Assembly: GCA_003228115.1 (NCBI GenBank)
Contig: QEVV01000002.1
Coordinates: forward strand, 1-64,000
Direction of reading: 5' to 3'
Source: Chloroflexota bacterium
Lineage (GTDB): Bacteria; Chloroflexota; Dehalococcoidia; Lucifugimonadales; SAR202-VII-2
Length of the DNA stretch: 64,000 nucleotides
The translations under genes and the position numbers were made by a program. Shown here one piece after another: positions 1 through 64,000 of the stretch. The number at the start of each line of letters is the position of its first letter. Position 1 is the first letter of the stretch. The notes beneath the pieces are model-generated. The model searched no databases, was not told where the DNA came from, and was given only the letters and a program-made list of their open reading frames with translations.

Positions 1-646
<646 letters not shown>

Positions 647-823
647 GGGAGATAACTACTCCCAGGTCGGTCGGTGGGTGGCCGTTTTGGCCCCACTGTG
701 TAGAAGCCGGAACCCCGACTCGTCGGGGCGGAGCTCCTCAGTGGATGTCGGCGGCCCTTGTATTCCCATCGTTGGTCCTGTGCTTCTGAGCGCTTTCTTT
801 CCACTCTTCTGTTGTTAAGGGCA

Positions 824-850
824 GGGCGTCCTTCTGGGGACGCCCTTTTT
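824..850 (+). terminator. Intrinsic terminator after 16S rRNA
   Basis: Perfect 8-bp stem GGGCGTCC (824-831) / GGACGCCC (838-845) with a 6-base loop, followed directly by TTTTT. It lies between the 16S 3' end and the next start codon, so it should end the rRNA transcript and confirms that 16S is transcribed without 23S. The spacer 644-823 holds a second small GC hairpin near 713-728 and no recognisable tRNA. Confidence 0.88.
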
Positions 851-881
851 ATTTGTCACGCGTATTGATCCGGAGTTGCCC

Positions 882-1787
882 ATGGCGATTCAGCCTTCTC
901 ACCCTGAAGACGCTTTCTTACGAGAAGCAGAGGCTTTTGCCGTGGATCTGGCCAGGGACGCTGGCCGCATGCTCATGGGCTACTTCCGTCGGCCTCTGGA
1001 CGTGTCCTACAAGTCTCCCGGCCAACGCAGTCCTGTCACTGACGCCGACAAAGCCGCTGAAGACTTCCTGCAAGCAGCCATCCTCAAACGCTATCCAGAC
1101 CACGTCATGCTTGGCGAGGAGGGGTCCGGTAAGGATTCACCCCCAGCCGAGTTCACTTGGGCAGTCGATCCGTTGGATGGCACAACCAACTTCCTTAATG
1201 GAGTGCCTATCTTCGGATCGGCCATAGGCTTGCTCTGGCGCGGTCAACCAATTGTGGGTGTCATCTTCCTGCCTTGGCCGGGGCAACCAGACGGATTCCT
1301 ATTCCATGCTCGGCACGGCGGCGGCGCCTTCATTGGGGACGACCCTATCCATGTAGTACCTCAGCCGGAACCTAAGCCTACCGGTCTGGTAGCCGTGCCG
1401 GCCTCCTTTCGGCGCATGTTCCACATTCCGCCCAAGATGCGTTCCCGCATGGGAGAGTTCCGGGGGTCCGGCAGCATTGCTTACGAGATGGCCATGGTGG
1501 CTTGTGGTTCGATGCAATATGCCCTATTCACCGGACCACGCATCTGGGACGTTGCTGCCGGCGTAGTGTTGGTGCGGGAAGCCGGAGGCACGGTTCTTGA
1601 GCTCCACAAGCGGCGCTGGGAGCCGCTGAAGCAGTTCGGAGTCAGCCCGCTGCCTGGTCAGGAAGAACTGAGGAACTGGCGCCTTGCTGAAGTGGCAGGC
1701 AATCCGCAGATGGTCGACTTTGTTACCAAAACCCTTCACCGCCGCCGTCAACTCCCCTTCCGTCGCTGGCTCAGCAAGATCAAGTAA
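882..1787 (+). CDS. Inositol monophosphatase family protein
   Basis: Mg-dependent sugar-phosphate phosphatase of the IMPase/FBPase superfamily, 301 residues. The family signatures are all present: GEEG (Glu79, Glu80), DPLDGTTNF (Asp96, Asp99) and WDVAAG (Asp223) near the C-terminus, which together ligate the catalytic metals. The ATG at 882 is preferred over the TTG at 876 because GGAG (872-875) lies 6 bases before the ATG and abuts the TTG. The C-terminal ~60 residues are longer than in short family members. Substrate (myo-inositol-1-P, fructose-1,6-bisP or PAP) cannot be settled from sequence alone. It is monocistronic, preceded by the rRNA terminator and followed by a 343-base gap. Confidence 0.9.
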   Translation: MAIQPSHPEDAFLREAEAFAVDLARDAGRMLMGYFRRPLDVSYKSPGQRSPVTDADKAAEDFLQAAILKRYPDHVMLGEEGSGKDSPPAEFTWAVDPLDGTTNFLNGVPIFGSAIGLLWRGQPIVGVIFLPWPGQPDGFLFHARHGGGAFIGDDPIHVVPQPEPKPTGLVAVPASFRRMFHIPPKMRSRMGEFRGSGSIAYEMAMVACGSMQYALFTGPRIWDVAAGVVLVREAGGTVLELHKRRWEPLKQFGVSPLPGQEELRNWRLAEVAGNPQMVDFVTKTLHRRRQLPFRRWLSKIK

Positions 1788-2130
1788 CCGCCGAGCATTG
1801 CCCTCTTGGCGCCGTGCTAACGAAACGCAGCGCATTCCACCGTCGGTCAGAGCCAGCCCAACCTCTTAGCCCGCCGCACCCACCAGTCGATTCGCCTGCC
1901 GCCCAGACCGTGTGCACCTCCTATCGCCGATACTTCCACCGGCATCGACGCAGCCCGACAATCAATATTTGGCACCAATGGCTCATGGCCCATGACCAAT
2001 TATCTATCCATTATTGTAAGATTTTCTGCATTTTCATGGCAGAACATCTTTACAATGCTCGCAGCATAGCTGTACTATCGGACTAGATGACCTCAGAAAG
2101 GGGGAAAGGCTTTCTAAGGAGGCGGTAGAT
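1788..2130. other. Intergenic region, 343 bp, with a probable promoter at its right end
   Basis: No credible gene: open stretches here have no ribosome binding site and no recognisable protein pattern. The right half (about 1960-2080) is more AT-rich than the surroundings and holds the promoter listed separately. I see no clear terminator for the upstream phosphatase gene. Confidence 0.6.
2049..2078 (+). promoter_or_regulatory. Predicted sigma-70-type promoter for the 2131 ORF
   Basis: -35 TTTACA (2049-2054) and -10 TACTAT (2073-2078) with an 18-base spacer, about 50 bases before the start codon at 2131. The -35 matches 5 of 6 consensus positions and the -10 matches 4 of 6. The location in an AT-rich patch after a gap supports it. 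Confidence 0.45.
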
Positions 2131-2361
2131 ATGTTGCACGCATTGCCCTTTGTGACTTCGGCGGTGACGGACGATCTTCTGAGAGCTACCAGGCGCCTGG
2201 AGCAAGCCTCGCACGAGTCTTGGGTCGTGGACTGGCAGAGACTCGTGTTAGTATGCTCCCATGGGGTTCAAATGAACCCGCAGTCAGCAGTCAGCGCCTC
2301 TCAGGACGGATTGCACTCCATCGTTGAAGCCCGGCATGACGTTGCCGGAGTCATGGTCTGA
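2131..2361 (+). CDS. Small hypothetical protein (76 aa)
   Basis: No family recognised. The case for a real gene is local: a near-perfect ribosome binding site AAGGAGG (2116-2122) sits 8 bases before the ATG, and a plausible promoter lies upstream. The product has no signal peptide, no membrane segment and no Cys-pair motif. It looks mixed helical in the N-terminal half and polar in the C-terminal half. It ends just before the open frame of the MerR-type regulator, so the two may be co-transcribed, perhaps with this ORF acting as a leader. An alternative is that only the leader translation matters and the peptide has no function. Confidence 0.5.
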   Translation: MLHALPFVTSAVTDDLLRATRRLEQASHESWVVDWQRLVLVCSHGVQMNPQSAVSASQDGLHSIVEARHDVAGVMV

Positions 2362-2429
2362 CCAGACCAGCGGGAAGTCTGCAGTTCGAAAGACCGAGAG
2401 GGGCCTCGGGCGCTCTAAGGGGGGAAGCC

Positions 2430-2750
2430 ATCGAGGACCTTTTCGTCGGGAAATACTCGATCAGTGTCGTCGCGAATCTCACAGGTGTGCCAGAGCATAG
2501 GCTCCGGGCCTTTGAGAATGCTGGCCTGTTCGAACCGCACCGCACCGAGGGAGGCACCCGCCTCTATTCGGACGCAGACTTGGAGTTGATTCAGCGGATT
2601 GCTGAATTGGCTGACCGGGGCATCAACTACGCAGGTATCCGGGAAATCCTGGAGATCACGGAAGTGGCCCTGTCTGAAGAGTCCGAGGAAGATTCAGAAG
2701 AAGAAGAGGCCTCCACGGTGTTGGAGGCCCCGCAAAAAGATGAAATCTAG
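2430..2750 (+). CDS. MerR/HspR-type transcriptional regulator, start codon unclear
   Basis: The winged-helix MerR pattern is clear: ISVVANLTGVPEHRLRAFE, then AGLFEPHRTEGGTRLYS, DLELIQRIAEL and a GINYAGIREIL helix. A strongly acidic tail (EESEEDSEEEE) follows. The frame is open from 2340, but the only canonical start is GTG 2487, which would cut off the first DNA-binding helix. The coordinates here assume initiation at ATC 2430, 5 bases after the purine run AAGGGGGG (2417-2424); this start is an inference. An AUU/AUC start, an upstream translational fusion or a consensus error are all possible. There is no metal-binding Cys set, so it is more like the heat-shock HspR group than metal sensors. 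No dnaK genes are adjacent. Confidence 0.75.
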   Translation: MEDLFVGKYSISVVANLTGVPEHRLRAFENAGLFEPHRTEGGTRLYSDADLELIQRIAELADRGINYAGIREILEITEVALSEESEEDSEEEEASTVLEAPQKDEI

Positions 2751-2902
2751 ACCCAACCGAAAAGAAACCCGGAAGACGCCTAGGCTCCTTCCCTTGAGGG
2801 AAGCCATCCGCCAGACCGCGCCCGACATGGAGGCCTGAGCCGGAACAGTAGCCAAAAGCGGTCGCCGTCTCCTTTTCGCCCATGGTCCCTAAGGGTGATG
2901 TT

Positions 2903-3808
2903 ATGGAGTGGTTGCTGCTGTCTGTTTTGAGCACTCTGTCCTTTTCTGCCTACACCATCCTCCAGAAGCTGACGTTCCAGAGATACCTAGGCAACGTCTT
3001 CGCATACGCCTTCTTGGGCGCCGTCCTTCACCTTTCCATCGCCGTTGTCATCCTTCTTCTTGATCCTGTTCGCATCCCATGGACGTCTGGGCCGTTCCTG
3101 ACGATACTGACGGCTGGCCTGATCCACGGTTGCTTCACCCTCATGATGTTCACTGTTGTCCAAAGGGAGCCCGAGGTGACCCGGGTCATGCCCGTCATTG
3201 ATACCTACCCTATCTTCGTCGCCGTCATGGCTGTTCTCTTCCTTGGGGAAGCCTTCACGGTGCCCACATTCCTAGCCGTCGGTCTGGTCGTCGGCGGAGC
3301 GCTTGTCGCTTCCTGGCACAGGGGCTTGCCTGGAGAGAGAATCAAACAGGCGCGCACCTTGCTCATTATGATCGGGGTCAGTTTTTGCATCGGCGTCTAT
3401 ACCATACTGTCCAAGTATGCCCTATCAGGGCTCGACATCTGGCAGGCGTATGCTCTATCCAGCATCGCCTCTGCGCCGGTCTTTGCACTGGCCGTTCACC
3501 ATTTCCGGGCCTGGCCCGACGTCCGTCGCGCCCTCGCTCAGCCCAAGGTGGTGGCGATAGCGGCCTCAGGGCACTTCATGCTCTTCCTGGCCTTCATCGT
3601 CGGACTGCTGGCGTTCACAATGGGGCCCGTGACCCTATCCTCCGCCGTGATGGCATCCCGGCCCTTGGTCGTGTTGGGCTATGTAGCCGTAATCAACGTT
3701 GCCTTCCCCAATCTGATGACGGAGCGGTTAATGGGAAGCGGCTTCCTAAGAAAGGGATTGGCAGCGGCGATGGTCACTGCGGGGGTCGGAGCTATGGCCT
3801 TTGTTTAG
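2903..3808 (+). CDS. EamA/DMT-family transporter
   Basis: An integral membrane protein of about 301 residues with ten predicted hydrophobic helices in two five-helix halves, the layout of the drug/metabolite transporter (EamA) superfamily. The first half ends with the typical FLGE-x-F pattern (AVLFLGEAF) that precedes TM5 in EamA domains. The ATG at 2903 is preferred over ATG 2882 because AAGGG (2891-2895) lies at good spacing before 2903, while 2882 has no ribosome binding site. Substrates in this family range from amino acids to nucleotide sugars and cannot be predicted here. It is convergent with the minus-strand gene at 3833, with only 24 bases between stops. Confidence 0.88.
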   Translation: MEWLLLSVLSTLSFSAYTILQKLTFQRYLGNVFAYAFLGAVLHLSIAVVILLLDPVRIPWTSGPFLTILTAGLIHGCFTLMMFTVVQREPEVTRVMPVIDTYPIFVAVMAVLFLGEAFTVPTFLAVGLVVGGALVASWHRGLPGERIKQARTLLIMIGVSFCIGVYTILSKYALSGLDIWQAYALSSIASAPVFALAVHHFRAWPDVRRALAQPKVVAIAASGHFMLFLAFIVGLLAFTMGPVTLSSAVMASRPLVVLGYVAVINVAFPNLMTERLMGSGFLRKGLAAAMVTAGVGAMAFV

Positions 3809-3832
3809 CCGCTCCGCTACAGCGCCTGCCGC

Positions 3833-4567
3833 CTAGAGCCAGGGCCAAGGGACGCTACGGCGGGAAAGCGGGTAAGGGAACACCGGGTGTTCCAGGACAC
3901 CCTCAATCCGGTCCTGGAGAGCCTGGTACTCCGCGGGAGAGATCCAATCCTTGACGATAGCTGCGGGTTCGCGGTGCGCTGCCAGATCCAGCATCAACGC
4001 CTCGCACTGCTCCAACAGATCTTGCGGTATAGGCTCCTGGGCGAAGTCCCAAACTACCGTCCTCAATTTCATCTGCTCGTGGAACGCCAGTCCGTGGTCA
4101 ATGCCCCACACTCGCTCATCCAAACGTCCCAGAAGGAAATGTGACGCTTTGCGGTCAGCCTGGTTGGTAATAACGTCGAACAGGCAGATACGCTTCACCT
4201 CGGCCTCGAATTGCTCCCTCATGGTGAAGTAATGGTTCCTTGGGTCGTGGTCAATGTACAGCAGCACTGCCCCAGGCCCGAAAGGTCCGTCCCTCACCAC
4301 ACTTGGCGGAACAAAATCCCATCCCAAGGCGCTGGACAGCAAATAGCAGGCGTATTCCCGCTTATGGAGCGTGCCGTCAGGAAAGTCCCAAAGAGGCGCC
4401 TCACCGGAGGCGGGTTTGTAGATCGCCCGGCATTCGACTTGCCCATCACGGCACACGTCTATGAGGAACGTATAGTTGGATCCGGCGGGCACAAGCCGGG
4501 GGTTGGCTAGGTCGCTGTGCTCCAACAGATCCAGAGCGTCAGGCAGCGCGAGTTCCCTGCTGGACAT
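3833..4567 (-). CDS. SCO1664-family protein (PI3/PI4-kinase-like fold)
   Basis: A 244-residue protein matching the SCO1664/TIGR03843 family known mainly from Actinobacteria. It shows a kinase-like arrangement: GSNYTFL near residue 30, the YKP lysine motif (AIYKPASGE), and the catalytic-loop-like DVITNQADRKASH, followed by GIDHGLAFH. These resemble the HxD and DxG elements of lipid and protein kinases in reduced form. Biochemical function is unproven in the family. It is 4 bases downstream of the DUF3090 gene on the same strand, the same pairing seen in actinobacterial genomes, so the two are likely one functional unit. Confidence 0.88.
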   Translation of the reverse strand: MSSRELALPDALDLLEHSDLANPRLVPAGSNYTFLIDVCRDGQVECRAIYKPASGEAPLWDFPDGTLHKREYACYLLSSALGWDFVPPSVVRDGPFGPGAVLLYIDHDPRNHYFTMREQFEAEVKRICLFDVITNQADRKASHFLLGRLDERVWGIDHGLAFHEQMKLRTVVWDFAQEPIPQDLLEQCEALMLDLAAHREPAAIVKDWISPAEYQALQDRIEGVLEHPVFPYPLSRRSVPWPWL

Positions 4568-4571
4568 GGGG

Positions 4572-5099
4572 TCAGGCGTCCTGCGCCTCTATATCCATGG
4601 AATGGTGACCATTGGACTTGGGACAGATATGTCCTTCCTCGTCCATGGGACCGTGGCAGAGTGGGCAGCGAGGCCGTCCTGACGAGCAGACCTTGAGAGC
4701 TTCATCTGCAAGCTCTTGGAACTCCCGAGGAGTGCCCCACCAGCGAAGGGTGGGGGATTCTTCGTCATCAGTCTCTTCGTCGTAGGCCATCACCGAAATG
4801 AGGTCAGTTTCTGAACTGCGCCCCAGGGCCAGGTTTCCCACCTTGAACTCTACAGTGGACGAGGCGGACGGCCCAGCTTCTGCGTCATCGGGGACATCCC
4901 GCGTTCCCGATTCTTCGTGCTCTCCAAGAACTCTGTGAATGGCCAAGGCCAGAGCGTAAAGCTGCTCCTTGTCCAGCCAGAGGCATGCTGACCCCACCGG
5001 GGCGTCAACCAAAAGTCTGAAGAAACGATGGCCTGGTTCGCCTACGGAGTCTGCGGTTACGCTACTAGCATGGCCAAATTCGTGTTGCGCTGGGCTCAT
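4572..5099 (-). CDS. DUF3090 family protein with C-terminal zinc-ribbon-like motif
   Basis: A 175-residue member of DUF3090 (TIGR03847). The N-terminus has the family pattern EFGHASSVTADSVGEPGHRFF, the middle is an acidic linker, and the C-terminus carries CPLCHGPMDEEGHICPKSNG. The three Cys and nearby His suggest a zinc site. In Actinobacteria this family sits beside the SCO1664-like protein and often a phosphatase, in the mycothiol ligase neighbourhood; the phosphatase and ligase are absent here. Function is unknown. It is the first gene of a two-gene minus-strand unit; the ATG at 5099 follows an AT-rich region. Confidence 0.88.
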   Translation of the reverse strand: MSPAQHEFGHASSVTADSVGEPGHRFFRLLVDAPVGSACLWLDKEQLYALALAIHRVLGEHEESGTRDVPDDAEAGPSASSTVEFKVGNLALGRSSETDLISVMAYDEETDDEESPTLRWWGTPREFQELADEALKVCSSGRPRCPLCHGPMDEEGHICPKSNGHHSMDIEAQDA

Positions 5100-5139
5100 A
5101 TATCAATAATTACTGTGGAGGATGGGCGCGTGACGGGCT

Positions 5140-6210
5140 TCATTGGCGTTGTGCCAGCCGCGCCTTGAGAAAGTCGATAGCATTCGTAGGGGACGGGTCT
5201 ATCCCGTTCAATAGCCCCAGATAGTAACTAGTGTAGTCCCCCATCACGATGGAACTCAACAGGTGAGCGAGGGGAAACGTTCCTCGGCCTTCGGTCATGG
5301 AGTAGGGTACGCCCACCTGACGAAGCAATTCTCCCGTTGCCTGGTAGCGCTTTAGCGTCCGTGGGTGCAGGAACGGAGAAGCCAGCATAACGATCGCAAT
5401 TCGGCCTGAAGGATCAGGCGTCGGGTAGCCTACCACAGAAGAATGATTGGCCTCCGGCATCTCCTCCGCAAAGGCCCAGCCCTTGGCATTCTCATTGATC
5501 TGAGCCTTCCAGCGATAAGCAGCGCTCTTGAGCAATCCAGCACCGTAGATCACGACAATCTTGCCATGCACCATGCAGGCCAGGCTCTTTGCCCCGTTTC
5601 GAGCCGTGGGCACATCCTCGCCTAGGTCGTTTATCCTAGAGCGGAGCACGGCAATAGCCTCTTCCACTTGCTCTTGTTGGTCTCGTACGAGCTTTAGCCG
5701 CTGAAGTGCCGCCAACGGCGCCAGTAGAGCGTATCCCAGGGCAGTGCGCGGCTCTCCGCTGTAGTCCACCGTGAAGACTGGGTATCCTTCGGCAAAGGCG
5801 TGCTCCCCAAGCTTTCCGCCGCTGGTTATGCAGAGAATCTTGCAACCACGCATCCGCGCCTGATGGAACGCCGATAGCGATTCTTCCGTGTTGCCGGAGT
5901 AGCTGGAGACAATGACCAACGCCCGCTCATCAGCGTGACGGGGCAAGCTATAGTCTCGGCACACAAATACGGGTGGCGCACTCTCCGGAGCGAGCAGGTC
6001 CGTCAGAAGGGCGCCACCAATAGCGGAGCCCCCCATACCTGCCACGACAACCTTGTCCACTGCGGCATAGGACTTGGGAAGCGACAGTTGCAGGCCTTGA
6101 TCCCAAGCTCGCTGGCACTGGTCGGCGAGGCCCGCGAGGCGATCGCGAAAGCGGGTCGGGTCCAACTGATCGTACGTAGCGGGGCTGTCGAGTATTTCCG
6201 TGAAATTCAA
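5140..6210 (-). CDS. Bifunctional phosphoglucose/phosphomannose isomerase
   Basis: Interconverts fructose-6-phosphate with glucose-6-phosphate and mannose-6-phosphate. The 356-residue protein fits the PGI/PMI family (TIGR02128) rather than classical Pgi. It has two SIS domains: VVVAGMGGSAIGG and IVSSYSGNTEES in the first, and VVIYGAGLLKSAAYRWKAQI and ENAKGWAFAEEMPEANHS in the second. The Ser/Thr-rich SYSGNT loop binds the phosphate, and the EMPEANH region supplies catalytic Glu and His. Its start codon overlaps the stop of the flippase-like gene by 4 bases (ATGA), so the two are translationally coupled. It probably links glycolysis to cell-envelope sugar synthesis. Confidence 0.93.
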   Translation of the reverse strand: MNFTEILDSPATYDQLDPTRFRDRLAGLADQCQRAWDQGLQLSLPKSYAAVDKVVVAGMGGSAIGGALLTDLLAPESAPPVFVCRDYSLPRHADERALVIVSSYSGNTEESLSAFHQARMRGCKILCITSGGKLGEHAFAEGYPVFTVDYSGEPRTALGYALLAPLAALQRLKLVRDQQEQVEEAIAVLRSRINDLGEDVPTARNGAKSLACMVHGKIVVIYGAGLLKSAAYRWKAQINENAKGWAFAEEMPEANHSSVVGYPTPDPSGRIAIVMLASPFLHPRTLKRYQATGELLRQVGVPYSMTEGRGTFPLAHLLSSIVMGDYTSYYLGLLNGIDPSPTNAIDFLKARLAQRQ

Positions 6211-7277
6211 AGTCTGGCCTCAGGGTTGGCAACAGGTGTCGATCCCTTCAACTGCCTACGGGCTTCTCGAACGATGAAGAAGAGCCCGCCGAACACCACA
6301 ATGCTGAGATAGGTAATAGTACGATCGAGGAGGGCTACGGCAACCGCTTGGGTTTGGCTGAGACGCAGCATCAGCAGGCCAACCATTCCAGGGCCAGAGA
6401 GACCCAGCCCACCCGGAGTGATCGGTATCGCCGTCAGAACAGAGTGCGTCATGCTAACGAACACTATCATGGAAAAGGGAAGGGTGAAGCCAAGGGCTTG
6501 AACTACAAAATAGAGCCGGGCCACTTCGCATGCCCAGGCGGCCAGACCCAGCGCACTCACCAGCGGAAGCTGCTTGAGGCTGAGCAGCGCTCCCTGATGA
6601 AAGCGTTGATAGGTCTCCTGAATCCGAACTGGGAACCTGCCAGCCAATCTGAGCCCAAATTGGCGCATGAACAGCAGAATCAAGCCTGCCGCCGCCATGA
6701 GCCCGAAGGCGATCAAAAGAAACTTGGCGAAAGACCCAATTTCGCCCGTCGCGGCGGCAAACAGCACCGCTGCTCCCAGCAATCCAAACACCAGAAAAAG
6801 ATCCAAGGCCCTCTCGGTCAAAATGGTGCCCGCTGTACGGCTGAAGCTGGCGCCCGTGGCCTCTGACACAAGGTATGTCCGGTAGGCCTCTCCCAGACGG
6901 AAGATGGTTATTGAGTTGGCAAACCATCCCAACAGAATATAGGAAGAGCAAGCCATGAGCCCTGGAACCGGATGCTCCCCTCCCCGTTGGGCTTCCACGT
7001 TTTTCATCATGACGCGCCAACGGAATCCTCGCGCGACGAAGCTCAGGTAGTAGATGGCCATTGCGCTGCCGTACAGCAACGGGTTGCTCTCACTGAGGTT
7101 ACGGCCCACTTCTTCCAGGTCTATATCGAAGCGGGTGAACAGAAAAGCCAGGAACGCACCCGCCAACACAAAAGCAATGAGGGTTGGCGCCGAAAGTGCC
7201 CGGCGTCGCAGAGTCCTGCCTGAACCCTTCTCTCTTTCTTGGTCCATCCCGCCTTGGTTCGCCCCTTGAGAGCTCAT
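6207..7277 (-). CDS. Flippase-like / LPG-synthase transmembrane-domain protein (UPF0104)
   Basis: A polytopic membrane protein of 356 residues with about eight hydrophobic helices. It has the hallmark pattern of the YbhN/AglD/MprF-flippase family: RGFRWRVMM after TM2, and ILTERALDLFLVFGLLG in the middle. The basic N-terminal tail (GSGRTLRRRALS) is cytosolic. Members are thought to flip lipid-linked molecules, but the substrate here is unknown. An alternative start at ATG 7247 has a purine-rich AAGGCGGG upstream. It is the first gene of the pair with the hexose-phosphate isomerase, which may hint at glycolipid or envelope work. Confidence 0.85.
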   Translation of the reverse strand: MSSQGANQGGMDQEREKGSGRTLRRRALSAPTLIAFVLAGAFLAFLFTRFDIDLEEVGRNLSESNPLLYGSAMAIYYLSFVARGFRWRVMMKNVEAQRGGEHPVPGLMACSSYILLGWFANSITIFRLGEAYRTYLVSEATGASFSRTAGTILTERALDLFLVFGLLGAAVLFAAATGEIGSFAKFLLIAFGLMAAAGLILLFMRQFGLRLAGRFPVRIQETYQRFHQGALLSLKQLPLVSALGLAAWACEVARLYFVVQALGFTLPFSMIVFVSMTHSVLTAIPITPGGLGLSGPGMVGLLMLRLSQTQAVAVALLDRTITYLSIVVFGGLFFIVREARRQLKGSTPVANPEARL

Positions 7278-7311
7278 CTGTGACGCCTTGCGCCTTTGCC
7301 TTGAAACATAG

Positions 7312-8064
7312 TCATACGCTTTTCAGCGGCCGCTTTGCAGGTATGCCGGCCCGCCGCGGATACTTGTCTGGAGTTTGTGCTAGCTTCCTTACCACAACCA
7401 ACACTCTGTCACCGCCCAATACATCTATGGAGACAACATCTTCAACCTGCGATCCCAGCAAAACGGCAACTCCCCTACCCTCACTGATTTGCGGTTGGAT
7501 TTGTCCCTTCATTTGGGCTATGAACAACCCTCCTACTCGAACGAAGGGCAGACAGAGTTCTAAGGCTACAGGAAAGCCGCCCAACGCTCGAGCTACCACC
7601 ACATCGAAGGCGTCCCTATGTTCGAGATTCCGTCCGAAGTCTTCAGCTCGGCCCTGCAGCACCTCAACGTCTGACAGCCCCAACCCGGAGGCAATTTCTC
7701 TCAGGAAGGTTACTTTCTTGCCTGTTGCCTCCAGCAAGGTCAAGCTTATCGCAGGCAGGGCGATCTTGAGGGGTATGCCCGGAAACCCGCCGCCGGTCCC
7801 CACATCCAACAACCGGCCGACAAAGGAAGTACCCTCCGGCAGGACGGTTGCTATAGTCAACGAATCAACGAAGTGGCTTTCTTCTATGTCATCTGGCTGG
7901 ACGATTGCAGTTAGGTTGAAGCGCTTGTTCCACGCCCTTAACCCTAGCGAGTACTGAGCGAAGGCATGCAACTGATCGCCGCTGAGTGCAATCCCCAGAT
8001 GTTCGGCGCCTTCCCTGAGGGAGAGGCGACCGGAGCCGTATTGCGATCTTTCAACGTTGTTCAA
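7312..8064 (-). CDS. rsmG: 16S rRNA (guanine(527)-N7)-methyltransferase RsmG
   Basis: Methylates N7 of G527 in 16S rRNA using S-adenosylmethionine. The 250-residue sequence carries the family's N-terminal NKRFNLTAI, then HFVDSL, the SAM-binding loop LLDVGTGGGFPGIPLKIALP and VARAL. Length is normal for the family (about 210-250). The start is a TTG at 8064, with no strong ribosome binding site; no better in-frame start lies before the conserved block. The gene is not next to mnmG, parA or parB as it often is near oriC, so this is not an obvious origin region. Confidence 0.95.
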   Translation of the reverse strand: MNNVERSQYGSGRLSLREGAEHLGIALSGDQLHAFAQYSLGLRAWNKRFNLTAIVQPDDIEESHFVDSLTIATVLPEGTSFVGRLLDVGTGGGFPGIPLKIALPAISLTLLEATGKKVTFLREIASGLGLSDVEVLQGRAEDFGRNLEHRDAFDVVVARALGGFPVALELCLPFVRVGGLFIAQMKGQIQPQISEGRGVAVLLGSQVEDVVSIDVLGGDRVLVVVRKLAQTPDKYPRRAGIPAKRPLKSV

Positions 8065-8116
8065 AGCTTGGCTGAGTATAGCATCGCCCTTTAGCTACGA
8101 ACAACGAAGGGAGGCG

Positions 8117-8608
8117 TTATCGGATTCTGCTCGTAGCCACAGCGATCGCTATCACGACGATGACGATCGTGAAGGGCTCCAGGACGAACAAGACCTGAGA
8201 TTTGATGATATTCGTGACGACGTATGCAACGACAACGCCTAGCCCAGCCACCACCTGAAGGCCCGTACTGTGCCGGACTCCTATCAATCTTGCTGTGCTC
8301 TCGCCTACCAGGTACGCAACCAGAAGGAAGAAGGCGGCCGACAGAAAGAACGGAAGCCAGATAACCTTGAGGAGCATGAACCCATTGAGAGCGCCCCCTG
8401 CCGCACCAACGCCTACGGCCGCCATCGTGGCCAGAATGAAGTGAGCAGGGGAGACGTCAAAGCCAACAGGCCGCATCTCATTGATACAGACGGGACAACG
8501 AATCCCAACGTCCGTGTGCGTTAGGCACTCGCTGCAGATGGGCCGCCCACAGCGGCCACACTTGAGGTTTGTCTCCCGGCGGGAGTGGCGAAAGCAAGAT
8601 TGAGCCAT
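8117..8608 (-). CDS. Membrane protein with N-terminal B-box-type zinc finger
   Basis: A 163-residue protein. Residues 1-45 form a B-box-like zinc finger: CFRHSRRETNLKCGRCGRP, then CSECLTHTDVGIRC and PVC. The rest is four hydrophobic segments (starting near HFILATMAAVG, and ending in a stretch of Ile/Val). Similar B-box plus transmembrane proteins occur in Actinobacteria and Chloroflexi, often fused to rhomboid proteases, but no rhomboid GxSG motif is present here. It lies between rsmG and plsY on the same strand with short gaps (15 bases to plsY). The role is unknown; the finger could mediate protein contacts at the membrane. Confidence 0.8.
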   Translation of the reverse strand: MAQSCFRHSRRETNLKCGRCGRPICSECLTHTDVGIRCPVCINEMRPVGFDVSPAHFILATMAAVGVGAAGGALNGFMLLKVIWLPFFLSAAFFLLVAYLVGESTARLIGVRHSTGLQVVAGLGVVVAYVVTNIIKSQVLFVLEPFTIVIVVIAIAVATSRIR

Positions 8609-8623
8609 GTTAAGAAAGCCTGA

Positions 8624-9295
8624 TCAGAGTGACCGCCCCACCCACTCGTCGCGGTCTGAAACGTCCCTGTCGAAGAGAATCCTGTTATAGAGTACCCGAG
8701 GCCAACTCACATGGGCCGGACGCGCCCATGTATTGGCCATAGCACGCTTCAGCACAGTTAGGACAGCGAAGCCCCAACAGAAAACAACAACGCCCAATGG
8801 TGTTGTATACACAATATACATAATCGTGCTGGCGATCGGGAGCAAGAGCAGGGCTATCATTACAGCCAGACCGGTTGCCCTGAAGACGAACTTTCCAATG
8901 AGACCAATGCTCGCCAAGATGGCCAATTGCTGCCAAGCAAGCAAGCTCAGAACCCCAAGGCCCACTGCAACACCCCTGCCACCGGTGAACCGAAGGTAGA
9001 TCGACCAGTTGTGGCCAGCCACCGCAGCCAACCCCGCCAGTCCTTGGACCAGCGCCCCTTCGTCAAAGCCAAAGCGAGCCAGGGCCACCATGCCTACCCC
9101 TTTGACGAGGTAGTCAGACCCACCCACAGGGCCTACCCACTTCTTCCCAACCACCTCCCAGACGTTCGTGCCCCCCAGCGTGCCACTTCCGTGGCGGCGC
9201 AGGTCAACGCCCTTCACAGCCCTTCCCACGATGTAGGCCGTGGGAATAGAGCCCACGATGTAGGCAACTGCTATGAGGGCTATGTCTTGGAACAC
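8624..9295 (-). CDS. plsY: Glycerol-3-phosphate acyltransferase PlsY
   Basis: Membrane enzyme that transfers an acyl group from acyl-phosphate to glycerol-3-phosphate, the first step of phospholipid synthesis. The 223-residue protein shows the PlsY motifs in order: GSIPTAYIVGR, RRHGSGTLGGTNVW, and GHNWSIYLRFTGGRGVA, with several membrane helices. In canonical PlsY the second motif reads GSGNxGATN; here it is GSGTLGGTN, and the C-terminus runs about 20 residues longer. That leaves some doubt whether it is the main acyltransferase or a divergent paralogue. The gene is in the rsmG to PHP minus-strand run. Confidence 0.85.
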   Translation of the reverse strand: MFQDIALIAVAYIVGSIPTAYIVGRAVKGVDLRRHGSGTLGGTNVWEVVGKKWVGPVGGSDYLVKGVGMVALARFGFDEGALVQGLAGLAAVAGHNWSIYLRFTGGRGVAVGLGVLSLLAWQQLAILASIGLIGKFVFRATGLAVMIALLLLPIASTIMYIVYTTPLGVVVFCWGFAVLTVLKRAMANTWARPAHVSWPRVLYNRILFDRDVSDRDEWVGRSL

Positions 9296-9424
9296 CGGGG
9301 TTACCTGTGCAGAGGCTGGAGGCTAGTCCGCCTAGTTATGAAACCGAAACTTCTCTCTGTTGGACAAGGCCGGGTGAATCGATGCCGAGGAACTAGCGCC
9401 GAACCACTCCGGCGCCATAATGGA

Positions 9425-10252
9425 CTACCGGCGACTCGCCAGGTCCGCGAGCCTTTCAGCCACCTCAAGCGGCGGGCCAGCTTGTCCCGGCAAAGCCTCA
9501 TCAGGCTTGTCCATTGCGTGGTAGTCGCTCCCTCCACAGGGCAGCAGGTCATGCTCTTTGGCAACACGCGCTAGATCAGCTATGGCGTCGCGAGAAAGAG
9601 TGCTGTAGTGGACCTCCATACCTACGAGGCCAGCAGCCTTCAAACCGGGAAGCATGTCAATATAGTCTGTCGTGTAAATGGGATGGGCTAGCACCGCCAC
9701 CCCGCCTGCCTGGGTTATCAGCCTCACCGCCCCCTCTGGCGTCAATTTGACCCGTTCTGAGTAGGCGAGCCCATTGCGGCCCAGATACTTATCGAAGGCC
9801 TGCGCCACGTGCTCAATATAGCCCCGTTCGACCATGGCCTGAGCGATATGAGGCCTACCCACCGTGCCTTGGGCAAGCTCCTGCACACGCTCCCAGGAAA
9901 CAGGCAGCCCTAACTCTCCCAATTTCTCCACCATGTCCCGGCCTCGATCCACCCGTCCAGCCTGGAACTCCTTCAAAGCTTCCTGGAGGTCTTCGTCTTG
10001 CCTATCGATGTGATAGCCCAGCATGTGGACCTCGTTCCCAGGAACGTCTGCGCTCAACTCGATCCCCGGAATTAAGGTGAGACCGGGATGGTTTGCCGCC
10101 TCTTCAAAGGCCTCATCAAGACCATTTGTCGTGTCATGATCTGTAATGGCCGCCATGCGCAGACCCCGCTTGGCCAAGAGACGGACAAGCTCCGTAGGTG
10201 ATAGGCGTCCATCCGACGCCGTTGTGTGCAAATGCAGGTCTACCTCTGCCAT
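9425..10252 (-). CDS. PHP-domain phosphoesterase (YciV/RnaseAM-like)
   Basis: A 275-residue PHP metal-dependent hydrolase. The metal motifs are clear: DLHLHTTASDG at the N-terminus, ITDHDTTNG, ELSADVPGNEVHMLGYHID, VAVLAHPIY and GGSDYHAMD near the end. This is the arrangement of the YciV/TrpH group, which removes nucleotides from 5' ends of short RNAs or dephosphorylates 3',5'-bisphosphonucleotides. The ATG at 10252 starts only 4 bases after the upstream gene's stop and directly begins the MAEVDLHLHTT motif, so it is preferred to a longer reading frame from 10321. It forms an operon with ymdB and possibly rny: three RNA or nucleotide phosphoesterases in a row. Confidence 0.9.
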   Translation of the reverse strand: MAEVDLHLHTTASDGRLSPTELVRLLAKRGLRMAAITDHDTTNGLDEAFEEAANHPGLTLIPGIELSADVPGNEVHMLGYHIDRQDEDLQEALKEFQAGRVDRGRDMVEKLGELGLPVSWERVQELAQGTVGRPHIAQAMVERGYIEHVAQAFDKYLGRNGLAYSERVKLTPEGAVRLITQAGGVAVLAHPIYTTDYIDMLPGLKAAGLVGMEVHYSTLSRDAIADLARVAKEHDLLPCGGSDYHAMDKPDEALPGQAGPPLEVAERLADLASRR

Positions 10253-10256
10253 CAAG

Positions 10257-11018
10257 CTACTCCATGTTCCGGTCAATTCTAAAAATCTCTCGAGCCATGC
10301 CGGTGGTGTCGTCAACGTCAACGAGGACAGAGTTGAACTGGACTGGCCCCTCCGCTATACGCAGCCGACGAGGCATCTGAGTCGTGAACCGAGCCAAAAC
10401 GTCCTCAGGCTCGCTGCCGATTATCGAGTTAATTGGTCCCGTCATGCCAGCGTCCGTGCACATCGCAGTTCCTTTCGGAAGGATACGGGCGTCGGCGGTG
10501 GCAACGTGGGTGTGCGTACCAACCAAGGCGCTGACTCGCCCGTCCAAATACCAACCCAAAGCGTTCTTTTCTGAGGTCGCTTCGCCGTGGAAATCCACCA
10601 GGATGATCTTTGCCCGTGTCTCAGCCAGTACCTCTTCCATGGCGCGGAAGGGGTCATCAAGTGTGCCCATAAAGACCCGGCCCATGAGGTTGACTATCAG
10701 AGCTCCCTTTGCCCCGATGGTTCCGCGCCCAGGCGTGCCGGGAGGGAAATTGAGCGGGCGGATGAGAGGGATCTCCTCATTCATATGAGGAATGATTTCC
10801 TTGTTGTCCCAGACATGGTTGCCGGCTGTGACCACATCAACACCGGCATCCAGCATCTCCTCCATGGTATCTCTGGTCAAACCGAAGCCCGCCGCCAGGT
10901 TTTCCCCATTGGCGACCACGAGATCCATGTTGTATTCGCGCCGCAGGCCGGGCAACAACGCCTTTACAGCGCGGCGCCCAGGTTTGCCAACGACGTCACC
11001 AATTAAGAGAATTCTCAC
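10257..11018 (-). CDS. ymdB: YmdB-family metallophosphoesterase (2',3'-cyclic nucleotide phosphodiesterase)
   Basis: A 253-residue TIGR00282 protein. The metal ligands match Bacillus YmdB: Asp8 in LIGDVVG, Glu39 and Asn40 in VVANGEN, Asn67 and His68 in AGNHVWD, followed by DFHGEATSEK and GTHTHVATAD. YmdB hydrolyses 2',3'-cyclic mononucleotides and influences RNA turnover and colony development in Bacillus. It lies between rny and the PHP gene on the minus strand, the same rny-ymdB neighbourhood as in Firmicutes. A strong hairpin (11135-11174) separates it from rny, so it may also be transcribed separately. Confidence 0.95.
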   Translation of the reverse strand: MRILLIGDVVGKPGRRAVKALLPGLRREYNMDLVVANGENLAAGFGLTRDTMEEMLDAGVDVVTAGNHVWDNKEIIPHMNEEIPLIRPLNFPPGTPGRGTIGAKGALIVNLMGRVFMGTLDDPFRAMEEVLAETRAKIILVDFHGEATSEKNALGWYLDGRVSALVGTHTHVATADARILPKGTAMCTDAGMTGPINSIIGSEPEDVLARFTTQMPRRLRIAEGPVQFNSVLVDVDDTTGMAREIFRIDRNME

Positions 11019-11134
11019 AGGGTTCTTCCAGTGCCGAGAAGCGGCAGGGTATTCATACAGTAGACCATTGTAGAAGAACGAGAGAAGTGCCGCTAGGCAG
11101 GGGCTGGGACGAGGAAGGCATTAGAAACGGCTTG

Positions 11135-11174
11135 GGCATGAAGAGGGGCCCATGTACGGGCCCCTCTTCATGCC
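11135..11174 (-). terminator. Long perfect hairpin downstream of rny
   Basis: Inverted repeat of 17 bp with no mismatch (arms 11135-11151 and 11158-11174; arm core GAAGAGGGGCCC) and a 6-base loop ATGTAC. It begins 19 bases after the rny stop codon. The run after the hairpin on the minus strand is only weakly T-rich, so termination or 3'-end protection are both possible. Confidence 0.75.
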
Positions 11175-11193
11175 TATCTGGTGCTTGTTGGCG

Positions 11194-12723
11194 CTATTTC
11201 GCGAACTCGACCATTCGGCTCTCCCGAATGACCATCACTTTGATCTGGCCGGGATAGACCAGCTTCTCTTCGATCTTCTTGACGATATCGTAGGCCAGCT
11301 TGGCGGCCTCAGAGTCGTCAACTTGCTCTGGGCTCACCATGATCCGAATCTCACGACCCGCCTGGATCGCGAAGGTCTTCTCGACGCCCGGGAAGCTGTT
11401 GGCGACCTCTTCCAGGGCAGCGAGCCGCTTGGTATACATTTCAGCGGTATCCCTGCGAGCCCCTGGCCGGGCAGCAACGATGGCATCGCCGGCGGCCACG
11501 ATGAACGCCTCCACGGAACCCATCTCTTCGTCGTGGTGCTCCTCGATCGCATGGCGCACCGCTTCCGGAATGCCATAGCGCTCTGCCACTTCCCGTCCAA
11601 TCTCAGCGTGAGGGCCGTCCACCTCGTGAGTGAGGGCCTTACCAATATCGTGGAGAAGTCCTCCCGCCTTGGCGACCTCAATGTTGGCGCCCACCTCTGC
11701 GGCAAGCATGCCGCAGATAAGAGACACCTCTACTGCGTGGTGCAGCATGTTCTCGCCGTAGCTGAAGCGGAACTTGAGGCGGCCCACCAGTTTGATAACT
11801 TCTGGGTTTAGGCCCCTAACACCGGCATCCAGTATCCCCTGTTCTCCAGAGGACCAGATGTCGTCTTCAACTTCCTTCTTGGCCCGCTCCACCATGTCCT
11901 CGATCCGAGCGGGGTGGATCCGTCCATCTTCGATGAGGTTCTTCAACGCCACCCGGGCAACTTCCCGGCGAATGGGATCGAAGCAAGAAATGGTCACGGC
12001 GTTCGGGGTATCGTCGATAATCAAATCGACCCCGGTGGCCTGTTCCAACGCTCTAATGTTCCTTCCCTCGCGCCCAATGAGACGACCTTTCATGTCGTCA
12101 GAGGGGATGGGGATGATTTTGGTCGATACTTCGTTAACTACGTCAGAAGCCAGGCGATGAATAGCGAGAGTCACTATGCGGCGCGCCTTGTCGTTCGCCT
12201 GTTCCTTGAACTCCTGTTCAATGTCACGGAACCTGCGTGCTAGGTCGTACCGTATTTCTCCCTCAGCCTTCTTGAGCAACACATCCTTAGCGTCAGCGGC
12301 CGTCAGTCCTGAGATGGCTTCAAGCCGCTGTTCCTCTTGGGCCCTAATTGCATCAGCCTCTTTGAGGCGCTCTTCCACTTGCTGCTCTTTTTCGGTTAAG
12401 GCTCGCTCTTTCTTTTCCTGGCTATCGGCGCGATTTTCCAGGTTCTCTTCCCGGCCCTGCAGGCGTCGCTCTACCCGCTGTACTTCGCTTCTTCGCTCCT
12501 TGATCTCGTTCTCCGCCTGAGAGCGGAAACGTGAGGCCTCTTCCTTTGCCTCCACGACCAAAGCCTTCCTTTGAATTTCAGCTTCTTGAACAACACCTTC
12601 TGCCTGGGACTGAGCCGCCTTTACTTTGCGCCCGCTTACAATCTGTCGACCAAAGACCCCTACCGCCCCACCAATCACCAAGGCCGCGAGGACGGCTACG
12701 ATTACCGTCAACGCTTCCGCCAT
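11194..12723 (-). CDS. rny: Ribonuclease Y
   Basis: Membrane-anchored endoribonuclease that initiates mRNA decay. The 509 residues have the standard order: an N-terminal membrane helix (VIVAVLAALVIGGAVGVFG), a long coiled coil rich in Glu/Arg/Gln (about 30-190), a KH domain with GRLIGREGRNIRALE, and an HD domain with LLHDIGKALTHEVDGPHAEIG. The ATG is preceded by GGAGGAAGG on the minus strand. Length is typical (about 510-520). It lies upstream of ymdB and the PHP phosphoesterase, so this stretch is an RNA-turnover cluster. Confidence 0.97.
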   Translation of the reverse strand: MAEALTVIVAVLAALVIGGAVGVFGRQIVSGRKVKAAQSQAEGVVQEAEIQRKALVVEAKEEASRFRSQAENEIKERRSEVQRVERRLQGREENLENRADSQEKKERALTEKEQQVEERLKEADAIRAQEEQRLEAISGLTAADAKDVLLKKAEGEIRYDLARRFRDIEQEFKEQANDKARRIVTLAIHRLASDVVNEVSTKIIPIPSDDMKGRLIGREGRNIRALEQATGVDLIIDDTPNAVTISCFDPIRREVARVALKNLIEDGRIHPARIEDMVERAKKEVEDDIWSSGEQGILDAGVRGLNPEVIKLVGRLKFRFSYGENMLHHAVEVSLICGMLAAEVGANIEVAKAGGLLHDIGKALTHEVDGPHAEIGREVAERYGIPEAVRHAIEEHHDEEMGSVEAFIVAAGDAIVAARPGARRDTAEMYTKRLAALEEVANSFPGVEKTFAIQAGREIRIMVSPEQVDDSEAAKLAYDIVKKIEEKLVYPGQIKVMVIRESRMVEFAK

Positions 12724-13066
12724 ATTACTTCACCTTCCTCCATGAGAGATTGAGCTGCAGATGAACTGCACGAACCGATACAATTTGCTGTGTAACCCTC
12801 GTAATCCTAGGCCTTCATCCTAGTTCGGAAGGGGGGGGGTGTCAAGCTGCGAAGGGGCCCCTGACGCTGTTGACATGGGGTGCCACCGGCGATACCATCG
12901 TACCGATATCGTCGCAAAAAGGCACATCCATTCCTATAAACCGTCGCCAGGCCTGCTGATAGCGGAGGCTCGCCTGAGTGGCCTGGTGTTGGTCGATCCC
13001 CACCGGCATGCGGGCCTGCAAGCTTGCGGCGTTAGTCCGAGTCAACGAGAAGAAACGGCGTCTATT
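12724..13066. other. Divergent promoter region between rny and mtnA
   Basis: A 343-base gap between two divergent genes. It holds the mtnA promoter (12870-12898), a run of nine G at 12831-12839, and about 170 bases of untranslated leader before mtnA. The reading frame upstream of mtnA is open from 12839 but lacks a ribosome binding site and family similarity. I looked for a SAM-riboswitch core before this SAM-cycle operon and did not find one. Confidence 0.6.
12870..12898 (+). promoter_or_regulatory. Predicted promoter of the mtnA-metK operon
   Basis: -35 TTGACA (12870-12875, full consensus) and -10 TACCAT (12893-12898) with a 17-base spacer. Transcription would start near 12905 and give a leader of about 160 bases before the mtnA ATG. 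Confidence 0.65.
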
Positions 13067-14140
13067 ATGGCTATTCCTCAAGCCCAACCCTTAATTTCGA
13101 GAACCTCCGTGCGGGCCGTCCAGTGGGACGACAACGGGGTGCAACTCTTGGACCAAACCCTCCTTCCTCACCAGCAGGTGTATCTATTCTTGGACGACTA
13201 CCGGCAGGTGATTGAAGCCATCGTGAACATGCGAGTAAGGGGAGCGCCCGCCATTGGGGTGGCTGGAGCGTACGGCGTTGCCCTGGCGGTCCGGGAGTGC
13301 ATGGCTGATGCACCCTCCTTTGGAGAGCGGCTTAAGGAAGCGGCTTCAGCCCTTAGCAATGCCCGTCCCACGGCCGTGAACCTCAGTTGGGCCGTTGAGC
13401 GCGTTCTCGGCGCGACCCAGCGGGAAGACTCAACCACCCCTTTCGAGCGAGCCCTTCAGGAAGCCCACTCCATACTCGCCGAGGACGTAGCGGCAAACCA
13501 TCGCATAGGGGAAGAGGGCGCAGCACTCTTGAAGCCCGGCAGCCAGGTATTAACCCATTGCAACACCGGAGCCTTGGCCACAGGCGGATGGGGGACAGCT
13601 CTTGGCGTCGTGCGGTCGGCATGGGTGCAGAAGACCCTGCAGCAAGTCTACCTAACGGAAAGCCGCCCACTACTTCAGGGCGCCCGCCTTACTGCCTGGG
13701 AGCTGGTCCAGGAAGGCATACCGGCCACCCTCATCGTTGACGGAGCGGCCGGCTTCCTCTTCCAAAGAACGAAAATCGACGCGGTAGTTCTCGGAGCAGA
13801 CAGGATCGCGGCGAACGGCGATGTCGCCAACAAGATAGGCACCTTTGGCCTCGCAGTGCTGGCAAAGGAGCACGGAGTGCCGTTCTACGTTGCGGCCCCT
13901 ATCAGCACCATCGATTTGCGTACTCCCAACGGCGAAGCGATCCCCATCGAAGAACGCTCTCCAGAGGAAGTCGTCAGCCTTGGAGGAAACCGGGTGGCAG
14001 CCAACGGCATCGATGTCTGGAACCCTTCATTCGACGTAACGCCTGCTTCATATATAAGCGGCATCATCACAGAACGGGGCGTGGCCAGAGCCCCGTTTGT
14101 CGACAGCCTACGATCGCTCGTGGGAGAGGCCGATGGCTGA
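13067..14140 (+). CDS. mtnA: S-methyl-5-thioribose-1-phosphate isomerase
   Basis: Methionine-salvage enzyme that converts 5-methylthioribose-1-phosphate to 5-methylthioribulose-1-phosphate. The 357-residue protein has the eIF2B-like fold motifs MRVRGAPAIG, THCNTGALATGG with catalytic Cys165, and GADRIAANGDVANKIGT with catalytic Asp245. Those two sit at the Bacillus MtnA positions plus five. The ATG at 13067 is chosen because the conserved N-terminus begins there and family length is about 350; the longer open frame upstream is not conserved-looking. Its last 8 bases overlap mtnP, so the two are coupled. No mtnB, mtnC, mtnD or mtnK homologue is visible here, so the later salvage steps lie elsewhere or are missing. 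Confidence 0.95.
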   Translation: MAIPQAQPLISRTSVRAVQWDDNGVQLLDQTLLPHQQVYLFLDDYRQVIEAIVNMRVRGAPAIGVAGAYGVALAVRECMADAPSFGERLKEAASALSNARPTAVNLSWAVERVLGATQREDSTTPFERALQEAHSILAEDVAANHRIGEEGAALLKPGSQVLTHCNTGALATGGWGTALGVVRSAWVQKTLQQVYLTESRPLLQGARLTAWELVQEGIPATLIVDGAAGFLFQRTKIDAVVLGADRIAANGDVANKIGTFGLAVLAKEHGVPFYVAAPISTIDLRTPNGEAIPIEERSPEEVVSLGGNRVAANGIDVWNPSFDVTPASYISGIITERGVARAPFVDSLRSLVGEADG

Positions 14141-14999
14141 CGCCCATGTTGCGGTTATCGGAGGCAGCGGCCTTTACCAGATGGACGGTTTGGAGTCGGT
14201 GGAGCAAGTTGAGGTACCGACTCCTTTCGGCAGTACCAGCGGGCCTATCACGCTGGGCACACTGGCGGGTCTCAAGATCGCCTTCCTGCCCCGGCATGGC
14301 ATCGGTCACCGGATCATGCCTACCGAGGTCCCCTCCCAAGCCAACATTTACGCTCTCAAGACCCTAGGCGTGGAACGAATCATCAGCGTCAGCGCGGTGG
14401 GAAGCCTTCAAGAGAACATCCACCCGCTAGATATCGTTGTCCCTGATCAACTTATCGACAGAACCAGGGGGCCAAGGCCAGGCACCTTTTTTGGCAACGG
14501 CATCGTTGCCCATGTCGGCTTCGCTGACCCGTTCTGTCCCGAGCTGAGTGAACTGATGGGGGAAACCGCTGCCGCCGCAGGGGCAACCGTCCATAGTGGA
14601 GGCACCTATGTCGTTATGGAGGGCCCCATGTTCTCCACGAAGGCGGAATCCGCTCTGCACCGGTCATGGGGGGCCAGTATCATCGGCATGACAGCGCTTC
14701 CTGAGGCCAAGCTAGCCAGAGAGGCCGAACTTTGCTACAGTACCTTGGCTTGTGTAACGGACTACGATGTCTGGCACGAGACGGAGGAAGCAGTTTCTGT
14801 TGCGTTGGTTATCCAAAACTTACTACAAAACGTAAAGCTGGCCAAACAGGTCCTCATAGAGCTGGCCCCCAAGTTGTCCGAACCCCGCTCTTGTAATTGT
14901 GGCAGCGCCTTAGAAAACGCGATCATCACCGACTCGGCTGCCGTTCCAGCCCAGATCAAACGAGACCTTGCCCCGATTATCGGTAAGTACGTCTCCTAG
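14133..14999 (+). CDS. mtnP: S-methyl-5'-thioadenosine phosphorylase
   Basis: Cleaves methylthioadenosine with phosphate to adenine and methylthioribose-1-phosphate, the substrate of MtnA. The 288-residue protein shows IGGSGLY at the N-terminus, FLPRHGIGHRIMPTEVPSQA, SAVGSL, VMEGPMFSTKAES and GMTALPEAKLAREAE followed by TDYDVW. The MEGPMFST variant (family: MEGPRFST) is a slight oddity. The start ATG at 14133 lies inside the end of mtnA, with GGGAGAGG just before it. The product feeds MtnA directly, so the two overlapping genes encode consecutive steps. Confidence 0.95.
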   Translation: MADAHVAVIGGSGLYQMDGLESVEQVEVPTPFGSTSGPITLGTLAGLKIAFLPRHGIGHRIMPTEVPSQANIYALKTLGVERIISVSAVGSLQENIHPLDIVVPDQLIDRTRGPRPGTFFGNGIVAHVGFADPFCPELSELMGETAAAAGATVHSGGTYVVMEGPMFSTKAESALHRSWGASIIGMTALPEAKLAREAELCYSTLACVTDYDVWHETEEAVSVALVIQNLLQNVKLAKQVLIELAPKLSEPRSCNCGSALENAIITDSAAVPAQIKRDLAPIIGKYVS

Positions 15000-15067
15000 C
15001 GACATTGAATGGAAGACGGCCTTGAAGCAAATGGGCCTCACTTGGAAAACACGGAGGAGGAGGAGTC

Positions 15068-15427
15068 ATGGTTGCCAAACCTTGGGGAAGACAGGAAGCG
15101 GGAGAGCCTTACCGCCGCATCAATAGCGACGACGCCAAAGTAATACTTGAGGAAAACGGTGGCGACGTGGTGATCGTTGATGTCCGCCGACAGGATGAGT
15201 GGGATACTGGCCATGTTGCCGGCGCAGTGCATATCCCCGTCGACGATCTTCTTGGCCGCTTTGAAGAGTTGCCGGAAGACAAAGAGCTGCTTTTCATCTG
15301 TGCAGCAGGCGTTCGCAGCGGTCTTGCCGCTGAAATGGCCGCCGCCATGGGAGCGGCTTCGGAACGGCTGTACAACATTGAGGATGGCACGCCCACCTGG
15401 CTCGCAAAGGGATACCCCTCGGAGTAG
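15068..15427 (+). CDS. Rhodanese-domain sulfurtransferase
   Basis: A single-domain rhodanese of 119 residues. It has the N-terminal IVDVRRQDEWDTGHVAGAVHIP motif in parts, and the active-site loop CAAGVRSG, where the first Cys would carry the persulfide. A GGAGGAGGAG ribosome binding site precedes the ATG. It sits between mtnP and the kinase-like gene in the SAM-cycle operon, which suggests a role with reduced sulfur, but a direct substrate cannot be named. Only 3 bases separate it from the next gene's TTG. Confidence 0.92.
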   Translation: MVAKPWGRQEAGEPYRRINSDDAKVILEENGGDVVIVDVRRQDEWDTGHVAGAVHIPVDDLLGRFEELPEDKELLFICAAGVRSGLAAEMAAAMGAASERLYNIEDGTPTWLAKGYPSE

Positions 15428-15430
15428 CCC

Positions 15431-17050
15431 TTGAAAACGTCCTCAACGCGGCCCGAAAGCCGTACCCCCACTAGCGATCTGACAGGCCTGGTATCGGCAC
15501 TCCAACAAACGGAGGCCTATCCAGAACACCCTGTCAAGATAGATATGGTAGAGACTCATATCTCCTACGTATTCCTAACGGGCAAGTACGCTTATAAGAT
15601 CAAGAAGCCCTTGAACCTTGGCTTTCTGGATTTCACCAGCCTTGAGCAACGGCGCGTCTATTGTCAGCGCGAGGTGGAATTAAATCGGGTCATTGAACCT
15701 GACGCCTACCTAGGGGTTGTAGCGGTCTGCTGGGATGGGGATCGCTACGCGGTTGAGGGGACGGGAGAGGTGGTGGAGTACGCCGTAAAGATGCGGCAAT
15801 TGCCCTCTGAGGCGCGTATGGACTTATTGCTGCCCAAGGGCCTTGTTACCCGGCAGCAGGTGCGACGCCTCTCTGAGAAGCTGGCCGGATTTCACGGGCG
15901 AACGGGCGCCAGCAAGGAAATAACCCAAGTTGGCGGCCGCCGAGCGTTGGCAGCCAACATTGTGGAGAACTTTGATCAGACCAAGCGCTACACGGGTGTG
16001 ACCGTCAGCCGATGCGCCTTCAAAGACATTCAGGCCTACTCATTGGCTTGCCTGGAGGCATTCGACAGCCTTCTTGAACGTAGGGAGACTAAGGGCTTCG
16101 TACGAGATTGCCATGGCGACGTTCATACGCGGCAAGTCTTCCTGGACGATACAATCCATCTTATGGATCGCATCGAGATCGCTGAGCGGTTTAGGTATTC
16201 AGACGTGGGACAGGACGTGGCGTTCATGGCCATGGACCTGGACTTCCACCGCCGAAGCGACCTCGCCAAGCTCTTCGTGCAGCATTACATTAACAAGACG
16301 GGCGATCGAGAGTTGCCCAAGTTGTTGACCTTTTTCAAGTGCTACCGAGCCTACGTGAGGGGCAAGGTATCCAGTTTCCTACTGGACGATCCTTCCGCCA
16401 GCCCAGAGCTTCGGGAAGCGTCCCGGCTCAGCGCCTCGCAGTACTTTTCGCTAGCGCGGAGATACGCTCGGCGAAGCGCGCCCAAGGGAATCTTCCTCAT
16501 GGTCGGCCCCTCAGGCACAGGCAAATCGGTGGTAGCCGCTGACCTAGCCCAATGCGGCAGAGCCCGGCACCTCATGTCCGATAGAATCAGAAAAGAACTG
16601 GCTGGCGTCCCCCCGCTTGAGCGACACACTGAGGCCGCAGGGAAGGGCATTTACTCCGGCTTCTTCAGTCGCCGCACCTACGAGGAATTGTTGAGAAGAG
16701 CCGAGGAAGCCCTGAGAGCGAAGAAGTCAGTCGTGCTCGATGCCACGTTCCTTCGCAAATCGTATCGAATGCCGGTTTACACGTTGGGAAAACAGTTCGA
16801 CGTGCCTGTCTGGGTACTCTGGTGCAAGGCTCCCGAGGAGCTAACACGCCATCGGCTCAACGTTCGTGCTACCGAGCCGTCGATATCCGACGGCACTTGG
16901 GAGGTGCATGAACGGCAGGCCCAGCAGCTGGAACCCGTTCATGAAGTACCGTCCGAACAGGTGATTGAGATCGATACGTCGGGGGACAGAGAGGAAAACG
17001 CCGCGACGCTATTGAAGGAGCTTTACCGAAGGCAGCTTTTGGCCGCCTAG
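15431..17050 (+). CDS. Two-domain kinase: aminoglycoside-phosphotransferase-like N-terminus plus P-loop kinase C-terminus
   Basis: A 539-residue fusion. Residues 1-330 resemble an APH-type kinase, with CHGDVH near residue 228 in the position of the catalytic HxD loop and SDVGQDVAFMAMDLDF after it. Residues 355-539 form a P-loop kinase with Walker A GPSGTGKS near residue 359 and VVLDATFL as a Walker B-like strand. This matches the COG2187+COG0645 fusion, annotated as a bifunctional aminoglycoside phosphotransferase/ATP-binding protein, whose substrate is not established. The start is TTG 15431, with GGAG 6 bases upstream. It is embedded in the SAM/methylthioadenosine operon, so a small thio- or nucleoside-type substrate is possible but unproven. 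Confidence 0.85.
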   Translation: MKTSSTRPESRTPTSDLTGLVSALQQTEAYPEHPVKIDMVETHISYVFLTGKYAYKIKKPLNLGFLDFTSLEQRRVYCQREVELNRVIEPDAYLGVVAVCWDGDRYAVEGTGEVVEYAVKMRQLPSEARMDLLLPKGLVTRQQVRRLSEKLAGFHGRTGASKEITQVGGRRALAANIVENFDQTKRYTGVTVSRCAFKDIQAYSLACLEAFDSLLERRETKGFVRDCHGDVHTRQVFLDDTIHLMDRIEIAERFRYSDVGQDVAFMAMDLDFHRRSDLAKLFVQHYINKTGDRELPKLLTFFKCYRAYVRGKVSSFLLDDPSASPELREASRLSASQYFSLARRYARRSAPKGIFLMVGPSGTGKSVVAADLAQCGRARHLMSDRIRKELAGVPPLERHTEAAGKGIYSGFFSRRTYEELLRRAEEALRAKKSVVLDATFLRKSYRMPVYTLGKQFDVPVWVLWCKAPEELTRHRLNVRATEPSISDGTWEVHERQAQQLEPVHEVPSEQVIEIDTSGDREENAATLLKELYRRQLLAA

Positions 17051-17082
17051 GCCCATATTCGTATTGAATTCAAGGAGGATTT

Positions 17083-18354
<1,272 letters not shown>

Positions 18355-18382
18355 ACGTTCAAATTCAGCGGAGGTTTGCAGC

Positions 18383-19597
18383 ATGGGCCTTGCTTTTACT
18401 GACTCCCCTTCTTATCTACTGACCTCCGAGTCCGTCACGGAGGGACATCCCGATAAGCTGTGCGACCAGGTGTCGGACGCTATCTTGGACGCCCTTCTCG
18501 CCCAGGACCCAATGTCTCGGGTGGCCTGCGAGACCGCTGTAACGACGGGTCTCGTGGTTGTCCTCGGAGAAATCACCAGCAACGCTCACGTCCAATACCC
18601 ACAGATCGTGCGGGAAACCATCCGGGATATTGGTTACGTGAACGCAGATTTTGGTTTCGACGCCGCGACCTGTGGCGTGACCATCGCCCTTGGGCAACAG
18701 TCGGCAGACATCGCTCTGGGAGTTGACGCCTCCAAAGAAGCCAAGGAAGGCAGCATTGCTGGCGAAGACTTGGCAGAGATGGTAGGCGCTGGAGACCAGG
18801 GCATGATGGTCGGTTTCGCCTGCAATGAAACCCCTGAATACATGCCCCTTCCCATTGCGCTGGCCCATCGGCTGACACGCCGCCTGGCCCTGGTGCGCAA
18901 GGAGGGCTTGATCCCCTACCTGCGGCCAGACGGAAAGTCGCAGGTGACCGTGGAGTACAGCCACGGCAAGCCCAAGCGCATTGACACGGTTATTGTGAGC
19001 AGCCAGCACGATCCCGATGTAACCCAGGACGCCATCCGCAAGGACATCATTGAACACGTCATCCAAGCCGTCATCCCCGGCAACCTCCTGGACGCAGAGA
19101 CGAAGTACCTGGTCAACCCAACCGGGCGTTTCGTTGTGGGTGGGCCAATGGGAGATGCCGGTCTTACGGGACGCAAGATTCTGGTTGACACCTACGGCAC
19201 AGCGGCAAGACACGGCGGGGGCGCATTCTCTGGAAAGGACCCCACCAAGGTCGACCGGTCAGCCGCCTACGCCGCCCGGCACGTTGCCAAGAACGTGGTT
19301 GCCGCCGGTTTGGCGGACCGGTGCGAAGTTCAGGTGTCGTATGCCATCGGAGTAGCGACGCCCATCTCCATTTCGGTGGAGACATTCGACACCGGCAAGG
19401 TGCCGGACGAAACCATTTCCGAACTGGTAAGCAAGCATTTCGACCTTCGGCCCGGGGCCATTATCCGGAACCTCAACCTTCGGCGGCCGATCTTCAAGCA
19501 AACGGCCTCCTACGGGCACTTTGGCCGGGACGACCTCGACCTGCCCTGGGAGAAGACGGACAAGGCAGCGGCCCTCAAAGCGGACGCTGGACTGTAA
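18383..19597 (+). CDS. metK: S-adenosylmethionine synthetase
   Basis: Makes S-adenosylmethionine from methionine and ATP. The 404-residue sequence is full length and shows [20 protein letters not shown], the central [16 protein letters not shown] signature, [20 protein letters not shown] and [19 protein letters not shown]. All regions binding ATP, Mg and K are intact. It ends the operon that begins with mtnA; a hairpin cluster follows at 19670-19807. Confidence 0.98.
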
Positions 19598-19669
19598 CAA
19601 GGCTGGTCGGGAGTATCATGTGGGCCCTGTAGGCCCTAACCACCGTCTGAAAGGCATGCTAGTAGCCTG

Positions 19670-19807
19670 AGCGCCCATTGGGCGGGATCCCCGCCCAACG
19701 GGCGCTGCTTCACCGCTCATCCTTCAGCGGCTCATGGTCCAAGCCATCCGGGGCAAAGCCCCAACCGCCGAAGGCCGGAGGTAACAGGGGGGGTGTCCCC
19801 CTGTTAC
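19670..19807. repeat. Cluster of hairpins between metK and the phosphohexomutase gene
   Basis: The 326-base gap 19598-19923 has no gene but several consecutive stems: arms 19670-19686 and 19690-19706 (17 bp, one mismatch, 3-base loop), GGGGC-AAA-GCCCC (19750-19762), and GTAACAGGGGG/CCCCCTGTTAC (19781-19807, 11 bp). The first would fit a terminator for the operon but lacks a T-run. The combined structure may be a dispersed repeat or a structured RNA. Confidence 0.65.
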
Positions 19808-19923
19808 TAAAACGTTGGCGGGTGGAGTGGGTGGGAACTCAGCGCCAGATAAAGTAAGCAGTCCATAAACCTCAGCGCCGGCAAAAGCCCAAGGCGAAAC
19901 ACCAAAGACCAAGGGAGGCCCAA

Positions 19924-21345
19924 ATGCCTATCCGCTTCGGGACCGACGGCTGGCGCGCCATCATCGCCGAGGATTACACCTTCGACAACGTCCGGGCCTG
20001 CGCCCAAGGCGTTGCTGATTACCTCAAGGAGCAGGGCCTCGCTGAGCGGGGCGTGGTCGTCGGCTACGATACCCGCTTTGCTTCTGAAGATTTCGCCGCC
20101 GCCGCCGCTGAAGTACTGGCCGCCAATGGTGTCAAAACCTATCTAGGCAGTGCCCCCTCCCCCACCCCGACCACAAGCTGGAGCGTCATTCACCGCAAAG
20201 CAGGCGGAGGCATCGTTATCACTGCCAGCCACAATCCGCCGCAATGGAACGGGTTCAAGTACAAGCCCGACTACGGTGGCAGCGCCGCCCCAGAAGTAGT
20301 TGAAGCCTTGGAGGGCCACATCGATCACGCCCTCGCTACTGACGGCGTCCGTCGTATCGGGCTCGCCGAGGCCCGTCAGCAAGGAACGGTGGAACTGGTC
20401 GACCTGGCCGAGCCCTACATGGCCCAGATCAGCAGTCTATTGGACCTCGAGGCGATCAAGAACTCGGGCCTTAAAATCGTCGTGGATACCATGTATGGCG
20501 CAGGGACCAGTTACATAGCTTCTCTTCTGGCTGGCGGCTCCGCAACGATCACGGAGATCAACAGCGAGCGAAACCCAGCATTCCCAGGCATCGCTCAGCC
20601 GGAGCCTATCGCCCACAACCTCCAAAAGCTCGCCCAAGCAGTCATCGGCAACAAAGCCGACGTTGGCATCGCCTTGGACGGGGACGCTGACCGGTTGGGC
20701 ATCATTGATGAGCACGGTAGGTTCATGTCGCCCCTCCAGGTCTTCTCCTTGTTGGCGTTGTATCTCTTAGAGACGCGCGGTCAGAAGGGAGCATTGGTTA
20801 AGTCGTTGACGATGAGCAGCATGATCTGGCGTCTGGGAGAGCAATTCGCCGCGCCGGTCTTCGAAACGGCCGTAGGATTCAAATACGTCGGCGCCATCAT
20901 GCGCCGCGAAAACGCGCTGGCAGGCGGAGAGGAAAGCGGCGGGTTCGGCTTCCGGGGGCATCTGCCGGAGCGCGATGGTGTACTGAGCGGCCTCTACTTC
21001 CTGGACATGATGGTCAGGATGAAGCGTTCCCCATCCGAATTGCTGGATTACCTCTACGAGAAGGTTGGTCCCCACCATTACCGGCGCTGGGACATCCAAT
21101 TCAACCCTGCTCGAATGGACGAGATTAGGGAAAGAGTTGAGCAGGCAAAGCCTGACTCACTAGCAAGCCGCTCGGTAACAGCCATCGACGTGGTTGACGG
21201 CTTCCGCTTTCACCTAGAGGGCGGAGCCTGGGGAGCCGTTAGGTTCTCCGGCACAGAACCCCTCGTCCGCATCTACGCGGAGGCTGAAAGCGTCGCCGCG
21301 GCTGAGGCCATCCTGGAGGCTATCAGGAACCTGGCGAAGGTGTAG
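19924..21345 (+). CDS. Phosphoglucomutase/phosphomannomutase family protein
   Basis: Alpha-D-phosphohexomutase, 473 residues, moving phosphate between C1 and C6 of hexose phosphates. The N-terminal RFGTDGWRAII, the phosphoserine loop TASHNPP with Ser102, the metal loop DGDADR (252-257), the sugar loop GGEESGGFG and the C-terminal phosphate loop RFSGTEPLVRIYAE are all in family order. Glucose versus mannose preference cannot be read with certainty. AGGGAGGCCCAA precedes the ATG. A terminator follows at 21427. Confidence 0.94.
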   Translation: MPIRFGTDGWRAIIAEDYTFDNVRACAQGVADYLKEQGLAERGVVVGYDTRFASEDFAAAAAEVLAANGVKTYLGSAPSPTPTTSWSVIHRKAGGGIVITASHNPPQWNGFKYKPDYGGSAAPEVVEALEGHIDHALATDGVRRIGLAEARQQGTVELVDLAEPYMAQISSLLDLEAIKNSGLKIVVDTMYGAGTSYIASLLAGGSATITEINSERNPAFPGIAQPEPIAHNLQKLAQAVIGNKADVGIALDGDADRLGIIDEHGRFMSPLQVFSLLALYLLETRGQKGALVKSLTMSSMIWRLGEQFAAPVFETAVGFKYVGAIMRRENALAGGEESGGFGFRGHLPERDGVLSGLYFLDMMVRMKRSPSELLDYLYEKVGPHHYRRWDIQFNPARMDEIRERVEQAKPDSLASRSVTAIDVVDGFRFHLEGGAWGAVRFSGTEPLVRIYAEAESVAAAEAILEAIRNLAKV

Positions 21346-21426
21346 ATCGCGGTCTGCATTGGGAACCAGAAGTCTAAGGCCGACAGTCATCAATTAGTTC
21401 GGCGAACGTAGAACGAACCGAAAGAA

Positions 21427-21457
21427 AAAGGCCCCGCACTGTTTGTGCGGGGCCTTT
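21427..21457 (+). terminator. Terminator between convergent phosphohexomutase and gltB genes
   Basis: Perfect 13-bp stem, arms 21427-21439 (AAAGGCCCCGCAC) and 21445-21457, with a 5-base loop. A-rich sequence on the left and TTT at the end of the right arm let it act in both directions for the two converging genes. Confidence 0.85.
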
Positions 21458-21484
21458 CATGTACTACATGCTTTCAAAATCCGC

Positions 21485-24400
21485 CTATCCGCCTGAGGAA
21501 GGGCCTCGTGAGGCAGCCAGCATTGCGTCCCGGCGGGCCTTCTGCACGTCTCTGGGTTGCGGCGGGGCGATGGCCGGGTGAGGCCTAACCTTCTTGAACA
21601 TGGGCAAATACGCATCCCAGCTCTCGAGGATCTGCTTCCCTCGGGCGCTTCCAGTCATCTCGATGTGTTGCTCGATGATCGTACGCAGGGTCTCCAGATC
21701 GTCCTCAGCCTCAACCGGCTCCATGCCCACCATCTCCGGATTGTAGCGCCGCTCCAGAAGGCCGTCTTCATCGAGGATAAATGCCATGCCACCGGACATG
21801 CCTGCCCCAAAGTTTCTGCCTACATCACCAAGAACGACGACGCAGCCGCCAGTCATGTACTCGCAGCAGTGATCTCCCGCACCTTCGATAACAGCCCAAG
21901 CGCCGGAGTTTCGGATGGCGAACCGCTCCCCTGCCCTTCCGGCAGCAAAGAGATAGCCACCAGTAGCCCCATAAAGGACCGTGTTGCCCATGATGACGTT
22001 CTCGTGAGGAGCGAAGGCCGCATCCTCTACTGGGCGGAGCACGATGGTTCCACCGTGCATTCCCTTGCCAACATAGTCGTTGGCCTCGCCTTCCAGAATG
22101 AGCTTCAGGCCGTCGACGCCCCAGGCTCCAAAGGACTGTCCCGCTGACCCCTTGAAACGGCATGTGATGGTGAGGCCATCGGGAAGGCCGGCGTCGCCGT
22201 AGCGGTACGCCACCTCGCCACCCAACCGCCCGCCAACGGTGCGGTTCACATTCCGAATGTCGTAGGACAGATCCACCGATTCCTTGCCTTCCAGAGCAAG
22301 CGCAGCGTCGCGCATGATCTGGTTATCCAGAGGTTCACCCTCTGGACGGTCGTTTCTGTTCTGCTGCGACATCCGAGGCCGGGTTCCGGTTGGATCAGCT
22401 GGCGCCAAAAGCCTGCTGTAATCCAGAGTTCGGGCCTTCGGATGCTCCGGGACCGGCTTGTAGCTCAAAAGGTCCGGCAGACCGATAACATCTTCAAGTT
22501 TTTTGTAGCCCAAGGACGCCAGTATCTGGCGCACCTCTTCCGCGATGAACATCATGAATCGGACCACATGCTCAGGCTCGCCCCAGAACTTCTCCCGGAG
22601 GTCGTCGCGCTGAGTGGCGACGCCAACAGGACAGGTGTTCAGATGGCACTGGCGGGCCATGGTGCAACCAATGGCGACAAGTGCCTGGGTACCAAAGCCG
22701 TACTCCTCTGCACCCAACATGGCGGCCAGAACAATGTCCCTTCCCGTGCGCAAGCCTCCGTCCGTAGCCAGACGGACTCGCCCACGCAGGTCATTCATCA
22801 CCAAGACCTGTTGAGTCTCCGCCAGGCCCAACTCCCAAGCAGACCCTGCGTTCTTAATCGACATGAGCGGGGATGCGCCGGTGCCGCCCTCCATTCCGGA
22901 GATGAGAATGGTGTCCGCGTAACCCTTGGCTACTCCGGCGGCAATGGTCCCAACCCCAGCCTCTGCGACCAACTTGACGTTGACCCTTGCCCTTGGGTTG
23001 ACCATCTTAAGATCGTAAATAAGCTGAGCCAGGTCCTCAATGGAATAAATGTCATGGTGTGGCGGCGGCGATATCAATTGCACGCCGGGCTGGGTGTGCC
23101 TGATCCGGGCGATGTGTGCTACAACCTTGTGACCGGGAAGCTGCCCGCCTTCGCCGGGCTTTGAGCCTTGGGCCATCTTGATCTGAAGCTCGCTTGCCAT
23201 CGCCAGATATTCAGGGGTGACGCCGAACCGCCCGGAGGCAATTTGCTTACTGAACGAGTTCATCGTGTAGCCGTTGCGCTGGCCGCGGAACCTTAAGGGG
23301 TCTTCTCCGCCTTCACCGGTCTCCGAGCGCGCTCCCAGAGCGTTCATGCCCATGGCAAGCGTCTCGTGGGCCTCCGGGGACAATGCGCCTAGGGACATGG
23401 AACCGGTAAAGAACCGCTTTACGATGTCCTCAGCGGGCTCCACTTCCTCGAGGTCCACCGCCGTGCCCTTCTTGAACTCCATCAAGTCCCGCACGTAGAC
23501 GGGCCCCTGCGTCTTTGTCGAGTCCACATACGCCTGGTAATCAGCGTACTCGCCGCTCTTGACCGCTTTGTGAACGACACGCACCAACTGTGGAGTAAAG
23601 GCGTGGATCTCACCATCCTTGCGGAAGCGGTAGTAGCCGTAGTCGTCCAGCTTTTCCTTGCTGCTCTCTCCGAACGCCGACGCATGTCGACCCAAGGTTT
23701 CCTCGGCTATCTCCCTGAATCCCACCCCGGAAATCTGGGAAGGCGTGTTAGCAAAGCACCGGTCCACAACTTCATCGCCGAGACCAACGCACTCGAATAT
23801 CTGAGCGCCGTGATAAGCGGACACGGCAGAGATGCCCATCTTGGACATGATCTTAAGGATTTGCTTGTTAAGTATCTTCCTGAAGTTCTTCAGCGCACCG
23901 TCTAGATCCAACTCCTCAGGCAGGTGACCTTCCTCAAGGAGCGTGTGGATCGTTGACAGCGCCAAATAGGGGTTCACTGCGCTGGCGCCGAAGCCCAGAA
24001 GGCAGCAAATCTGGTGCATGTCGCGAGCCTCGCCGGTTTCCGCGACGAGCGAAGCCATCATCCGTTGACCTTGCCGTATGAGGTGGTGGTGCACGCCTCC
24101 CACCGCAAGCATCATCGGGACGGGAGCGCGGGAGGAGTCCACGGCCCGGTCGCTCAGGATGAGCACCGCGACGCCGGACTGCAGGGCCTCACTCGCCTCG
24201 GCGCAGAGCCTATCCAGAGCCCGCTCCAAACCCTGTGGGCCTTCGGACACTGGAAAGGTGGCATCCAACGTGTGGCTCTGAAAAGCACCAGAGTCCTGCT
24301 GCCGTAGTGCGCTCAACTGAAGGTCGTCTAGGACGGGGTCTTCGAGGAACAATAGCCGGGCGTGTTCGGGGTCATCCTCGAACAGGCTGCGGCGACGCCC

Positions 24401-26041
24401 CAGGTAGGTGTACAGAGACATAACCAATTCTTCCCGGTACGGATCAATGGCCGGGTTGGTCACCTGGGCGAACTTCTGCTTGAAATAGTTGTAGAGAAGC
24501 CGCGGCTTCGTCGATAGGACGGCTAGAGGCGTGTCGTCACCCATGGACCCCACAGGCTCCTTTGCCTCTGCAATCATGGGTATGAGGACCAAATGGACCT
24601 CTTCCGACGTAAAGCCAAACGCCCGCTGGAGTTCCATGGTGGCGCGCCCCAATGGTGCGCCATGACCGCTTGTTTGCTCCACCAGCGACTTCAGAGGAGT
24701 AAGGCTTTCCTCAACCCACTTGGCGTAGGGCTGGCGCGAAGACCATTCGTTCTTGATATCTTCGTTGCTGTAGAAGCGATGGTTGACCGTATCCACGGCG
24801 ATCATTTGGCCGGGGCCCAACCGGCCCTTCTGCACCACGTGAGCATCGTCCAACTCGATGATGCCGACTTCAGAACCCATAACAACCAAGCCATCGTCTG
24901 TAATGGCATAGCGGGCCGGGCGCAGGCCGTTTCTATCGAGGGAAGCTACCACAACATCACCGTCTGAAAGCGCCAGGGCGGCGGGACCGTCCCAGGGCTC
25001 AGTTACACAGGCGTTGTACTGGTAGAAGGCCCGCAGCGAAGGATCCATCTGGGGCATGTTTTCCCACGGCTCCGGCACCAGCATCATCATCGTGTGGATG
25101 ATGTCGCGCCCAGAAAGGACCATGGTCTCTAGCGCATTATCCAAAGCGCACGAGTCAGATGCCCCCGGCTGGACAATTGGCGCCAACTCATTGACTCTGT
25201 CGCCCCACACAGACGAAGCCAACTCAGGCTCCCTGGCCTTGAGCCAATTCATGTTGCCCTGGAGTGTGTTGATCTCCCCGTTGTGAGCCAGGAAACGGAA
25301 AGGTTGGGCCAGCACCCAGTTGGGGAACGTGTTCGTCGAGTATCGCTGGTGCAGCACGGCGAGCGCCGTCTCGTAGTCCGGGTCCTGAAGATCTAGGAAG
25401 AAGTTGCGAAGCCCAGTGGCGACCAGCAACCCCTTGTAGACAAGGGTCCGGTTCGAGAAAGAAGGAACATAGAAGGAATCATCAAGCCCGTGCTCGGTCA
25501 CCCATCGCTCGACCCTCTTCCGGGCAAGGTAGAGAGCCCTGGGAAAGTGATCAGGCGAAACGCCTTCGGGCCGGGCAACCAGCGCTTGCCGGATGTCCGG
25601 CACGGTCGTCAGCGCCTGCTCCCCTAAGACTGTGGGGTCAGTGGGAACCTGCCGCCAGCCAAGCATGGTGAGGCCTTCCGCCATGACAGCCTCAGAAAAA
25701 GCTTCGAGGCAAGCCTCTAGTAGCTCCTGGGGCTCCCGTGGCAGGAACACCATTCCTACAGCAAGGTCGTTCTCGGGCGGGGCTTCCAGCCCCATCGCCG
25801 CCAACTCCCGCACGAAGAACTTTCTGGGAATCTGCGTCAGGACTCCAGCTCCGTCGCCGGTCTTGCCATCCGCTGAGGCAGCGCCTCTATGCGCGAGATT
25901 TACCACGGCTTTGAGAGCGTGATCCAGCACTGTATGAGAGCGCCGGCCCTGGATATCGGCAATAAAGCCGACACCACAGGCGTCATGCTCGTAATCCGGG
26001 CGGTACAAGCCCGGATACTGTCTGCTTCCGTCCTTGCTCAT
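21485..26041 (-). CDS. gltB: Glutamate synthase large subunit
   Basis: Converts glutamine and 2-oxoglutarate to two glutamates. The 1518-residue protein shows the full domain order: N-terminal class II amidotransferase with the nucleophile in HDACGVGF, a central domain, the FMN-binding synthase domain (GSKPGEGGQLPGHKV, then GGTGASP), a 3Fe-4S cluster Cys set in CTMARQCHLNTCPVGVAT, and the C-terminal GxGxG beta-helix. The ATG at 26041 is chosen since GGAG precedes it by 7 bases; a GTG at 26074 overlapping the glnA stop lacks one. No gltD small subunit is adjacent, so the electron donor (ferredoxin or a distant GltD) is open. It is cotranscribed with glnA. Confidence 0.96.
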   Translation of the reverse strand: MSKDGSRQYPGLYRPDYEHDACGVGFIADIQGRRSHTVLDHALKAVVNLAHRGAASADGKTGDGAGVLTQIPRKFFVRELAAMGLEAPPENDLAVGMVFLPREPQELLEACLEAFSEAVMAEGLTMLGWRQVPTDPTVLGEQALTTVPDIRQALVARPEGVSPDHFPRALYLARKRVERWVTEHGLDDSFYVPSFSNRTLVYKGLLVATGLRNFFLDLQDPDYETALAVLHQRYSTNTFPNWVLAQPFRFLAHNGEINTLQGNMNWLKAREPELASSVWGDRVNELAPIVQPGASDSCALDNALETMVLSGRDIIHTMMMLVPEPWENMPQMDPSLRAFYQYNACVTEPWDGPAALALSDGDVVVASLDRNGLRPARYAITDDGLVVMGSEVGIIELDDAHVVQKGRLGPGQMIAVDTVNHRFYSNEDIKNEWSSRQPYAKWVEESLTPLKSLVEQTSGHGAPLGRATMELQRAFGFTSEEVHLVLIPMIAEAKEPVGSMGDDTPLAVLSTKPRLLYNYFKQKFAQVTNPAIDPYREELVMSLYTYLGRRRSLFEDDPEHARLLFLEDPVLDDLQLSALRQQDSGAFQSHTLDATFPVSEGPQGLERALDRLCAEASEALQSGVAVLILSDRAVDSSRAPVPMMLAVGGVHHHLIRQGQRMMASLVAETGEARDMHQICCLLGFGASAVNPYLALSTIHTLLEEGHLPEELDLDGALKNFRKILNKQILKIMSKMGISAVSAYHGAQIFECVGLGDEVVDRCFANTPSQISGVGFREIAEETLGRHASAFGESSKEKLDDYGYYRFRKDGEIHAFTPQLVRVVHKAVKSGEYADYQAYVDSTKTQGPVYVRDLMEFKKGTAVDLEEVEPAEDIVKRFFTGSMSLGALSPEAHETLAMGMNALGARSETGEGGEDPLRFRGQRNGYTMNSFSKQIASGRFGVTPEYLAMASELQIKMAQGSKPGEGGQLPGHKVVAHIARIRHTQPGVQLISPPPHHDIYSIEDLAQLIYDLKMVNPRARVNVKLVAEAGVGTIAAGVAKGYADTILISGMEGGTGASPLMSIKNAGSAWELGLAETQQVLVMNDLRGRVRLATDGGLRTGRDIVLAAMLGAEEYGFGTQALVAIGCTMARQCHLNTCPVGVATQRDDLREKFWGEPEHVVRFMMFIAEEVRQILASLGYKKLEDVIGLPDLLSYKPVPEHPKARTLDYSRLLAPADPTGTRPRMSQQNRNDRPEGEPLDNQIMRDAALALEGKESVDLSYDIRNVNRTVGGRLGGEVAYRYGDAGLPDGLTITCRFKGSAGQSFGAWGVDGLKLILEGEANDYVGKGMHGGTIVLRPVEDAAFAPHENVIMGNTVLYGATGGYLFAAGRAGERFAIRNSGAWAVIEGAGDHCCEYMTGGCVVVLGDVGRNFGAGMSGGMAFILDEDGLLERRYNPEMVGMEPVEAEDDLETLRTIIEQHIEMTGSARGKQILESWDAYLPMFKKVRPHPAIAPPQPRDVQKARRDAMLAASRGPSSGG

Positions 26042-26070
26042 CCACTGACTCCGTAAGGAACTAAACGCGG

Positions 26071-27411
26071 TCACAGGATTGGAAGGTATCGTTTGATCTC
26101 ATAGTCCGTTACAGCGGTTCGATACCTGTCCCATTCTATTTTCTTGTTGTGTATGTAGCTCTCGAAAACGTGGTCCCCTAAGGCCCGTCTCAGAAGACTA
26201 CTGCCCTCAGCTGCACTGATGGCTTCAGATAGGCTACTTGGGAGCGTTGCGATCCCCAATTCCTTCCGTTCCTCATCACTCATCTCGTAGACATTGGCCT
26301 CTACGGGAGGCGGGGGGTCGTAGCCCTGCTCAACACCGTCCAAGCCTGCCGTTAACAGGGCCGCGAATACCAGGTAAGGATTGCAGGCAGGATCCGGCGC
26401 ACGGTACTCGACGCGCATCGAATCCTCCCGGCCCGGGCGGTAAGCCGGAATGCGGATCAAGTCCGAACGGTTAACGAAAGCCCACGATAGGTACACGGGG
26501 GCCTCGTAGCCTGGCACCAACCGCTTGTAGCTGTTCACCCACTGGTAGGTGACTACGGTAATTTCGGGGGCGTGCCGCAGCAGGCCACCGATGAATTGCC
26601 TTGCAACCTTGGATAGCTTTACAGGGTCGTCAGCATCGTAGAAAGCGTTTCGATCTCCCTGAAACAGCGATTGGTGCACATGCATACCGCTACCGTTGGC
26701 ATCGGCCAGTGGCTTGGGCATGAAGGTGGCGTAATAGCCGTGATTCCTGGCAATTTCCTTGACCACCAACCGGTAAGTCATGACGGTATCTGCCATGGAC
26801 AACGCATCGCTATAGCGAAGATCCACCTCATGCTGGGAAGGAGCGACCTCATGGTGTGAGTACTCAACAGGGATACCCAACTCTTCCAAAGTAAGCACCG
26901 TTTCTCTGCGAAGGTCGTTCGCTAGGTCCAACGGCGTGACATCGAAGTAGCCACCAGCGTCCAAAGGCTCCGGCCGCTCGTCTGACTTGAAGTAGAAGTA
27001 CTCCAATTCGGGCCCAACGTTGAAGGCGTACCCCATCTGGGAGGCCCGCTCCAAATTGCGCCGCAGCACGAACCTGGGGTCGCCCTCAAACGGACGTCCA
27101 TCGGGGTGGAGAACGTCACAAAACATCCGCGCTACTGCGTTCTGACGAGGGCGCCAGGGCAGGATGCGGAAGGTGGTAGGGTCAGGCAATGCCACCATAT
27201 CGCTCTCGTTGATACGAGCGAAACCCATAATGGAGGACCCGTCGAAGCCCTTGCCATCTTCGAGGGCGCTTCCGAGCTCGCCTACTGTGATGGCGAAGCC
27301 TTTCAGCGTACCCAGGATGTCTGTGAACCACAGCCGGATGAACTTGACATCCGCTTCCTTGGCCAAGCGCATTACGTATTCTTTTGCTTCTTGCCGGTCT
27401 TGCTCTACCAT
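26071..27411 (-). CDS. glnA: Glutamine synthetase, type I
   Basis: ATP-dependent synthesis of glutamine from glutamate and ammonia. The 446-residue protein matches the shorter GSI-alpha class: WFTDILGTLKGFAI, GFDGSSIMGFARINESDM, GPELEYFYF, HHEVAPSQHEVDLRY, ADANGSGMHVHQSL and the substrate loop NRSDLIRIPAY. I see no clear adenylylation-site Tyr motif (KLYDLP) at the expected place; this is consistent with GSI-alpha, which is feedback-regulated. ATG 27411 is preferred over GTG 27462 because GAAGGA precedes it by about 8 bases. The next gene, gltB, starts 29 bases after its stop. Confidence 0.96.
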   Translation of the reverse strand: MVEQDRQEAKEYVMRLAKEADVKFIRLWFTDILGTLKGFAITVGELGSALEDGKGFDGSSIMGFARINESDMVALPDPTTFRILPWRPRQNAVARMFCDVLHPDGRPFEGDPRFVLRRNLERASQMGYAFNVGPELEYFYFKSDERPEPLDAGGYFDVTPLDLANDLRRETVLTLEELGIPVEYSHHEVAPSQHEVDLRYSDALSMADTVMTYRLVVKEIARNHGYYATFMPKPLADANGSGMHVHQSLFQGDRNAFYDADDPVKLSKVARQFIGGLLRHAPEITVVTYQWVNSYKRLVPGYEAPVYLSWAFVNRSDLIRIPAYRPGREDSMRVEYRAPDPACNPYLVFAALLTAGLDGVEQGYDPPPPVEANVYEMSDEERKELGIATLPSSLSEAISAAEGSSLLRRALGDHVFESYIHNKKIEWDRYRTAVTDYEIKRYLPIL

Positions 27412-27548
27412 AGCAACATCCTTCAACTGGCTGAAGTCACTGTCCGCATGAGAAAACGCCACCGGGGGTCAGTCCAAGCTATGAGCAGCGCCGGGCACGG
27501 ACAAACAAGTCAAAACCGATTGCCCCAAACTTCACAATCGGCACGGGC

Positions 27549-27578
27549 ATTATAGCTTAGGCATTATAACAGTGTAAA
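27549..27578 (-). promoter_or_regulatory. Predicted glnA promoter with two overlapping -10 copies
   Basis: On the minus strand, -35 TTTACA (27573-27578) and -10 TATAAT (27549-27554) with an 18-base spacer. A second TATAATGCC copy lies at 27560-27568, giving a direct repeat of TATAATGCC 14 bases apart. It lies about 140 bases before the glnA ATG. Confidence 0.6.
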
Positions 27579-27700
27579 GGTCTGACGGTCACAGCAATGC
27601 GCATTTTCGTTTTACGACTTTGTTTTGTTTTCGATTATCGTCCATCATGGCCTGATTCGTAACGACTTCGGATCGCAAACGGCATATCTACTCCGCCCAC

Positions 27701-28948
27701 ATGGTAATCCCCCACAATAATCAACCGGCAGGAGAAGCCGAAGCTCTCGTCCGTCAGGCCATAGCCAGTGATGGACACATCACCTTCGCTCGCTTCATGG
27801 AGTTGGCCCAGCTCGCCCCTGGAGTCGGCTACTTTCGTCACAGAAACCCAACAGGTTCCCAGGGCGACTACTTCACATCCCCCCTTACCCACCCAGCGTT
27901 TGGCGCACTGCTTGGACTGCAGATGAGGCAGGTGTGGCAACTGCTTGGAAGCCCTTCCAAATTCAGTGTCGTAGAAATGGGCGCAGGAAGAGGGACCCTC
28001 GGCGACGATGTCCTAGCCTTTGCCGAGCGCTTCGACCCTGACTTCCACAAGGCCTTGAACTATGTAGCGGCTGAAGCCTCACCTTCCGGATCATTCGGGG
28101 CTCAGCAGTGGGTCGAGACCATCAACGTCCCTTTTAGAAATGTAACCGGCGCCTTCGTGGCCAACGAGCTTATCGACGCGCTGCCGGTGCATAGGTTCCA
28201 AATCGAAGGCGGAAAGCTGCGGGAAGTCTACGTCACCGTGGAGAACGGAGACCTAGCCGATGATCTTGGCGATCCCTCAACGCCAGAACTGGAGCGCTAC
28301 CTCCTGGAGCAAGATGTACGGCTTGCGGAAGGCTTCAGAGGGGAAGTTTGCCTGGCCGGAGAGTACTGGCTGGCGGACGTTGCGGAGGCCCTCGATCAAG
28401 GCATTGTGCTGCTGGTGGATTACGGGCATCTGGCGAAAGACCTATATAGCCCCGAACGCAAAGATGGCACCCTCCGCACGTATTTCCGGCACACCCTGGG
28501 CAGCGACCCCTACCGGCGAGTTGGACGGCAGGACATCACGACCCATGTGAACTTCAGCCATCTCATGCGGACTGGGGAACGTCTCGGCCTCACCCCGGTT
28601 GGGTTCGCCGATCAACGAACAGTCCTTAGCAATCTAGGAATAGAAGCATTCGCAGGCAGGCTTTCACGGATGGGGATACCCAGAGGGGAAGGGGAAGCGG
28701 AAGCGAACCGCTATGCGATGCAAGAACTGGTAAAAAGCGACGGTATGGGAAACTTTAAAGTCCTAGCCCTGGCAAAAGATATTCCGGCTGCCAATTTGCA
28801 CGGCTTCACCCCAGAAAACCCTCTGATCGAAGAGCTCAGCAGGCACGCCAATCTGCCAGTTCCGCTGCTGGGCCCAGCCCATATGCCCCTCCGCCAAGAC
28901 AGTATCCCCAACGGAGAGCAGGAATTCACACTCGAGAGCTTGTGGTAA
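27701..28948 (+). CDS. SAM-dependent methyltransferase, MidA/NDUFAF7 family
   Basis: A 415-residue protein with the diagnostic MidA features: GYFRHRNPTGSQGDYFTSPLTHPAFG, SAM-binding VVEMGAGRGTL near residue 92, and FVANELIDALPVHRF. In eukaryotes NDUFAF7 methylates an arginine of complex I subunit NDUFS2; bacterial members have no proven target. It diverges from glnA across an AT-rich promoter region of about 290 bases. There is no obvious ribosome binding site before the ATG at 27701. No nuo genes are in this window. Confidence 0.9.
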   Translation: MVIPHNNQPAGEAEALVRQAIASDGHITFARFMELAQLAPGVGYFRHRNPTGSQGDYFTSPLTHPAFGALLGLQMRQVWQLLGSPSKFSVVEMGAGRGTLGDDVLAFAERFDPDFHKALNYVAAEASPSGSFGAQQWVETINVPFRNVTGAFVANELIDALPVHRFQIEGGKLREVYVTVENGDLADDLGDPSTPELERYLLEQDVRLAEGFRGEVCLAGEYWLADVAEALDQGIVLLVDYGHLAKDLYSPERKDGTLRTYFRHTLGSDPYRRVGRQDITTHVNFSHLMRTGERLGLTPVGFADQRTVLSNLGIEAFAGRLSRMGIPRGEGEAEANRYAMQELVKSDGMGNFKVLALAKDIPAANLHGFTPENPLIEELSRHANLPVPLLGPAHMPLRQDSIPNGEQEFTLESLW

Positions 28949-29042
28949 CCGAGCTTCATCTAAGCTAGGGCGCCACCGATCGCCGGAGCATCGCGTCCTC
29001 CCCCCTCTGCGTCCACCCCCTATCTCTTGCCCCACCTCAGCA

Positions 29043-29066
29043 GCCTCGGTACAGTAGCACCGAGGC
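29043..29066 (+). promoter_or_regulatory. Hairpin covering the ribosome binding region of the carboxyltransferase gene
   Basis: Perfect 8-bp inverted repeat GCCTCGGT (29043-29050) / ACCGAGGC (29059-29066) with an 8-base loop, ending 5 bases before the ATG at 29072. The only SD-like stretch, GAGG, is inside the right arm and would be masked when the stem forms. A regulatory role is inferred. Confidence 0.4.
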
Positions 29067-29071
29067 CAGCT

Positions 29072-30679
29072 ATGGAAATCATCCAGACGAAAATCGATCC
29101 GCACAGCTCCGAGTTCAAGGAGAATCAGGTGCGCATGAGCGCCCTGATGGCGGAACTCAAGGGCGAGCTAGCCCAAGCCAGAAGCGGTGGGAGCGAACGA
29201 GCCACTGAGTTGCACAAGAGCCGTGGCAAGCTCGTCGTGCGAGACCGGATTGAGCGTCTCTTAGACCCTGGAACACCCTTCTTGGAGCTCAGCCCTCTGG
29301 CCGCTTGGGGCATGTATGAGTGGGAAGCCCCTTCGGCTGGCATCGTGACCGGCATTGGCGTCGTCCACGGGAGGGAAGTGATGGTGGTGGCCAACGACGC
29401 TACCGTGAAGGGCGGCACCTACTATCCAGTCACAGTAAAGAAGCACCTACGGGCCCAGGAAATCGCCCTTGAGAATCGCCTGCCCTGCATCTACCTGGTC
29501 GACTCCGGCGGCGCTTTCCTTCCCATGCAATCCGAGGTCTTCCCAGACCGCGATCACTTTGGCCGCATCTTTTACAACCAAGCCCGCATGTCGGCCCTTG
29601 GCATCCCGCAGGTCGCGGTGGTCATGGGCTCCTGTACAGCGGGCGGCGCTTACGTCCCTGCGATGAGCGACGAGGTTGTCATCGTGAAGGAACAGGGGAC
29701 CATCTTTCTGGGGGGTCCACCGCTCGTGAAGGCCGCCACCGGTGAAGACGTGGATGCGGAGACCCTGGGCGGCGCAGATGTCCACACGAGAGTGTCGGGT
29801 GTTGCCGACCATTACGCCCAGGACGATGACGATGCCCTTGCCATCGCACGGGACATCGTCGAGAACTTCGTCACGCCAAAGCACCTACCATTCGAAGTGC
29901 AAGAACCGGAGCCGCCTCGCCACGACCCCAGCGAGCTTTATGGCGTGGTGCCGGCAGATGTCCGGCGATCCTATGATGTGCGCGAGGTCATCGCCCGCAT
30001 CGTGGATGGGAGCCGGTTCCACGAGTTCAAGGCCAATTACGGTGAGACTCTTGTCTGCGGCTTTGCCCGGATATGGGGCTATCCGGTTGGCATCGTAGCT
30101 AGCAACGGCGTGCTGTTTTCTGAAAGCGCCCTCAAGGGCACCCACTTCATCGAGCTATGCAGCCAGCGCCGCATCCCGCTGGTCTTCCTTCAGAACATCA
30201 CCGGCTTCATGGTGGGCCGCCAATACGAAGCTGGTGGCATCGCCAAGGACGGCGCCAAGATGGTGATGGCGGTTACCAATGCAGCGGTTCCCAAATTCAC
30301 GGTCATCATCGGGAGTTCCTTCGGCGCAGGCAACTACGGCATGTGTGGGCGCGCCTACCAGCCACGGTTTCTGTGGGCGTGGCCCAACGCCCGCATCTCT
30401 GTCATGGGGGGCCAGCAGGCCGCCGATGTTCTCCTCGCCGTGAAGCTCCAGCAGCTCGCCCGCCAGGACGAAACGATGACTCAGGAAGAACAGCAAGCCT
30501 TCCAACAACCGACCTTGCACAAATACGAAGAGGAGGGAAACCCCTACTACAGCAGCGCCCGCCTCTGGGACGACGGCATCATTGACCCTGCCGACACCCG
30601 CACGGTACTGGGGCTCGGTATTTCGGCTTCGTTAAACGCCCCCATGCCGGAGCCCGGTTGGGGCGTGTTCCGGATGTGA
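29072..30679 (+). CDS. Acyl-CoA carboxylase carboxyltransferase (methylcrotonyl-CoA carboxylase beta-like)
   Basis: Transfers CO2 from carboxybiotin to an acyl-CoA. The 535-residue protein has two crotonase-like halves. The first carries [21 protein letters not shown] and [17 protein letters not shown], a pattern typical of methylcrotonyl-CoA (and geranyl-CoA) carboxylase beta subunits rather than propionyl-CoA types. The second contains [23 protein letters not shown] and [12 protein letters not shown]. The family-consistent start is ATG 29072. It is followed, after a transposase insertion, by the biotin carboxylase and biotin carrier genes, so together they make one carboxylase, probably in leucine or branched-acyl catabolism. 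Confidence 0.9.
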
Positions 30680-30703
30680 GATGTCGTGAACGCCTGAACG
30701 CAC

Positions 30704-30727
30704 GGGCGTTCAGTTGAGCGCCCCTAC
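30704..30727 (+). repeat. REP-like palindrome, copy 1 (upstream of transposase)
   Basis: Imperfect palindrome with core GGGCGTTCAGTTGAGCGCCC (30704-30723). It differs from the other two copies by two bases in the centre. It lies 25 bases after the carboxyltransferase stop and 39 before the transposase start, and a partial extra GAACGC arm precedes it. Confidence 0.8.
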
Positions 30728-30766
30728 AAGTCCCCATACAACCACCCCGACCAAAATACCGCTACC

Positions 30767-31633
30767 ATGAAATTTGATCCCGACATCCACCATCGCCGTT
30801 CAATCCGCCTGCCTGGGTATGACTATGGGCAGGATGGAGCATACTTCTTGACTCTCGTGACGTGGAACCGAAAAATGTTCTTTGCCGAGGATGCAGCGAA
30901 GGCCATCGCCGAGGATTGTTGGCTCGCTATTCCCCAACATTTTCCCGCAGCAACGTTGGACGGCTGGGTCGTGATGCCCAACCACATACATGGCATCGTC
31001 GTGATTGACGCGGCGGGTAGGGGCGTTCAATTGAACGCCCCTACGTTGGCCGAGCAACAAGGCCGGCTTAGTCGTAATAACACTCCATTTTCGGCGATGT
31101 CTCCTAATGCGCACACGTTAGGCACATTAGTGCGCACCTACAAAGCTGCCGTAACCACCCGATGCCGACGTTCCGGTTTTGACGAATTTCGATGGCAGCG
31201 CAATTACCATGAACGAGTCCTCCGCGACGATGCTGAGCTGAATCGAGCTAGGGAATACATCCTGTCCAACCCCATGCAATGGAATCAAGACAAGGAAAAC
31301 CCGGCCGCTTTCGAAGTCAGATTAGAGAGGGGGGAGGCGCGCTCGCCTGCATCCGACCCTAGGTGGGAGCACATCTTCCAACGCATCCCGGCATTGAACG
31401 CCTTGGACCCAGAAGCCCGCGAGCAGGTGATGTCCCGCTGGCTCAACAAATACCTGAGGGCTGTGATGCAAGCGGAGTCTCAGGAGTGGGAGAATAGAGC
31501 CTGGCTGGCTCTGTACAGCTACCTGACGTACCCTTTCAGCGCCCGCAAGCCCTTCAGCCTTGCTCCTAGCGAAGCCGATGCCGTAATCGCCTCCTTTCAA
31601 GAGGAGGTTCAGCAACTAAAAGCAAGGGGGTAG
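30767..31633 (+). CDS. REP-associated tyrosine transposase (RAYT, IS200-like HUH fold) with long C-terminal extension
   Basis: A 288-residue single-strand DNA transposase of the Y1/HUH class. It has the HUH motif in MPNHIHGIV (His73, His75), the catalytic tyrosine block QRNYHERVLRD (Tyr147) and the family's AREYILSNP. Typical RAYTs end near here, at about 170-180 residues; this one continues another 110 residues with no recognised domain. A REP palindrome lies inside the frame and encodes residues about 84-93. The stop codon lies in a third copy. It stands between carboxylase subunit genes on the same strand. Codon choice is not sharply different. A domesticated, non-mobile role is usual for RAYTs. 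Confidence 0.9.
   Translation: MKFDPDIHHRRSIRLPGYDYGQDGAYFLTLVTWNRKMFFAEDAAKAIAEDCWLAIPQHFPAATLDGWVVMPNHIHGIVVIDAAGRGVQLNAPTLAEQQGRLSRNNTPFSAMSPNAHTLGTLVRTYKAAVTTRCRRSGFDEFRWQRNYHERVLRDDAELNRAREYILSNPMQWNQDKENPAAFEVRLERGEARSPASDPRWEHIFQRIPALNALDPEAREQVMSRWLNKYLRAVMQAESQEWENRAWLALYSYLTYPFSARKPFSLAPSEADAVIASFQEEVQQLKARG
31017..31064 (+). repeat. REP-like palindrome, copy 2 (inside transposase coding region)
   Basis: A perfect 28-base palindrome (31017-31044) with core GGCGTTCAATTGAACGCC, followed by CGTTGGCCGAGCAACAAG, which is also similar in copy 3. It is in frame and adds about ten residues between the HUH and Tyr motifs. Confidence 0.9.
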
Positions 31634-31678
31634 GGGCGTTCAATTGAACGCCCCGGCGTTGGCCCGGCAACGAGAATC
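31630..31678 (+). repeat. REP-like palindrome, copy 3 (over transposase stop codon)
   Basis: Perfect 22-base palindrome (31633-31654), core GGCGTTCAATTGAACGCC, and a similar flank CGTTGGCCCGGCAACGAG. The transposase TAG (31631-31633) is in the repeat's first bases. With copy 1 it flanks the transposase gene. Confidence 0.88.
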
Positions 31679-31762
31679 GCCACCCCAGCCGGGGCCGTGA
31701 GATCCGCGCCATGTTCATAATCTAGGCGATAGCCCATTAGGAATCCGAAGGCACTTCGAAAA

Positions 31763-33265
31763 ATGTTTTCACGAGTCCTCATAGCTAACCGCGGCGAGAT
31801 AGCCGTCCGGATACAGCAAACGCTGCAAGCGATGGGCATCGCTACTGTGGCTGTCTATGCTGACCCAGACATCTCTGCTCCCCACGTTGCGATGGCCAAT
31901 GCGGCCTACCCCCTCCACGGCGATTCCGCAAAGGACACCTACCTCAATGTCGGTGAACTGCTTGAGGTCGCGCGCGAAAGTGGGGCGGAAGCAGTGCATC
32001 CTGGCTACGGCTTCTTATCTGAGAGTCCCGCCTTCGCCCGGGCGTGCGCGGCAGCAGGCCTTGTCTTCATCGGGCCGACCCCGGACAGCATGGAAGCCCT
32101 CGGGGACAAGGTGCGTTCGAAAGAAATCGCTGCCCTGGCAGGTGTGCCAACAGTGCCAAGCAGCGCCGTCCTTGATGGCGTCGGCGCTGATGCTCAGGGA
32201 TTCGTTGAGCAATGGGGGTTCCCCCTTCTGGTAAAGGCGGCCGCTGGCGGAGGCGGCCGGGGCATGCGGCTCGTCGATGGGCCTGATCAGTTAGCGCAGG
32301 CCTTGGAAAGTGCCTCCAGGGAAGCTCAGGCAGCTTTCGGGGACGGCCGCGTTTTCCTGGAAAGGTACCTGCAACACCCCCGTCACATAGAGTTCCAAAT
32401 CCTCGCCGATGGAAGAGGCCACGTCATTCACCTGCTGGAGCGTGAATGCAGCATCCAGCGGCGGCACCAAAAGCTCATCGAGGAAACGCCGTCCCCGGCG
32501 ATGTCCCCCGATTTACGCAGGCGGATGGGCGAGGCGGCGGTAGCCCTTGCGAAGGCGGCGGGCTATGTTAACGCCGGTACGGCGGAGTTCCTCCTGGATC
32601 CTGACACCGAAGAATTCTACTTCCTGGAAGTCAACGCACGGCTCCAGGTTGAGCACCCTGTTACCGAGGCCATTCTGGGCATGGACATCGTCGCTTGGCA
32701 GGCACGAATCGCCGCCGGGGAGGCCTTGGATATCGCTCAGGAAGATGTCCGCTCATTAGGGCATGCCATTGAGTGCCGCATCTACGCCGAAGACCCCTAC
32801 AGCGGCTTTCTGCCATCGACGGGACGATTGTTGCGATGGAGGCCGCCCACTGGGCCCGGCCTCCGCCTCGACAGCGGCGTGGATGAGGGATACGACGTGT
32901 CCAGCCACTACGACGCCCTTCTCGCCAAGCTCGTCGCCTGGGGACCGGACCGGGAAGCCAGTCTGAAGCGAATGGAAGGCGCCTTGCGGCGTTTCCCGGT
33001 GTTGGGACTGGTGACCAACGTGCCGTTTCTGCGCAGGGTGGTGACCCACTCCGGCTTCACTACCGGCGCTTACAACACCGCGTTCCTTGATGACAATCCC
33101 GACTTGCTTCAGGCTCCACAGATCACCGAGAAGGATGAGGTCGCCAGATCTCTGGGAGCCTGGGCAACGGCAAATCGTACTTCCACGGCGGCTCGCTCGC
33201 CAAGTCTGGCTCCCGTTGATGACGGCAGTCCATGGCGGCAGGCAGGCCCACGGAGACTACCGTGA
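31763..33265 (+). CDS. Biotin carboxylase subunit of acyl-CoA carboxylase
   Basis: ATP-dependent carboxylation of biotin. The 500-residue sequence has the N-terminal VLIANRGEIAVRI, VHPGYGFLSE, the glycine-rich ATP loop KAAAGGGGRGMR, HIEFQI, ERECSIQRRHQK and the catalytic EVNARLQVEHPVTE. A biotin carboxylase normally ends near residue 450; the last 50 residues lead toward the BT-type linker of fused alpha subunits. Its TGA overlaps the GTG of the next gene (GTGA). The gene is thus the first half of a split methylcrotonyl/propionyl-type alpha subunit. The carboxyltransferase gene lies upstream, past the transposase. Confidence 0.93.
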   Translation: MFSRVLIANRGEIAVRIQQTLQAMGIATVAVYADPDISAPHVAMANAAYPLHGDSAKDTYLNVGELLEVARESGAEAVHPGYGFLSESPAFARACAAAGLVFIGPTPDSMEALGDKVRSKEIAALAGVPTVPSSAVLDGVGADAQGFVEQWGFPLLVKAAAGGGGRGMRLVDGPDQLAQALESASREAQAAFGDGRVFLERYLQHPRHIEFQILADGRGHVIHLLERECSIQRRHQKLIEETPSPAMSPDLRRRMGEAAVALAKAAGYVNAGTAEFLLDPDTEEFYFLEVNARLQVEHPVTEAILGMDIVAWQARIAAGEALDIAQEDVRSLGHAIECRIYAEDPYSGFLPSTGRLLRWRPPTGPGLRLDSGVDEGYDVSSHYDALLAKLVAWGPDREASLKRMEGALRRFPVLGLVTNVPFLRRVVTHSGFTTGAYNTAFLDDNPDLLQAPQITEKDEVARSLGAWATANRTSTAARSPSLAPVDDGSPWRQAGPRRLP

Positions 33266-33774
33266 GCCAAAGAAGGATACAGCCGCACTACCCTACCCCT
33301 GGGCCAGCATTCTCCTACGAGGTTAGTGAGGAAAACGGGCAGGTCTTGGTACATCTAGACAGCGGTACAGTTGCTCTGGATGTGGCCCAAGGAGACGGCT
33401 CTGCTGGGTGGTGTCGTCCCGCGGGAGGCCTGCTTCTACCCTTCGCCTACGCCTGGGTTGGGAACGACCTTCATCTGTGGCTCGACGGTGACCTCTTCAT
33501 CTTTCAGCCCGCAGAGCAACGGAGTAGGCGTCGAGTTGACGCCAGTGCGGCTGGGGGCAACATTGCATCCCCGGTGCCAGGCAAGATTTCAAAAGTCCTC
33601 GTCCAAGTTGGGGACACCGTTGAAGCGGACCAAGCGGTGATCATCCTAGAGTCGATGAAGATGGAGCACCTGCTCAAGGCCAACGGGGCTGGCACAGTTG
33701 TGCGGGTGCTGGTGGAAGAGGGTCAGCAGGTGGATCGGAGCGGCCTATTGGTGGAGATGAGTATGGGCTCCTAG
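33262..33774 (+). CDS. Biotin carboxyl carrier protein (C-terminal half of a split alpha subunit)
   Basis: A 170-residue protein. Residues 15-85 look like the BT beta-barrel that docks alpha to beta subunits in methylcrotonyl/propionyl-CoA carboxylases. Residues 100-170 are a biotinyl domain with the biotinylation site ESMKMEH (Lys133) and the P-x-P-G turn ASPVPGK. The start is GTG 33262: GGAG lies 7 bases upstream and GTGA overlaps the biotin carboxylase stop. Together with the preceding gene it equals one normal alpha subunit of about 670 residues. Its TAG lies in a CTAG shared with the convergent epimerase gene's stop. Confidence 0.9.
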   Translation: MSQRRIQPHYPTPGPAFSYEVSEENGQVLVHLDSGTVALDVAQGDGSAGWCRPAGGLLLPFAYAWVGNDLHLWLDGDLFIFQPAEQRSRRRVDASAAGGNIASPVPGKISKVLVQVGDTVEADQAVIILESMKMEHLLKANGAGTVVRVLVEEGQQVDRSGLLVEMSMGS

Positions 33775-34715
33775 CCCACCGGCTCCAGTCCCGCTTCTAT
33801 GCGGGTGTCGTTGATCTCCGAGAGGACCATCTCTTCCGCGGTCTGTAACTGCCAGTTGAACTCGTTCACTGCCCGGGAGTTGTCGAAGTTCCAGGCGTGG
33901 ACATCAGCGTCTTCGGCGAAAGTGATCGTGGCGTCGGGAAGGTATTTGGTCACAACGTCCGCGATCTCTTGGCCGGTCGGGGTCGGGCCGGTGCCTAGGT
34001 AATCGCTGTGCCGGACCTCGTCGGCCAGGGCCATCTTGGTGTAAAGCTGCGAAATATCGGCAACACCGACGATGTTTCGCGGAGCATTGGATGGGAAGTT
34101 GGCGAAGCCTGGCTGGCCGAGCGCCGGTAGCTGGATCATGCGGCGAGAGAACGCCGTATTGCCAACCCCGATCACCGCAGCGGAGTGCACCTTGGCTATA
34201 CGGATGTCGTAAAGCTCCTCGTAGCGCGCTGCCATCTGGTTGTTCACAGCCTTCATCAGCGAATACAGGCCAGGCCCAGGCGCACCATGAACCGGGGACA
34301 TTGGCGTACTCTCGGTGACCACATCGTTTGGTTCGGTGCCGCGGTGCCCGAAAACGCCAATGGTGCTGGCGTAGATAACCCTTCCTACTCGGGCAAGCCT
34401 AGCCGCCTCAAAGACATTGGCGACCCCAAGCACGTTAACCCGCGCTGCAGCAACGAGGTCGCGATAGTCCGGGGAGAGTAGCGGGGCGACGATATAGGCG
34501 ACGACCACCATCCGCTGAATATCGTGTTCGACGAGCGCCTTCATGACTTCGTCCATATTGGCCATATCCCCTCGGACGAAAGGGACTCCGGGTGAGGCAT
34601 GTTCGGGACGAAGGGGAGCGGCGTCGAAGCTCACTGGCTCCGCTCCTTGCGCGGTCAGCATTCTAACCACATTCCGCCCCACGTAACCGGAGCCGCCCAT
34701 CACAAGAATCTTCAT
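33771..34715 (-). CDS. NAD-dependent epimerase/dehydratase family protein
   Basis: An extended SDR of 314 residues. The Rossmann loop is GGSGYVGRN, the catalytic Ser/Thr strand is VIYASTIGVFG, and the Tyr-Lys pair is YSLMKAVN. The substrate-binding half shows no known specificity motif, so it could act on a nucleotide sugar or another ketone or alcohol. The start has a weak GAGGGAG before the ATG. It is convergent with the carboxylase operon and followed upstream by a GC-rich repeat and an amidohydrolase gene on the same strand, which suggests a catabolic setting. Confidence 0.86.
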   Translation of the reverse strand: MKILVMGGSGYVGRNVVRMLTAQGAEPVSFDAAPLRPEHASPGVPFVRGDMANMDEVMKALVEHDIQRMVVVAYIVAPLLSPDYRDLVAAARVNVLGVANVFEAARLARVGRVIYASTIGVFGHRGTEPNDVVTESTPMSPVHGAPGPGLYSLMKAVNNQMAARYEELYDIRIAKVHSAAVIGVGNTAFSRRMIQLPALGQPGFANFPSNAPRNIVGVADISQLYTKMALADEVRHSDYLGTGPTPTGQEIADVVTKYLPDATITFAEDADVHAWNFDNSRAVNEFNWQLQTAEEMVLSEINDTRIEAGLEPVG

Positions 34716-34755
34716 AACTCCCTCAAAGAAAGCTTGGCTGGGTGTCTGCCGATTG

Positions 34756-34835
34756 GCCCCTCTCCAACCCTCCCCCGCAAGGGGAGAGAGCTAAGTCCCT
34801 TCCACCTGAGGGGGAAGGCTAGGATGGGGGCTGAG
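34756..34835. repeat. GC-rich dispersed repeat (CCCCTCTCC...GGGGAGAG type)
   Basis: The stretch between the epimerase and amidohydrolase genes contains CCCTCCCCCGCAAGGGGAGAG and then CCTTCCACCTGAGGGGGAAGG, two adjoining hairpins ending in AGGATGGGGG. This resembles a widespread intergenic repeat (CCCTCTCCC...GGGGAGGG...AGGGTGGGGG) that I recall from many environmental genomes. Its function is unknown. Confidence 0.55.
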
Positions 34836-34849
34836 CGTAGGTTAACCGC

Positions 34850-35935
34850 CTAAAGATTGTATAGAGCCTTCGGGTTATCGCTGAGGATCTTGTCAATGAC
34901 AGCAGGGTCGATATCTTCCTGCTCCTTGAGAGTCCTCAGTGCTTCAATCTCAGTGGACTGGTCAGCATGGCCATAGTCTGTCCCAATGACCAAGTTGTCC
35001 TCTCCAGCGTACTTGAGCACATAGGGAAGGTCGTCATTGGTCTCGCAGGCGACCCATATCCGGTTGTCCTTCATGATGTTGTCGCTGAGGGTGGCGCCAA
35101 GCCTCCCTAGCATGCGCCTGCGCAGGTCGTGAATGGCGAAGGGAACCCATTGAGCGCTCGCCTCCAGGAACCCAAAGCGTAGGCTGGGGAACTGGTCAGG
35201 CAGCTCGCTGATGATCAGGGAGTGAAAAGCCCCCACCGTCTGCAACCGGAAAACCACGAACCCTGACCGAGAGAGGCCCAGGTCTCTGCGATAGAAATCG
35301 ACCATGCTGGCCGAGGCGTTGCCAACATGGACGATCATGGGAATGTTCAGTCGGCTGACTTCCTCGTACAGCGGAAAGAAGTAGGGATCCAGCAGAGTCT
35401 TGTCGGTTTCCAGGCTCCGCATCAACACACCACAGGCGCCGTTCTGGATAGCGATCCTCAACTCCTTCAGCGCCTCAGTCATGGCGAGCATGGGAAGGAC
35501 GGCGACCCAGCGCAGGCGGTCCGGAGCCTGAGACCAAATGTCAGCCAGCCAGCGGTTGTATGCCTTGCATAGCGCTACCTCCACCTCTGCCCGGTCAGCG
35601 ATCTGCTCCAGAAAGATGGTGGGCTGGAGCACCTGAATATCTATCCCAAGGTCGTCCATGTGCTGGATTCGCGCCCCGATGTTCTCCATCTGACGAGTGG
35701 CCTTGGATGTCTCCACATCCCTTCCCGTGTTCTTCTTGAGCTCGGCCATCTTCGCATCGTTGATAACCTGCCGGAGCCCGCGCACCTTGCCGTCAATGAG
35801 CCAGAACCTGCCCCCTCCGTGCTCGGGAGACTCCGGAGCAACCACATACGGCCGCAAGTGGCTGTCTGATGGATCCATGTAGTCCCACGTGTGTTCGTTC
35901 TCGACGACATGGGCGTCCGCATCAATTGTGAGCAT
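34850..35935 (-). CDS. Amidohydrolase-2 family metal-dependent hydrolase
   Basis: A 361-residue TIM-barrel hydrolase or decarboxylase of PF04909. Metal-ligand motifs are visible: the N-terminal DADAHVVE, IVHVGN in the middle, GFLEASAQW, and IGTDYGHAD near the C-terminus with the last metal Asp. The DxH at the N-terminus (DADAH) is the usual first ligand pair. The start is ATG 35935 because GGGAGG precedes it by 7 bases. Related enzymes decarboxylate aromatic acids such as gamma-resorcylate or ACMS; the substrate here is unknown. It shares family, but only modest similarity, with the gene at 44824. Confidence 0.9.
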   Translation of the reverse strand: MLTIDADAHVVENEHTWDYMDPSDSHLRPYVVAPESPEHGGGRFWLIDGKVRGLRQVINDAKMAELKKNTGRDVETSKATRQMENIGARIQHMDDLGIDIQVLQPTIFLEQIADRAEVEVALCKAYNRWLADIWSQAPDRLRWVAVLPMLAMTEALKELRIAIQNGACGVLMRSLETDKTLLDPYFFPLYEEVSRLNIPMIVHVGNASASMVDFYRRDLGLSRSGFVVFRLQTVGAFHSLIISELPDQFPSLRFGFLEASAQWVPFAIHDLRRRMLGRLGATLSDNIMKDNRIWVACETNDDLPYVLKYAGEDNLVIGTDYGHADQSTEIEALRTLKEQEDIDPAVIDKILSDNPKALYNL

Positions 35936-36066
35936 CAGTGCACCTCCCAAGCAGTAGCCGGAGTATAGACGCATCCCCTGTCTTGGAACAGAGCGAATCG
36001 GAGGGGTTCATGACAGGACAAGCTCTGACTGCAAGGAGAAGCCTGCACAAGCGACACTGGTATTTC

Positions 36067-36768
36067 CTAACCCAGCAGCTTCGCCCATCGTTCGAAGACG
36101 GTCCTGCCCAGAGAGTTCAGCGCCGTGAGATGCGTCTGAATCCCTTCCAAGATCTCAGCGCTGTCGACTCCGGCTGCCGTCAGCTCTTCAGGAAAGGTCT
36201 GCACCATGCCACGAATCATCTCTTCCGTGTATTCCATGTGGAAAAGGAAACCATAGGCACTTGAGCCGTAGCGAAACGCTTGAGGCGTCACAAGTTCAGT
36301 CGACGCCAGCGACACCGCATCCTTTGGCAGGTCGAACAGGTCGCCGTGCCAGAGCAGGCCGTTAAATGATGACGGGGCGTTGCTCCAAAGGGGATCAGCC
36401 TGGGCAGCATCGGTCAGCGTAACGGGGAACCAACCAATCTCCGGCTGCTCCCCCTTGGTCACGGGAGCACCCAGTGCTCCAGCCAAGAGCTGACTACCCA
36501 GACAAACTCCCAGCACCGGCTTACCCGCCTCCACTGCCTGACGCATGAGGCGCATCTCATCGCTCAGGAAAGGGTAGCGATTCTCTTCGTAGACGCCCAT
36601 CGGGCCACCCATGGCGATGAGGCCAACAGCGTCGCCCATATCGGCCGGGACTTCAGCGCCTCCGAAGGTGGGCACATATTCCGGCGTGGCCCCCACTGAT
36701 TCCAGGGCCTCAGCAATGATGCCCAGCGTCTCCACAGAGGCGTGTTGCAACACCCACACTCGCTTCAT
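36067..36768 (-). CDS. Class I glutamine amidotransferase-like protein
   Basis: A 233-residue GMP-synthase-like glutamine amidotransferase. The oxyanion strand is MGGPMGVYE, the nucleophile is in GVCLGSQLLAGALG, and the His-x-Glu pair is in FLFHMEYTEE. All three catalytic elements are intact. It has no synthetase partner nearby, so it could be a stand-alone gamma-glutamyl hydrolase or serve a partner elsewhere. The ATG at 36768 is the first codon of the conserved MKRVWVLQH strand. Confidence 0.9.
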   Translation of the reverse strand: MKRVWVLQHASVETLGIIAEALESVGATPEYVPTFGGAEVPADMGDAVGLIAMGGPMGVYEENRYPFLSDEMRLMRQAVEAGKPVLGVCLGSQLLAGALGAPVTKGEQPEIGWFPVTLTDAAQADPLWSNAPSSFNGLLWHGDLFDLPKDAVSLASTELVTPQAFRYGSSAYGFLFHMEYTEEMIRGMVQTFPEELTAAGVDSAEILEGIQTHLTALNSLGRTVFERWAKLLG

Positions 36769-37003
36769 CGCGCCAGCTCCCCCAAGACATTGTCGCCTTC
36801 CGTACTGAAGACGCGATTATAGCGCCCCGAACTGACCCATCGCGAGCAAGAGTCTCGATCAGGACACATGCGGGTAACAGGTCCAAGTGCAGTTGGTAAC
36901 AAAATGGTGACGCTTGGCAACGAGCGGCGGGCTGGGCAAGCAGTTCAATGAAGAATGCGCGGTCTCCATCCCTGATTAAAAGTATGAACTGGAACGCGAA
37001 CGC

Positions 37004-37465
37004 CTATTCGTGCGTGTGCAGCTCCACGTGCTGAAAGCGGCTCATAGGACGAGTGTCCTGTCCCTTTTCAGCCGTGATCGTGATCCGCTGCACGTACTTG
37101 ACGCTGGCGCATTCATCCACCTCGTCGGTGCCGCAGGCGGATACGTCGGGGATGAGGAACCGAATAGGGCCACCCTGAGTCGAAGGTAACGGTGCGTCGC
37201 CAAGCCGGTACACCAGCAGGGCATGATCAGCTACGGCCTCCAAGGGGATACTTGCCGCCCAGTCCTCAGCTTGCAAGGTGATGTATTTGCCGGAGTCCTG
37301 AGGCTGCGATGCGCCAACCACTGCGGAAAGCTTTACAGCGCCACCCTGCCGGCCGGGCACCAATTCAGAAACGTCTGCAATTTGGCCAGGCAAGCCAGCG
37401 AGCGCTTCAAAGCTTAGTGCCTGCGGGTTGTCCACCAGCCCGTCCACTTCAAGTCCTTGGCTCAT
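37004..37465 (-). CDS. Small sulfite-oxidase-like molybdopterin-binding protein
   Basis: A 153-residue protein that resembles part of the SUOX/YedY molybdopterin domain. It starts with VDGLVDNPQALSFEALAGLPG, typical of the N-terminal strand of that fold, and ends with RFLIPDVSACGTDEVDECASVKYVQ-type residues and RITIT. The canonical Mo-ligand Cys is not in its usual surroundings (full enzymes have about 170-200 residues in this domain). It may thus be a reduced or non-catalytic homologue. moaA and moaC lie 22 kb away. Confidence 0.7.
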   Translation of the reverse strand: MSQGLEVDGLVDNPQALSFEALAGLPGQIADVSELVPGRQGGAVKLSAVVGASQPQDSGKYITLQAEDWAASIPLEAVADHALLVYRLGDAPLPSTQGGPIRFLIPDVSACGTDEVDECASVKYVQRITITAEKGQDTRPMSRFQHVELHTHE

Positions 37466-37505
37466 CGTGCCCCCCTAACTCAGTTGTAGCCAGCTTCCCA
37501 GTAGG

Positions 37506-38363
37506 CTAGGAAGACAGCTTACCGTTAGTATGGCCTGCGGTCGACACAGCGTTCATCCTCCCGGCCACCGGAAGGACAACAGGAGTCCCCATCACCGGAT
37601 GCGTGATCACCGTAACATCCGCCCCATACACCAGCCGAACGATGTCTTCCGTAATCACCTGACCAGGGGGGCCATCTGCAAAAACGAGACCCTCATGTAA
37701 GAAGACCAAGCGGTCGCAGTACTGGGCCGCCAGCGACAGATCGTGGATGGCCATGAGCACCGAGCCCCCGCGGCTCGCCTGAGTTTGCTGCACGAGGTCC
37801 AAGACGCCCGTCTGATGGGCCAGATCGAGGTTGGCCGTCGGCTCATCCAAGAGAACCAGCGGCGCCTCTTGGACCAAAGCCCTCGCCACAAGCAGCCGCT
37901 GCCGCTCACCTCCGGATAGGTTGTCCACCCTTCGGTCCGCCAATGACAAACAGCCGGTCTCCTCCATCGCCCGTTGTGCCAGGCGAACATCGGATTCACT
38001 CTCCCATTGAAGCAAACGCATATGGGGCGTGCGGCCCATAAGCACCAGCTCCAAGGCCGTGAAGTTCCCAGGAAACACTGGGCTCTGGGGTACGACGGCG
38101 ACCATGGCCGCCCGTTCGCGAGGCGAAATCTGTGCTACGTCATGGCCATCAATGGCGATACGGCCGCTTTTTGAAACCAGAATGCCGCTGATCAAACCAA
38201 GCAGCGTCGACTTGCCAGCGCCATTGGGCCCCACCACGCCAACCACCTCACCGTGACCGACAGCCATAGTGACGCCGTTCAGGACGGGCTCGTCCTTGTA
38301 GGAGAACCGGAGATCCTGAATGGCCAGCATCGGGGCCCGGCCGTTGTTGTTCAATGCCCCCAC
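37506..38363 (-). CDS. btuD: Cobalamin/iron-siderophore-type ABC transporter ATPase
   Basis: ATPase that powers vitamin B12 uptake, 285 residues. It has Walker A GPNGAGKST, Q-loop VVPQSP, signature LSGGERQR, Walker B LVLLDEPTANLDL and the H-loop AIHDLSLA. The start is GTG 38363, which has GGAGGG 6 bases upstream and leaves one base after the permease stop. The assignment as B12 rather than siderophore transport rests on the riboswitch before the operon. It is the last gene of btuF-btuC-btuD. Confidence 0.88.
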   Translation of the reverse strand: MGALNNNGRAPMLAIQDLRFSYKDEPVLNGVTMAVGHGEVVGVVGPNGAGKSTLLGLISGILVSKSGRIAIDGHDVAQISPRERAAMVAVVPQSPVFPGNFTALELVLMGRTPHMRLLQWESESDVRLAQRAMEETGCLSLADRRVDNLSGGERQRLLVARALVQEAPLVLLDEPTANLDLAHQTGVLDLVQQTQASRGGSVLMAIHDLSLAAQYCDRLVFLHEGLVFADGPPGQVITEDIVRLVYGADVTVITHPVMGTPVVLPVAGRMNAVSTAGHTNGKLSS

Positions 38364-38364
38364 C

Positions 38365-39465
38365 TCAAACCCTCCACCGCCGCGCCCGGCGCAGCAGATA
38401 GATGAAGAACGGCGCACCGCATAGCGCCGTGATGACGCCAATGGGTATTTCCTGGGGCTGAAGCACCATACGAGCGCCTAAATCAGCCAGCACAAGGAAC
38501 CCTCCGCCTACTACCATAGCCATGGGTAGCAATGCCCGGTGATTCGGCCCCCATATGAGCCTCACAATGTGCGGGGCGATGAGGCCCACGAATAGGATGA
38601 GGCCGCTGACTGAAACCGCTGCAGCTGTCGCCAGCGAAGCCGCAACGAGGAGTACCAGGTTGGTGCGCTCGACGTTGACGCCCAATTGAGTTGCCTGCCA
38701 CCGGTCCAATTGTAGAACGTTCAATATCCGGGCGTGGGGCAGGATCACGACAGCCGCAAGAACAAAGTAAGGAACCAATATCCACACGTCTTTCCACGTT
38801 GACCCGTTGAATGTCCCCAGCAACCACCACAATATCGGCCTGACGTCCGGGCTCACGACTATCATCAAGAACGTTGTAATCGCCGAAGCCAGCGAAGCCA
38901 TGGCTACCCCGGCCAAGATAAGGACCGTAACTGGCGTTGAGCCATCGATGTGGGAAACGCCGTAGGCCACCGTTATCGCCAGCAGCCCTCCAATGAAGGC
39001 GGCGATGGGTACAAGGCTGAATCCACCGACGTACGTCGGTATTGGAGATACCAGAACCACTGTTGCTCCAAGCCCCGCGCCGGCGGCCACGCCGATGAGG
39101 TATGGGTCAGCCAGCGGATTTCGGAACACGCCCTGATAGGTAGCCCCAGCCAACCCAAGACTGGCTCCGACCATGACGGCCAGGATTACACGAGGAAAGC
39201 GTAGCTGCCACAGAATCGTCTCCCAACTTTGCGGCCAATCTCCCGTGAATTCGATTCCAGGCAGCCGGTCAAGACCAATACGGACCGCATCACCCAGGGG
39301 TATCGACACGGAACCCAAGGAAGCAGCAACCAGAGCAAGGACCACCACGACCGCCATGCCGATTAGGACACGCGGCCACGGAAACCGTAGCCCCGGCAAT
39401 GTTGCCGGAGCTACGGCTTCCACCAGAGGCTCAAGTGGACGTTCCACGATTGGCTTGACCTTCAT
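38365..39465 (-). CDS. btuC: FecCD/BtuC-family ABC transporter permease
   Basis: Inner-membrane channel of the importer, 366 residues with about ten helices. The family pattern GATYQGVFRNPLADPYLIGVAAGAG (TM2 to the conserved loop) and VGLIAPHIVRLIWGPNHR near the C-terminus are both present. A long basic and proline-rich N-terminal tail precedes TM1. It lies between the binding-protein gene (6 bases upstream) and the ATPase. Confidence 0.92.
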   Translation of the reverse strand: MKVKPIVERPLEPLVEAVAPATLPGLRFPWPRVLIGMAVVVVLALVAASLGSVSIPLGDAVRIGLDRLPGIEFTGDWPQSWETILWQLRFPRVILAVMVGASLGLAGATYQGVFRNPLADPYLIGVAAGAGLGATVVLVSPIPTYVGGFSLVPIAAFIGGLLAITVAYGVSHIDGSTPVTVLILAGVAMASLASAITTFLMIVVSPDVRPILWWLLGTFNGSTWKDVWILVPYFVLAAVVILPHARILNVLQLDRWQATQLGVNVERTNLVLLVAASLATAAAVSVSGLILFVGLIAPHIVRLIWGPNHRALLPMAMVVGGGFLVLADLGARMVLQPQEIPIGVITALCGAPFFIYLLRRARRWRV

Positions 39466-39471
39466 CGACTG

Positions 39472-40551
39472 CTAGGAAAACAGCTCTGGGTACAGAAATT
39501 CTGCCAAATGGCGCAGGCCCTCCCCGATCCTAGGACCAGGCCGGGTAAGAAGGGACGGGCTAACAGGGTGGACTCGGCCATTTTGGACCGCCGTAATGTC
39601 GCCCCAACCCGGACGAGCCGCTATCGACTCCGGCGTTTCGTCACCGTGGCCACCCAGGAAGGGAGAGTCTCCCAGAAGGATTACCTCAGGGTCCTGCTCC
39701 ACCAGGAATTCGTTTGAAAGCTGGGGGTAGGCCCCCTGAGCGCCAGCGGCGACGTTCTGGCCCTTGGCGATCGTGATCATGTCGCCTATAAAAGTGGCGG
39801 GACCAGCGGTCCACAGACCGGGATCGTCTTCATAGTACACACGAGGCCCTACGGCAACCCTGCTGACGACGCTCACGACTTCCTGTATATCCCGCTCAAC
39901 CTTGGCAGCCAGAGCAGCTGCCTCTTCCGGGCGGCCCATGAGTTGTCCGGTCATGATGATGATGTCGATTACACCCGCCAGGGTGTCCGGGGCCGGAATG
40001 AATAACGGCCGCAGGCCGACCTCCAACAGCTTTTCCTTGGGGGACTCGAAGGTGATGAACACCAGGTCCGGCGCCATGGCCACTATCGCCTCCAGGTCAG
40101 GGGCAAAGTAGTCCCCTACTGAAGGTACGTTCAGAGCCTCCGCAGGGTAGTCGGAGAAAGCGTCCCGGCCAACCACACTATCGCCAAGACCCAGGGCGAA
40201 CAAAATCTCCGTGTTGGCTGCAGAGAAGGAGACGATACGCTGTGGTGGAGCATCGAAGGTGATGGTCTCGCCAGTGCCGTCAACGATTTCGAGCGGGAAG
40301 ATGCTTGGGGTCGCCGTTGGGGCAGGCGTGGGCACTGGCGTTACAGTGGCCGTGGGCCTCGGCGCCACGGTGGGGGCTACGGTTGGAACCGAAGGCTGTG
40401 TGGCTCTCGGAATCGATGTGGCAGTAGCGGTAGGCATTGCCGTAGCAGTGGGGGCCGCCGTGGGTACAGCGGTGGGGTCGGAGCCGCAAGCAACGATCAC
40501 GAGAGCAAGCACAACCAAGGCAAGCAGTGAGAGACGTCGAACGATACGCAT
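39472..40551 (-). CDS. btuF: Cobalamin ABC transporter substrate-binding lipoprotein
   Basis: Extracytoplasmic binding protein, 359 residues. A signal peptide ends with a lipobox (VIVAC, Cys22), followed by a roughly 60-residue Thr/Pro/Ala-rich spacer that should hold the domain off the membrane. The type III binding fold starts near residue 85 (PPQRIVSFSAANTEILFALG) and includes DPEVILLGD. Thr/Pro-rich linkers of this kind are common in Chloroflexota lipoproteins. It is under the B12 riboswitch; AAGGAGAAAGG lies just before the ATG. Confidence 0.92.
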   Translation of the reverse strand: MRIVRRLSLLALVVLALVIVACGSDPTAVPTAAPTATAMPTATATSIPRATQPSVPTVAPTVAPRPTATVTPVPTPAPTATPSIFPLEIVDGTGETITFDAPPQRIVSFSAANTEILFALGLGDSVVGRDAFSDYPAEALNVPSVGDYFAPDLEAIVAMAPDLVFITFESPKEKLLEVGLRPLFIPAPDTLAGVIDIIIMTGQLMGRPEEAAALAAKVERDIQEVVSVVSRVAVGPRVYYEDDPGLWTAGPATFIGDMITIAKGQNVAAGAQGAYPQLSNEFLVEQDPEVILLGDSPFLGGHGDETPESIAARPGWGDITAVQNGRVHPVSPSLLTRPGPRIGEGLRHLAEFLYPELFS

Positions 40552-40574
40552 CCTTTCTCCTTATCGCGAGACGC

Positions 40575-40612
40575 AAAAAACCTCCTCGGGAGCCAAGCTC
40601 TACGCGAGGAGG
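40575..40612 (-). terminator. Riboswitch-controlled intrinsic terminator before btuF
   Basis: On the minus strand, CCTCCTCG (40612-40605) pairs with CGAGGAGG (40588-40581) and is followed directly by TTTTTT (40580-40575). A nested GAGC/GCTC stem fills the loop. It lies after the B12-box and 23 bases before the btuF start, which suggests control by transcription attenuation. Confidence 0.85.
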
Positions 40613-40702
40613 ATGTACGCTGCGAGAAAAGAGAGGCAGGCGGCCTGCCAAGCACAAATCTCCAGGCACTCCCCAACGCGAGGAACAGCACCCGATAACT
40701 CT

Positions 40703-40880
40703 CTAGGCAGGTCTCCTGGCTTGCGGATCATCGCCTGACCGGCGCCTTCCCGACCTCATGGTCAGTGGCATCGTGCCGTCAGCTACCCGCTCACAGTGGC
40801 GCGGCCGCGGGGGAATCTCACCCCACTTCCCTATTCTGTCCCGATGGAATCGGGACCACCCAGAAAGCGTACTTGAAGGT
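40703..40880 (-). promoter_or_regulatory. Cobalamin (adenosylcobalamin) riboswitch
   Basis: On the minus strand the core is diagnostic: AGGGAAGTGGGGTGAGATTC, then CCCCGCGGCCGCGCCACTGT, and at the 3' end the B12 box AGCCAGGAGACCTGCC (40705-40720). A P2-like stem GTCCCGAT/ATCGGGAC lies near 40840-40858. The position upstream of btuFCD, with a terminator between, fits B12-repressed expression. The outer limits are approximate. Confidence 0.95.
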
Positions 40881-40935
40881 TTTAAGGTCCAGAGTATTTC
40901 GAGGGGCACCGTAGCATTTGCCATGGTAAGCGTCA

Positions 40936-40979
40936 ATGAAAGAAGGCCCCGCCGCAGATGCGGCGGGGCCTTCTTTCAT
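40936..40979 (-). terminator. Perfect 20-bp hairpin between cupin gene and riboswitch
   Basis: Arms 40936-40955 and 40960-40979 are exact complements (inner part GGCCCCGCCGC), loop AGAT. It lies 36 bases after the cupin stop. The A/T-rich outer ends (ATGAAAG/CTTTCAT) let it stop transcription in both directions, insulating the riboswitch operon from read-through. Confidence 0.85.
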
Positions 40980-41014
40980 TTCCATATCAACGGGCGGGAA
41001 ACGTCCCTGCCCGA

Positions 41015-42151
41015 TTACCCGTCGAGGGTGGTGCCGGTGCAGGAGGGGATCATGCCCTTCATGCGGCATACCTCGCCGTTCTTGGCCAATTCAGCCTCGA
41101 ACTCCCGGTGGATCGATTCGTCTTCGTCTTCGTACTCAATCTGCCAGCCGCCCTTTTTGACGCTGACATCGGCGCCCTCAGCGCCGCTGTAAGCGCCGGG
41201 CTGGATGAACCGGCGACCGGTGAACCGAAGAGCCAGGTAACGGGCAGGCCTATTGCCGGGGTTGAAGTGCTCGTGGAACCAGTGCTCGGGCGGCACCAAG
41301 AGACTCCCAGGCTTCCAGTTGCAGCGGATACGCTCCTCGTCTTCCTCACGCCAAAGCAGCGAGTAGCCTTCGCCGTCCACAAGGATGACGTGGGCGCCTG
41401 GCCCATGATGGTGAGCTTTCTTGTATGTGCTCACCGGGAACTGGGAAATGTGGGCGCCCATGCTGTTCTGAGCAAGCTCGAAAAAGATGTTCGAGCCACC
41501 CGCGCCACGCTCTTTCCAGGAGTAGAGCTTCGTGGTAGCAGCATCAGCCACGAAGTTAGTCTGCCAGATGCGGTTCTTCCACATCTTGCCGCCGCCGCTG
41601 AAGAAGTCGTCTTCACCAGAGAAGCGGTCCTTGAAGTTGAATGGGTTGTCGTAGATGAAATCTTCGTTGTGGAACATGTTTATGACGGTGGGAAGATTCG
41701 TTACCGACATGAACCTGGCGGGCTCGGTTCCGCTTCCGTTGTGGAATTCCGACCAGGCATTCAGCGGGACAGAAAAGACCGCTCCTGTGCCCCACTCAAA
41801 GGTCTGCTTCTTCTTCTCGTCGACCCAGATCGACGCCGCACCCCGGCCTGAGAGCACGTAGATCATCTCCTCGTACATGTGCTTCTCGGGGTTGATGGAG
41901 CCGCCAGGCGGGATCTCCAGAACGTGGGTGTCGTTAACGCCACCCGTCCCCTCAAGGATAACGATCGCGCCATTGCAGCCCCGGCGAGCCCAGGGGCCTA
42001 CTTCTACTTCCTTCATGTCCTCGATGTAAAAACCTCGAACGACAGGTACATCCTGCTTCACTATCCAGTCGTCGTAGGCAACAACGTAATCCATGAACGG
42101 TGCGGTCATCGGTACTGACTCATCTTCCGGCGGTCGCGTGTGGGTTACCAC
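41015..42151 (-). CDS. Double-cupin domain protein, copy A
   Basis: A 378-residue bicupin. The first cupin holds PEKHMYEEMIYVLSGRG and the second KKAHHHGPGAHVILVDGEGYSLLW with WFHEHFN, giving His/Glu sets that could bind a metal in each half. This resembles gentisate dioxygenase-like and other ring-cleaving cupins in layout but not closely enough to assign a reaction. A second gene of the same build lies at 62242. Start could also be ATG 42109. Next to it, divergently, is a CoA-transferase gene. Confidence 0.8.
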   Translation of the reverse strand: MVTHTRPPEDESVPMTAPFMDYVVAYDDWIVKQDVPVVRGFYIEDMKEVEVGPWARRGCNGAIVILEGTGGVNDTHVLEIPPGGSINPEKHMYEEMIYVLSGRGAASIWVDEKKKQTFEWGTGAVFSVPLNAWSEFHNGSGTEPARFMSVTNLPTVINMFHNEDFIYDNPFNFKDRFSGEDDFFSGGGKMWKNRIWQTNFVADAATTKLYSWKERGAGGSNIFFELAQNSMGAHISQFPVSTYKKAHHHGPGAHVILVDGEGYSLLWREEDEERIRCNWKPGSLLVPPEHWFHEHFNPGNRPARYLALRFTGRRFIQPGAYSGAEGADVSVKKGGWQIEYEDEDESIHREFEAELAKNGEVCRMKGMIPSCTGTTLDG

Positions 42152-42306
42152 GGTAGCTCCTCCTCCATCGAATATTCCATAATCTTGGGCAAAAGCGCCG
42201 TCGATTATTCTACATCAAAGGTCCCTCCGTCGGCGAATCAGCAGCGTTGACGCCTCTCAGGGGCGTGCGTAGGATGGTCAAAATTGGCCTTGGCTGGAGG
42301 TGGAAC

Positions 42307-43515
42307 GTGGCGGGCATTATGCAGGGCGTCCGCATCTTGGAAGTGGCAACATGGGTTGCGGCCCCGAGCGCCGGTGCGGTTATGGCCGATTGGGGCGCTG
42401 AGGTCATCAAGGTGGAAAACCCAGAAGGCGGCGACGCCATCCGAGGTTTCACTTCCATCGAAGGCTTCCAGGGCGGGGACATCTGGTGGCAGTTGCTCAA
42501 TCGCGGGAAGAAGAGCATTGCCCTCAACCTGAGCACGGAAGAGGGACAAGCGGTCCTCCACCGGCTCGCCGCCGCCAGCGATGTACTGCTGACCAACCTG
42601 CAAATCGGGTTGCTGGATCGGTTTCGCCTGGACTACCAGACCCTTCACGAGGTCAACCCCCGTTTGGTCTATGGGCTGCTCACCGGCTATGGCTACGATG
42701 GCCCCGACCGGCACTTGCCCGGCTACGATTACTCGGCGTACTGGGCCCGTTCCGGCATCATGGAACACGTCAGCGAGCCGGGCCGCCCACCCCGCCCTGC
42801 CCGTCCCGGCATCGGCGACAACTCCACCTCTATGGTCATCGCAGCAGGGCTCAGTGCCGCACTGTTTCACCGAGAACGGACGGGGGAAGGCCAAGAAGTC
42901 CACTTCTCTTTGTACCATTCGGCGGTCTGGGCCATCGGCATGGATGTGCAGGCGGCACTGTCCTTCGGGGCGGAGATTCCTCATACGAATCCGGATCGGG
43001 CCCGCAACCCTCTCTGGAACGCCTACAAAACCAGCGACGACTTGTGGTTTCAGATGGTCATGCTGCAGTCGGACCGCTTCTGGCCCAGGTTCTGCGAGGC
43101 CATTGAGAGCCCTGCCCTACAGGACGACCCTAGATTCGATTCCCATGCCAACCGGGAGCAGCACTCGGAAGCGTTGGTGGCCATCATCAAGGAAGTTGTC
43201 GCCACCCGCCCGAGAGAAGAGTGGGAACAGCGCTTCAAGGACTTCAACCTCGTCGGTGGGCGAGTACAGCGGGTCATCGAAACCGTCTCCGATCCCCAAG
43301 CCCTGGCCAACGGGTTCTTCACCGAGACCGACCGCGGCGATGGCTCGGCGCTCCCCCTGGTCAGCAGTCCGGTGAAGTTCAAGCAGAATCCAACTAGCGT
43401 TCAAGGCCCCGCCCCGGAACTGGGACAAAATACGGAAGAGGTCCTCATGGATGTAGGGGCCTACGAGTGGGAGGAACTGGAACGCCTCAAAGAGCAGGGA
43501 GTGATCCCCTGGTAA
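42307..43515 (+). CDS. CaiB/BaiF (family III) CoA-transferase
   Basis: A 402-residue family III CoA-transferase that moves CoA between carboxylic acids. It has the N-terminal GVRILEVATWVAAPSAGAVMADWGAEVIKVE pattern in parts, NRGKKSIALNL, LLTNLQIGLLDRF and the C-terminal GQNTEEVL region. The catalytic aspartate, usually in a GDxxT/S loop, fits IGDNSTSM. The start is GTG 42307 with GGAGG 6 bases before. It diverges from the cupin gene and is followed by an Asp-box protein; substrate is unknown. Confidence 0.92.
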   Translation: MAGIMQGVRILEVATWVAAPSAGAVMADWGAEVIKVENPEGGDAIRGFTSIEGFQGGDIWWQLLNRGKKSIALNLSTEEGQAVLHRLAAASDVLLTNLQIGLLDRFRLDYQTLHEVNPRLVYGLLTGYGYDGPDRHLPGYDYSAYWARSGIMEHVSEPGRPPRPARPGIGDNSTSMVIAAGLSAALFHRERTGEGQEVHFSLYHSAVWAIGMDVQAALSFGAEIPHTNPDRARNPLWNAYKTSDDLWFQMVMLQSDRFWPRFCEAIESPALQDDPRFDSHANREQHSEALVAIIKEVVATRPREEWEQRFKDFNLVGGRVQRVIETVSDPQALANGFFTETDRGDGSALPLVSSPVKFKQNPTSVQGPAPELGQNTEEVLMDVGAYEWEELERLKEQGVIPW

Positions 43516-43627
43516 GGGGCAGCGTTCCATTCACCCATCCTTTACAGCCCTACGAGAAAAGAGCACAATCCCGCCAAATAGGACGTTTCGGGTAGGCAAC
43601 AACCGAAATTGCGAAAAGGAGGCTGGC

Positions 43628-44668
43628 ATGTCCGTTTCAGCAAGAATGTATCTCGGAACCAACAATGGCGTAGTGACCCTGGCCAAGAATGGCGAGTGGT
43701 CAGTCGAGAGCCGGGGACTCCAAGGCTGGTCCATCCCAAGGATCGCTGTGGACCCTTCGTCACCGAACCGCCTGTTCGCAGGCACGCTGGGCAATGGCGT
43801 CTGGCTCAGCGAGGACGCCGGGAAATCGTGGGACAAGCCTTCCTATGGCAAGAAGGGCCCGGGCAAGGTGCGTGGCATGACCCTGCACCCGGACGACCCC
43901 AACACGATCTACGTGGGCAATGAGCCCATCGACCTTTACATGAGCAAGGACGCTGGCGAGACCTGGACGACCTTCGACTCTATTTGGTCGATTCCTTCCG
44001 TCGAGTCTGTCGTTTTCCCCTCGAGAGCGATCGAGCCTCATCTGCGGGACATCGTCATCAAACCTGATGACCCCAACACCATGTACGTAGCCCTTCAGGT
44101 GGGCTACATGCTCAAAAGCGAAGATGGTGGGGCATCTTGGAGGCTGCTGGACAAAGGCCTCGACGCTGACGTCCATTCCATCGCCATGAACCCTACCAAC
44201 ACGTCCGAGATGGTCATCGCCACGGGCGGCTACCAGAGCCGCGGGGGCAAGGTCGCCGGGCGAGCACTCTACCGTAGCGAGGACGGTGGTGAGTCGTGGA
44301 GTCCAACAGCCATGGACTTCCCACACACCTACTCGGACCCGCTCATTCGCCACCCTCAAAACCCTCAGATATTGTTTGCTTCTCTGGGCTTGGGCGAGCC
44401 GCCGGAGTGGAGCCGGCCCAGCGGAGCGGAGACCATCTTCGTACGCTCCGAGGACGGCGGGAAGAGTTGGGAAGCCATCGAGGGCGCTTTGCCAACGGAC
44501 GGGAAGCTGTTCCTGGGAGCGCTTGACCTAGACGAGCAGGACAACGACCGCCTCTACGGGGCGATGCGTGGTGGAGACATGATCACCAGCACCAACGGCG
44601 GAACGACCTGGACTTCTCTGGGTGTTGAGGTGCCGCCGGTCAATCACATTAAATTGGCGAGGGCGTAG
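43628..44668 (+). CDS. Asp-box (BNR) repeat beta-propeller protein
   Basis: A 346-residue repeat protein with at least six Asp-box motifs: SEDAGKSW, SKDAGETW, SEDGGASW, SEDGGESW, SEDGGKSW and STNGGTTW. These stabilise beta-propeller blades in sialidases and related glycosidases, but the sialidase catalytic Arg triad is not evident and there is no signal peptide. It probably forms a cytosolic propeller of unknown binding or enzymatic role. AAGGAGG precedes the ATG. It may share a transcript with the CoA-transferase gene 112 bases upstream. Confidence 0.85.
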   Translation: MSVSARMYLGTNNGVVTLAKNGEWSVESRGLQGWSIPRIAVDPSSPNRLFAGTLGNGVWLSEDAGKSWDKPSYGKKGPGKVRGMTLHPDDPNTIYVGNEPIDLYMSKDAGETWTTFDSIWSIPSVESVVFPSRAIEPHLRDIVIKPDDPNTMYVALQVGYMLKSEDGGASWRLLDKGLDADVHSIAMNPTNTSEMVIATGGYQSRGGKVAGRALYRSEDGGESWSPTAMDFPHTYSDPLIRHPQNPQILFASLGLGEPPEWSRPSGAETIFVRSEDGGKSWEAIEGALPTDGKLFLGALDLDEQDNDRLYGAMRGGDMITSTNGGTTWTSLGVEVPPVNHIKLARA

Positions 44669-44772
44669 ATTCCCGGCCCTATTCCAGCAAAGAGGCGTGC
44701 CGCTAGCGTCAGAGTTCCTTGACGGCCAGGACGCCGGATTCTTTTGTGGAATGCGGCCTGCAATGAAGCTCC

Positions 44773-44810
44773 GAACCGCCCCCTTCTTTTGTAGAAGAAG
44801 GGGGCGGTTC
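44773..44810. terminator. Bidirectional terminator between convergent genes
   Basis: Perfect 16-bp stem with arms 44773-44788 (GAACCGCCCCCTTCTT) and 44795-44810, loop TTGTAG. It sits between the Asp-box gene (plus) and an amidohydrolase gene (minus), 13 bases from the latter's stop. Confidence 0.8.
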
Positions 44811-44823
44811 TCTTATTGAAGCC

Positions 44824-45870
44824 CTACAGCCGGAAGAGTTGCTTGCTGTTGTGGTACAGGATCTTATCCCGGCTCTCCTGGGGAATGTCCTCCCGACCAG
44901 CCACCGTATTAAGGTTCTCCGGGAACCGGGCGTCCCAGTGAGGATAGTCGGAGGCAAAAAGGAAGTGGTCGTCGCCAACCAGGCGGATGACCTCCGGCAG
45001 CAGCGTCTCATCCGGCTCCACGCTGACAAACATCGGGGACATCTTGAACACCTCGCTGGGTTTCTCCCGGAGCAAGGGCATCTCCAACTCGCCCCGCAGC
45101 TCCCAATGTTCGTCCATGCGGTCCAACCAGTAGGTTAGCCAGGACGCGCCGATCTCCAGGAAGGCCAGCCGCAGCTTGGGAAAGCGGATGGGCACGCCCT
45201 GGGCCATCATGCTAGTGAACTGCAGCGCTACCCCGGCGAACATCGTGTAGGTGTGGACCTCGCTGAAGTTCTCCAGGGTGTATCCGCCCACCTCCAACTG
45301 CGAGTGACGGTTGGCGTGCACGCAAATGGGAACGCCAAGCTCCTCGGCGGCCTTGTAGATGGGGTCGTACATGGAGTCGCCCAGGGCCTTGGGCAGCCCA
45401 ATGGCCAGCACGGCGAAGGCGTTCATCCCTAGGTCCTCCACGGCCCGGCGCAATTCCTCAGCAGCCCGCTCTGGCTGCTGAAAGGGCAGCATGCCCACCA
45501 CATGCAGGCGGTCAGACAAGGCGTTGAAGTCTTTGGCGAAGTGATCGTTGGTAGCCCGGCACACAGCCAGGGTGTAATCCTTCTCAGTGAGCTTCGTCAG
45601 GTTCCCAGCAACGCTAGGGAAGAGCATGGTCTGCTCAATGTTCTCTTGCTCCATACGAGTGAGCCAACGCTCCACCTGCTCTGCCGGGCTGATGCCTGCC
45701 CGGTACTCGTCATAGCCCAGGGTCTCGAACATGTCGCCGTCCCATGGTTGGTTGCTGCTGGGCCACAGCGGCGTCCTGCGCCGAACCCAAGGCTCGGCCA
45801 GATACTTGCGAATGTCGCTCTCTCGTTCGTAGATGTGCCCGTCTGCGTCGATGACTGCGTTCCGAGCCAT
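44824..45870 (-). CDS. Amidohydrolase-2 family protein
   Basis: A 348-residue metal-dependent TIM-barrel enzyme (PF04909). Visible motifs are VIDADGHIYE, CVHANRH in the middle, LAFLEIGASW, and FASDYPHWDA near the C-terminus, the last carrying the conserved metal Asp. In the N-terminal motif DADGH, Asp and His are spaced as in ACMSD-like members. The start is ATG 45870, with GGAGG 6 bases before it. Substrate is unknown; neighbours (SDR, CoA-transferase, cupin) suggest degradation of organic acids. Confidence 0.9.
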   Translation of the reverse strand: MARNAVIDADGHIYERESDIRKYLAEPWVRRRTPLWPSSNQPWDGDMFETLGYDEYRAGISPAEQVERWLTRMEQENIEQTMLFPSVAGNLTKLTEKDYTLAVCRATNDHFAKDFNALSDRLHVVGMLPFQQPERAAEELRRAVEDLGMNAFAVLAIGLPKALGDSMYDPIYKAAEELGVPICVHANRHSQLEVGGYTLENFSEVHTYTMFAGVALQFTSMMAQGVPIRFPKLRLAFLEIGASWLTYWLDRMDEHWELRGELEMPLLREKPSEVFKMSPMFVSVEPDETLLPEVIRLVGDDHFLFASDYPHWDARFPENLNTVAGREDIPQESRDKILYHNSKQLFRL

Positions 45871-46004
45871 GCCTATCCTCCATGCGCCGAGATTGCCGCA
45901 TTTCACCACAAAGGCAGGGCCGGGGCAACACAGGATGCGGCCCAGATAAGTGGGGCCGGGGCAATGCCCGGCTGAGGTATGGGGAGATGTCCCCTGCTAG
46001 AGGC

Positions 46005-46754
46005 CTAACTGAACAGGGTCCCGCCGTTGATGTGAAAGGCCTGGCCATTGATCGACTGTTGGGCAGGGTCGCAGAGGTAGAGGCAAAGGTCGGCGACTTC
46101 CTCAGGTTGGGTGACCCTCCCCAAGGGCTGGCCAACCGCTATTTGCGGATAGTCCCTACCGGGCGTCCGATAGTTTGAATCTTCCGTCTGGATGGTCCCC
46201 GGCACGACGGTATTGGACAGTATATTGTCCTTGGCGAATTCCTTAGCCAGCGTCCTCGTTAGGCCCAACAAACCGGCCTTGGCAGCGGCGACATGGGGCT
46301 CTCCAACCACGCCATTGAACGCACCGCCACCCGAGATATTCACGATCCGCCCCCAATGACGCTCGATCATGCCAGGAAGCACCGCTTGGGCAACGAAGAA
46401 AGGCCCATCCAGGTTGGAAGCCAACACCCGCCGCCAGCTTTCGGCCGAGATAGTTAGCGTGTCCTCTTTGGGACGGTACCCCACGTTGCTTACCAAAATG
46501 TCGACCGCGCCAAAAACCGATATGGCCTCCCCCACAAAGCGTCCAACTTCTTCCCGGTCGCCTACATCACCAATGACCGTGAGAGCCTTAACGCCTTTGC
46601 CTTCCACCATTCGGGCGGTTTCTTCCGCGGCGGCCTTGTCCTTGTAACCATGGACAACCACGTTTGCTCCTTCAGCAGCAAACGCTAGGGCGAGAGCCCG
46701 TCCAATGTTGCGGCTTGCACCGGTGACCAGGGCAGTTTTCCCTTGAAACTTCAT
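46005..46754 (-). CDS. SDR-family oxidoreductase lacking the catalytic Ser and Tyr
   Basis: A 249-residue classical SDR fold. The nucleotide loop is TGASRNIGRA, the NAG motif is replaced by SNVG, and the structural Asn is in ASNLDG. At the active site, the usual YxxxK reads VAAAK (Val155, Lys159), and the residue at the catalytic Ser position, 13 before it, is Gly142. The C-terminal NGQAFHINGGT is normal. It likely binds NAD(P) but cannot use the normal mechanism. The ATG at 46754 begins the conserved MKFQGKTALVTG. Confidence 0.88.
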   Translation of the reverse strand: MKFQGKTALVTGASRNIGRALALAFAAEGANVVVHGYKDKAAAEETARMVEGKGVKALTVIGDVGDREEVGRFVGEAISVFGAVDILVSNVGYRPKEDTLTISAESWRRVLASNLDGPFFVAQAVLPGMIERHWGRIVNISGGGAFNGVVGEPHVAAAKAGLLGLTRTLAKEFAKDNILSNTVVPGTIQTEDSNYRTPGRDYPQIAVGQPLGRVTQPEEVADLCLYLCDPAQQSINGQAFHINGGTLFS

Positions 46755-46785
46755 GAGTAGCTTCTCTACGTGATGATTGTGGGTT

Positions 46786-46933
46786 ATCTCGTCGTTGCGA
46801 GCGAGTAGTCGAGCGAAGCAAACTGGAGGGGAAGTGGGGTTGCAACTCACGCTCGCCCCTTGCCTCATCCGAAAGCCCAGCCGCCCCACTAGCTTCCCAC
46901 GCCCCGAAGTATCGAGGCTCGCAATGACGAGAC
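46786..46933. mobile_element. MITE/REP-like element with terminal inverted repeats
   Basis: Inverted ends TCTCGTCGTTGCGAGC (46787-46802) and GCTCGCAATGACGAGA (46917-46932) match at 15 of 16 positions and enclose about 115 non-coding bases. The end sequence resembles a common environmental repeat (CGTCATTGCGAGC...). A solo copy of one end is at 62211. No transposase is encoded; which enzyme moves it is unknown. Confidence 0.7.
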
Positions 46934-47005
46934 CTCTGTCGTCGAAAGCGGGCGCTGCAGCAGAGAAATCCAAGAAATCCGACGGCGGCCCAGCCCTGCC
47001 AAAAC

Positions 47006-49411
47006 CTAGCCTCGAAGCGTCGCTCCCAGGTCGTTTTGGAGAATGCGCAGCGTCTTAGCCAGGGCCTGACTGACTTCTTCGCTGGTCAGGGTGCGGTTGG
47101 GCGCTCTTAACACTACTCGATAAGCCAAGGAGCGTTTGTCAGGATCAATGCGCTCGCCCTCATACACGTCGAAGAGAACGGCTTGATGCACCAGTGGATG
47201 CCCCTCGATGCGCTTCCTCACGTCTTGGGCTGAGACATCTTTGTTAACAACCAACGCCAAATCGCGCAGCGTATCGGGAAAACGGGAGATAGACTCAAAG
47301 CGGCGAGTGCCTTCGGGCAACGCGGCAAGAAGGGCCTCAATATCCAACTCGAACAGAGCCACCCTCTCCGCCGGCACATCGAAGCGCTCCAGCACGCCGG
47401 GGTGAACTTCACCAATGACGCCCACCTGCGCGCCGTTCACGAGGATGGAGGCGGTGCGCCCGGGGTGAAGCACTGAGTCGGTTGCTGGTTCATACACACC
47501 GGTAGTTGAAAGCTGGGCCAGCGCAGCCTCAATGACGCCCTTGGCGTCGAAGAAGTCCAATGTCTCTTCGCCAACCGATCCCCATGAGAGCGTCGCACGA
47601 GGCCCGGCCAGAACGCCGACTGCCTTCTCGTTCTCAAGGGGCAGGTCTCCCTCTCTCGGGGTGTATACCCGGCCGATTTCGAAGAGGCGCAAGCCAGCCT
47701 CTGGAGAACGACGCAGGTTCGCAGCAAGGCTGGACAGCAAACTCGCCCTAAGGCTCGTCCGCAGGTACTCCTGCTCCTGGCTCATGGGATTGGCGACCTT
47801 CAAGGAACCATCCGGTTTCATTTCCAACGCCTCAAGGGCTTCGCCATTCACCAGCGTGTAGGAAATGGTTTCCTGCATTCCCGCTTCCACCAACAAGTCC
47901 CTCAACTCTTCCCGCAGATCCCGCCAGGGCTGCGGGCGTCGAGCGGCCAGGGCGCCGGTTAAGGGCGTTGCAGGGATACGGTCGTAGCCCGTAGTCCGTG
48001 CCACTTCCTCCACAAGGTCCTCTGGAATAGCGATGTCAGTGCGCCAATAGGGAGGGGTAACCTCCAACGAACCTTCGGCCTTGACGACCACATTGAAGCC
48101 AAGGGCCTCCAATGTCTCCTGCGCCACAGCTTGCTCGATCGGCGTGCCCAGCACCCGGCCAACACGTTCCATGGTGAGCAAGATCGAGGGCGTCTCCGAA
48201 CGGCCAGGATAGGCATCTATTGTCCCCCGAGCAGCCGTACCGCCCGCCAGCTCGAGAATGAGCTGCGTGGCTCGGCGCAACGCCAGGGGTGGCAACTCTG
48301 GCCCCAGCCCTTTCTCGAATCGCAGTGAAGCTTCTGTCCGAATGCCAAGGCCTCGGGCTGTAAGTCGTGTGTTTGTTGGATGGAAATTGGCCGACTCTAC
48401 GAGGACATCGGTGGTGGCTTCAGTCATCTCTGAGTTCGCGCCACCCATGACACCTGCGAGGCCTACGCCTCGCTCGGGGTCGGCGATCAGGAGCATCGGC
48501 GAAGACAGCTTGTGCTCCTCGCCATCAATGGTTCTCAACGTTTCGCCGTTCTTGGCAGGCCGGACGACGACTGTCTGCTGCCGCACTGTGTTGAAATCGA
48601 AGGCGTGCAGGGGTTGGCCGTACTCCAACATGACGTAGTTAGTAACGTCGACAACATTATTGATGGGCCGTTGCCCCGCCAGAACCAGCCGGTCCTGCAT
48701 CCATTGAGGTGAAGGACCGATACTCACGCCCCTGATGAGGCTAGCCGTGTAGCGAGGGCACAGATCGGCGTCTTCGACGACGACCTTGGCCTGGTCCTCT
48801 ATAGGGTCCCCAGCCTCGGAATAAGACAGGTCAGGGTCAGTTACCCGCTGGCCGGTGAGAGCAGCCACTTCATGAGCGATGCCCAGAATGGAAAGGCAAT
48901 CCGGCCGGTTGGGCGTGACTTCGATGTCGAGGACAACGTCGCCCAGCAGGTCCGCCAAGGGCGTGCCCACCGAGGTGTCTGGGGGAAGGACCAAAATTCC
49001 TTCGTGGCTGTCGCCCAGGCCGAGCTCAAGCTCTGAACAGACCATCCCCGCCGATTCCACGCCACGGATCTTGGCCCGCTTCAGGTCTTCCACCTTGCCT
49101 TCGTGGGCGTTGTAGAGACGTGCGCCCTCTTTGGCGAAGGCAATCTTCTGGCCTTCAGCGACATTGGGAGCACCGCAGACCACGGTCCAGGTCTCTTGCC
49201 CCAATTCAACAGTGGCCAGGCGAAGGCGGTCGGCGCCGGGGTGCGGTTCGATGCCCGTGACCAGCCCCACAACAACACGATCTCTATCCCACCCGCCGAT
49301 AATCTCGACCTCACCAACCTCCAGCCCAGCCAACGTCAAGCGATGTGCCAGGTCTTTGGGGGCCAGCGTGACGGGGACATAATCTTTCAGCCAGGAAAGG
49401 GGAACGCGCAT
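47006..49411 (-). CDS. pheT: Phenylalanine--tRNA ligase beta subunit
   Basis: Beta subunit of the (alpha-beta)2 tRNA synthetase, 801 residues, full length. The order is normal: N-terminal OB-fold tRNA-binding domain (VVGLVTGIEPHPGADRLRLA), B1/B5 domains (NRPDCLSILGIAHEVAALTG), B3/B4 editing core, catalytic-like core (YEPATDSVLHPGRTASI) and C-terminal FDX-ACB domain (SRFPDTLRDLALVV). It is not next to pheS: a CADD-like gene and hicBA separate them, which is unusual. Confidence 0.97.
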   Translation of the reverse strand: MRVPLSWLKDYVPVTLAPKDLAHRLTLAGLEVGEVEIIGGWDRDRVVVGLVTGIEPHPGADRLRLATVELGQETWTVVCGAPNVAEGQKIAFAKEGARLYNAHEGKVEDLKRAKIRGVESAGMVCSELELGLGDSHEGILVLPPDTSVGTPLADLLGDVVLDIEVTPNRPDCLSILGIAHEVAALTGQRVTDPDLSYSEAGDPIEDQAKVVVEDADLCPRYTASLIRGVSIGPSPQWMQDRLVLAGQRPINNVVDVTNYVMLEYGQPLHAFDFNTVRQQTVVVRPAKNGETLRTIDGEEHKLSSPMLLIADPERGVGLAGVMGGANSEMTEATTDVLVESANFHPTNTRLTARGLGIRTEASLRFEKGLGPELPPLALRRATQLILELAGGTAARGTIDAYPGRSETPSILLTMERVGRVLGTPIEQAVAQETLEALGFNVVVKAEGSLEVTPPYWRTDIAIPEDLVEEVARTTGYDRIPATPLTGALAARRPQPWRDLREELRDLLVEAGMQETISYTLVNGEALEALEMKPDGSLKVANPMSQEQEYLRTSLRASLLSSLAANLRRSPEAGLRLFEIGRVYTPREGDLPLENEKAVGVLAGPRATLSWGSVGEETLDFFDAKGVIEAALAQLSTTGVYEPATDSVLHPGRTASILVNGAQVGVIGEVHPGVLERFDVPAERVALFELDIEALLAALPEGTRRFESISRFPDTLRDLALVVNKDVSAQDVRKRIEGHPLVHQAVLFDVYEGERIDPDKRSLAYRVVLRAPNRTLTSEEVSQALAKTLRILQNDLGATLRG

Positions 49412-49430
49412 GCGGGCAGAACTCCTGCGA

Positions 49431-49676
49431 CTAACGCAACTCGGCTATCAGATCTTCCTTGGGAACGCCAATACGAACGCTTACGACACTCAATAAGTCG
49501 TTCAAGGTACCTTTGGCTATAACTCGGTGTGCTGGGACACTCAAATGGTGTTGGCCAGAGGAGGTCAACTTGGTCAGCCGAACGTGGCTACCTTTCTGGC
49601 GAACGACCTCGTATCCCAATCGTTCCAAGAGTCGAACGAGGTTTTGACCGCTGACTTGAGGGAGGCCGTCAGACAC
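49431..49676 (-). CDS. hicA: HicA-type toxin (mRNA interferase)
   Basis: An 81-residue double-stranded-RNA-binding-like toxin with the catalytic His in RQKGSHVRLTK, the family's signature, and the preceding LERLGYEVV helix. The C-terminus ends with the helix GVPKEDLIAEL. It is longer than many HicA proteins (about 60) but within range. Its start overlaps the end of hicB by 8 bases. HicA cleaves mRNA when not bound by HicB. Confidence 0.9.
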   Translation of the reverse strand: MSDGLPQVSGQNLVRLLERLGYEVVRQKGSHVRLTKLTSSGQHHLSVPAHRVIAKGTLNDLLSVVSVRIGVPKEDLIAELR

Positions 49677-49872
49677 GGACCTCCGCCTCGGAGAGCAGCA
49701 AGATACTCAGAGCTTCTCCCTTCTCAAGTTGGTCCTCAAAGTGGAGCAGGGCGACCTCCTTCACATTCTCTAAGAGATCGTCAAGCGTCGCGCCCTGAGT
49801 GAAGAAGTCGGCGCCAATGCCCCGGCCGCACCAATACTCGCCGTCGTAGTAAGCCTCGACTTTTACCAACAT
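49669..49872 (-). CDS. hicB: HicB-like antitoxin (short form)
   Basis: A 67-residue protein with the partial RNase-H-like fold of HicB: VKVEAYYDGEYWCGRGIG, then the helix GATLDDLLENVKEVALLHF. It lacks the C-terminal DNA-binding domain of full HicB, so autorepression may be absent. It precedes hicA with an 8-base overlap, the usual order when HicB is first. The pair sits between pheS/CADD and pheT. Confidence 0.88.
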   Translation of the reverse strand: MLVKVEAYYDGEYWCGRGIGADFFTQGATLDDLLENVKEVALLHFEDQLEKGEALSILLLSEAEVRV

Positions 49873-49952
49873 GGTTCCCGCCTCTATTCCGATCTAAGCC
49901 CATTATATCGCCTGCGAAGCAATCCGCCAGCGTGAGCCGGATCGGACACATA

Positions 49953-49988
49953 AGTAGCCCCAGGCGCCTTTGGCGGCCTGGGGCTACT
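49953..49988 (-). terminator. Terminator downstream of the CADD-like gene
   Basis: Stem AGTAGCCCCAGGC (49953-49965) / GCCTGGGGCTACT (49976-49988) with an inner GCC/GGC pair and a single bulged base. It begins 22 bases after the gene's stop and separates the pheS transcript from hicBA. Confidence 0.7.
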
Positions 49989-50009
49989 ACTGTTTACAGT
50001 CATGCGAAA

Positions 50010-50678
50010 CTAGTTGCGAGCGTTACGCACTCGCTCAACTCCGTCCAGGAAGCCCCACCAAGCATCAAGCGCCCGCTGAGCTGCCTGCTCGACAGCCAGT
50101 TCGTCCGAGGTGGTGTTCGTTAGCACGTCCGCTTCAGCGGCGGAGTGGATGAGGTCGATCTCCTCGTGGAGAGCAAAGAACTCAATGGCGGCAAGGCTGT
50201 CCAGGCCGTAGAACTCCTTGAGGCCCAGCACCTTGGTCTCGGCGACGGCGGGAAGCTGGCGCTCGTAGGCGTAGACGGCGGCCAGCCCTTCTTGATACGT
50301 GCCGTTCTCGGCGATGTCCTGAAGCGTGTCGACCAGCGCAGCCGTCTCCGGCAGAAGGTCGACGCCACGGACATCCTCAGCCGACAGACCTAGCGCCCCG
50401 GCGAACTCCAGCCACAGGGCTGGGTGGTTGCGGCTGCCATGCTCCTCATCCCAGAGGTTGGAGAGAATGGTCTGACGGACAGAGGGATCATCGCAGCGGC
50501 TATGGATAGCGCTGAGAATGGTTGGGAAGTTCGCCTCGAAATGGTAGTACTGGGCGGCGTACAGGCGCAGGTCATCCAGTGAAAGCTCGCCTGCCTGCCA
50601 AGCCTGGTAAAAACTGTGCCCCAGCAGGCTCTTCGCCTCGATTCTCGCATCCAAACGTTCAATCAACGGTGCAGTCAC
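50010..50678 (-). CDS. CADD-family protein, predicted self-sacrificing p-aminobenzoate synthase
   Basis: A 222-residue TenA/PqqC-like di-metal helical protein. Compared with Chlamydia CADD, all key residues are present at a constant offset of -3: metal ligands Glu78, His85, Glu139, His171, Asp175 and His178, plus Tyr24 and Lys149, which match the Tyr27 and Lys152 that CADD consumes to make p-aminobenzoate. Thus a folate-precursor role is likely. It is 17 bases downstream of pheS, with which it should be cotranscribed. No pabAB is in the window. The offset count is mine and depends on an ungapped alignment. Confidence 0.88.
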   Translation of the reverse strand: MTAPLIERLDARIEAKSLLGHSFYQAWQAGELSLDDLRLYAAQYYHFEANFPTILSAIHSRCDDPSVRQTILSNLWDEEHGSRNHPALWLEFAGALGLSAEDVRGVDLLPETAALVDTLQDIAENGTYQEGLAAVYAYERQLPAVAETKVLGLKEFYGLDSLAAIEFFALHEEIDLIHSAAEADVLTNTTSDELAVEQAAQRALDAWWGFLDGVERVRNARN

Positions 50679-50695
50679 GGTGCCTCCCTGGAATT

Positions 50696-51784
50696 CTAGA
50701 ATTGCCTCAGAAACCGAATGTCGTTGCCGTAGAACAACCTAATATCGTCGATACCGTATTTGAGCATGGCGATGCGCTCCGGCCCCATGCCGAAAGCGAA
50801 GCCAGTGTACTTCTCCGGGTCGTAGCCAACACCGGCGAGTACCTTGGGATGGACCATCCCTGCGCCCATAATCTCAATCCAGCCCGTCTCTTTGCAAATC
50901 CGGCATCCGGAGCCGTCCTTCAGGTGTCCATCGCCTTGGCAGTTAAAGCAGTCGATGGACATATCCACGCCGGGCTCCACAAAGGGAAAGTAGTCGCACC
51001 GGAACCGTATGCGGCGCTCTTGGCCGAAAATACGGCGGGCGAATTCGTAGAGAGTCCCCTTGAGATGAGCAAAGGTTATCCCTTCGTCCACGGCCAATCC
51101 TTCAATCTGGTAGAACTGGGACTCATGGGTAGCGTCGGTAGCCTCGTACCGGTAGCACTTGCCGGGGACGATCACCCGCACCGGCGGTTCCTGGCTTTCC
51201 ATCACCCGAGCCTGCATAGGCGAGGTGTGGGTTCGCAGTAGCATGGGCCGCCGGCCCTCGTCATCTACATGGTCGATCCACAGCGTGTCCCACATATCCC
51301 TGGCCGGATGGTCCTGGGGGATGTTCAGCAACTCAAAATTGTAGCGGTCCCACTCCACCTCAGGTCCTTCCAATATCTGAAACCCCATGCTGGCGAAGGC
51401 ATCACAAATCTCGCGGACGATTTGCGTCGACGGGTGAAATCGGCCTACCGATACCGGACGGCCTGGCAAAGTCACGTCGATCCGTTCAGTCTCGGCGAGT
51501 CCTGTCCGCCGCTGGGCAAGAAGCTCTTCTTGCCGGTCCTCAAAGCTGCGTTCAAGCAGGGTCTTGATCTGGTTGGCGGCAGCCCCTGCGGCCTTCCGCT
51601 CCTCCACTGGCAAAGAACCAACAGAGCGAAGTACCTGGGTGAGCTTGCCGCTACGGCCAAGATAGCCGATCCGCCACTGCTCCAACGACTCATCGGTAGA
51701 ACAAGCCTCCAGCTCTGCAAGGGCCAGGGCCTGAAGCTCGTCGTGACTGGGGCTAGCGATTTGAATATCTTCGGAAGCAGACAC
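50696..51784 (-). CDS. pheS: Phenylalanine--tRNA ligase alpha subunit
   Basis: Catalytic subunit charging tRNA-Phe, 362 residues. It has an N-terminal coiled-coil arm, then motif 2 ([20 protein letters not shown]) and motif 3 ([22 protein letters not shown]). A four-Cys cluster, CFNCQGDGH and CRICKETGW, forms an insert near residues 280-300, as in several bacterial PheS. A strong promoter is placed about 40 bases upstream of the start. It heads an operon with the CADD-like gene; pheT lies 1.3 kb downstream. Confidence 0.97.
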
Positions 51785-51820
51785 AGAACAACCTAGCTAC
51801 GAATTTCGACAGTGGGGCCA

Positions 51821-51850
51821 ATTATAGGTGGGGCTGGCGGAGAGGGTCAA
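51821..51850 (-). promoter_or_regulatory. Predicted pheS promoter
   Basis: On the minus strand, -35 TTGACC (51845-51850) and perfect -10 TATAAT (51821-51826) with an 18-base spacer. Transcription would start near 51814, giving a leader of about 30 bases, too short for a T-box. Confidence 0.75.
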
Positions 51851-51939
51851 GGAACACCCCTGACCGGCAACCCTTCCGGTTGTACTATGAAACTGGAGCC
51901 CGCCGGGTAAATCCAACGACGGACAGGAGGTAGCGGATA

Positions 51940-52158
51940 GTGGCCTACTCAGTGACCTACAACGCTCCTGATTCCCGCCTCGGCAACGCCGATGTCGTTT
52001 TCACCGTAACGACGAACGAAGGCAAGCTCGGGGAACTGCACATCAGCAAGGGCGCTCTGGCATGGAAGCCCTTCTACAGCCACCATTCCTACAAGCTAAA
52101 TTGGCAAGACTTCGCCAGGCTTGCCGAAGAGCAGGGGAAGAAGGCGCCGGGCACCTAG
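51940..52158 (+). CDS. Conserved-looking small protein (72 aa)
   Basis: A 72-residue polar protein with an N-terminal beta-rich part (NADVVFTVTTNEGKLGELHISKG in pieces) and a C-terminal helix. The pattern KLGxLxxSKGxxxWxP followed by a helix is one I have seen in small uncharacterised bacterial proteins. Start GTG 51940 has AGGAGG 9 bases upstream. A weak promoter (CTGACC 51860-51865, TACTAT 51883-51888, 17-base spacer) precedes it. Divergent from pheS and convergent with the dprA-like gene. Function is unknown. Confidence 0.75.
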   Translation: MAYSVTYNAPDSRLGNADVVFTVTTNEGKLGELHISKGALAWKPFYSHHSYKLNWQDFARLAEEQGKKAPGT

Positions 52159-52175
52159 TCTACCGATGGCTCTCT

Positions 52176-53069
52176 CTATAGTAACCGGCCCGGTACCAGG
52201 GCTAGCTCACCAGAGATGGAAGCCAACGCTGTCTTCAACGCTGTCTTGCTTTGGAGAGGAAGCGCTCCTTCACCTAAGAGAAGCTTGTTGCCTTTTGCAC
52301 TTGGGTTGTTCGTATACTCAATGACCCACAAGGGCTTGCGCTGAGTTAGGCACTCCCGGCCCGCATTGATGGTTCCCCCAGTTTCCCCCGCCTCCACCAC
52401 CACAACGCCATTTGACAAGCCACAAATGAGCTTGTTCCGCTCCATGGCGTTGTGAACACGCCACGGCATTCTGGGGGGAAACGCTGATACCGCTATCAAA
52501 TTGTCAGTGTTTATCAGGGGCCTGAGAGAACTGCGCGGTTTGAACCCTTCCATACCCTCAGGAAGCACGGCTACGGTCTGTCCTCCACCTTCCAAGGCGC
52601 CAGCGTGTGCCTCTTCATCGATCCCGCGGGCATGCCCGCTGACAACGATCAAAGATTGCTCTGCAGCGATCCTTCCGAAGCCACGAGCGTGCCGCAGAGC
52701 ATCTGGAGAAGCGTGGCGAGAACCGCAAATACCAATGGATCTAGCTGCTAGAGCATCCGACCCGCCCCAGACATACAGAACAGGAAATCTGCTGCTGCTT
52801 AACAAACGCTCAGGGTAAGCGGGGTCCGTCTTGATCAGGCATTCGACCCCTTGCTGCTCCAAGTCATCAAAGGTAGATTGATCTTCGCCGAACCTCTGCC
52901 GCGCTACCTCGACTCGTTCAGCCACCTTCGCCCCCATCACCTGAGCTAGCAGGGATAATCCTTCTGGCCCAAGGAGTTCAGCGTCTCCACCAGACCACTC
53001 CACTAACCGAGAGAGAGTTACCGGTGACGAACGAAATTGTTCATGGATCGCGCTCCAGAGCCAGTGCAT
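52176..53069 (-). CDS. DprA/Smf-like DNA-processing protein
   Basis: A 297-residue protein with the Rossmann-type DprA core. Recognisable parts are IGICGSRHASPDALRHARGF, VVSGHARGIDEEAHAGAL, GGQTVAVLPEG, RNKLICGLSNGVVVVEAGETGGT and INAGRECLTQRKPLWVI. Normal DprA reads RGIDxxAH, GGxTIAVL and RNRIIAGLS here, so it is divergent. No C-terminal winged helix is evident. The ATG at 53069 is 5 bases after the stop of the phosphoribosyltransferase gene. The two are probably cotranslated. It may act outside natural transformation. Confidence 0.88.
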   Translation of the reverse strand: MHWLWSAIHEQFRSSPVTLSRLVEWSGGDAELLGPEGLSLLAQVMGAKVAERVEVARQRFGEDQSTFDDLEQQGVECLIKTDPAYPERLLSSSRFPVLYVWGGSDALAARSIGICGSRHASPDALRHARGFGRIAAEQSLIVVSGHARGIDEEAHAGALEGGGQTVAVLPEGMEGFKPRSSLRPLINTDNLIAVSAFPPRMPWRVHNAMERNKLICGLSNGVVVVEAGETGGTINAGRECLTQRKPLWVIEYTNNPSAKGNKLLLGEGALPLQSKTALKTALASISGELALVPGRLL

Positions 53070-53074
53070 GTTTT

Positions 53075-54016
53075 CTATCCCCACGGCCAGCTCAGTAAGT
53101 CCATTCCGCGCGTTGCTGTAGCGTTCTTGGTCGCAACAAGTCCTAGAACCTCGATTGCTCCCGTCTTTCTGCAAAGTCCACAAACTTCTGCCATGGAGTC
53201 TCCCGTCTTATACAAGTCATCAATGATGATGATAGCTTCACCTTGTAAATCGCCCGCAAGCACGGCCGTAGCCCCTTGTTCTTGGTTAAACTCGGGCCGT
53301 GATCCATCAATGTCCTTCCGAGCCTCAACTCCAACAATTCTCCGCGGCAGAACGAGGCGTTTGCCGAGCGTTTCTGCCAGGCCTCTTCCAAGGTAGGTTA
53401 CCAAAGTCTCCTTTCGTGCCGGGTCAGAGGAGGGGACAGTAACGATAGTGTGGGCTCTGGCATATCGCGGATGCCGATCAATGAACTCAGTCATCCAATC
53501 AAGAATCTCCCCTGCCGCTTTCTGATTCCGGACTGGCACACTTTTAGTGTAATCCTTGGCTTTATACACCAACCCTCCCAACTTTGTGCGAACAAAGCCG
53601 CCTCCCGGTTCCAAGGGAATCGTGTGGGGGGCCAAGGCGTGAGATTCATCTAATCGATCCTCAATAGTCAGGCTGTGTCCCACCACCATTAGAAATTCTT
53701 CCAAATCTTCTTGCTGGACGTTCGACACCGTGAAAGCTTGCCTCGGGGCTGAAGGCAAATATTGAGGACCCGTCGGCAACGGACGTCGCATAGCGCTTAC
53801 GACTGCTTGCGGAAATGCCGCTCGTACGATCGAGCTCCAATCAACTGTGGAACCACCCTCGCAGGTCACTTCCGCAGCGACGGATTCCCCTAGCGCTATG
53901 AGCTTTGATTCCAACAAAAAGCTACAGAAAGCCATGTTGAGATCAAGACGGCGTAGGAGGGGCCCATATGTCAACGACCCTCTGTCCACCAGAGAGTGCC
54001 CTGGGGCTATTGCCAA
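53075..54016 (-). CDS. Phosphoribosyltransferase-domain protein with unknown N-terminal domain
   Basis: A 313-residue protein. The C-terminal half is a type I PRTase: TIVTVPSSDPARKETLV, then the PRPP-binding loop AIIIIDDLYKTGDSMAEV. The N-terminal 150 residues match nothing I recognise. Start is TTG 54016, 12 bases after the phosphofructokinase stop; ATG 53935 is an alternative. It precedes the dprA-like gene by 5 bases. Base composition dips here (53521-53580 is 47% G+C by count, against 65% in 54061-54120), which suggests transfer. It may be ComF-like, but ComF has a zinc-finger N-terminus, absent here. Confidence 0.82.
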   Translation of the reverse strand: MAIAPGHSLVDRGSLTYGPLLRRLDLNMAFCSFLLESKLIALGESVAAEVTCEGGSTVDWSSIVRAAFPQAVVSAMRRPLPTGPQYLPSAPRQAFTVSNVQQEDLEEFLMVVGHSLTIEDRLDESHALAPHTIPLEPGGGFVRTKLGGLVYKAKDYTKSVPVRNQKAAGEILDWMTEFIDRHPRYARAHTIVTVPSSDPARKETLVTYLGRGLAETLGKRLVLPRRIVGVEARKDIDGSRPEFNQEQGATAVLAGDLQGEAIIIIDDLYKTGDSMAEVCGLCRKTGAIEVLGLVATKNATATRGMDLLSWPWG

Positions 54017-54028
54017 ATAGCCAAAGGC

Positions 54029-55033
54029 CTAAGAGAAAAGCTGGGCAAGGTCGCAGGCCTCCGGGTCCACTGGCCGCGGAGATTGGCGTACCTCGCTCAA
54101 CGGAACGGGAACGATTGCACCGTTGACCATCGCCACCATGGTGCCGGTCTTCCCTTCCAGAATGAGTTCCACGGCCTTGGCGCCCATGCGGGACGCTGTG
54201 ATCCGGTCAAAGGCGGTTGGACTACCGCCGCGCTGGACGTAGCCCAGCACCGTGACCCTTATTGTGCTCGACATGAACTGCCCGAGGGCTGCGGCCAGAG
54301 AATGCCCAATGCTCGTGCCCGGAGCACCGCCCATACCTGTCTCACGGTCTATCCCCTCAATGCGGGAACCCTCCGCCACTGCAATGATGCTGAACTTGCT
54401 TCCTCGCTCCACCCGGGCAAGCACGCGATCTCGAATATCGGTGAGCGAGAGGGAAATCTCCGGCGATACGATCACGTCTGCGCCCCCGGCTAGCCCGCCG
54501 AGGACTGCCAGCCAGCCGCTGCGATTGCCCATGACCTCCACGACCATAATTCGGTGATGCGCCGCCGCCGTGGGATGCAGCTTGTCCAGCGCATCCATTA
54601 CAGCGTTCATGCCCGAATCGAATCCGATGCAGTACTCAGTGCCGGGCACATCATTGTCGATGGTCTTGGGGATTCCTACGAGAGGTAGACCGCGTTCGCA
54701 GATTTCCAGGGCTCCGCGTAATGACCCGTCCCCTCCCAGAACTACCAGGCCGTCCAGTTCATGGGCCTTTGCGGTCGCAAGGACTCGTTCGGCCGTTCCA
54801 GCAGGCGCTATCGGGTTGGTTCTAGAAGCACCGAGAATCGTCCCACCTTGGGGAAGTATGCCGGAGAGCGCCCTGAGGGTAAGATCCATAAAGTCATCTT
54901 CGAGCAGGCCCAGCCAGCCGTTCCTGAAACCCAGCACCTCGACGCCGTCAGCCAAGGCACGGCGAGCCACCGCTCTGATGGCCGCATTGAGACCCGGAAC
55001 GTCTCCCCCGCTGGTCAGTACGCCAATCCGCAT
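54029..55033 (-). CDS. pfkA: 6-phosphofructokinase (ATP-type with Lys at the second specificity site)
   Basis: Phosphorylates fructose-6-phosphate, 334 residues. N-terminal GVLTSGGDVPGLNAAIR, phosphate loop GGDGS (Gly103) and catalytic PKTIDND (Asp126). Gly at the E. coli 104 site is the ATP form, while Lys at the 124 site (PK instead of PG) is shared with PPi enzymes; this mixed pair is known from the actinobacterial-type group III PFKs. ATP use is likely but not certain. It ends 12 bases before the PRTase gene and starts 9 bases after the aldolase gene. Confidence 0.93.
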   Translation of the reverse strand: MRIGVLTSGGDVPGLNAAIRAVARRALADGVEVLGFRNGWLGLLEDDFMDLTLRALSGILPQGGTILGASRTNPIAPAGTAERVLATAKAHELDGLVVLGGDGSLRGALEICERGLPLVGIPKTIDNDVPGTEYCIGFDSGMNAVMDALDKLHPTAAAHHRIMVVEVMGNRSGWLAVLGGLAGGADVIVSPEISLSLTDIRDRVLARVERGSKFSIIAVAEGSRIEGIDRETGMGGAPGTSIGHSLAAALGQFMSSTIRVTVLGYVQRGGSPTAFDRITASRMGAKAVELILEGKTGTMVAMVNGAIVPVPLSEVRQSPRPVDPEACDLAQLFS

Positions 55034-55042
55034 GAACGCTCC

Positions 55043-56107
55043 CTAAGAGCCGCGATACTCTTTGTGCCACTCCAGGCTCTTCTGGTCCAAAGACGGGGCT
55101 CCGCCATCCCCACGAGAGTTCCATGGCGTAGCGTTAGAGGCGATGGCCTTGATCCGGTTGAAGTTGTATACGCCGTCCGTCTCTAGGAAACGGACCATAG
55201 CGTCGGTGTCAGGGTAGAACTGAAGCGACTGCTGCCACATCGCCCGGCCGCAGAGGAACCCACTGGCTCCGGCATCGACGGAGAACTGGAGGTTGAAAAG
55301 GAACTCATCAATATCGACGCCGCCGCTGAGAATCACCCAAGGCTTGGAAGACGCCGCGTCCAACTGTTTGCAGATGTCCTTGACCTCCTTGACCCCATAG
55401 ACCGGCTCGCGAGTCTTGGAGTCGAAATAGGCGTTGCAGAACTCTTCTGTGAATTTCAGACTGGTGGGGAATTCCAGCTTCAGCACGTCCACCCGATACT
55501 CTGGCTTGGAGAACTCGGTGGCGCTGGCAATGGTGATACGAGGTTTGGCCAAGGCGTACTCAGGGCCGTCTGTCGACGGCTCGTCCACCGCATAGCCCAC
55601 CGTCTCTAGCAAAAAGGGGATGTCCTCTTCCACGCAAGCCTCTCCCACCTGGCGCACGACATCGTGCTGGTGCTTGAGGACTTCCTCCGGAGCATCCGGG
55701 TGGTAGTGGATCAGCAGCTTTACCGCGTTGGACCCGGACCGTTTCACCTTACTCACGGACCAGCCGTCCAAGATCATCGCCTTTCTGCCCTTGCCAGAGG
55801 GGCCAGCCTCATAGCCCGAGTGCTCCACCGCCAGCAGGACCCCTACCTTGGGCGGCAGGGCCTCAAGCGTGTAAGGGAAGCCATAGATGGGATCCATGAG
55901 GGTCGCTGTGGAATGAGGAGCCAGGACGCCCGTAATAGCAACCTTGGCCGCAACTACGTCCTCCGGTGTCTGTTTGCGGCCGTCGCCCAGCACCTTCTGA
56001 AGCGCCTGCTCCATGGAACCTCGCTGGTCTATAGCCAGCATCAAGAAGCGACCGGACGCGTCGCTCAACTGTTTCAGATTGATCAGCTTCCCCGCTGATA
56101 GGGCCAT
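55043..56107 (-). CDS. LacD-like tagatose/fructose-1,6-bisphosphate class I aldolase
   Basis: A 354-residue TIM-barrel aldolase of the LacD group. Features are LMLAIDQRGSMEQAL at the N-terminus, LMDPIYGFP, AVKLLIHYHPDAP with the Schiff-base Lys strand, LKLEFPTS, and PWVILSGGVDIDEF. Paired with phosphofructokinase, it would split the product fructose-1,6-bisphosphate (or tagatose bisphosphate). ATG 56107 follows GGGAGG by 6 bases. The pair forms a glycolytic unit and heads the operon that goes on to the PRTase and dprA-like genes. Confidence 0.88.
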   Translation of the reverse strand: MALSAGKLINLKQLSDASGRFLMLAIDQRGSMEQALQKVLGDGRKQTPEDVVAAKVAITGVLAPHSTATLMDPIYGFPYTLEALPPKVGVLLAVEHSGYEAGPSGKGRKAMILDGWSVSKVKRSGSNAVKLLIHYHPDAPEEVLKHQHDVVRQVGEACVEEDIPFLLETVGYAVDEPSTDGPEYALAKPRITIASATEFSKPEYRVDVLKLEFPTSLKFTEEFCNAYFDSKTREPVYGVKEVKDICKQLDAASSKPWVILSGGVDIDEFLFNLQFSVDAGASGFLCGRAMWQQSLQFYPDTDAMVRFLETDGVYNFNRIKAIASNATPWNSRGDGGAPSLDQKSLEWHKEYRGS

Positions 56108-56220
56108 GACGACCTCCCAAAGTGTTCGTAAGTACAACGCCCACGCATCAAGCCGGGCATCGCTGAAGGTAGCCTACCGTGTCTCCCAACGCCGTTCAAG
56201 CCCGTGCCCGGCACTTTTTA

Positions 56221-56249
56221 TTGACAGCCTGAACGAGCCAAGGCTACGC
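56221..56249 (+). promoter_or_regulatory. Possible promoter of the acyl-CoA mutase gene
   Basis: -35 TTGACA (56221-56226) is a full consensus; the best -10 at 18 bases is TACGCT (56245-56250), which matches at three positions only. It lies about 30 bases before the ATG at 56282. Confidence 0.35.
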
Positions 56250-56281
56250 TGACCCTAGCAACATGAGGGGCGAGTAGTGCG

Positions 56282-57919
56282 ATGGTAGAAAGCAAAGAAC
56301 TGAAGAGCGAAACGCCAGGATTCGGGCCAGAGCGAAAGGAATCCTTCACCACTATCTCGGCCCTGCCGATTGAAAGGGTCTACACGCCTGAGGATGTGGC
56401 CGATGTCGATTACGAGAAGGATGTCGGCAATCCTGGCGACTACCCGTACCTGCGGGGACTCCACCAAACAGGGTACCGGGGAAAGCTCTGGACCATGCGC
56501 ATGTTCGCTGGATTCGGAGGAGCGGAGGAGACAAACCAGCGCTTCAAGTACCTATTGGAGCACGGCCAGACGGGGCTCAGCACCGCCTTCGATATGCCCA
56601 CCCTCTATGGCTACGACACCGATCACCCCTGGTCTCTAGGTGAGTTCGGCAAATGCGGCGTCGCCGTGTCCAGCTTGCGTGATATGGAAGTCCTCTACGA
56701 CGGCCTTCCCCTGGACACCATTACAACGTCCATGACCATCAACAGCCCGGCGGCCATCATCTGGGCCATGTACATCGCTGCCGCGGAGAAGCGGGGCATC
56801 CCCGCCGCCAAGCTCGGCGGCACTACGCAGAACGACATCTTGAAGGAGTACATCGCCCAAAACGAGTACATCTTCCCTCCGGAACCCTCCATGCGTCTCG
56901 TGGTGGACACCATTGAGTTCGCTACCCAGCACCTCCCCAAATGGAACCCGGTAAGCATCAGCGGATACCACATCCGTGAGGCAGGCTCCACGGCTGTCCA
57001 AGAACTGGCTTTCACGCTCTACGACGGGTTGGAGTACGTCCGATGGTGTTTGGAGCGGGGTCTCGACATCGACGACTTTGCCCCGCGATTGAGCTTCTTC
57101 TTCAATATCCACAACGAGTTCTTTGAAGAGATCGCCAAGTTCCGAGCGGCCCGCCGCATCTGGGCGCACGAGATGCGGGAGACCTTCGGCGCCAAAAACG
57201 AGCGGTCTTGGTGGATGCGTACCCATGCTCAGACCGCCGGTTGCGCCCTGACGGCCCAGCAGCCTGAAAACAACGTCGTGCGGGTAGCGCTCCAAGCGAT
57301 GGCAGCCGTTCTGGGCGGCACGAACTCCCTCCACACCAATGGCATGGACGAGGCCTGGGCCCTACCGTCGGAGAAGGCCGCGCTATTGGCCCTCCGAACG
57401 CAGCAACTCATCGCCCATGAGAGCGGGGTCGCCAACACGGTGGACCCATTGGGCGGAAGTTATTTCGTTGAATCCCTCACCAGCCAGATCGAAGAAGGAG
57501 CACGGGAGTACTTCCGCCGCATCGACGATCTGGGAGGCGCCCTGCCCTGCATCGACAACGGCTTCTTCGTCAGAGAGATAGCCGACGCTTCGTACCGCTT
57601 CCAGAGAGAGGTGGAGGACAAGGAACGCATCATCGTAGGAGTGAATGACTTCGTCACGAACGATGAGATGGATATCCCCATCCTTCAAATGGACCAGGAA
57701 GGGGAGCGCAAGCAGATCGCCCGCCTTGCTGAGGTACGTCGGACCCGAGACAATCGGGAAGTCAGCAGGACATTGGAAGGCCTCCGGCAGGCGGCCAGGG
57801 TCAATAAGAACCTAATGCCCTATCTGGTGGACGCCGTGAAAGCCTACGCCACCCTCGGCGAAACAATGGACGTTCTCCGAGATGTGTTCGGTGTCTACGA
57901 ACCAACCTGGGGAGCGTAG
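56282..57919 (+). CDS. icmA: B12-dependent acyl-CoA mutase large subunit, isobutyryl-CoA-mutase-like
   Basis: Coenzyme-B12 radical mutase TIM-barrel subunit, 545 residues, without the C-terminal B12-binding domain, so a separate small subunit is required; none is in the window. Core motifs: [30 protein letters not shown] and RTHAQTAG. The two specificity residues are Phe75 in RMFAGFG and Gln193 in EYIAQNEY, 118 apart, as in isobutyryl-CoA mutase (Phe80/Gln198), whereas methylmalonyl-CoA mutase has Tyr89/Arg207. So the likely reaction is isobutyryl/n-butyryl-CoA interconversion. The B12 importer at 37-40 kb fits the cofactor need. Confidence 0.88.
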
Positions 57920-57932
57920 GCAGGTTTGCGGA

Positions 57933-58247
57933 GTGCAAGTTCTGCGGGAGGCCACTGGGCTCAATGTGCGCCTGACTGACGAGCGCCTCGCGCATATCCT
58001 TGACCATAGAGAGATGGAAGGCACTGCACCCGCACTGGCACGGACGCTTCAAGAACCTACCCACATTGTTGAATCTACGAGTGATGCTTCTGACCGCCTT
58101 TACTACCGGCCATATTCTCATCCTCACTTAGGGGATAAACTGCTATGTGTGGTAGTGAAAGTGCTTCTTAAAGACACCTTCATCATCACAGCCTATCTGA
58201 CCGACATGGTCAAAAGGGGAACCATACTGTGGTCAAGAAGCGATTAG
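57933..58247 (+). CDS. Small RelE/barnase-like protein, possible toxin of a two-gene module
   Basis: About 104 residues. The pattern VRLTDERLAHILDHREME, then LYYRPY, LLCVVVKVLL and FIITAYLTDMVKRGTILW recalls small barnase/RelE-like (PBECR or DUF4258-type) proteins that often occur beside a DUF2283 protein. Catalytic residues cannot be assigned with certainty. The start is uncertain: GTG 57933 or GTG 57966; neither has a good ribosome binding site. The end overlaps the next gene by 19 bases. A toxin role is inference from the pair arrangement. Confidence 0.65.
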   Translation: MQVLREATGLNVRLTDERLAHILDHREMEGTAPALARTLQEPTHIVESTSDASDRLYYRPYSHPHLGDKLLCVVVKVLLKDTFIITAYLTDMVKRGTILWSRSD

Positions 58248-58441
58248 CCGTTTGGTACGATCCCGAAGGCGACTACCTGGAGGTCATCTTCGAACAAAAC
58301 GAAGGCTTTTTCCGTGAGACCGAGGATGACAGGGTCATGGAGAAGGTAGACGCTCAAGGCAACGTGCTGGGCTTTTCTATCCTGTCCGTGAGTTCCTTGA
58401 AAGGCAAGGCACCGCTTGAATTGGCCCTAGATCAGGGGTAG
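58229..58441 (+). CDS. DUF2283 family protein, possible antitoxin
   Basis: A 70-residue DUF2283 protein. The family pattern is WYDPEGDYLEVIF, then DRVMEKVDAQGNVLGFSILSVS. Start is GTG 58229, after AAGGGGA, overlapping the preceding gene. DUF2283 proteins are frequent partners of small DUF4258-like or RelE-like proteins; an antitoxin function is likely but I know of little direct proof. Confidence 0.82.
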   Translation: MVKKRLAVWYDPEGDYLEVIFEQNEGFFRETEDDRVMEKVDAQGNVLGFSILSVSSLKGKAPLELALDQG

Positions 58442-58464
58442 AGGACTCTTAGGGCCAGCGAAAC

Positions 58465-58753
58465 ATGTCTAGACAAATGGTAACGAACCGGCACAAGCTC
58501 ACTATAGAAACGCAGCTGGATATGCAGGGTCGGATAGTCATACCGGCCTCTGTACGAAAAGCACTCTCACTACACCCAGGGGACAAACTCATTGTTCGGC
58601 CTGAGGGCGAAACGGTCGTGCTTGAGAGGCGTGAAACCATCCTCGCTGCCCCTTAGAGGCCTTTATGCCCACGTCCCTCCCGAAGTTGGCATTGTCGACG
58701 AGTTGATTGCTGAAAGGCGAGCCGAAGCTCAACGAGAACTTGAGGATAACTGA
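58465..58753 (+). pseudogene. AbrB/VapB-type antitoxin with a one-base frameshift
   Basis: The first frame encodes 63 residues of a swapped-hairpin AbrB domain (MQGRIVIPASVRKALSLHPGD) and stops at 58656. A +1 frame then continues with LRGLYAHVPPEVG, VDELIAERRAEAQRELEDN and a TGA at 58751-58753, which is the expected C-terminal toxin-binding tail of VapB-like antitoxins. Removing one C from the CCCC run at 58649-58652 would restore one frame. No PIN-domain toxin follows; rdgB starts right after. It is an orphan remnant, or the frameshift is a consensus error. Confidence 0.85.
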
Positions 58754-58769
58754 ATCCCCCCCTTCCACA

Positions 58770-59378
58770 ATGAAAAAACTTCTCCTCGCCACCACCAACG
58801 CCCACAAGGCTCATGAGCTGGCCTCCCTCCTGGGCGACGTGCCCTTCGTTCTGACCACACCTCAGGAAGAAGGGCTCAGCCTAGAGGTGGAAGAGACCGG
58901 AACAACCTTCGAGGAAAACGCCGCGCTTAAGGCGCTGGCGTTCGCGAAGGCCAGCGGCCTCCTCTCTTTAGCCGACGACTCCGGCATTGAGATCGCTGCG
59001 CTTGGTGGCGCACCAGGAATCTACTCCTCCCGCTACGCCGGGCCGGACGTCACAGACGAGGGTCGGGTACAATTTCTTCTAGATAAGATCAAAGATGTTC
59101 CCGATGGCAAACGGCAAGGGCGCTTTCGGTGCGTGGTGGCGATTGCTGGGCCAGAGGGAGACGTATCGTTCTTTCAGGGCACGGTAGAGGGAGTCATCAC
59201 GTTCGAGCCCACAGGAGAAAACGGCTTCGGCTACGACCCTATCTTCTTTCTGCCGGACCGGGGTTGCACCACGGCCCAGCTTGCACCCGAAGAGAAAAAC
59301 CGCATCAGCCACCGCGGACAAGCGGCCCGGGCCGCATCAAAGGCATTGCGACAGATGGCAACTGAAGCGACATCATGA
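58770..59378 (+). CDS. rdgB: Non-canonical purine NTP pyrophosphatase (RdgB/HAM1)
   Basis: Removes ITP, dITP and XTP from nucleotide pools. The 202-residue protein has LLLATTNAHKAHEL (nucleotide loop), FEENAALKALAFA, LADDSGIEIAALGGAPGIYSSRYAG and GFGYDPIFFLP, with SHRGQA at the C-terminus. ATG 58770 begins the conserved strand. Its stop overlaps the moaA start by 4 bases (ATGA), which couples the two genes. Confidence 0.96.
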   Translation: MKKLLLATTNAHKAHELASLLGDVPFVLTTPQEEGLSLEVEETGTTFEENAALKALAFAKASGLLSLADDSGIEIAALGGAPGIYSSRYAGPDVTDEGRVQFLLDKIKDVPDGKRQGRFRCVVAIAGPEGDVSFFQGTVEGVITFEPTGENGFGYDPIFFLPDRGCTTAQLAPEEKNRISHRGQAARAASKALRQMATEATS

Positions 59379-60412
59379 CAACTCAAGCACGCCCAACATC
59401 GCTCAAGGACTCTCTTGGGCGGATTCTGCGGGACCTCAGGATCTCGGTCACGGATCGTTGTAACTTCCGCTGTCCCTACTGCATGCCAGCGGAAATATAC
59501 GGCGAGCGTTACCACTTTCTACCCAAAAACACCGTCCTCACCTTTGAGGAAACAACCCGGCTGGCGAAGCTGTTCGTGGGGCTGGGCGTCCGCAAGCTGC
59601 GGCTGACAGGCGGCGAGCCTCTGCTTCGACAGGACGTCGAGCAGCTGGTCTCCATGCTTTCAGGCATTGATGGCCTGGAAGACCTTTCCATGACCACCAA
59701 TGGATCGCTCCTAACGCAGAAAGCCCAGGCTCTCAAGGACGCTGGCCTTCAACGCATCACCGTCAGCATGGACAGCTTGGACGACGCCGTCTTCAAGCAG
59801 ATGAGCGGCCGCAACTTCCTCCCTCGCCACGCGCTGGAGGGCATTCGCGCCGCTGAGGACGCAGGTTTGTCGCCAATCAAGATCAATTGCGTTGTGCAGA
59901 AAGGCGTCAACGACCACACTATCGTTGACCTTGCCAGGCATTTCAAAGGGACCGGCCACATCGTCCGCTATATCGAGTTCATGGATGTGGGCACCCTAAA
60001 CAAATGGGATCTCGCCCAGGTGATGCCAGCCAGGGAAGTCGTGGAGCGTATCAGCGCCGAGATGCCCTTGGAGCCCGTCGACAAGAATTACCCCGGCGAG
60101 GTCGCCAATCGGTACAGGTACATTGATGGAACCGGTGAGATCGGGGTCATCGCCTCGGTAACGCAGCCCTTCTGCCAAGACTGCACCAGAGGCCGCCTTT
60201 CCGCTGAAGGAGAGCTGGTCACCTGCCTCTTCGCCAATAGCGGGACGGACCTGAAAACCCCAATGCGGGCTGGAGCTTCAGACGAGGACCTGATAGACAT
60301 GATTACAGGCGTCTGGCAGCGGCGGCAGGACAGGTACTCTGAACTTCGCTCTTCCCTCACCAGTAAACAACGCGAACTGCGTAAGGTTGAGATGTACCAC
60401 ATCGGTGGCTAA
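59375..60412 (+). CDS. moaA: GTP 3',8-cyclase MoaA
   Basis: Radical-SAM enzyme for the first step of molybdenum cofactor synthesis, 345 residues. The SAM cluster is in CNFRCPYCMP, followed by RLTGGEPLLRQD and MTTNG. The second 4Fe-4S cluster uses Cys in FCQDCTRGRLSAEGELVTCLF. Family C-terminal residues (VEMYHIGG) are intact, so the catalytic GG dipeptide ends the protein. A small hairpin (60432-60451) lies after it. It is coupled to rdgB by a 4-base overlap, and moaC lies past rnhA. Confidence 0.97.
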   Translation: MTTQARPTSLKDSLGRILRDLRISVTDRCNFRCPYCMPAEIYGERYHFLPKNTVLTFEETTRLAKLFVGLGVRKLRLTGGEPLLRQDVEQLVSMLSGIDGLEDLSMTTNGSLLTQKAQALKDAGLQRITVSMDSLDDAVFKQMSGRNFLPRHALEGIRAAEDAGLSPIKINCVVQKGVNDHTIVDLARHFKGTGHIVRYIEFMDVGTLNKWDLAQVMPAREVVERISAEMPLEPVDKNYPGEVANRYRYIDGTGEIGVIASVTQPFCQDCTRGRLSAEGELVTCLFANSGTDLKTPMRAGASDEDLIDMITGVWQRRQDRYSELRSSLTSKQRELRKVEMYHIGG

Positions 60413-60518
60413 GTCAAACCAGCAGCATGATTCCCCGCCAAGAAGCGGGGAGAGAACGCTGTAGTTCAACTGCCGCGATCCCAGGCGAGCGAATCTTACC
60501 TCCAAGACACTAGGTCTA

Positions 60519-60905
60519 ATGATTTCCATTTACACGGACGGCGCTTGCATCGGAAACCCTGGCCCGGGAGGCTGGGGAACTGTCATCATCGAAGACGGCG
60601 TCAAGCGCAGACTCAGCGGTGGCGAGGATCACACCACGAATAACCGCATGGAGATGATGGCGGCTATACAAGGTTTGGAGGCCGTTCCAGAGGGTTCTCA
60701 GGTCCTTCTCACTAGCGATAGCCAGTACTTGATCAACACCATGACCAAGAACTGGAAGCGCAACGCCAACAAGGACTTGTGGGACCGATTGGACAAGCTG
60801 GTGCAGGGCCGCTGGGTTCAGTGGGCCTGGGTCCGCGGCCACAACGGCCACCCGGAAAACGAAGAAGTGGACAAGCTGGCAACGAACGAGGCCAAGAGAA
60901 GATGA
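60519..60905 (+). CDS. rnhA: Ribonuclease HI
   Basis: Cuts RNA in RNA-DNA hybrids. The 128-residue protein carries the four catalytic acids Asp7 (YTDGAC), Glu45 (NRMEMMA), Asp67 (TSDSQY) and Asp118 (EVDKLA), and His108 in GHNGHPENE. The basic protrusion is short, so the protein is smaller than E. coli RNase HI (155). Its stop overlaps the moaC start (ATGA). Confidence 0.95.
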
Positions 60906-61396
60906 CCATGAACTCACCCCAGAAACTAACGCATCTGGACGAAGCAGGCGCAGCCCATCAGGTGGACGTCGGGTCTAAGGAAATCACCCGACGAGAGGCA
61001 GTTGCTAAGGGCAGCATCCTTATGCAGCCTGAAACCCTGGCCCTTATCAAGGCCGGGCAGGTAGCCAAAGGCGACGTGTTCGCCACGGCGCGGCTGGCGG
61101 GAATCATGGGAGCCAAGCGGACATCGGACCTCATCCCACTATGCCACGTGCTGCCGTTGGACCAAGTGCAGGTTGACTTGGAAATCGATGAAAATCGTAG
61201 CGCCGTTGACGTAACAGCTACTGCCAAGATTACCGCCCGCACTGGCGTGGAGATGGAAGCCCTCACTGCCGTGATGACGGCAGCCCTAACGATCTACGAT
61301 ATGTGCAAGGCCGCCGACCGCTCCATGCGCATTCAGGACGTTCGGCTCGTTCGCAAGAGCGGTGGCAAGAGCGGCGACTACGTAGCAGAGGAATAG
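60902..61396 (+). CDS. moaC: Cyclic pyranopterin monophosphate synthase MoaC
   Basis: Second step of molybdenum cofactor synthesis, acting on the MoaA product. The 164-residue protein has [26 protein letters not shown], and the active-site region [22 protein letters not shown] with KSGGKSGDY at the C-terminus. The ATG at 60902 overlaps rnhA's stop; ATG 60908 is an alternative. MoaA and MoaC flank rnhA on one transcript. Confidence 0.97.
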
Positions 61397-61397
61397 G

Positions 61398-62145
61398 TTG
61401 GAAGTCCTTCCAGGTATCCACCGGATTCCCCGCATCAAGGGACCCAACGCATACCTGCTGGAAGGCGAGGACCTTACCCTCATCGACACAGGCTGGCCGG
61501 GCAACGCCCCAACCATCCTCTCCTACATCCGAGCGCTGGGCTGGCAGACTGACCAACTGGCTCGTATCCTCATCACCCACGGCCATCCCGACCACACAGG
61601 CAGCGCCCGCTTTCTGCGCGAGGAAACGGGAGCCAGGGTCTTAGCTCACGCGGCCGATACCCAGCGTGACCGGACTGGCGTTCCCGTCGTGCGGCACGTG
61701 GGCATGCTGTTCATGCCTCTGCCGTCAGTCTGGCGAGTGTCGGTAGACATGGCTTTGGTGGATGGCGACAGCCTGCCCGTCATGGGCGGCCTTCGGGTTG
61801 TGCATGCGCCGGGTCACACCCCGGGCAGCATCTGTTTCTACCTTGAGGACAGCAACACCCCTTTTCACTGGCGACCTCATCAACCAGCGCGGCCCCTATG
61901 TCTCGCGGCCGGTCTATACACCTGGAACGGACTTCAAGGTTTTGAACGAATCGCTGCAGCGTGTGGGCGCCATGCGACTCGACCACGCATGCCTCTCCCA
62001 TGGGAACCGGGTACTGCACGAGGCCTCGAAAACAATCAGGAACGTCGCCCGTTGGCATTCGGAATCGCCTAAGTGGATGCAATGGCTGCAAAACGTGCCG
62101 AGGCTGGCACGCCTGGGAATCGAGGCTGGCTACCGGATGGAATGA
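61398..62145 (+). pseudogene. Metallo-beta-lactamase-fold hydrolase with a one-base frameshift
   Basis: The first frame (TTG 61398) carries THGHPDHTG (HxHxDH metal motif), VVHAPGHTPGSICFYLED and then loses the family pattern near 61858. A shifted frame continues TPLFTGDLINQRGPY, where TGD supplies the next metal ligand, and CLSHGNRV for the last His, ending at 62145. The two frames together equal a whole hydrolase of about 248 residues. The shift is at AACACCCC near 61852-61862. Either a recent mutation or an error. The N-terminal part begins 1 base after moaC. Confidence 0.85.
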
Positions 62146-62210
62146 AACCGGCAACAACGTTGGTGGCGTCCCAATAACCCCCACCAGATTCCCACATCCC
62201 GGAGTACCGC

Positions 62211-62226
62211 CTCGCAACGACGAGAT
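62211..62226 (+). repeat. Solo end of the 46786 MITE/REP element
   Basis: CTCGCAACGACGAGAT (62211-62226) is the reverse complement of the element's left end (ATCTCGTCGTTGCGAG, 46786-46801) without a mismatch. It lies between the hydrolase remnant and the second cupin gene. Confidence 0.65.
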
Positions 62227-62241
62227 ATTTGGACTGACTCT

Positions 62242-63375
62242 CTACCGCCCGGCTCTCGCCCCCACATAGTCTCCCATCCGGGACTCCAGCCCACGCTTAG
62301 CCATCTCTTCTTCGAACAAGGCCAGTATGCGAGGGTCTTCCCCGTCGTACTCAATCTGACGGCCCCCGTCCTTGAGGGGCTTGTCGGCGGTGTCGTAGGC
62401 CCAGCGGCGGCCCTTCGTCACCGGATAGCGCATCCCTCCGAACCCCAGCGCCAGATAGCGAGCCGGAAACGAGGCTGTGTTGAAATGCTGGTGAAAGTGG
62501 TGCCCCGGCCCGTTGGCGAATATTGTGCCTGGCTTCCAATCCACCCGGATGGAGTCAATCGGGTTCTCGTCTTCCTCCCATAGCAACGTGTAGCCCTCTC
62601 CGGTCACGCACATGATGTTGACACCGGCCTCACTGGGCTTGCGATGGGCCTTCTTGTAGGTGCCCTGAGGAAACTCGGAAACGTGGGCGTGCAAGGTGCT
62701 CTCAGCCAAAATGATCTGGATGCTCTTTCCACCCGCTCCCCGTTCGGCCCAGGCCTGCAGTTCCAGCGACGCCAGGCTGGGAATGAACACCGATTCCCAT
62801 TGGTGCCGACCCTGCACGATGGAGCGAAACTTACCCTCGCCTCTGAAGAAGCTCTCATCCCCGTACCGATCATCAAACACGTAGGGGCAACCAAAGATGA
62901 AGTCACGGTTGTGGGTCAAGTTGAGATAGATGGGCAAACTAGTTTCAGCGTAGAGCCGTGCGGGCTGAGACCCGGAGCCGTTGAAGTGCTGATGGGGCGC
63001 ATTTAGCGGTATGGCAAACAGACTTCCAGGGCCCCACTCAAACGTCTCCGTTTTCCCTCCCGGCAACTCAATAGCGGTGGCGCCGTGACCCGAGGCCACA
63101 TACATCACCTCGTCGAACAAGTGTTGCTCGGGTTTGAGTTGTCCGCCCGCAGGTATCTCAACGAGGTATGAGTCGGCGTAATCGCCGGTGCCATCCAGTT
63201 GGATGTAGGCTCCCTGCCCGCCCAGCCTTTCCCACGGCTCCAGGGGCAACGTAAGGCAATCGACGCTGAACCCCGTAACGAATGGAATCCCTTCTTGCTC
63301 TATGAACTCCTTGTAGGAGTCCACAAGGTATAGCTTGCCAATTCCATTGTTGCTGTCGTCTGCGCCATCAGTCAT
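62242..63375 (-). CDS. Double-cupin domain protein, copy B
   Basis: A 377-residue bicupin related to the gene at 41015 over its whole length: PEQHLFDEVMYVASGHGA (first cupin), ERGAGGKSIQIILAES, TYKKAHRKPSEAGVNIMCVTGEGYTLLW and HHFHQHFN (second cupin). In the second metal site HHH of copy A is HRK here, so metal binding may differ. The start ATG follows AGGAG. Function is unknown; paralogue status suggests a family expansion typical of this kind of genome. Confidence 0.8.
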   Translation of the reverse strand: MTDGADDSNNGIGKLYLVDSYKEFIEQEGIPFVTGFSVDCLTLPLEPWERLGGQGAYIQLDGTGDYADSYLVEIPAGGQLKPEQHLFDEVMYVASGHGATAIELPGGKTETFEWGPGSLFAIPLNAPHQHFNGSGSQPARLYAETSLPIYLNLTHNRDFIFGCPYVFDDRYGDESFFRGEGKFRSIVQGRHQWESVFIPSLASLELQAWAERGAGGKSIQIILAESTLHAHVSEFPQGTYKKAHRKPSEAGVNIMCVTGEGYTLLWEEDENPIDSIRVDWKPGTIFANGPGHHFHQHFNTASFPARYLALGFGGMRYPVTKGRRWAYDTADKPLKDGGRQIEYDGEDPRILALFEEEMAKRGLESRMGDYVGARAGR

Positions 63376-63540
63376 GCGGGTTCTCCTTTCTCGCCCCGGT
63401 CGTTTGAGGGCGTTCTAATGTCGACCATCAAAGCGGTCTTCTTCTGTCGAGGCCGTTATTCTTGATGCAGGATAAGCAGCCCGCTGAAGTCAGTCAAACC
63501 AAAGGCAGTTCTTCTTTCATCCATGTCGATTCCGTTCACG

Positions 63541-63570
63541 CTGACAAAACGGATGGGCCGAAGGTATAGT
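63541..63570 (+). promoter_or_regulatory. Predicted promoter of the DUF2203 gene
   Basis: -35 CTGACA (63541-63546) and -10 TATAGT (63565-63570) with an 18-base spacer, 36 bases before the ATG at 63607. The -35 and -10 each match 5 of 6 consensus positions. Confidence 0.6.
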
Positions 63571-63606
63571 AGCCAGGCGACAGAATACTTCAAGGACCAT
63601 TCAAAA

Positions 63607-64000
63607 ATGCAGCAGCGTTACTTCACGCTCGACGCGGCCAACGAACTGTTGCCCTGGCTCCAGGGGGTTTTCGAGCGCGCTGGCCCCCTAGCCCCTCAGG
63701 CACGCCTGATAGAAGGTGAGTTGCGGGAGCTGTCCCGTAAGACCAGCTCGAACGGTGGGGGCAGTGTTCAGGAACAGATTCGCCAAAAGCGTCAGGAAGG
63801 CGAGGAGATCGGCAATCAGATCCGAGAGGCTCTCCAAGAGGTAATTGACGCTGGCATTGTAGTTCGCACGTTGGAAAGCGGACTCGTCGACTTCCCATGT
63901 TGGTGGGAAGGACGTGAAGTCTATCTCTGCTGGGTCGTGGGCGAAACCGAGATAGGCTACTGGCATGAAACCAACGCTGGATTCGCCGGGCGGCAACCGC
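63607..64000 (+). CDS. DUF2203 family protein, 3' end outside window
   Basis: The open frame from ATG 63607 to the window edge encodes about 131 residues: YFTLDAANELLPWL at the N-terminus and GLVDFPCWWEGREVYLCW, then GETEIGYWHETNAGFAGRQP. These are the diagnostic DUF2203 patterns. A coiled-coil-like middle (QEQIRQKRQEGEEIGNQIRE) is also typical. The family usually ends soon after the RQP motif, so only a few residues are missing. Function is unknown. Confidence 0.92.
   Translation, partial: MQQRYFTLDAANELLPWLQGVFERAGPLAPQARLIEGELRELSRKTSSNGGGSVQEQIRQKRQEGEEIGNQIREALQEVIDAGIVVRTLESGLVDFPCWWEGREVYLCWVVGETEIGYWHETNAGFAGRQP

Follow-up and report, generated by a model that had tools for sequence, protein, structure and literature searches.

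A REP-associated tyrosine transposase (RAYT) gene, recognized by its motifs and predicted fold, carries a copy of its own REP palindrome in frame within its coding sequence, and REPs recur at the same site, the loop between the HUH and tyrosine motifs, in RAYT genes of many phyla. The gene lies in a window of 64,000 nucleotides, the whole stretch of DNA that was analyzed (contig QEVV01000002.1 of a Chloroflexota bacterium, positions 1 to 64,000 of the forward strand). Named relatives place its source in the class Dehalococcoidia. We give about even credence to the explanation that we prefer, in which RAYT activity seeds the cognate REP in the enzyme's own gene, and REP and alpha-3 helix together serve as a specificity cassette that RAYT genes can exchange. 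The features of the locus are:

29027 to 30679, plus strand: carboxyltransferase gene upstream of the RAYT gene, adjoining the biotin carboxylase gene in relatives without the insertion
30704 to 30727, no strand assigned: REP copy 1, degenerate, upstream of the gene, with 2 mismatches in the 18-bp core, the left GTAG missing and the CTAC end kept
30767 to 31633, plus strand: open reading frame (ORF) of 288 residues, comprising the RAYT (about residues 1-185) and, in frame, a small Dehalococcoidia protein (about residues 196-288), from family model, fold and domain comparison
30983 to 30991, plus strand: HUH motif H73-I74-H75, read from the sequence and invariant in alignment A1
31017 to 31044, no strand assigned: REP copy 2, a perfect 28-bp palindrome (GTAGGGGCGTTCAATTGAACGCCCCTAC) with 14-bp arms, in frame, encoding residues 84-93
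31022 to 31102, plus strand: loop of residues 86-112, predicted to be disordered (pLDDT below 50), containing most of the REP-encoded residues
31118 to 31171, plus strand: helix of residues 118-135 with invariant K126, the predicted positional equivalent of TnpAREP alpha-3, from alignment, predicted structure and core-prediction tests
31205 to 31207, plus strand: catalytic tyrosine Y147 in WQRNY, read from the sequence and invariant in alignment A1
31352 to 31630, plus strand: fused C-terminal domain of about 95 residues, a stand-alone protein of about 100-130 residues in other Dehalococcoidia
31630 to 31654, no strand assigned: REP copy 3, overlapping the gene end, its GTAG providing the TAG stop codon at 31631-31633
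31763 to 33265, plus strand: biotin carboxylase gene downstream of the RAYT gene

The ORF scored 66.7 bits against the NCBIfam model NF047646 (REP_Tyr_transpos), for which the cutoff is 80, and gave no match in a Pfam search; the profile of alignment A1 scored E. coli RayT at 41 bits. The best PDB match of the predicted structure (mean pLDDT 74) was 4er8, the E. coli RAYT with a REP hairpin (E 3e-6, TM-score 0.61 by target length), followed by IS200/IS605 transposases. The gene encodes a RAYT with putative REP binding and cleavage activity. A preliminary description had called the gene a RAYT, but the ORF holds more than that: its last 95 or so residues are a separate small protein.

All three palindromes that had been described as flanking or interrupting the gene were found, compared with 0.03 matches in window shuffles at the same mismatch tolerance. 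Copy 2 is perfect and in frame between the HUH and tyrosine motifs, as had been noted, but is longer than stated, and the inner insertion is tolerated; the overlap of copy 3 with the stop codon also stands. Across the 2.78-Mb host genome, the 22-bp core occurred within 3 mismatches at 54 sites (none for the reversed-pattern control), and the pattern GTAGGGGC(N11-14)GCCCCTAC at 36. The palindrome is thus abundant elsewhere, contrary to the refuting condition set in the preliminary description. When 15 of the pattern sites were sampled, the reading frame stayed open for 180 bp to either side only at the RAYT-internal one and at none of the other 14. Copy 2 is a genuine GTAG REP, being GTAG-tagged, present in many copies and mainly extragenic as a family, and as an in-frame member it does bear on how REPs spread, as first proposed. 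The same genome also contains a second REP family, GTAGGGGCGTTTAATTAAACGCCCCTAC, with at least 8 copies (e.g., L243, L245, L254), which is not accompanied by a second RAYT gene; each of its arms departs from the REP of the RAYT by a single base.

In order to follow the insert beyond the window, we compiled 209 distinct RAYT genes from class homologues, named genomes of many phyla (using HUH/Tyr seed patterns) and an even phylum draw, and scored a loop palindrome at 10 or more net paired bases within the HUH-Tyr loop. A REP palindrome was present in the loop of 108 of the 209 genes, about half having no intact internal REP, and the positive genes were spread over 17 of 21 phylum-level groups. 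There were 114 palindromes in 41.9 kb of loop, compared to 1 in 46.8 kb of N part and 3 in 23.1 kb of C part (2.72, 0.02 and 0.13 per kb, respectively), while the 300-bp flanks had 1.01 and 1.20 per kb. In a first version of the set 110 of 211 loops were positive, versus a mean of 0.35 and a maximum of 3 after dinucleotide shuffling; this and the window shuffles rule out a chance palindrome. A separate held-out set gave 37 positive genes of 87, with 2.4 palindromes per kb of loop and none in the N and C parts, and recurrence in both sets rules out a one-off curiosity or an assembly artifact. Even loops without an intact palindrome contained a half-REP 8-mer in 66 of 101 cases, compared to 24 after codon shuffling.

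Sampling bias from a query that itself bears the insert was tested with an even Chloroflexota draw, in which 46 of 108 RAYTs had an internal REP, and by ranking Chloroflexota RAYTs on a loop-free score, where the successive quartiles of 27 held 17, 17, 6 and 6 positives. The trait is therefore commoner in RAYTs near the window gene, yet not confined to them. On a loop-free tree the minimum number of changes was 44 for presence, 17 for phase and 78 for core, relative to 70, 32 and 94 with shuffled labels; there are fewer changes than with shuffled labels but still many, so the internal REP is partly inherited and turns over rapidly. The comparison of relatives with and without the insert, proposed in the preliminary description, thus found it to differ in core, phase and presence, which rules out a fixed insert ancestral to all homologues.

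Several RAYTs have further REP-derived sequence. Two neighboring RAYT paralogues at locus L160 (3451-3671 and 1239-1279) carry 15-bp half-REP units repeated in tandem within the loop, at 14.7 and 2.7 copies (TRF), which encode VGAKN repeats. The C-terminal tails of some RAYTs are also REP-derived repeats (L160 at 3013-3153, and the 3' ends of L095 and L167). In L387 and L388 (genomes G621 and G609), profile matches several hundred bases apart in one open frame suggest very long HUH-Tyr loops.

The insert is a REP rather than a peptide motif. We found 59 distinct internal cores, read in phases 0, 1 and 2 in 74, 39 and 1 cases; phase 2, which is nearly absent, is the one where GTAG would make an in-frame TAG. 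Internal and flanking palindromes were identical over the central 18 bases in 41 of 62 genes, where permutation gave a mean of 1.8 and a maximum of 7. That the REP-encoded residues are useful to the protein, with the palindrome as a by-product, might be suggested by the insert being in frame and by 106 of the 108 REP-carrying domains lacking an in-frame stop. This is nonetheless very improbable, as the encoded peptides are unrelated in sequence (VQLN, TACR, GSRT, GLKP, AQHA and others), a single palindrome yields unrelated peptides in its two phases (RGTACRAPT in L052, VGARHAVPL in L108), and disorder is predicted for the loop. Where the GTAG ends are altered, they change symmetrically on both arms, to GTCGGGGC in L050, L134 and L144 and to GCAGGGGC in L145, L152 and L186; the flanking copies of L050 retain unaltered TAGGGGC arms.

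The preferred explanation would have the following steps. The window RAYT is of a kind that has perfect GTAGGGGC...GCCCCTAC palindromes as its REPs. Its cognate REP sits in what appears to be the sole disordered loop able to accommodate such an insert, which runs from the HUH strand to alpha-3, the helix that in the solved homologue binds REP DNA. RAYT activity near its own gene may deposit cognate REPs in and around that gene, and among coding insertions only those in the loop (and tail) would survive. The REP and alpha-3 helix would then make up a compact specificity cassette that could be moved between RAYT genes by recombination, so that a new recognition helix would come together with its target.

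A simpler rival, and still a serious one, shares the insertion in cis but assigns the REP no function: RAYTs would scatter REPs near their own gene, those landing in the coding sequence would survive only in the disordered loop or the tail, and any match to the helix would reflect linkage. We regard this as a real if tentative possibility, below either form of the cassette reading given here. The flanks are also REP-dense (1.0-1.2 per kb), as are tails, and REPs are reported to be concentrated near tnpAREP genes (PMC8266576); the predicted disorder of the loop and the fast turnover of presence (at least 44 tree changes, versus 70 with shuffled labels) fit as well. Internal palindromes were no more intact than flanking ones (89 of 92 versus 63 of 67, p=0.46), a result that gives no sign of selective maintenance and counts against the preferred explanation, as does the fact that about half of RAYTs have no intact internal REP. 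A first count had hinted that internal copies were better preserved, but the difference vanished when only REP-like palindromes were included. On the other side, REPs are 2-3 times as dense in the loop as in the flanks, and the helix is a better predictor of the core than the remainder of the protein, which is linked just as closely.

In E. coli TnpAREP, K82 of alpha-3 touches the REP stem (PMC8266576). The helix at residues 118-135 of the window RAYT corresponds to alpha-3 by position, and residue-level equivalence is suggested by the alignment. The loop REP lies about 20 codons (about 60 nt) upstream of alpha-3. After control for the remainder of the protein, similarity of the REP core followed similarity of the helix across 107 genes (partial Mantel 0.355, permuted maximum 0.09). 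In leave-one-out prediction, taking the nearest gene by helix gave 4 or more of the 5 core bases correctly for 80 of 104 genes, and taking it by the remainder of the protein did so for 45 of 104; in held-out genes the same threshold was reached in 22 of 33 and 16 of 33, respectively (permuted mean 4.0, maximum 12). Candidate pairs of helix and core are PLGRLIGAFKTVSTK with GGTTC, GLPEIVRxFKTFS with GGGTT, SIPTIVRSFKSA with ACGGC and TIGSIVRGFKIG with GAAAA. The core thus follows the adjacent helix much more closely than it follows the remainder of the protein.

Because the REP and helix are physically linked, their covariation could be due to co-inheritance. Genes without an internal REP serve as a control: the helix predicted their flanking core to 4 of 5 bases in 13 of 31 cases, versus 7 of 31 for prediction from the remainder of the protein and a maximum of 8 under permutation. 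Exact 5-base matches were equal, at 4 each, and in two versions of this test with poorer core registration the helix did no better than the rest of the protein, so the control is suggestive only. Some gene pairs are mosaic, which favors the preferred explanation; one such pair from a single genus (L142 and L177) shares 85% DNA identity in the N part and 92% in the C part, with loops and helices that differ and a REP in one that is absent from the other.

An internal hairpin could also act in the gene or its mRNA as a putative operator through which the RAYT limits its own synthesis. The copy 2 region folds strongly as both DNA (z -5.8) and RNA (z -6.0), and the internal copy matches the cognate REP. 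We think autoregulation unlikely, however, as many RAYTs have no internal REP and the known substrate of TnpAREP is single-stranded DNA.

Two aspects of the locus are specific to the window gene. The C-terminal domain, which had no Pfam match and no second copy elsewhere in the host genome, is encoded as a stand-alone homologue at L046-L049 and in 9 relatives, and among the 209 RAYTs is fused only here. In two relatives only about 51 and 117 bp separate the neighboring carboxyltransferase and biotin carboxylase genes, so the unit bounded by REPs has been inserted here into an acyl-CoA carboxylase operon.

The window RAYT shares with described RAYT/TnpAREP REPtrons (Nunvar 2010, PMC2817692; PMC8266576; 4er8) the HUH and tyrosine motifs, the fold, flanking REPs, the GTAG tag and genome-abundant REPs. 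In those REPtrons the REPs lie outside the gene, whereas the window RAYT has one copy within it. The HUH and tyrosine motifs of E. coli RayT are separated by only about 35 residues, and its coding sequence contains no palindrome. IS200/IS605 transposases (IS608, ISDra2) resemble RAYTs in having a related fold and in recognizing hairpin DNA. Their recognition hairpins lie beyond the transposase coding sequence, at either end of the element. Such insertion sequences are multi-copy and self-mobile, whereas this genome has a single RAYT gene. REPs within genes and GTAG-derived stop codons have already been described by Di Nocera 2013 (PMC3733652), and the GTAG REPs reported there and Rickettsia RPE elements are likewise short in-frame coding palindromes with GTAG-supplied TAG stops. 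Those elements occur in varied genes and mostly at different sites, in contrast to the one recurrent site and the gene's own REP family in RAYTs, and the passages of PMC3733652 consulted do not mention RAYT genes among REP-bearing genes. A search of open-access article texts turned up no account of a REP within a RAYT gene, though an earlier mention is possible.

How RAYTs recognize perfectly palindromic REPs has been stated to be open, with alpha-3 contacts speculated (PMC8266576). Since the likely target of each enzyme can be read from its internal REP, pairs of helix and core can be tabulated from genomes, and these are directly testable with chimeras. A broader reading is that such RAYTs are self-labelled by a cassette of loop REP and alpha-3, that the recognition code may be readable from sequence, and that a RAYT that changes specificity or host would bring its own first REP; we consider this plausible, although its prospects fall somewhat short of even. 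REPs are not strictly extragenic, and the internal copies indicate where new REP families may be seeded.

Follow-up and report, generated by a model that had tools for sequence, protein, structure and literature searches.

A CADD-family gene downstream of pheS

The window, that is the whole 64,000-nucleotide stretch of Chloroflexota DNA analysed here, carries on its minus strand a predicted gene for a CADD-family self-sacrificing p-aminobenzoate (pABA) synthase (50010..50678), assigned by the family profile TIGR04305, by matches in the PDB and by an AlphaFold model. The open reading frame proposed in the first-pass annotation was recovered exactly at 50010-50678; it begins with a GTG at 50678, just downstream of a strong Shine-Dalgarno sequence (AGGGAGG), and encodes 222 amino acids. 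The upstream neighbour is pheS (50696..51784, minus strand; TIGR00468, 322.9 bits, cut-off 237), the stop codon of which lies 17 nt from the start of the CADD gene, and both genes are probably co-transcribed. A candidate sigma-70-like promoter of this pair (51821..51850, minus strand; TTGACC and TATAAT with 18 nt in between), assigned by its match to the consensus only (11 of 12 positions), is located upstream of pheS, and a strong hairpin (49953..49988, minus strand; MFE -38.2 kcal/mol, z -6.1) directly follows the CADD stop codon, so that pheS and CADD may form one transcript, of which the hairpin is a candidate end or stabiliser. Since no T-run follows, the hairpin is not a standard intrinsic terminator. 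No match to an RNA control element was obtained with Rfam in positions 44000-57000 of the window at E 0.1.

Farther downstream, a HicA-like toxin gene (PF07927) and a 67-aa open reading frame encoding a possible antitoxin (49431-49872, minus strand) are located between CADD and pheT, and the pheS-pheT pair is thus split by CADD together with the HicA-like/antitoxin pair. Folate genes were not found beside CADD in the host genome. The adjacency to a Phe-tRNA synthetase gene pointed out in the first-pass annotation holds as far as pheS is concerned, but, of the genomes examined, only the host shows it, and no functional meaning is attached to it. A functional link between CADD and pheS was rejected, as pheS, pheT, pfkA and other genes of this neighbourhood were not found near CADD in 80 named relatives and four order-level regions.

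The window protein reached 254.8 bits with TIGR04305 ('CADD family putative folate metabolism protein'), above the curated cut-off of 200, and contains the Pfam domains Haem_oxygenas_2 and TENA_THI-4. In a phmmer search against the PDB, the top match was a 4-aminobenzoate synthase (9pj4, 1e-48), while Chlamydia CADD (1rcw and the 8va9 series) was matched at 5.6e-41; these E-values exclude a chance likeness. Judged by residue numbering, 9pj4 appears to be PabS of N. europaea (NePabS), for which Tyr25, Phe148, Lys159 and Phe177 fit with a constant tag offset. The AlphaFold2 model of the window protein (built with 44 sequences; pLDDT 96.3, pTM 0.92) predicts a heme-oxygenase-like fold closest to that of CADD: it superimposes on 1rcw with a Z-score of 32.6 and an rmsd of about 1.1 Å over 213 residues, CADD entries are the closest structures, followed by PqqC (Z 27.7), and the top four matches in Foldseek were CADD chains.

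Predicted active site and metal-choosing residues

The six metal ligands assigned by alignment to CADD are three histidines and three carboxylates, encoded (all codons on the minus strand) at 50445..50447 (Glu78, CADD Glu81), 50424..50426 (His85, CADD His88), 50262..50264 (Glu139, CADD Glu142), 50166..50168 (His171, CADD His174), 50154..50156 (Asp175, CADD Asp178) and 50145..50147 (His178, CADD His181). Tyr24 (50607..50609; CADD Tyr27, NePabS Tyr25) is the predicted sacrificed tyrosine and Lys149 (50232..50234; CADD Lys152, NePabS Lys159) the predicted amine donor. A constant offset of -3 to CADD (CT610) had been claimed earlier, and all eight residues do align with it. Both Tyr and Lys are conserved in 24 of 24 order-level CADD relatives, a sample collected by profile without residue patterns. 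Among 80 named relatives, Lys was found in 79 and Tyr in all 80, the latter count being partly circular because one of the two search patterns contained Tyr. As a control, heme-oxygenase-like proteins from the host genome (L004, L005) and from the order (L036, L038, L040) were read from printed alignments to the CADD-family profile; they have Phe at the Tyr site and Val or Phe at the Lys site. The Tyr/Lys pair is therefore specific to the CADD branch and not just a property of the fold.

Deviating homologues were also encountered. The CADD homologue of L125 (1663-2280) has Val at the position of the donor Lys and Phe at Tyr40; it would have to obtain the amine elsewhere or lack activity. In two related CADD-family proteins (L058, 1006-1653, and L067, 6001-6648; identical with L033 and L034), Lys replaces the metal-ligand Asp and Trp replaces Tyr138, making them possible repurposed copies. 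One of the two genomes encoding this pair (G121) has two chorismate-binding enzymes and is the only CADD-positive genome of the sample to do so.

Two aromatic residues close to the metals, Tyr138 (50265..50267, minus strand; CADD Tyr141, NePabS Phe148) and Phe167 (50178..50180, minus strand; CADD Tyr170, NePabS Phe177), occupy the positions that determine the metal preference in NePabS (PMC11965152). The F148Y variant of NePabS is about equally active with Fe/Fe and Mn/Fe, whereas in F177Y and in the double variant the preference is shifted to Mn/Fe (PMC11965152). The Tyr/Phe pair of the window protein is the combination of the F148Y variant, unlike the Tyr/Tyr of CADD or the Phe/Phe of N. europaea. 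Tyr/Phe is present in 56 of the 80 relatives, Tyr/Tyr in 11, Phe/Phe in 10 and Trp/Phe in two, one sequence being cut short; the most frequent natural pair thus differs from those of both characterised wild-type enzymes. By analogy with this one mutant of another protein, the window enzyme may be cambialistic and use either Fe/Fe or Mn/Fe. The Tyr/Phe pair, common yet uncharacterised, offers a direct test of the choice between Fe/Fe and Mn/Fe in the heme-oxygenase-like fold.

Source of p-aminobenzoate in the host and its order

pABA is a building block of folate. The assembly of the host genome comprises 2.78 Mb and is 92.4% complete and 4.6% contaminated. The genes for later steps of folate biosynthesis are present, namely folE as well as folP and folK, which are located side by side. 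An intact pabABC route, named in the first-pass annotation as the finding that would speak against a CADD-type synthase, was sought in the host genome and not found. A single Chorismate_bind protein was found, TrpE (574.7 bits, TrpE cut-off 517.7), which scores below every PabB cut-off. Its gene is part of a trp operon, in which trpE and trpG are followed, by inspection, by trpD, trpC, trpF and trpB; the 634-kb contig with this operon also carries CADD. None of the three class IV aminotransferases of the host exceeded a PabC cut-off; two are IlvE, while the third (L009) is far below every such cut-off. A TrpG/PabA-type amidotransferase is encoded in the host genome, whereas the AbgT importer for uptake of p-aminobenzoyl-glutamate had no match there. 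Judged from its gene content, the host is predicted to make folate without a recognisable chorismate route to pABA, although pabB could have escaped an assembly of 92.4% completeness. Three near-complete CADD-positive relatives, assembled in one (G032), two (G009) and six contigs (G021), each encode a single chorismate-binding enzyme, TrpE. The reaction to pABA needs O2, which is probably available, since a heme-copper oxidase encoded in the host genome suggests an aerobic life.

In the order, CADD was found in 25 of 197 genomes (24 copies above the cut-off and one broken copy). Two or more chorismate-binding enzymes are encoded in one of the 25 CADD-positive genomes compared to 40 of the 172 CADD-negative ones (Fisher p 0.03); given that the genomes are related, this weakly supports that the presence of CADD predicts the lack of a second chorismate-binding enzyme. 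Since no more than one chorismate-binding enzyme is likewise encoded in 132 of the 172 CADD-negative genomes, a missing PabB alone is no proof that CADD fills the gap. The folate enzyme HPPK is encoded in 135 of the 172 CADD-negative genomes, and at least 95 of the 197 genomes encode HPPK while lacking both CADD and a second chorismate-binding enzyme.

These numbers bear on a different origin of pABA, in which TrpE also makes aminodeoxychorismate, the class IV aminotransferase L009 acts as the lyase and the CADD homologue has another role. The amidotransferase of the TrpG/PabA type, the aminotransferase without assigned role and the fact that many genomes of the order lack CADD and have just one chorismate-binding enzyme would fit such a route. 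It is nevertheless very unlikely, as TrpE is a clear anthranilate-synthase equivalog of the trp operon with scores below those demanded for PabB, the aminotransferase falls well short of the PabC cut-offs, and the sacrificial Tyr and Lys, which another function would not need, are conserved in almost every CADD relative. Slightly less probable still, and likewise very unlikely, is that the window protein is another type of dimetal oxidase with this fold, using a small molecule other than itself as substrate in the manner of PqqC, BesC or TenA. The fold is shared with such enzymes, the model resembles PqqC in structure, and weak profile matches were obtained, but the scores with PqqC (TIGR02111; 47 bits, equivalog cut-off 240), BesC (NF042919; 38.6 bits, equivalog cut-off 500) and TenA thiaminase II (TIGR04306; 13.4 bits, equivalog cut-off 130) are all far too low for membership, while the CADD score exceeds its own cut-off. 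Moreover, the CADD-specific Tyr/Lys pair is present in the window protein and absent from the other family members checked. A true TenA is encoded separately in the host genome (C1:276992-277615).

The CADD-type identity claimed in the first-pass annotation was upheld, with the TIGR04305 score above cut-off, the fold, the full set of catalytic residues and the genome context in agreement. Taken together, the gene very probably encodes a self-sacrificing pABA synthase of the CADD/PabS type, predicted to feed the folate pathway of an aerobic, Dehalococcoidia/SAR202-like member of the Chloroflexota. Following the steps established for the characterised CADD and NePabS, the dimetal site of the window protein would react with O2 and a reductant, and an oxidising hole would travel via aromatic residues to Tyr24 (a distance of about 14 Å in CADD). 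The side chain of Tyr24 would then be cleaved off, leaving Gly; O2 would oxidise the released side chain to the carboxylate, and Lys149 would supply the amine. Each protein molecule would be used only once.

Relatives, linkage to trpE and known systems

Family members were confirmed in 508 stretches of the genome collection. Besides Chloroflexota, members are found in Acidobacteriota, Myxococcota, Nitrosospira, Ignavibacteriota, Armatimonadota, Bdellovibrionota and further groups. In the midpoint-rooted tree, the window protein falls together with proteins of Lake Baikal Dehalococcoidia (support 96/87) within a Chloroflexota/SAR202 clade (100/99), and CADD and NePabS are placed in the other half. 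The Lake Baikal homologues (L048, L049 and L061) are the nearest relatives, with 59-65% identity; unlike the window gene, they are not located beside pheS. The copy in L061 is split by a frameshift or a sequencing error.

In 17 Chloroflexota loci (L057, L062, L066, L070, L073, L075, L078, L081, L085, L089, L091, L092, L103, L105, L114, L119 and L125), trpE is located downstream of CADD on the same strand; 16 of these belong to one clade that includes Tepidiforma, and L057 lies outside. A trpS-like gene is situated between CADD and trpE in 15 of the 17, while the printed reading frames display none in L062 and L091, and trpG follows further along in most of them. In L075, both trpS and trpE were checked against their family profiles. 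Genes for FolP and FolK were not found next to CADD in the relatives. The proximity of trpE suggests that pABA synthesis is linked to the tryptophan operon in these organisms. In an armatimonadotal locus (L108), trpE is located about 2.6 kb upstream of CADD. A weak TrpE-like match beside CADD in L046 was discarded; by inspection, it was taken as menF adjoining menD.

A more far-reaching reading is put forward tentatively and considered unlikely as a whole. The window protein would represent the commonest natural type (Tyr138/Phe167) and possibly accept either metal pair, Fe/Fe or Mn/Fe. Its expression in Chloroflexota may be coupled to genes related to aromatic amino acids (pheS in the host, trpS-trpE in a sister clade), so that a single-use, Tyr-consuming enzyme would be made according to the supply of aromatic amino acids.

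The occurrence of the gene in a free-living lineage, emphasised in the first-pass annotation, stands insofar as the gene is real in Chloroflexota, but a free-living bearer is not new: PabS of the free-living ammonia oxidiser N. europaea was characterised in 2025, and Chloroflexi were named among the carriers (PMC11965152). For the host itself, a free-living lifestyle is suggested by the habitats of its relatives, its genome size and its biosynthetic genes. The spread of the family implies that self-sacrificing pABA synthesis is distributed across many free-living phyla rather than being an oddity of pathogens.

PabS of N. europaea (NE1434) shares 44.8% identity with the window protein and has the same ligands, Tyr and Lys. 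Like the window gene, it is encoded outside a folate gene cluster, and its bearer is free-living, as the host of the window gene probably is (PMC11965152 for N. europaea). It differs in having Phe148/Phe177 where the window protein has Tyr138/Phe167, in an extra loop that raises the position offset by 9 between Tyr25 and Glu88, and in its neighbouring gene, which is glyA instead of pheS. CADD of C. trachomatis (CT610; 1rcw, 8va9, 8vag) is 37.9% identical to the window protein and has the ligands, Tyr, Lys and fold in common with it, but is distinguished by Tyr141/Tyr170, its dependence on Mn/Fe and its origin from an obligate pathogen. The Chlamydia gene is part of a folate gene cluster and its product also signals host-cell death (PMC11965152). 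Self-sacrificing pABA synthases in free-living bacteria were known already, and the window protein is a new member of this kind, of added interest for its Tyr/Phe type and for the linkage to trpS-trpE in relatives; a well-supported Chloroflexota case with tested genome context is thereby added to a very unusual reaction in which the enzyme is its own substrate.

Follow-up and report, generated by a model that had tools for sequence, protein, structure and literature searches.

Two adjacent minus-strand genes in the 64,000-nucleotide stretch of Chloroflexota DNA analysed here (the window) quite likely form a horizontally acquired defence unit, in which a phosphoribosyltransferase (PRTase) would be the toxin and a DprA-like protein its antitoxin, of the kind represented by PsyrTA (RqlHI), ShosTA and DprA-PRTase. 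The PRTase gene comes first (53075..53935, minus strand; 286 aa from its ATG; called from sequence, Pfam and a structure model), and its ORF stays open to a TTG at 54016 (53075-54016, 313 aa). The DprA-like gene lies directly downstream (52176..53069, minus strand; 297 aa from its ATG; called from Pfam, PADLOC and a tree). Both reading frames are intact and on the same strand, and the 5-base spacing given in an earlier note on this DNA is exact, as measured from the PRTase stop codon (TAG) to the DprA ATG (53070..53074). Four terminator-like sites were identified against 2.5 expected, and neither local repeats nor promoter-like sites were found.

The downstream protein matches the Pfam family DNA_processg_A (E=1.7e-43). 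Its predicted structure (pLDDT 84.2) consists of an N-terminal helical region (residues 1-72; 52854..53069, minus strand), of which the first 25 residues are of low confidence, a DprA/SLOG Rossmann domain supported by both Pfam and the model (residues 75-286; 52212..52847, minus strand), and a disordered C-terminal tail ending in VPGRLL, delimited by the model and the tail alignment (52179..52208, minus strand). The model stops after the Rossmann domain in this disordered tail, in agreement with the earlier note, which had described a DprA core without a winged helix. The best structure match is DprA (3uqz), and ShosA (8zva) ranks fifth. In PADLOC, PsyrA is the best model for the window DprA (183 bits, E=1.8e-54), ahead of ShosA (144 bits), whereas the order is reversed for the host's own canonical DprA (ShosA 218, PsyrA 123 bits). 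PRTase-paired DprAs from other loci also favour PsyrA over ShosA, and the DprA of the ShosTA reference locus L073 does the reverse. In a tree of 27 DprA rows, the window protein grouped with PRTase-paired DprAs and PsyrA with a branch support of 100/99, apart from 10 canonical DprAs (row L011, which adjoins a RecQ-PRTase, is not among these 10) and from the ShosA of L073. Two PRTase-linked DprAs, L039 and L041, were placed outside this branch. These scores and this branching place the candidate antitoxin among the PsyrA-type DprAs.

The upstream protein matches the Pfam family Pribosyltran at E=7e-5, which is below the curated cut-off. It contains an intact IIIIDDLYKTGDS (53195..53233, minus strand; seen in the sequence and the model), with both aspartates present, which we take to be the PRPP-binding loop. 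Its predicted structure (pLDDT 74.8) starts with a beta-beta-alpha-beta-beta-alpha domain that extends to about residue 91 and is followed by the PRTase fold. This alpha/beta domain of about 90 aa (53663..53935, minus strand; local pLDDT 37-88) has no Pfam match, so that the earlier note was right to call the N-terminal part unknown, although it is nearer one third of the protein than the half stated; the structure prediction that the note had suggested gave no more than the alpha/beta layout. The VIA-align rows on the PRTase mostly span residues 113-275, and the absence of a match to the N-terminal domain among them carries no meaning. The standalone PRTases of L061-L067 and L088 have N-terminal extensions of much the same length, with DD found at about residue 225-259 (or further along in ORFs with an uncertain start), compared with 154-165 in short-type PRTases without the extension.

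Similarity scores for the PRTase have to be read with care. Structural alignment of the PRTase model spans 163 residues with ShosT (8zvd; Z 11.4) and 157 residues with ComF (7p0h; Z 11.9), and because many PRTases reach Z 11-12, these values do not single out ShosT. Pfam found no helicase in the window PRTase, at 286-313 aa (the control L071 shows DEAD and Helicase_C), no HAD domain (the L073 toxin shows HAD_2), and no zinc ribbon (the host's own ComF shows DZR_2). The PADLOC models PsyrT and ShosT match the window PRTase with 25 bits each; they were considered as proof of a toxin and rejected, because the host's own ComF exceeds these scores (52 and 43 bits) and such matches therefore cannot identify the window toxin. 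The weakness of these matches counts among the points against the toxin reading.

The pairing itself is conserved well beyond the window. Ten PRTase relatives on genome contigs were picked by PRTase alignment alone, ignoring their neighbours (the contigs of L061, L062 and L065 also supplied alignment rows), and all ten have a DprA-like (8) or DprA-fold-like (2) gene directly downstream on the same strand. The eight loci with a DprA-like next gene are from Dehalococcoidia, other Chloroflexota, Streptomyces, Nocardia, and an Oscillospiraceae MAG. In the other two, a second partner of 186-187 aa is found, the start of which (GSR...GDANGAD) resembles the DprA fold and which Pfam recognizes only at E=0.05. 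A search of 301 Chloroflexota genomes that started from the DprA gave a two-peaked score list; 30 loci, including the window and some loci from earlier searches, were opened, and a PRTase ORF was adjacent in 27 of 30, two of these being only fragments. On viral contigs, all eight loci opened contain a PRTase and partner pair (two found by DprA alignment and six by second-partner alignment), while the PRTase alignment itself matched none of the viral contigs searched.

Members of the second partner family (186-197 aa) come after short PRTases and include L069 6462-7025, L070 641-1201, L040 923-1486 (minus strand), and L117-L122; six viral contigs have this pair, and no PADLOC model matched the L069 member. 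In four Chloroflexota MAG loci (L061, L063, L064, and L065), the PRTase-DprA pair has one common neighbourhood, with genes for a beta-lactamase-like hydrolase, a CoA-transferase-like protein, and an acyl-CoA-dehydrogenase-like protein (all named by eye), and the pair therefore seems to be vertically kept there. Locus L071 (NZ_OX030731.1 34646-45440) is a PsyrTA pair on a conjugative E. coli plasmid, in which the RecQ-PRTase and DprA genes lie between S and R of a type I restriction system.

The window locus is of a different character. The neighbours of the pair are housekeeping genes encoding pheS, a TENA-type protein, phosphofructokinase, DeoC/LacD aldolase, and methylmalonyl-CoA mutase; the window is no defence island, and the pair stands alone among these genes. 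The search for the same pair in defence islands that the earlier note had proposed recovered the pairing in several phyla and also on viral contigs, with no island at the window locus. A HicAB-type toxin-antitoxin pair adjoining pheT is also found in the window, at 49431-49872 (minus strand), 2.3 kb away from the PRTase and DprA-like genes; HicA was identified by PF07927 (E=8e-13) and its partner, a 67-aa HicB-like ORF, by position and look. A 72-aa ORF without a Pfam match is located at 51940-52158 (plus strand), between pheS and the PRTase-DprA pair.

In its composition, the pair departs from its surroundings. The drop in G+C to 47% at 53521-53580 reported in the earlier note was reproduced (46.7%), but the 65% given for the DNA just outside was too loose, as the adjacent 60-bp blocks have 50% and 61.7% G+C, and values as low as that of the dip are common, occurring in 3.3% of all 60-bp windows. 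A sounder signal is found over the entire pair: its G+C content is 54.4%, compared with 58.8% across the window, a value within the bottom 0.1% for 1760-bp windows, and of the 47 ORFs of the window, these two genes rank lowest in GC3 (52.3% and 57.0%; median 67.4%). Apart from the own genome, neither the 59 near relatives nor the 250 genomes of the order that were searched gave a clear ortholog. Matches of any kind were obtained in 6 of the 59 near relatives and 17 of the 250 order genomes, counts that include the own genome and are otherwise made up of weak matches; the weak PRTase matches, tried as orthologs, were set aside because both loci opened (L005 and L008) proved to be ComF. The odd composition together with the lack of a clear ortholog in relatives points to horizontal gain, which we consider probable for the window pair. 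A clean empty site was not found among the relatives opened, where flanking gene order is not kept; a candidate site beside pfkA was discarded, since L124 and L125 are not syntenic. Plasmid and phage records searched with P0002 gave no match.

The earlier note had suggested a conflict-type module rather than competence genes, and had weighed against this the possibility that the pair replaces ComF and DprA. A canonical DprA of 386 aa with a C-terminal extension (G000:C3) and a zinc-ribbon ComF (G000:C12) are both encoded elsewhere in the host genome, and a competence pair was therefore rejected. The suggestion of a conflict-type module is thereby upheld, but the module is not "undescribed," as DprA-PRTase systems are already in print. 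It might still be argued that the two genes are ComF-like and DprA-like paralogues serving nucleotide repair, DNA uptake, or recombination with no toxin role, and the agreement of their folds with DprA (3uqz) and ComF (7p0h) would fit this. Such a role is nevertheless improbable: DprA and ComF are already encoded by the host, the window pair has neither a winged helix nor a zinc ribbon match, and its patchy presence, low GC3, and paired homologues on viral contigs are not what this explanation would lead one to expect. Even less credible, to the point that we give it hardly any weight, is the idea that two unrelated genes have come to lie side by side through decay or chance. The pair is a singleton in its order and its tail motif is degenerate, but the frames and the PRPP loop are intact, the genes are spaced by 5 bases, and the same pair in the same order is found in other phyla.

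If the toxin-antitoxin reading is correct, the upstream gene would encode a PRPP-binding phosphoribosyltransferase toxin, and the downstream gene a DprA-like antitoxin restraining it. Upon infection or replication damage, the restraint would fail, the PRTase would disturb nucleotides or DNA, and the cell would stop or die, i.e., by abortive infection. In most relatives, a C-terminal clamp-binding peptide might hold the antitoxin at replication forks. Toxicity, neutralisation, defence, and the effect on nucleotide pools are all extrapolated from published relatives. In the accessible part of the RqlHI study, the PRTase domain of RqlH was needed for toxicity and the SOS response, yet insufficient alone (PMC4670107). 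By analogy, this would weigh against the toxin reading, as the isolated domain was not toxic by itself and the window toxin is without a helicase. For the same reason, helicase-free natural toxins may be useful for asking what the PRTase needs besides itself. The model for sensing in that paper, as far as its accessible part goes, is only speculative (PMC4670107). ShosT is described, in the portion consulted of a review citing Pu 2025 (PMC12593503), as being both PRTase and pyrophosphatase and as disturbing purine pools, and ShosA as binding DNA.

An unexpected feature of the candidate antitoxins is found at their C-termini. Peptides that bind the bacterial sliding clamp follow the consensus QL[SD]LF or six-residue forms, and Pol IV is a known clamp partner. 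Two patterns, Qxx[LMI][FLM] and QxxLx[FL], were derived from this consensus and fixed after the tails had been inspected. They were applied to antitoxin rows scoring at least 180 bits against a purpose-built model, itself built partly from those same sequences, with rows reduced to one per distinct stretch of 60 C-terminal residues and the loci consisting of about the best 30 from the 301-genome search plus earlier ones. A clamp-type peptide is present in the last 25 residues of 24 of 41 distinct antitoxins, compared with 8 of the 324 other ORFs (p ~5e-20 by Fisher's test, a significance inflated by related rows), none of 14 lower-scoring DprAs (11 canonical, L039 and L041 beside a PRTase, and one from a phage contig), and none of 28 PRTase clusters. 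In 1000 shuffles of the 41 tails, the mean was 2.4 matches and the maximum 8. After clustering at 50% identity, most members carry the motif in 8 of 16 antitoxin clusters (binomial p ~1.5e-9), and the patterns occur 0.585 times per 25 residues in the tails vs. 0.055 inside the bodies.

Among short antitoxins (<375 aa, stop to stop), 17 of 22 carry the motif. Four of the remaining five have near-forms (QLTLPV in L066, EQSLF in L088, QLEFQL in L101, and QLSLPA in L111), and the fifth is the window protein, whose VPGRLL stands where relatives have the clamp-binding-like QxxL[FL]; no such peptide was found in the window tail, which has no Q. Among long antitoxins only 7 of 19 have the tail motif; in the PsyrA of the E. 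coli plasmid, QPELF is internal rather than terminal, and the antitoxin of L073 (ShosTA) has no clamp-type tail motif. In the second partner family, 8 of 9 members (4 of 4 clusters) have a clamp-type tail, such as QMSLL, QIQMF, QINMF, and QSSLGF. The same peptides (QLSLF, QLTLF, and QLPLF) recur in Pol IV-family tails from the order of the host, but only 9 of 30 match our patterns, which must therefore miss many real forms; nor does a match prove binding. The host's own Pol IV (L143 1480-2550, minus strand) ends in QKAPRLL, with Q absent there too, unlike the QLxLF of several relatives. By the tail sequences, the clamp signal is strong at the level of the family and weak at the level of the window, where the lack of a Q in VPGRLL makes the clamp idea weakest.

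The sharing of a C-terminal clamp-type peptide by two antitoxin families leads us to propose that the antitoxin may sit on the sliding clamp at replication forks, where the PRTase would be harmless. Were a phage to capture, block, or remove the clamp, the antitoxin would then be displaced and the PRTase freed. This refinement of the toxin-antitoxin reading is tentative, and we put it somewhat below an even chance: the enrichment in antitoxin tails over other ORFs, lower-scoring DprAs, and PRTase clusters, the prevalence in the second partner family, and the likeness to Pol IV-family tails argue for it, whereas the post hoc definition of the motif, its presence in only a minority of long antitoxins, its absence from L073, and the window tail without a Q argue against it. 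The same peptide might instead bind the PRTase toxin, for example at its active site, in a plain type II toxin-antitoxin pair. Toxin-binding tails often sit at a disordered C-terminus, as the tail does here. Furthermore, RqlI binds and counters RqlH, with binding dependent on the PRTase domain, according to the accessible part of PMC4670107. However, the peptide fits both the clamp consensus and the tails of Pol IV in the same lineage, and it occurs on two different partner families, so that we regard binding to the toxin as rather unlikely.

Returning to the clamp proposal, it may be, although we would not yet bet on it, that PRTase-toxin modules guard the replication sliding clamp in general, with the window pair as a minimal, helicase-free member whose tail has drifted. 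The clamp-binding-like tail signature in PRTase-paired antitoxins is, as a sequence pattern, new; among the papers listed by literature searches, which do not prove absence, none links the clamp with PsyrTA, ShosTA, RqlI, or a DprA-antitoxin. If true, the tail would tie PsyrTA/RqlHI-type systems directly to the replisome, and may explain how replication trouble is sensed, thereby bearing on the trigger of these systems and on the role of a recombination-protein fold as antitoxin. It would also fit ShosTA, which has been suggested, in the material consulted, as a possible responder to replication intermediates. A clamp-aimed toxin system, RipA, is described in the accessible part of PMC12795458, in which the toxin itself acts on the clamp.

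Toxin-antitoxin or anti-phage systems composed of DprA and PRTase proteins are thus already known, namely PsyrTA/RqlHI, ShosTA, and the P2-hotspot DprA-PRTase, and on present sequence evidence the window pair is a new architectural variant of PRTase-DprA defence. It resembles PsyrTA/RqlHI in that a toxin gene with a C-terminal PRTase is upstream of a DprA-like gene, and PsyrTA in the tree branch and best PADLOC score of its DprA. By contrast, PsyrT/RqlH joins a RecQ helicase and a PRTase in one protein (712 aa in L071), whereas the window toxin is without a helicase, and many PsyrA proteins carry a winged helix in a C-terminal extension, which the window DprA does not have. ShosTA (PDB 8zva, 8zvb, 8zvd, and 9vzo) shares the combination of a DprA-like antitoxin with a PRTase toxin. 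However, in L073, a single reference locus, the DprA gene comes first and ShosT has an N-terminal HAD domain where the window PRTase has its alpha/beta domain of about 90 aa, and both the PADLOC scores and the tree separate the window DprA from ShosA.

The standalone pairs of L062, L066, L067, and L088, among others, are like the window pair in gene order, in the similar size of the PRTase N-terminal extension, and in a DprA without a winged helix, but share only 20-36% protein identity with the window proteins and have clearer clamp-type tails. Like the window pair, the DprA-PRTase system of P2-like phages, which is presumably the "DprA-PPRT" of DefenseFinder, consists of DprA and PRTase as two genes. 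The name DprA-PPRT is listed in the part consulted of PMC11291487, and the available text of PMC9122126 states that DprA-PRTase protects against T7 and lambda. Likened by gene arrangement alone, and from the accessible part of its description, this system (Rousset 2022) may be the nearest published system to the window pair.
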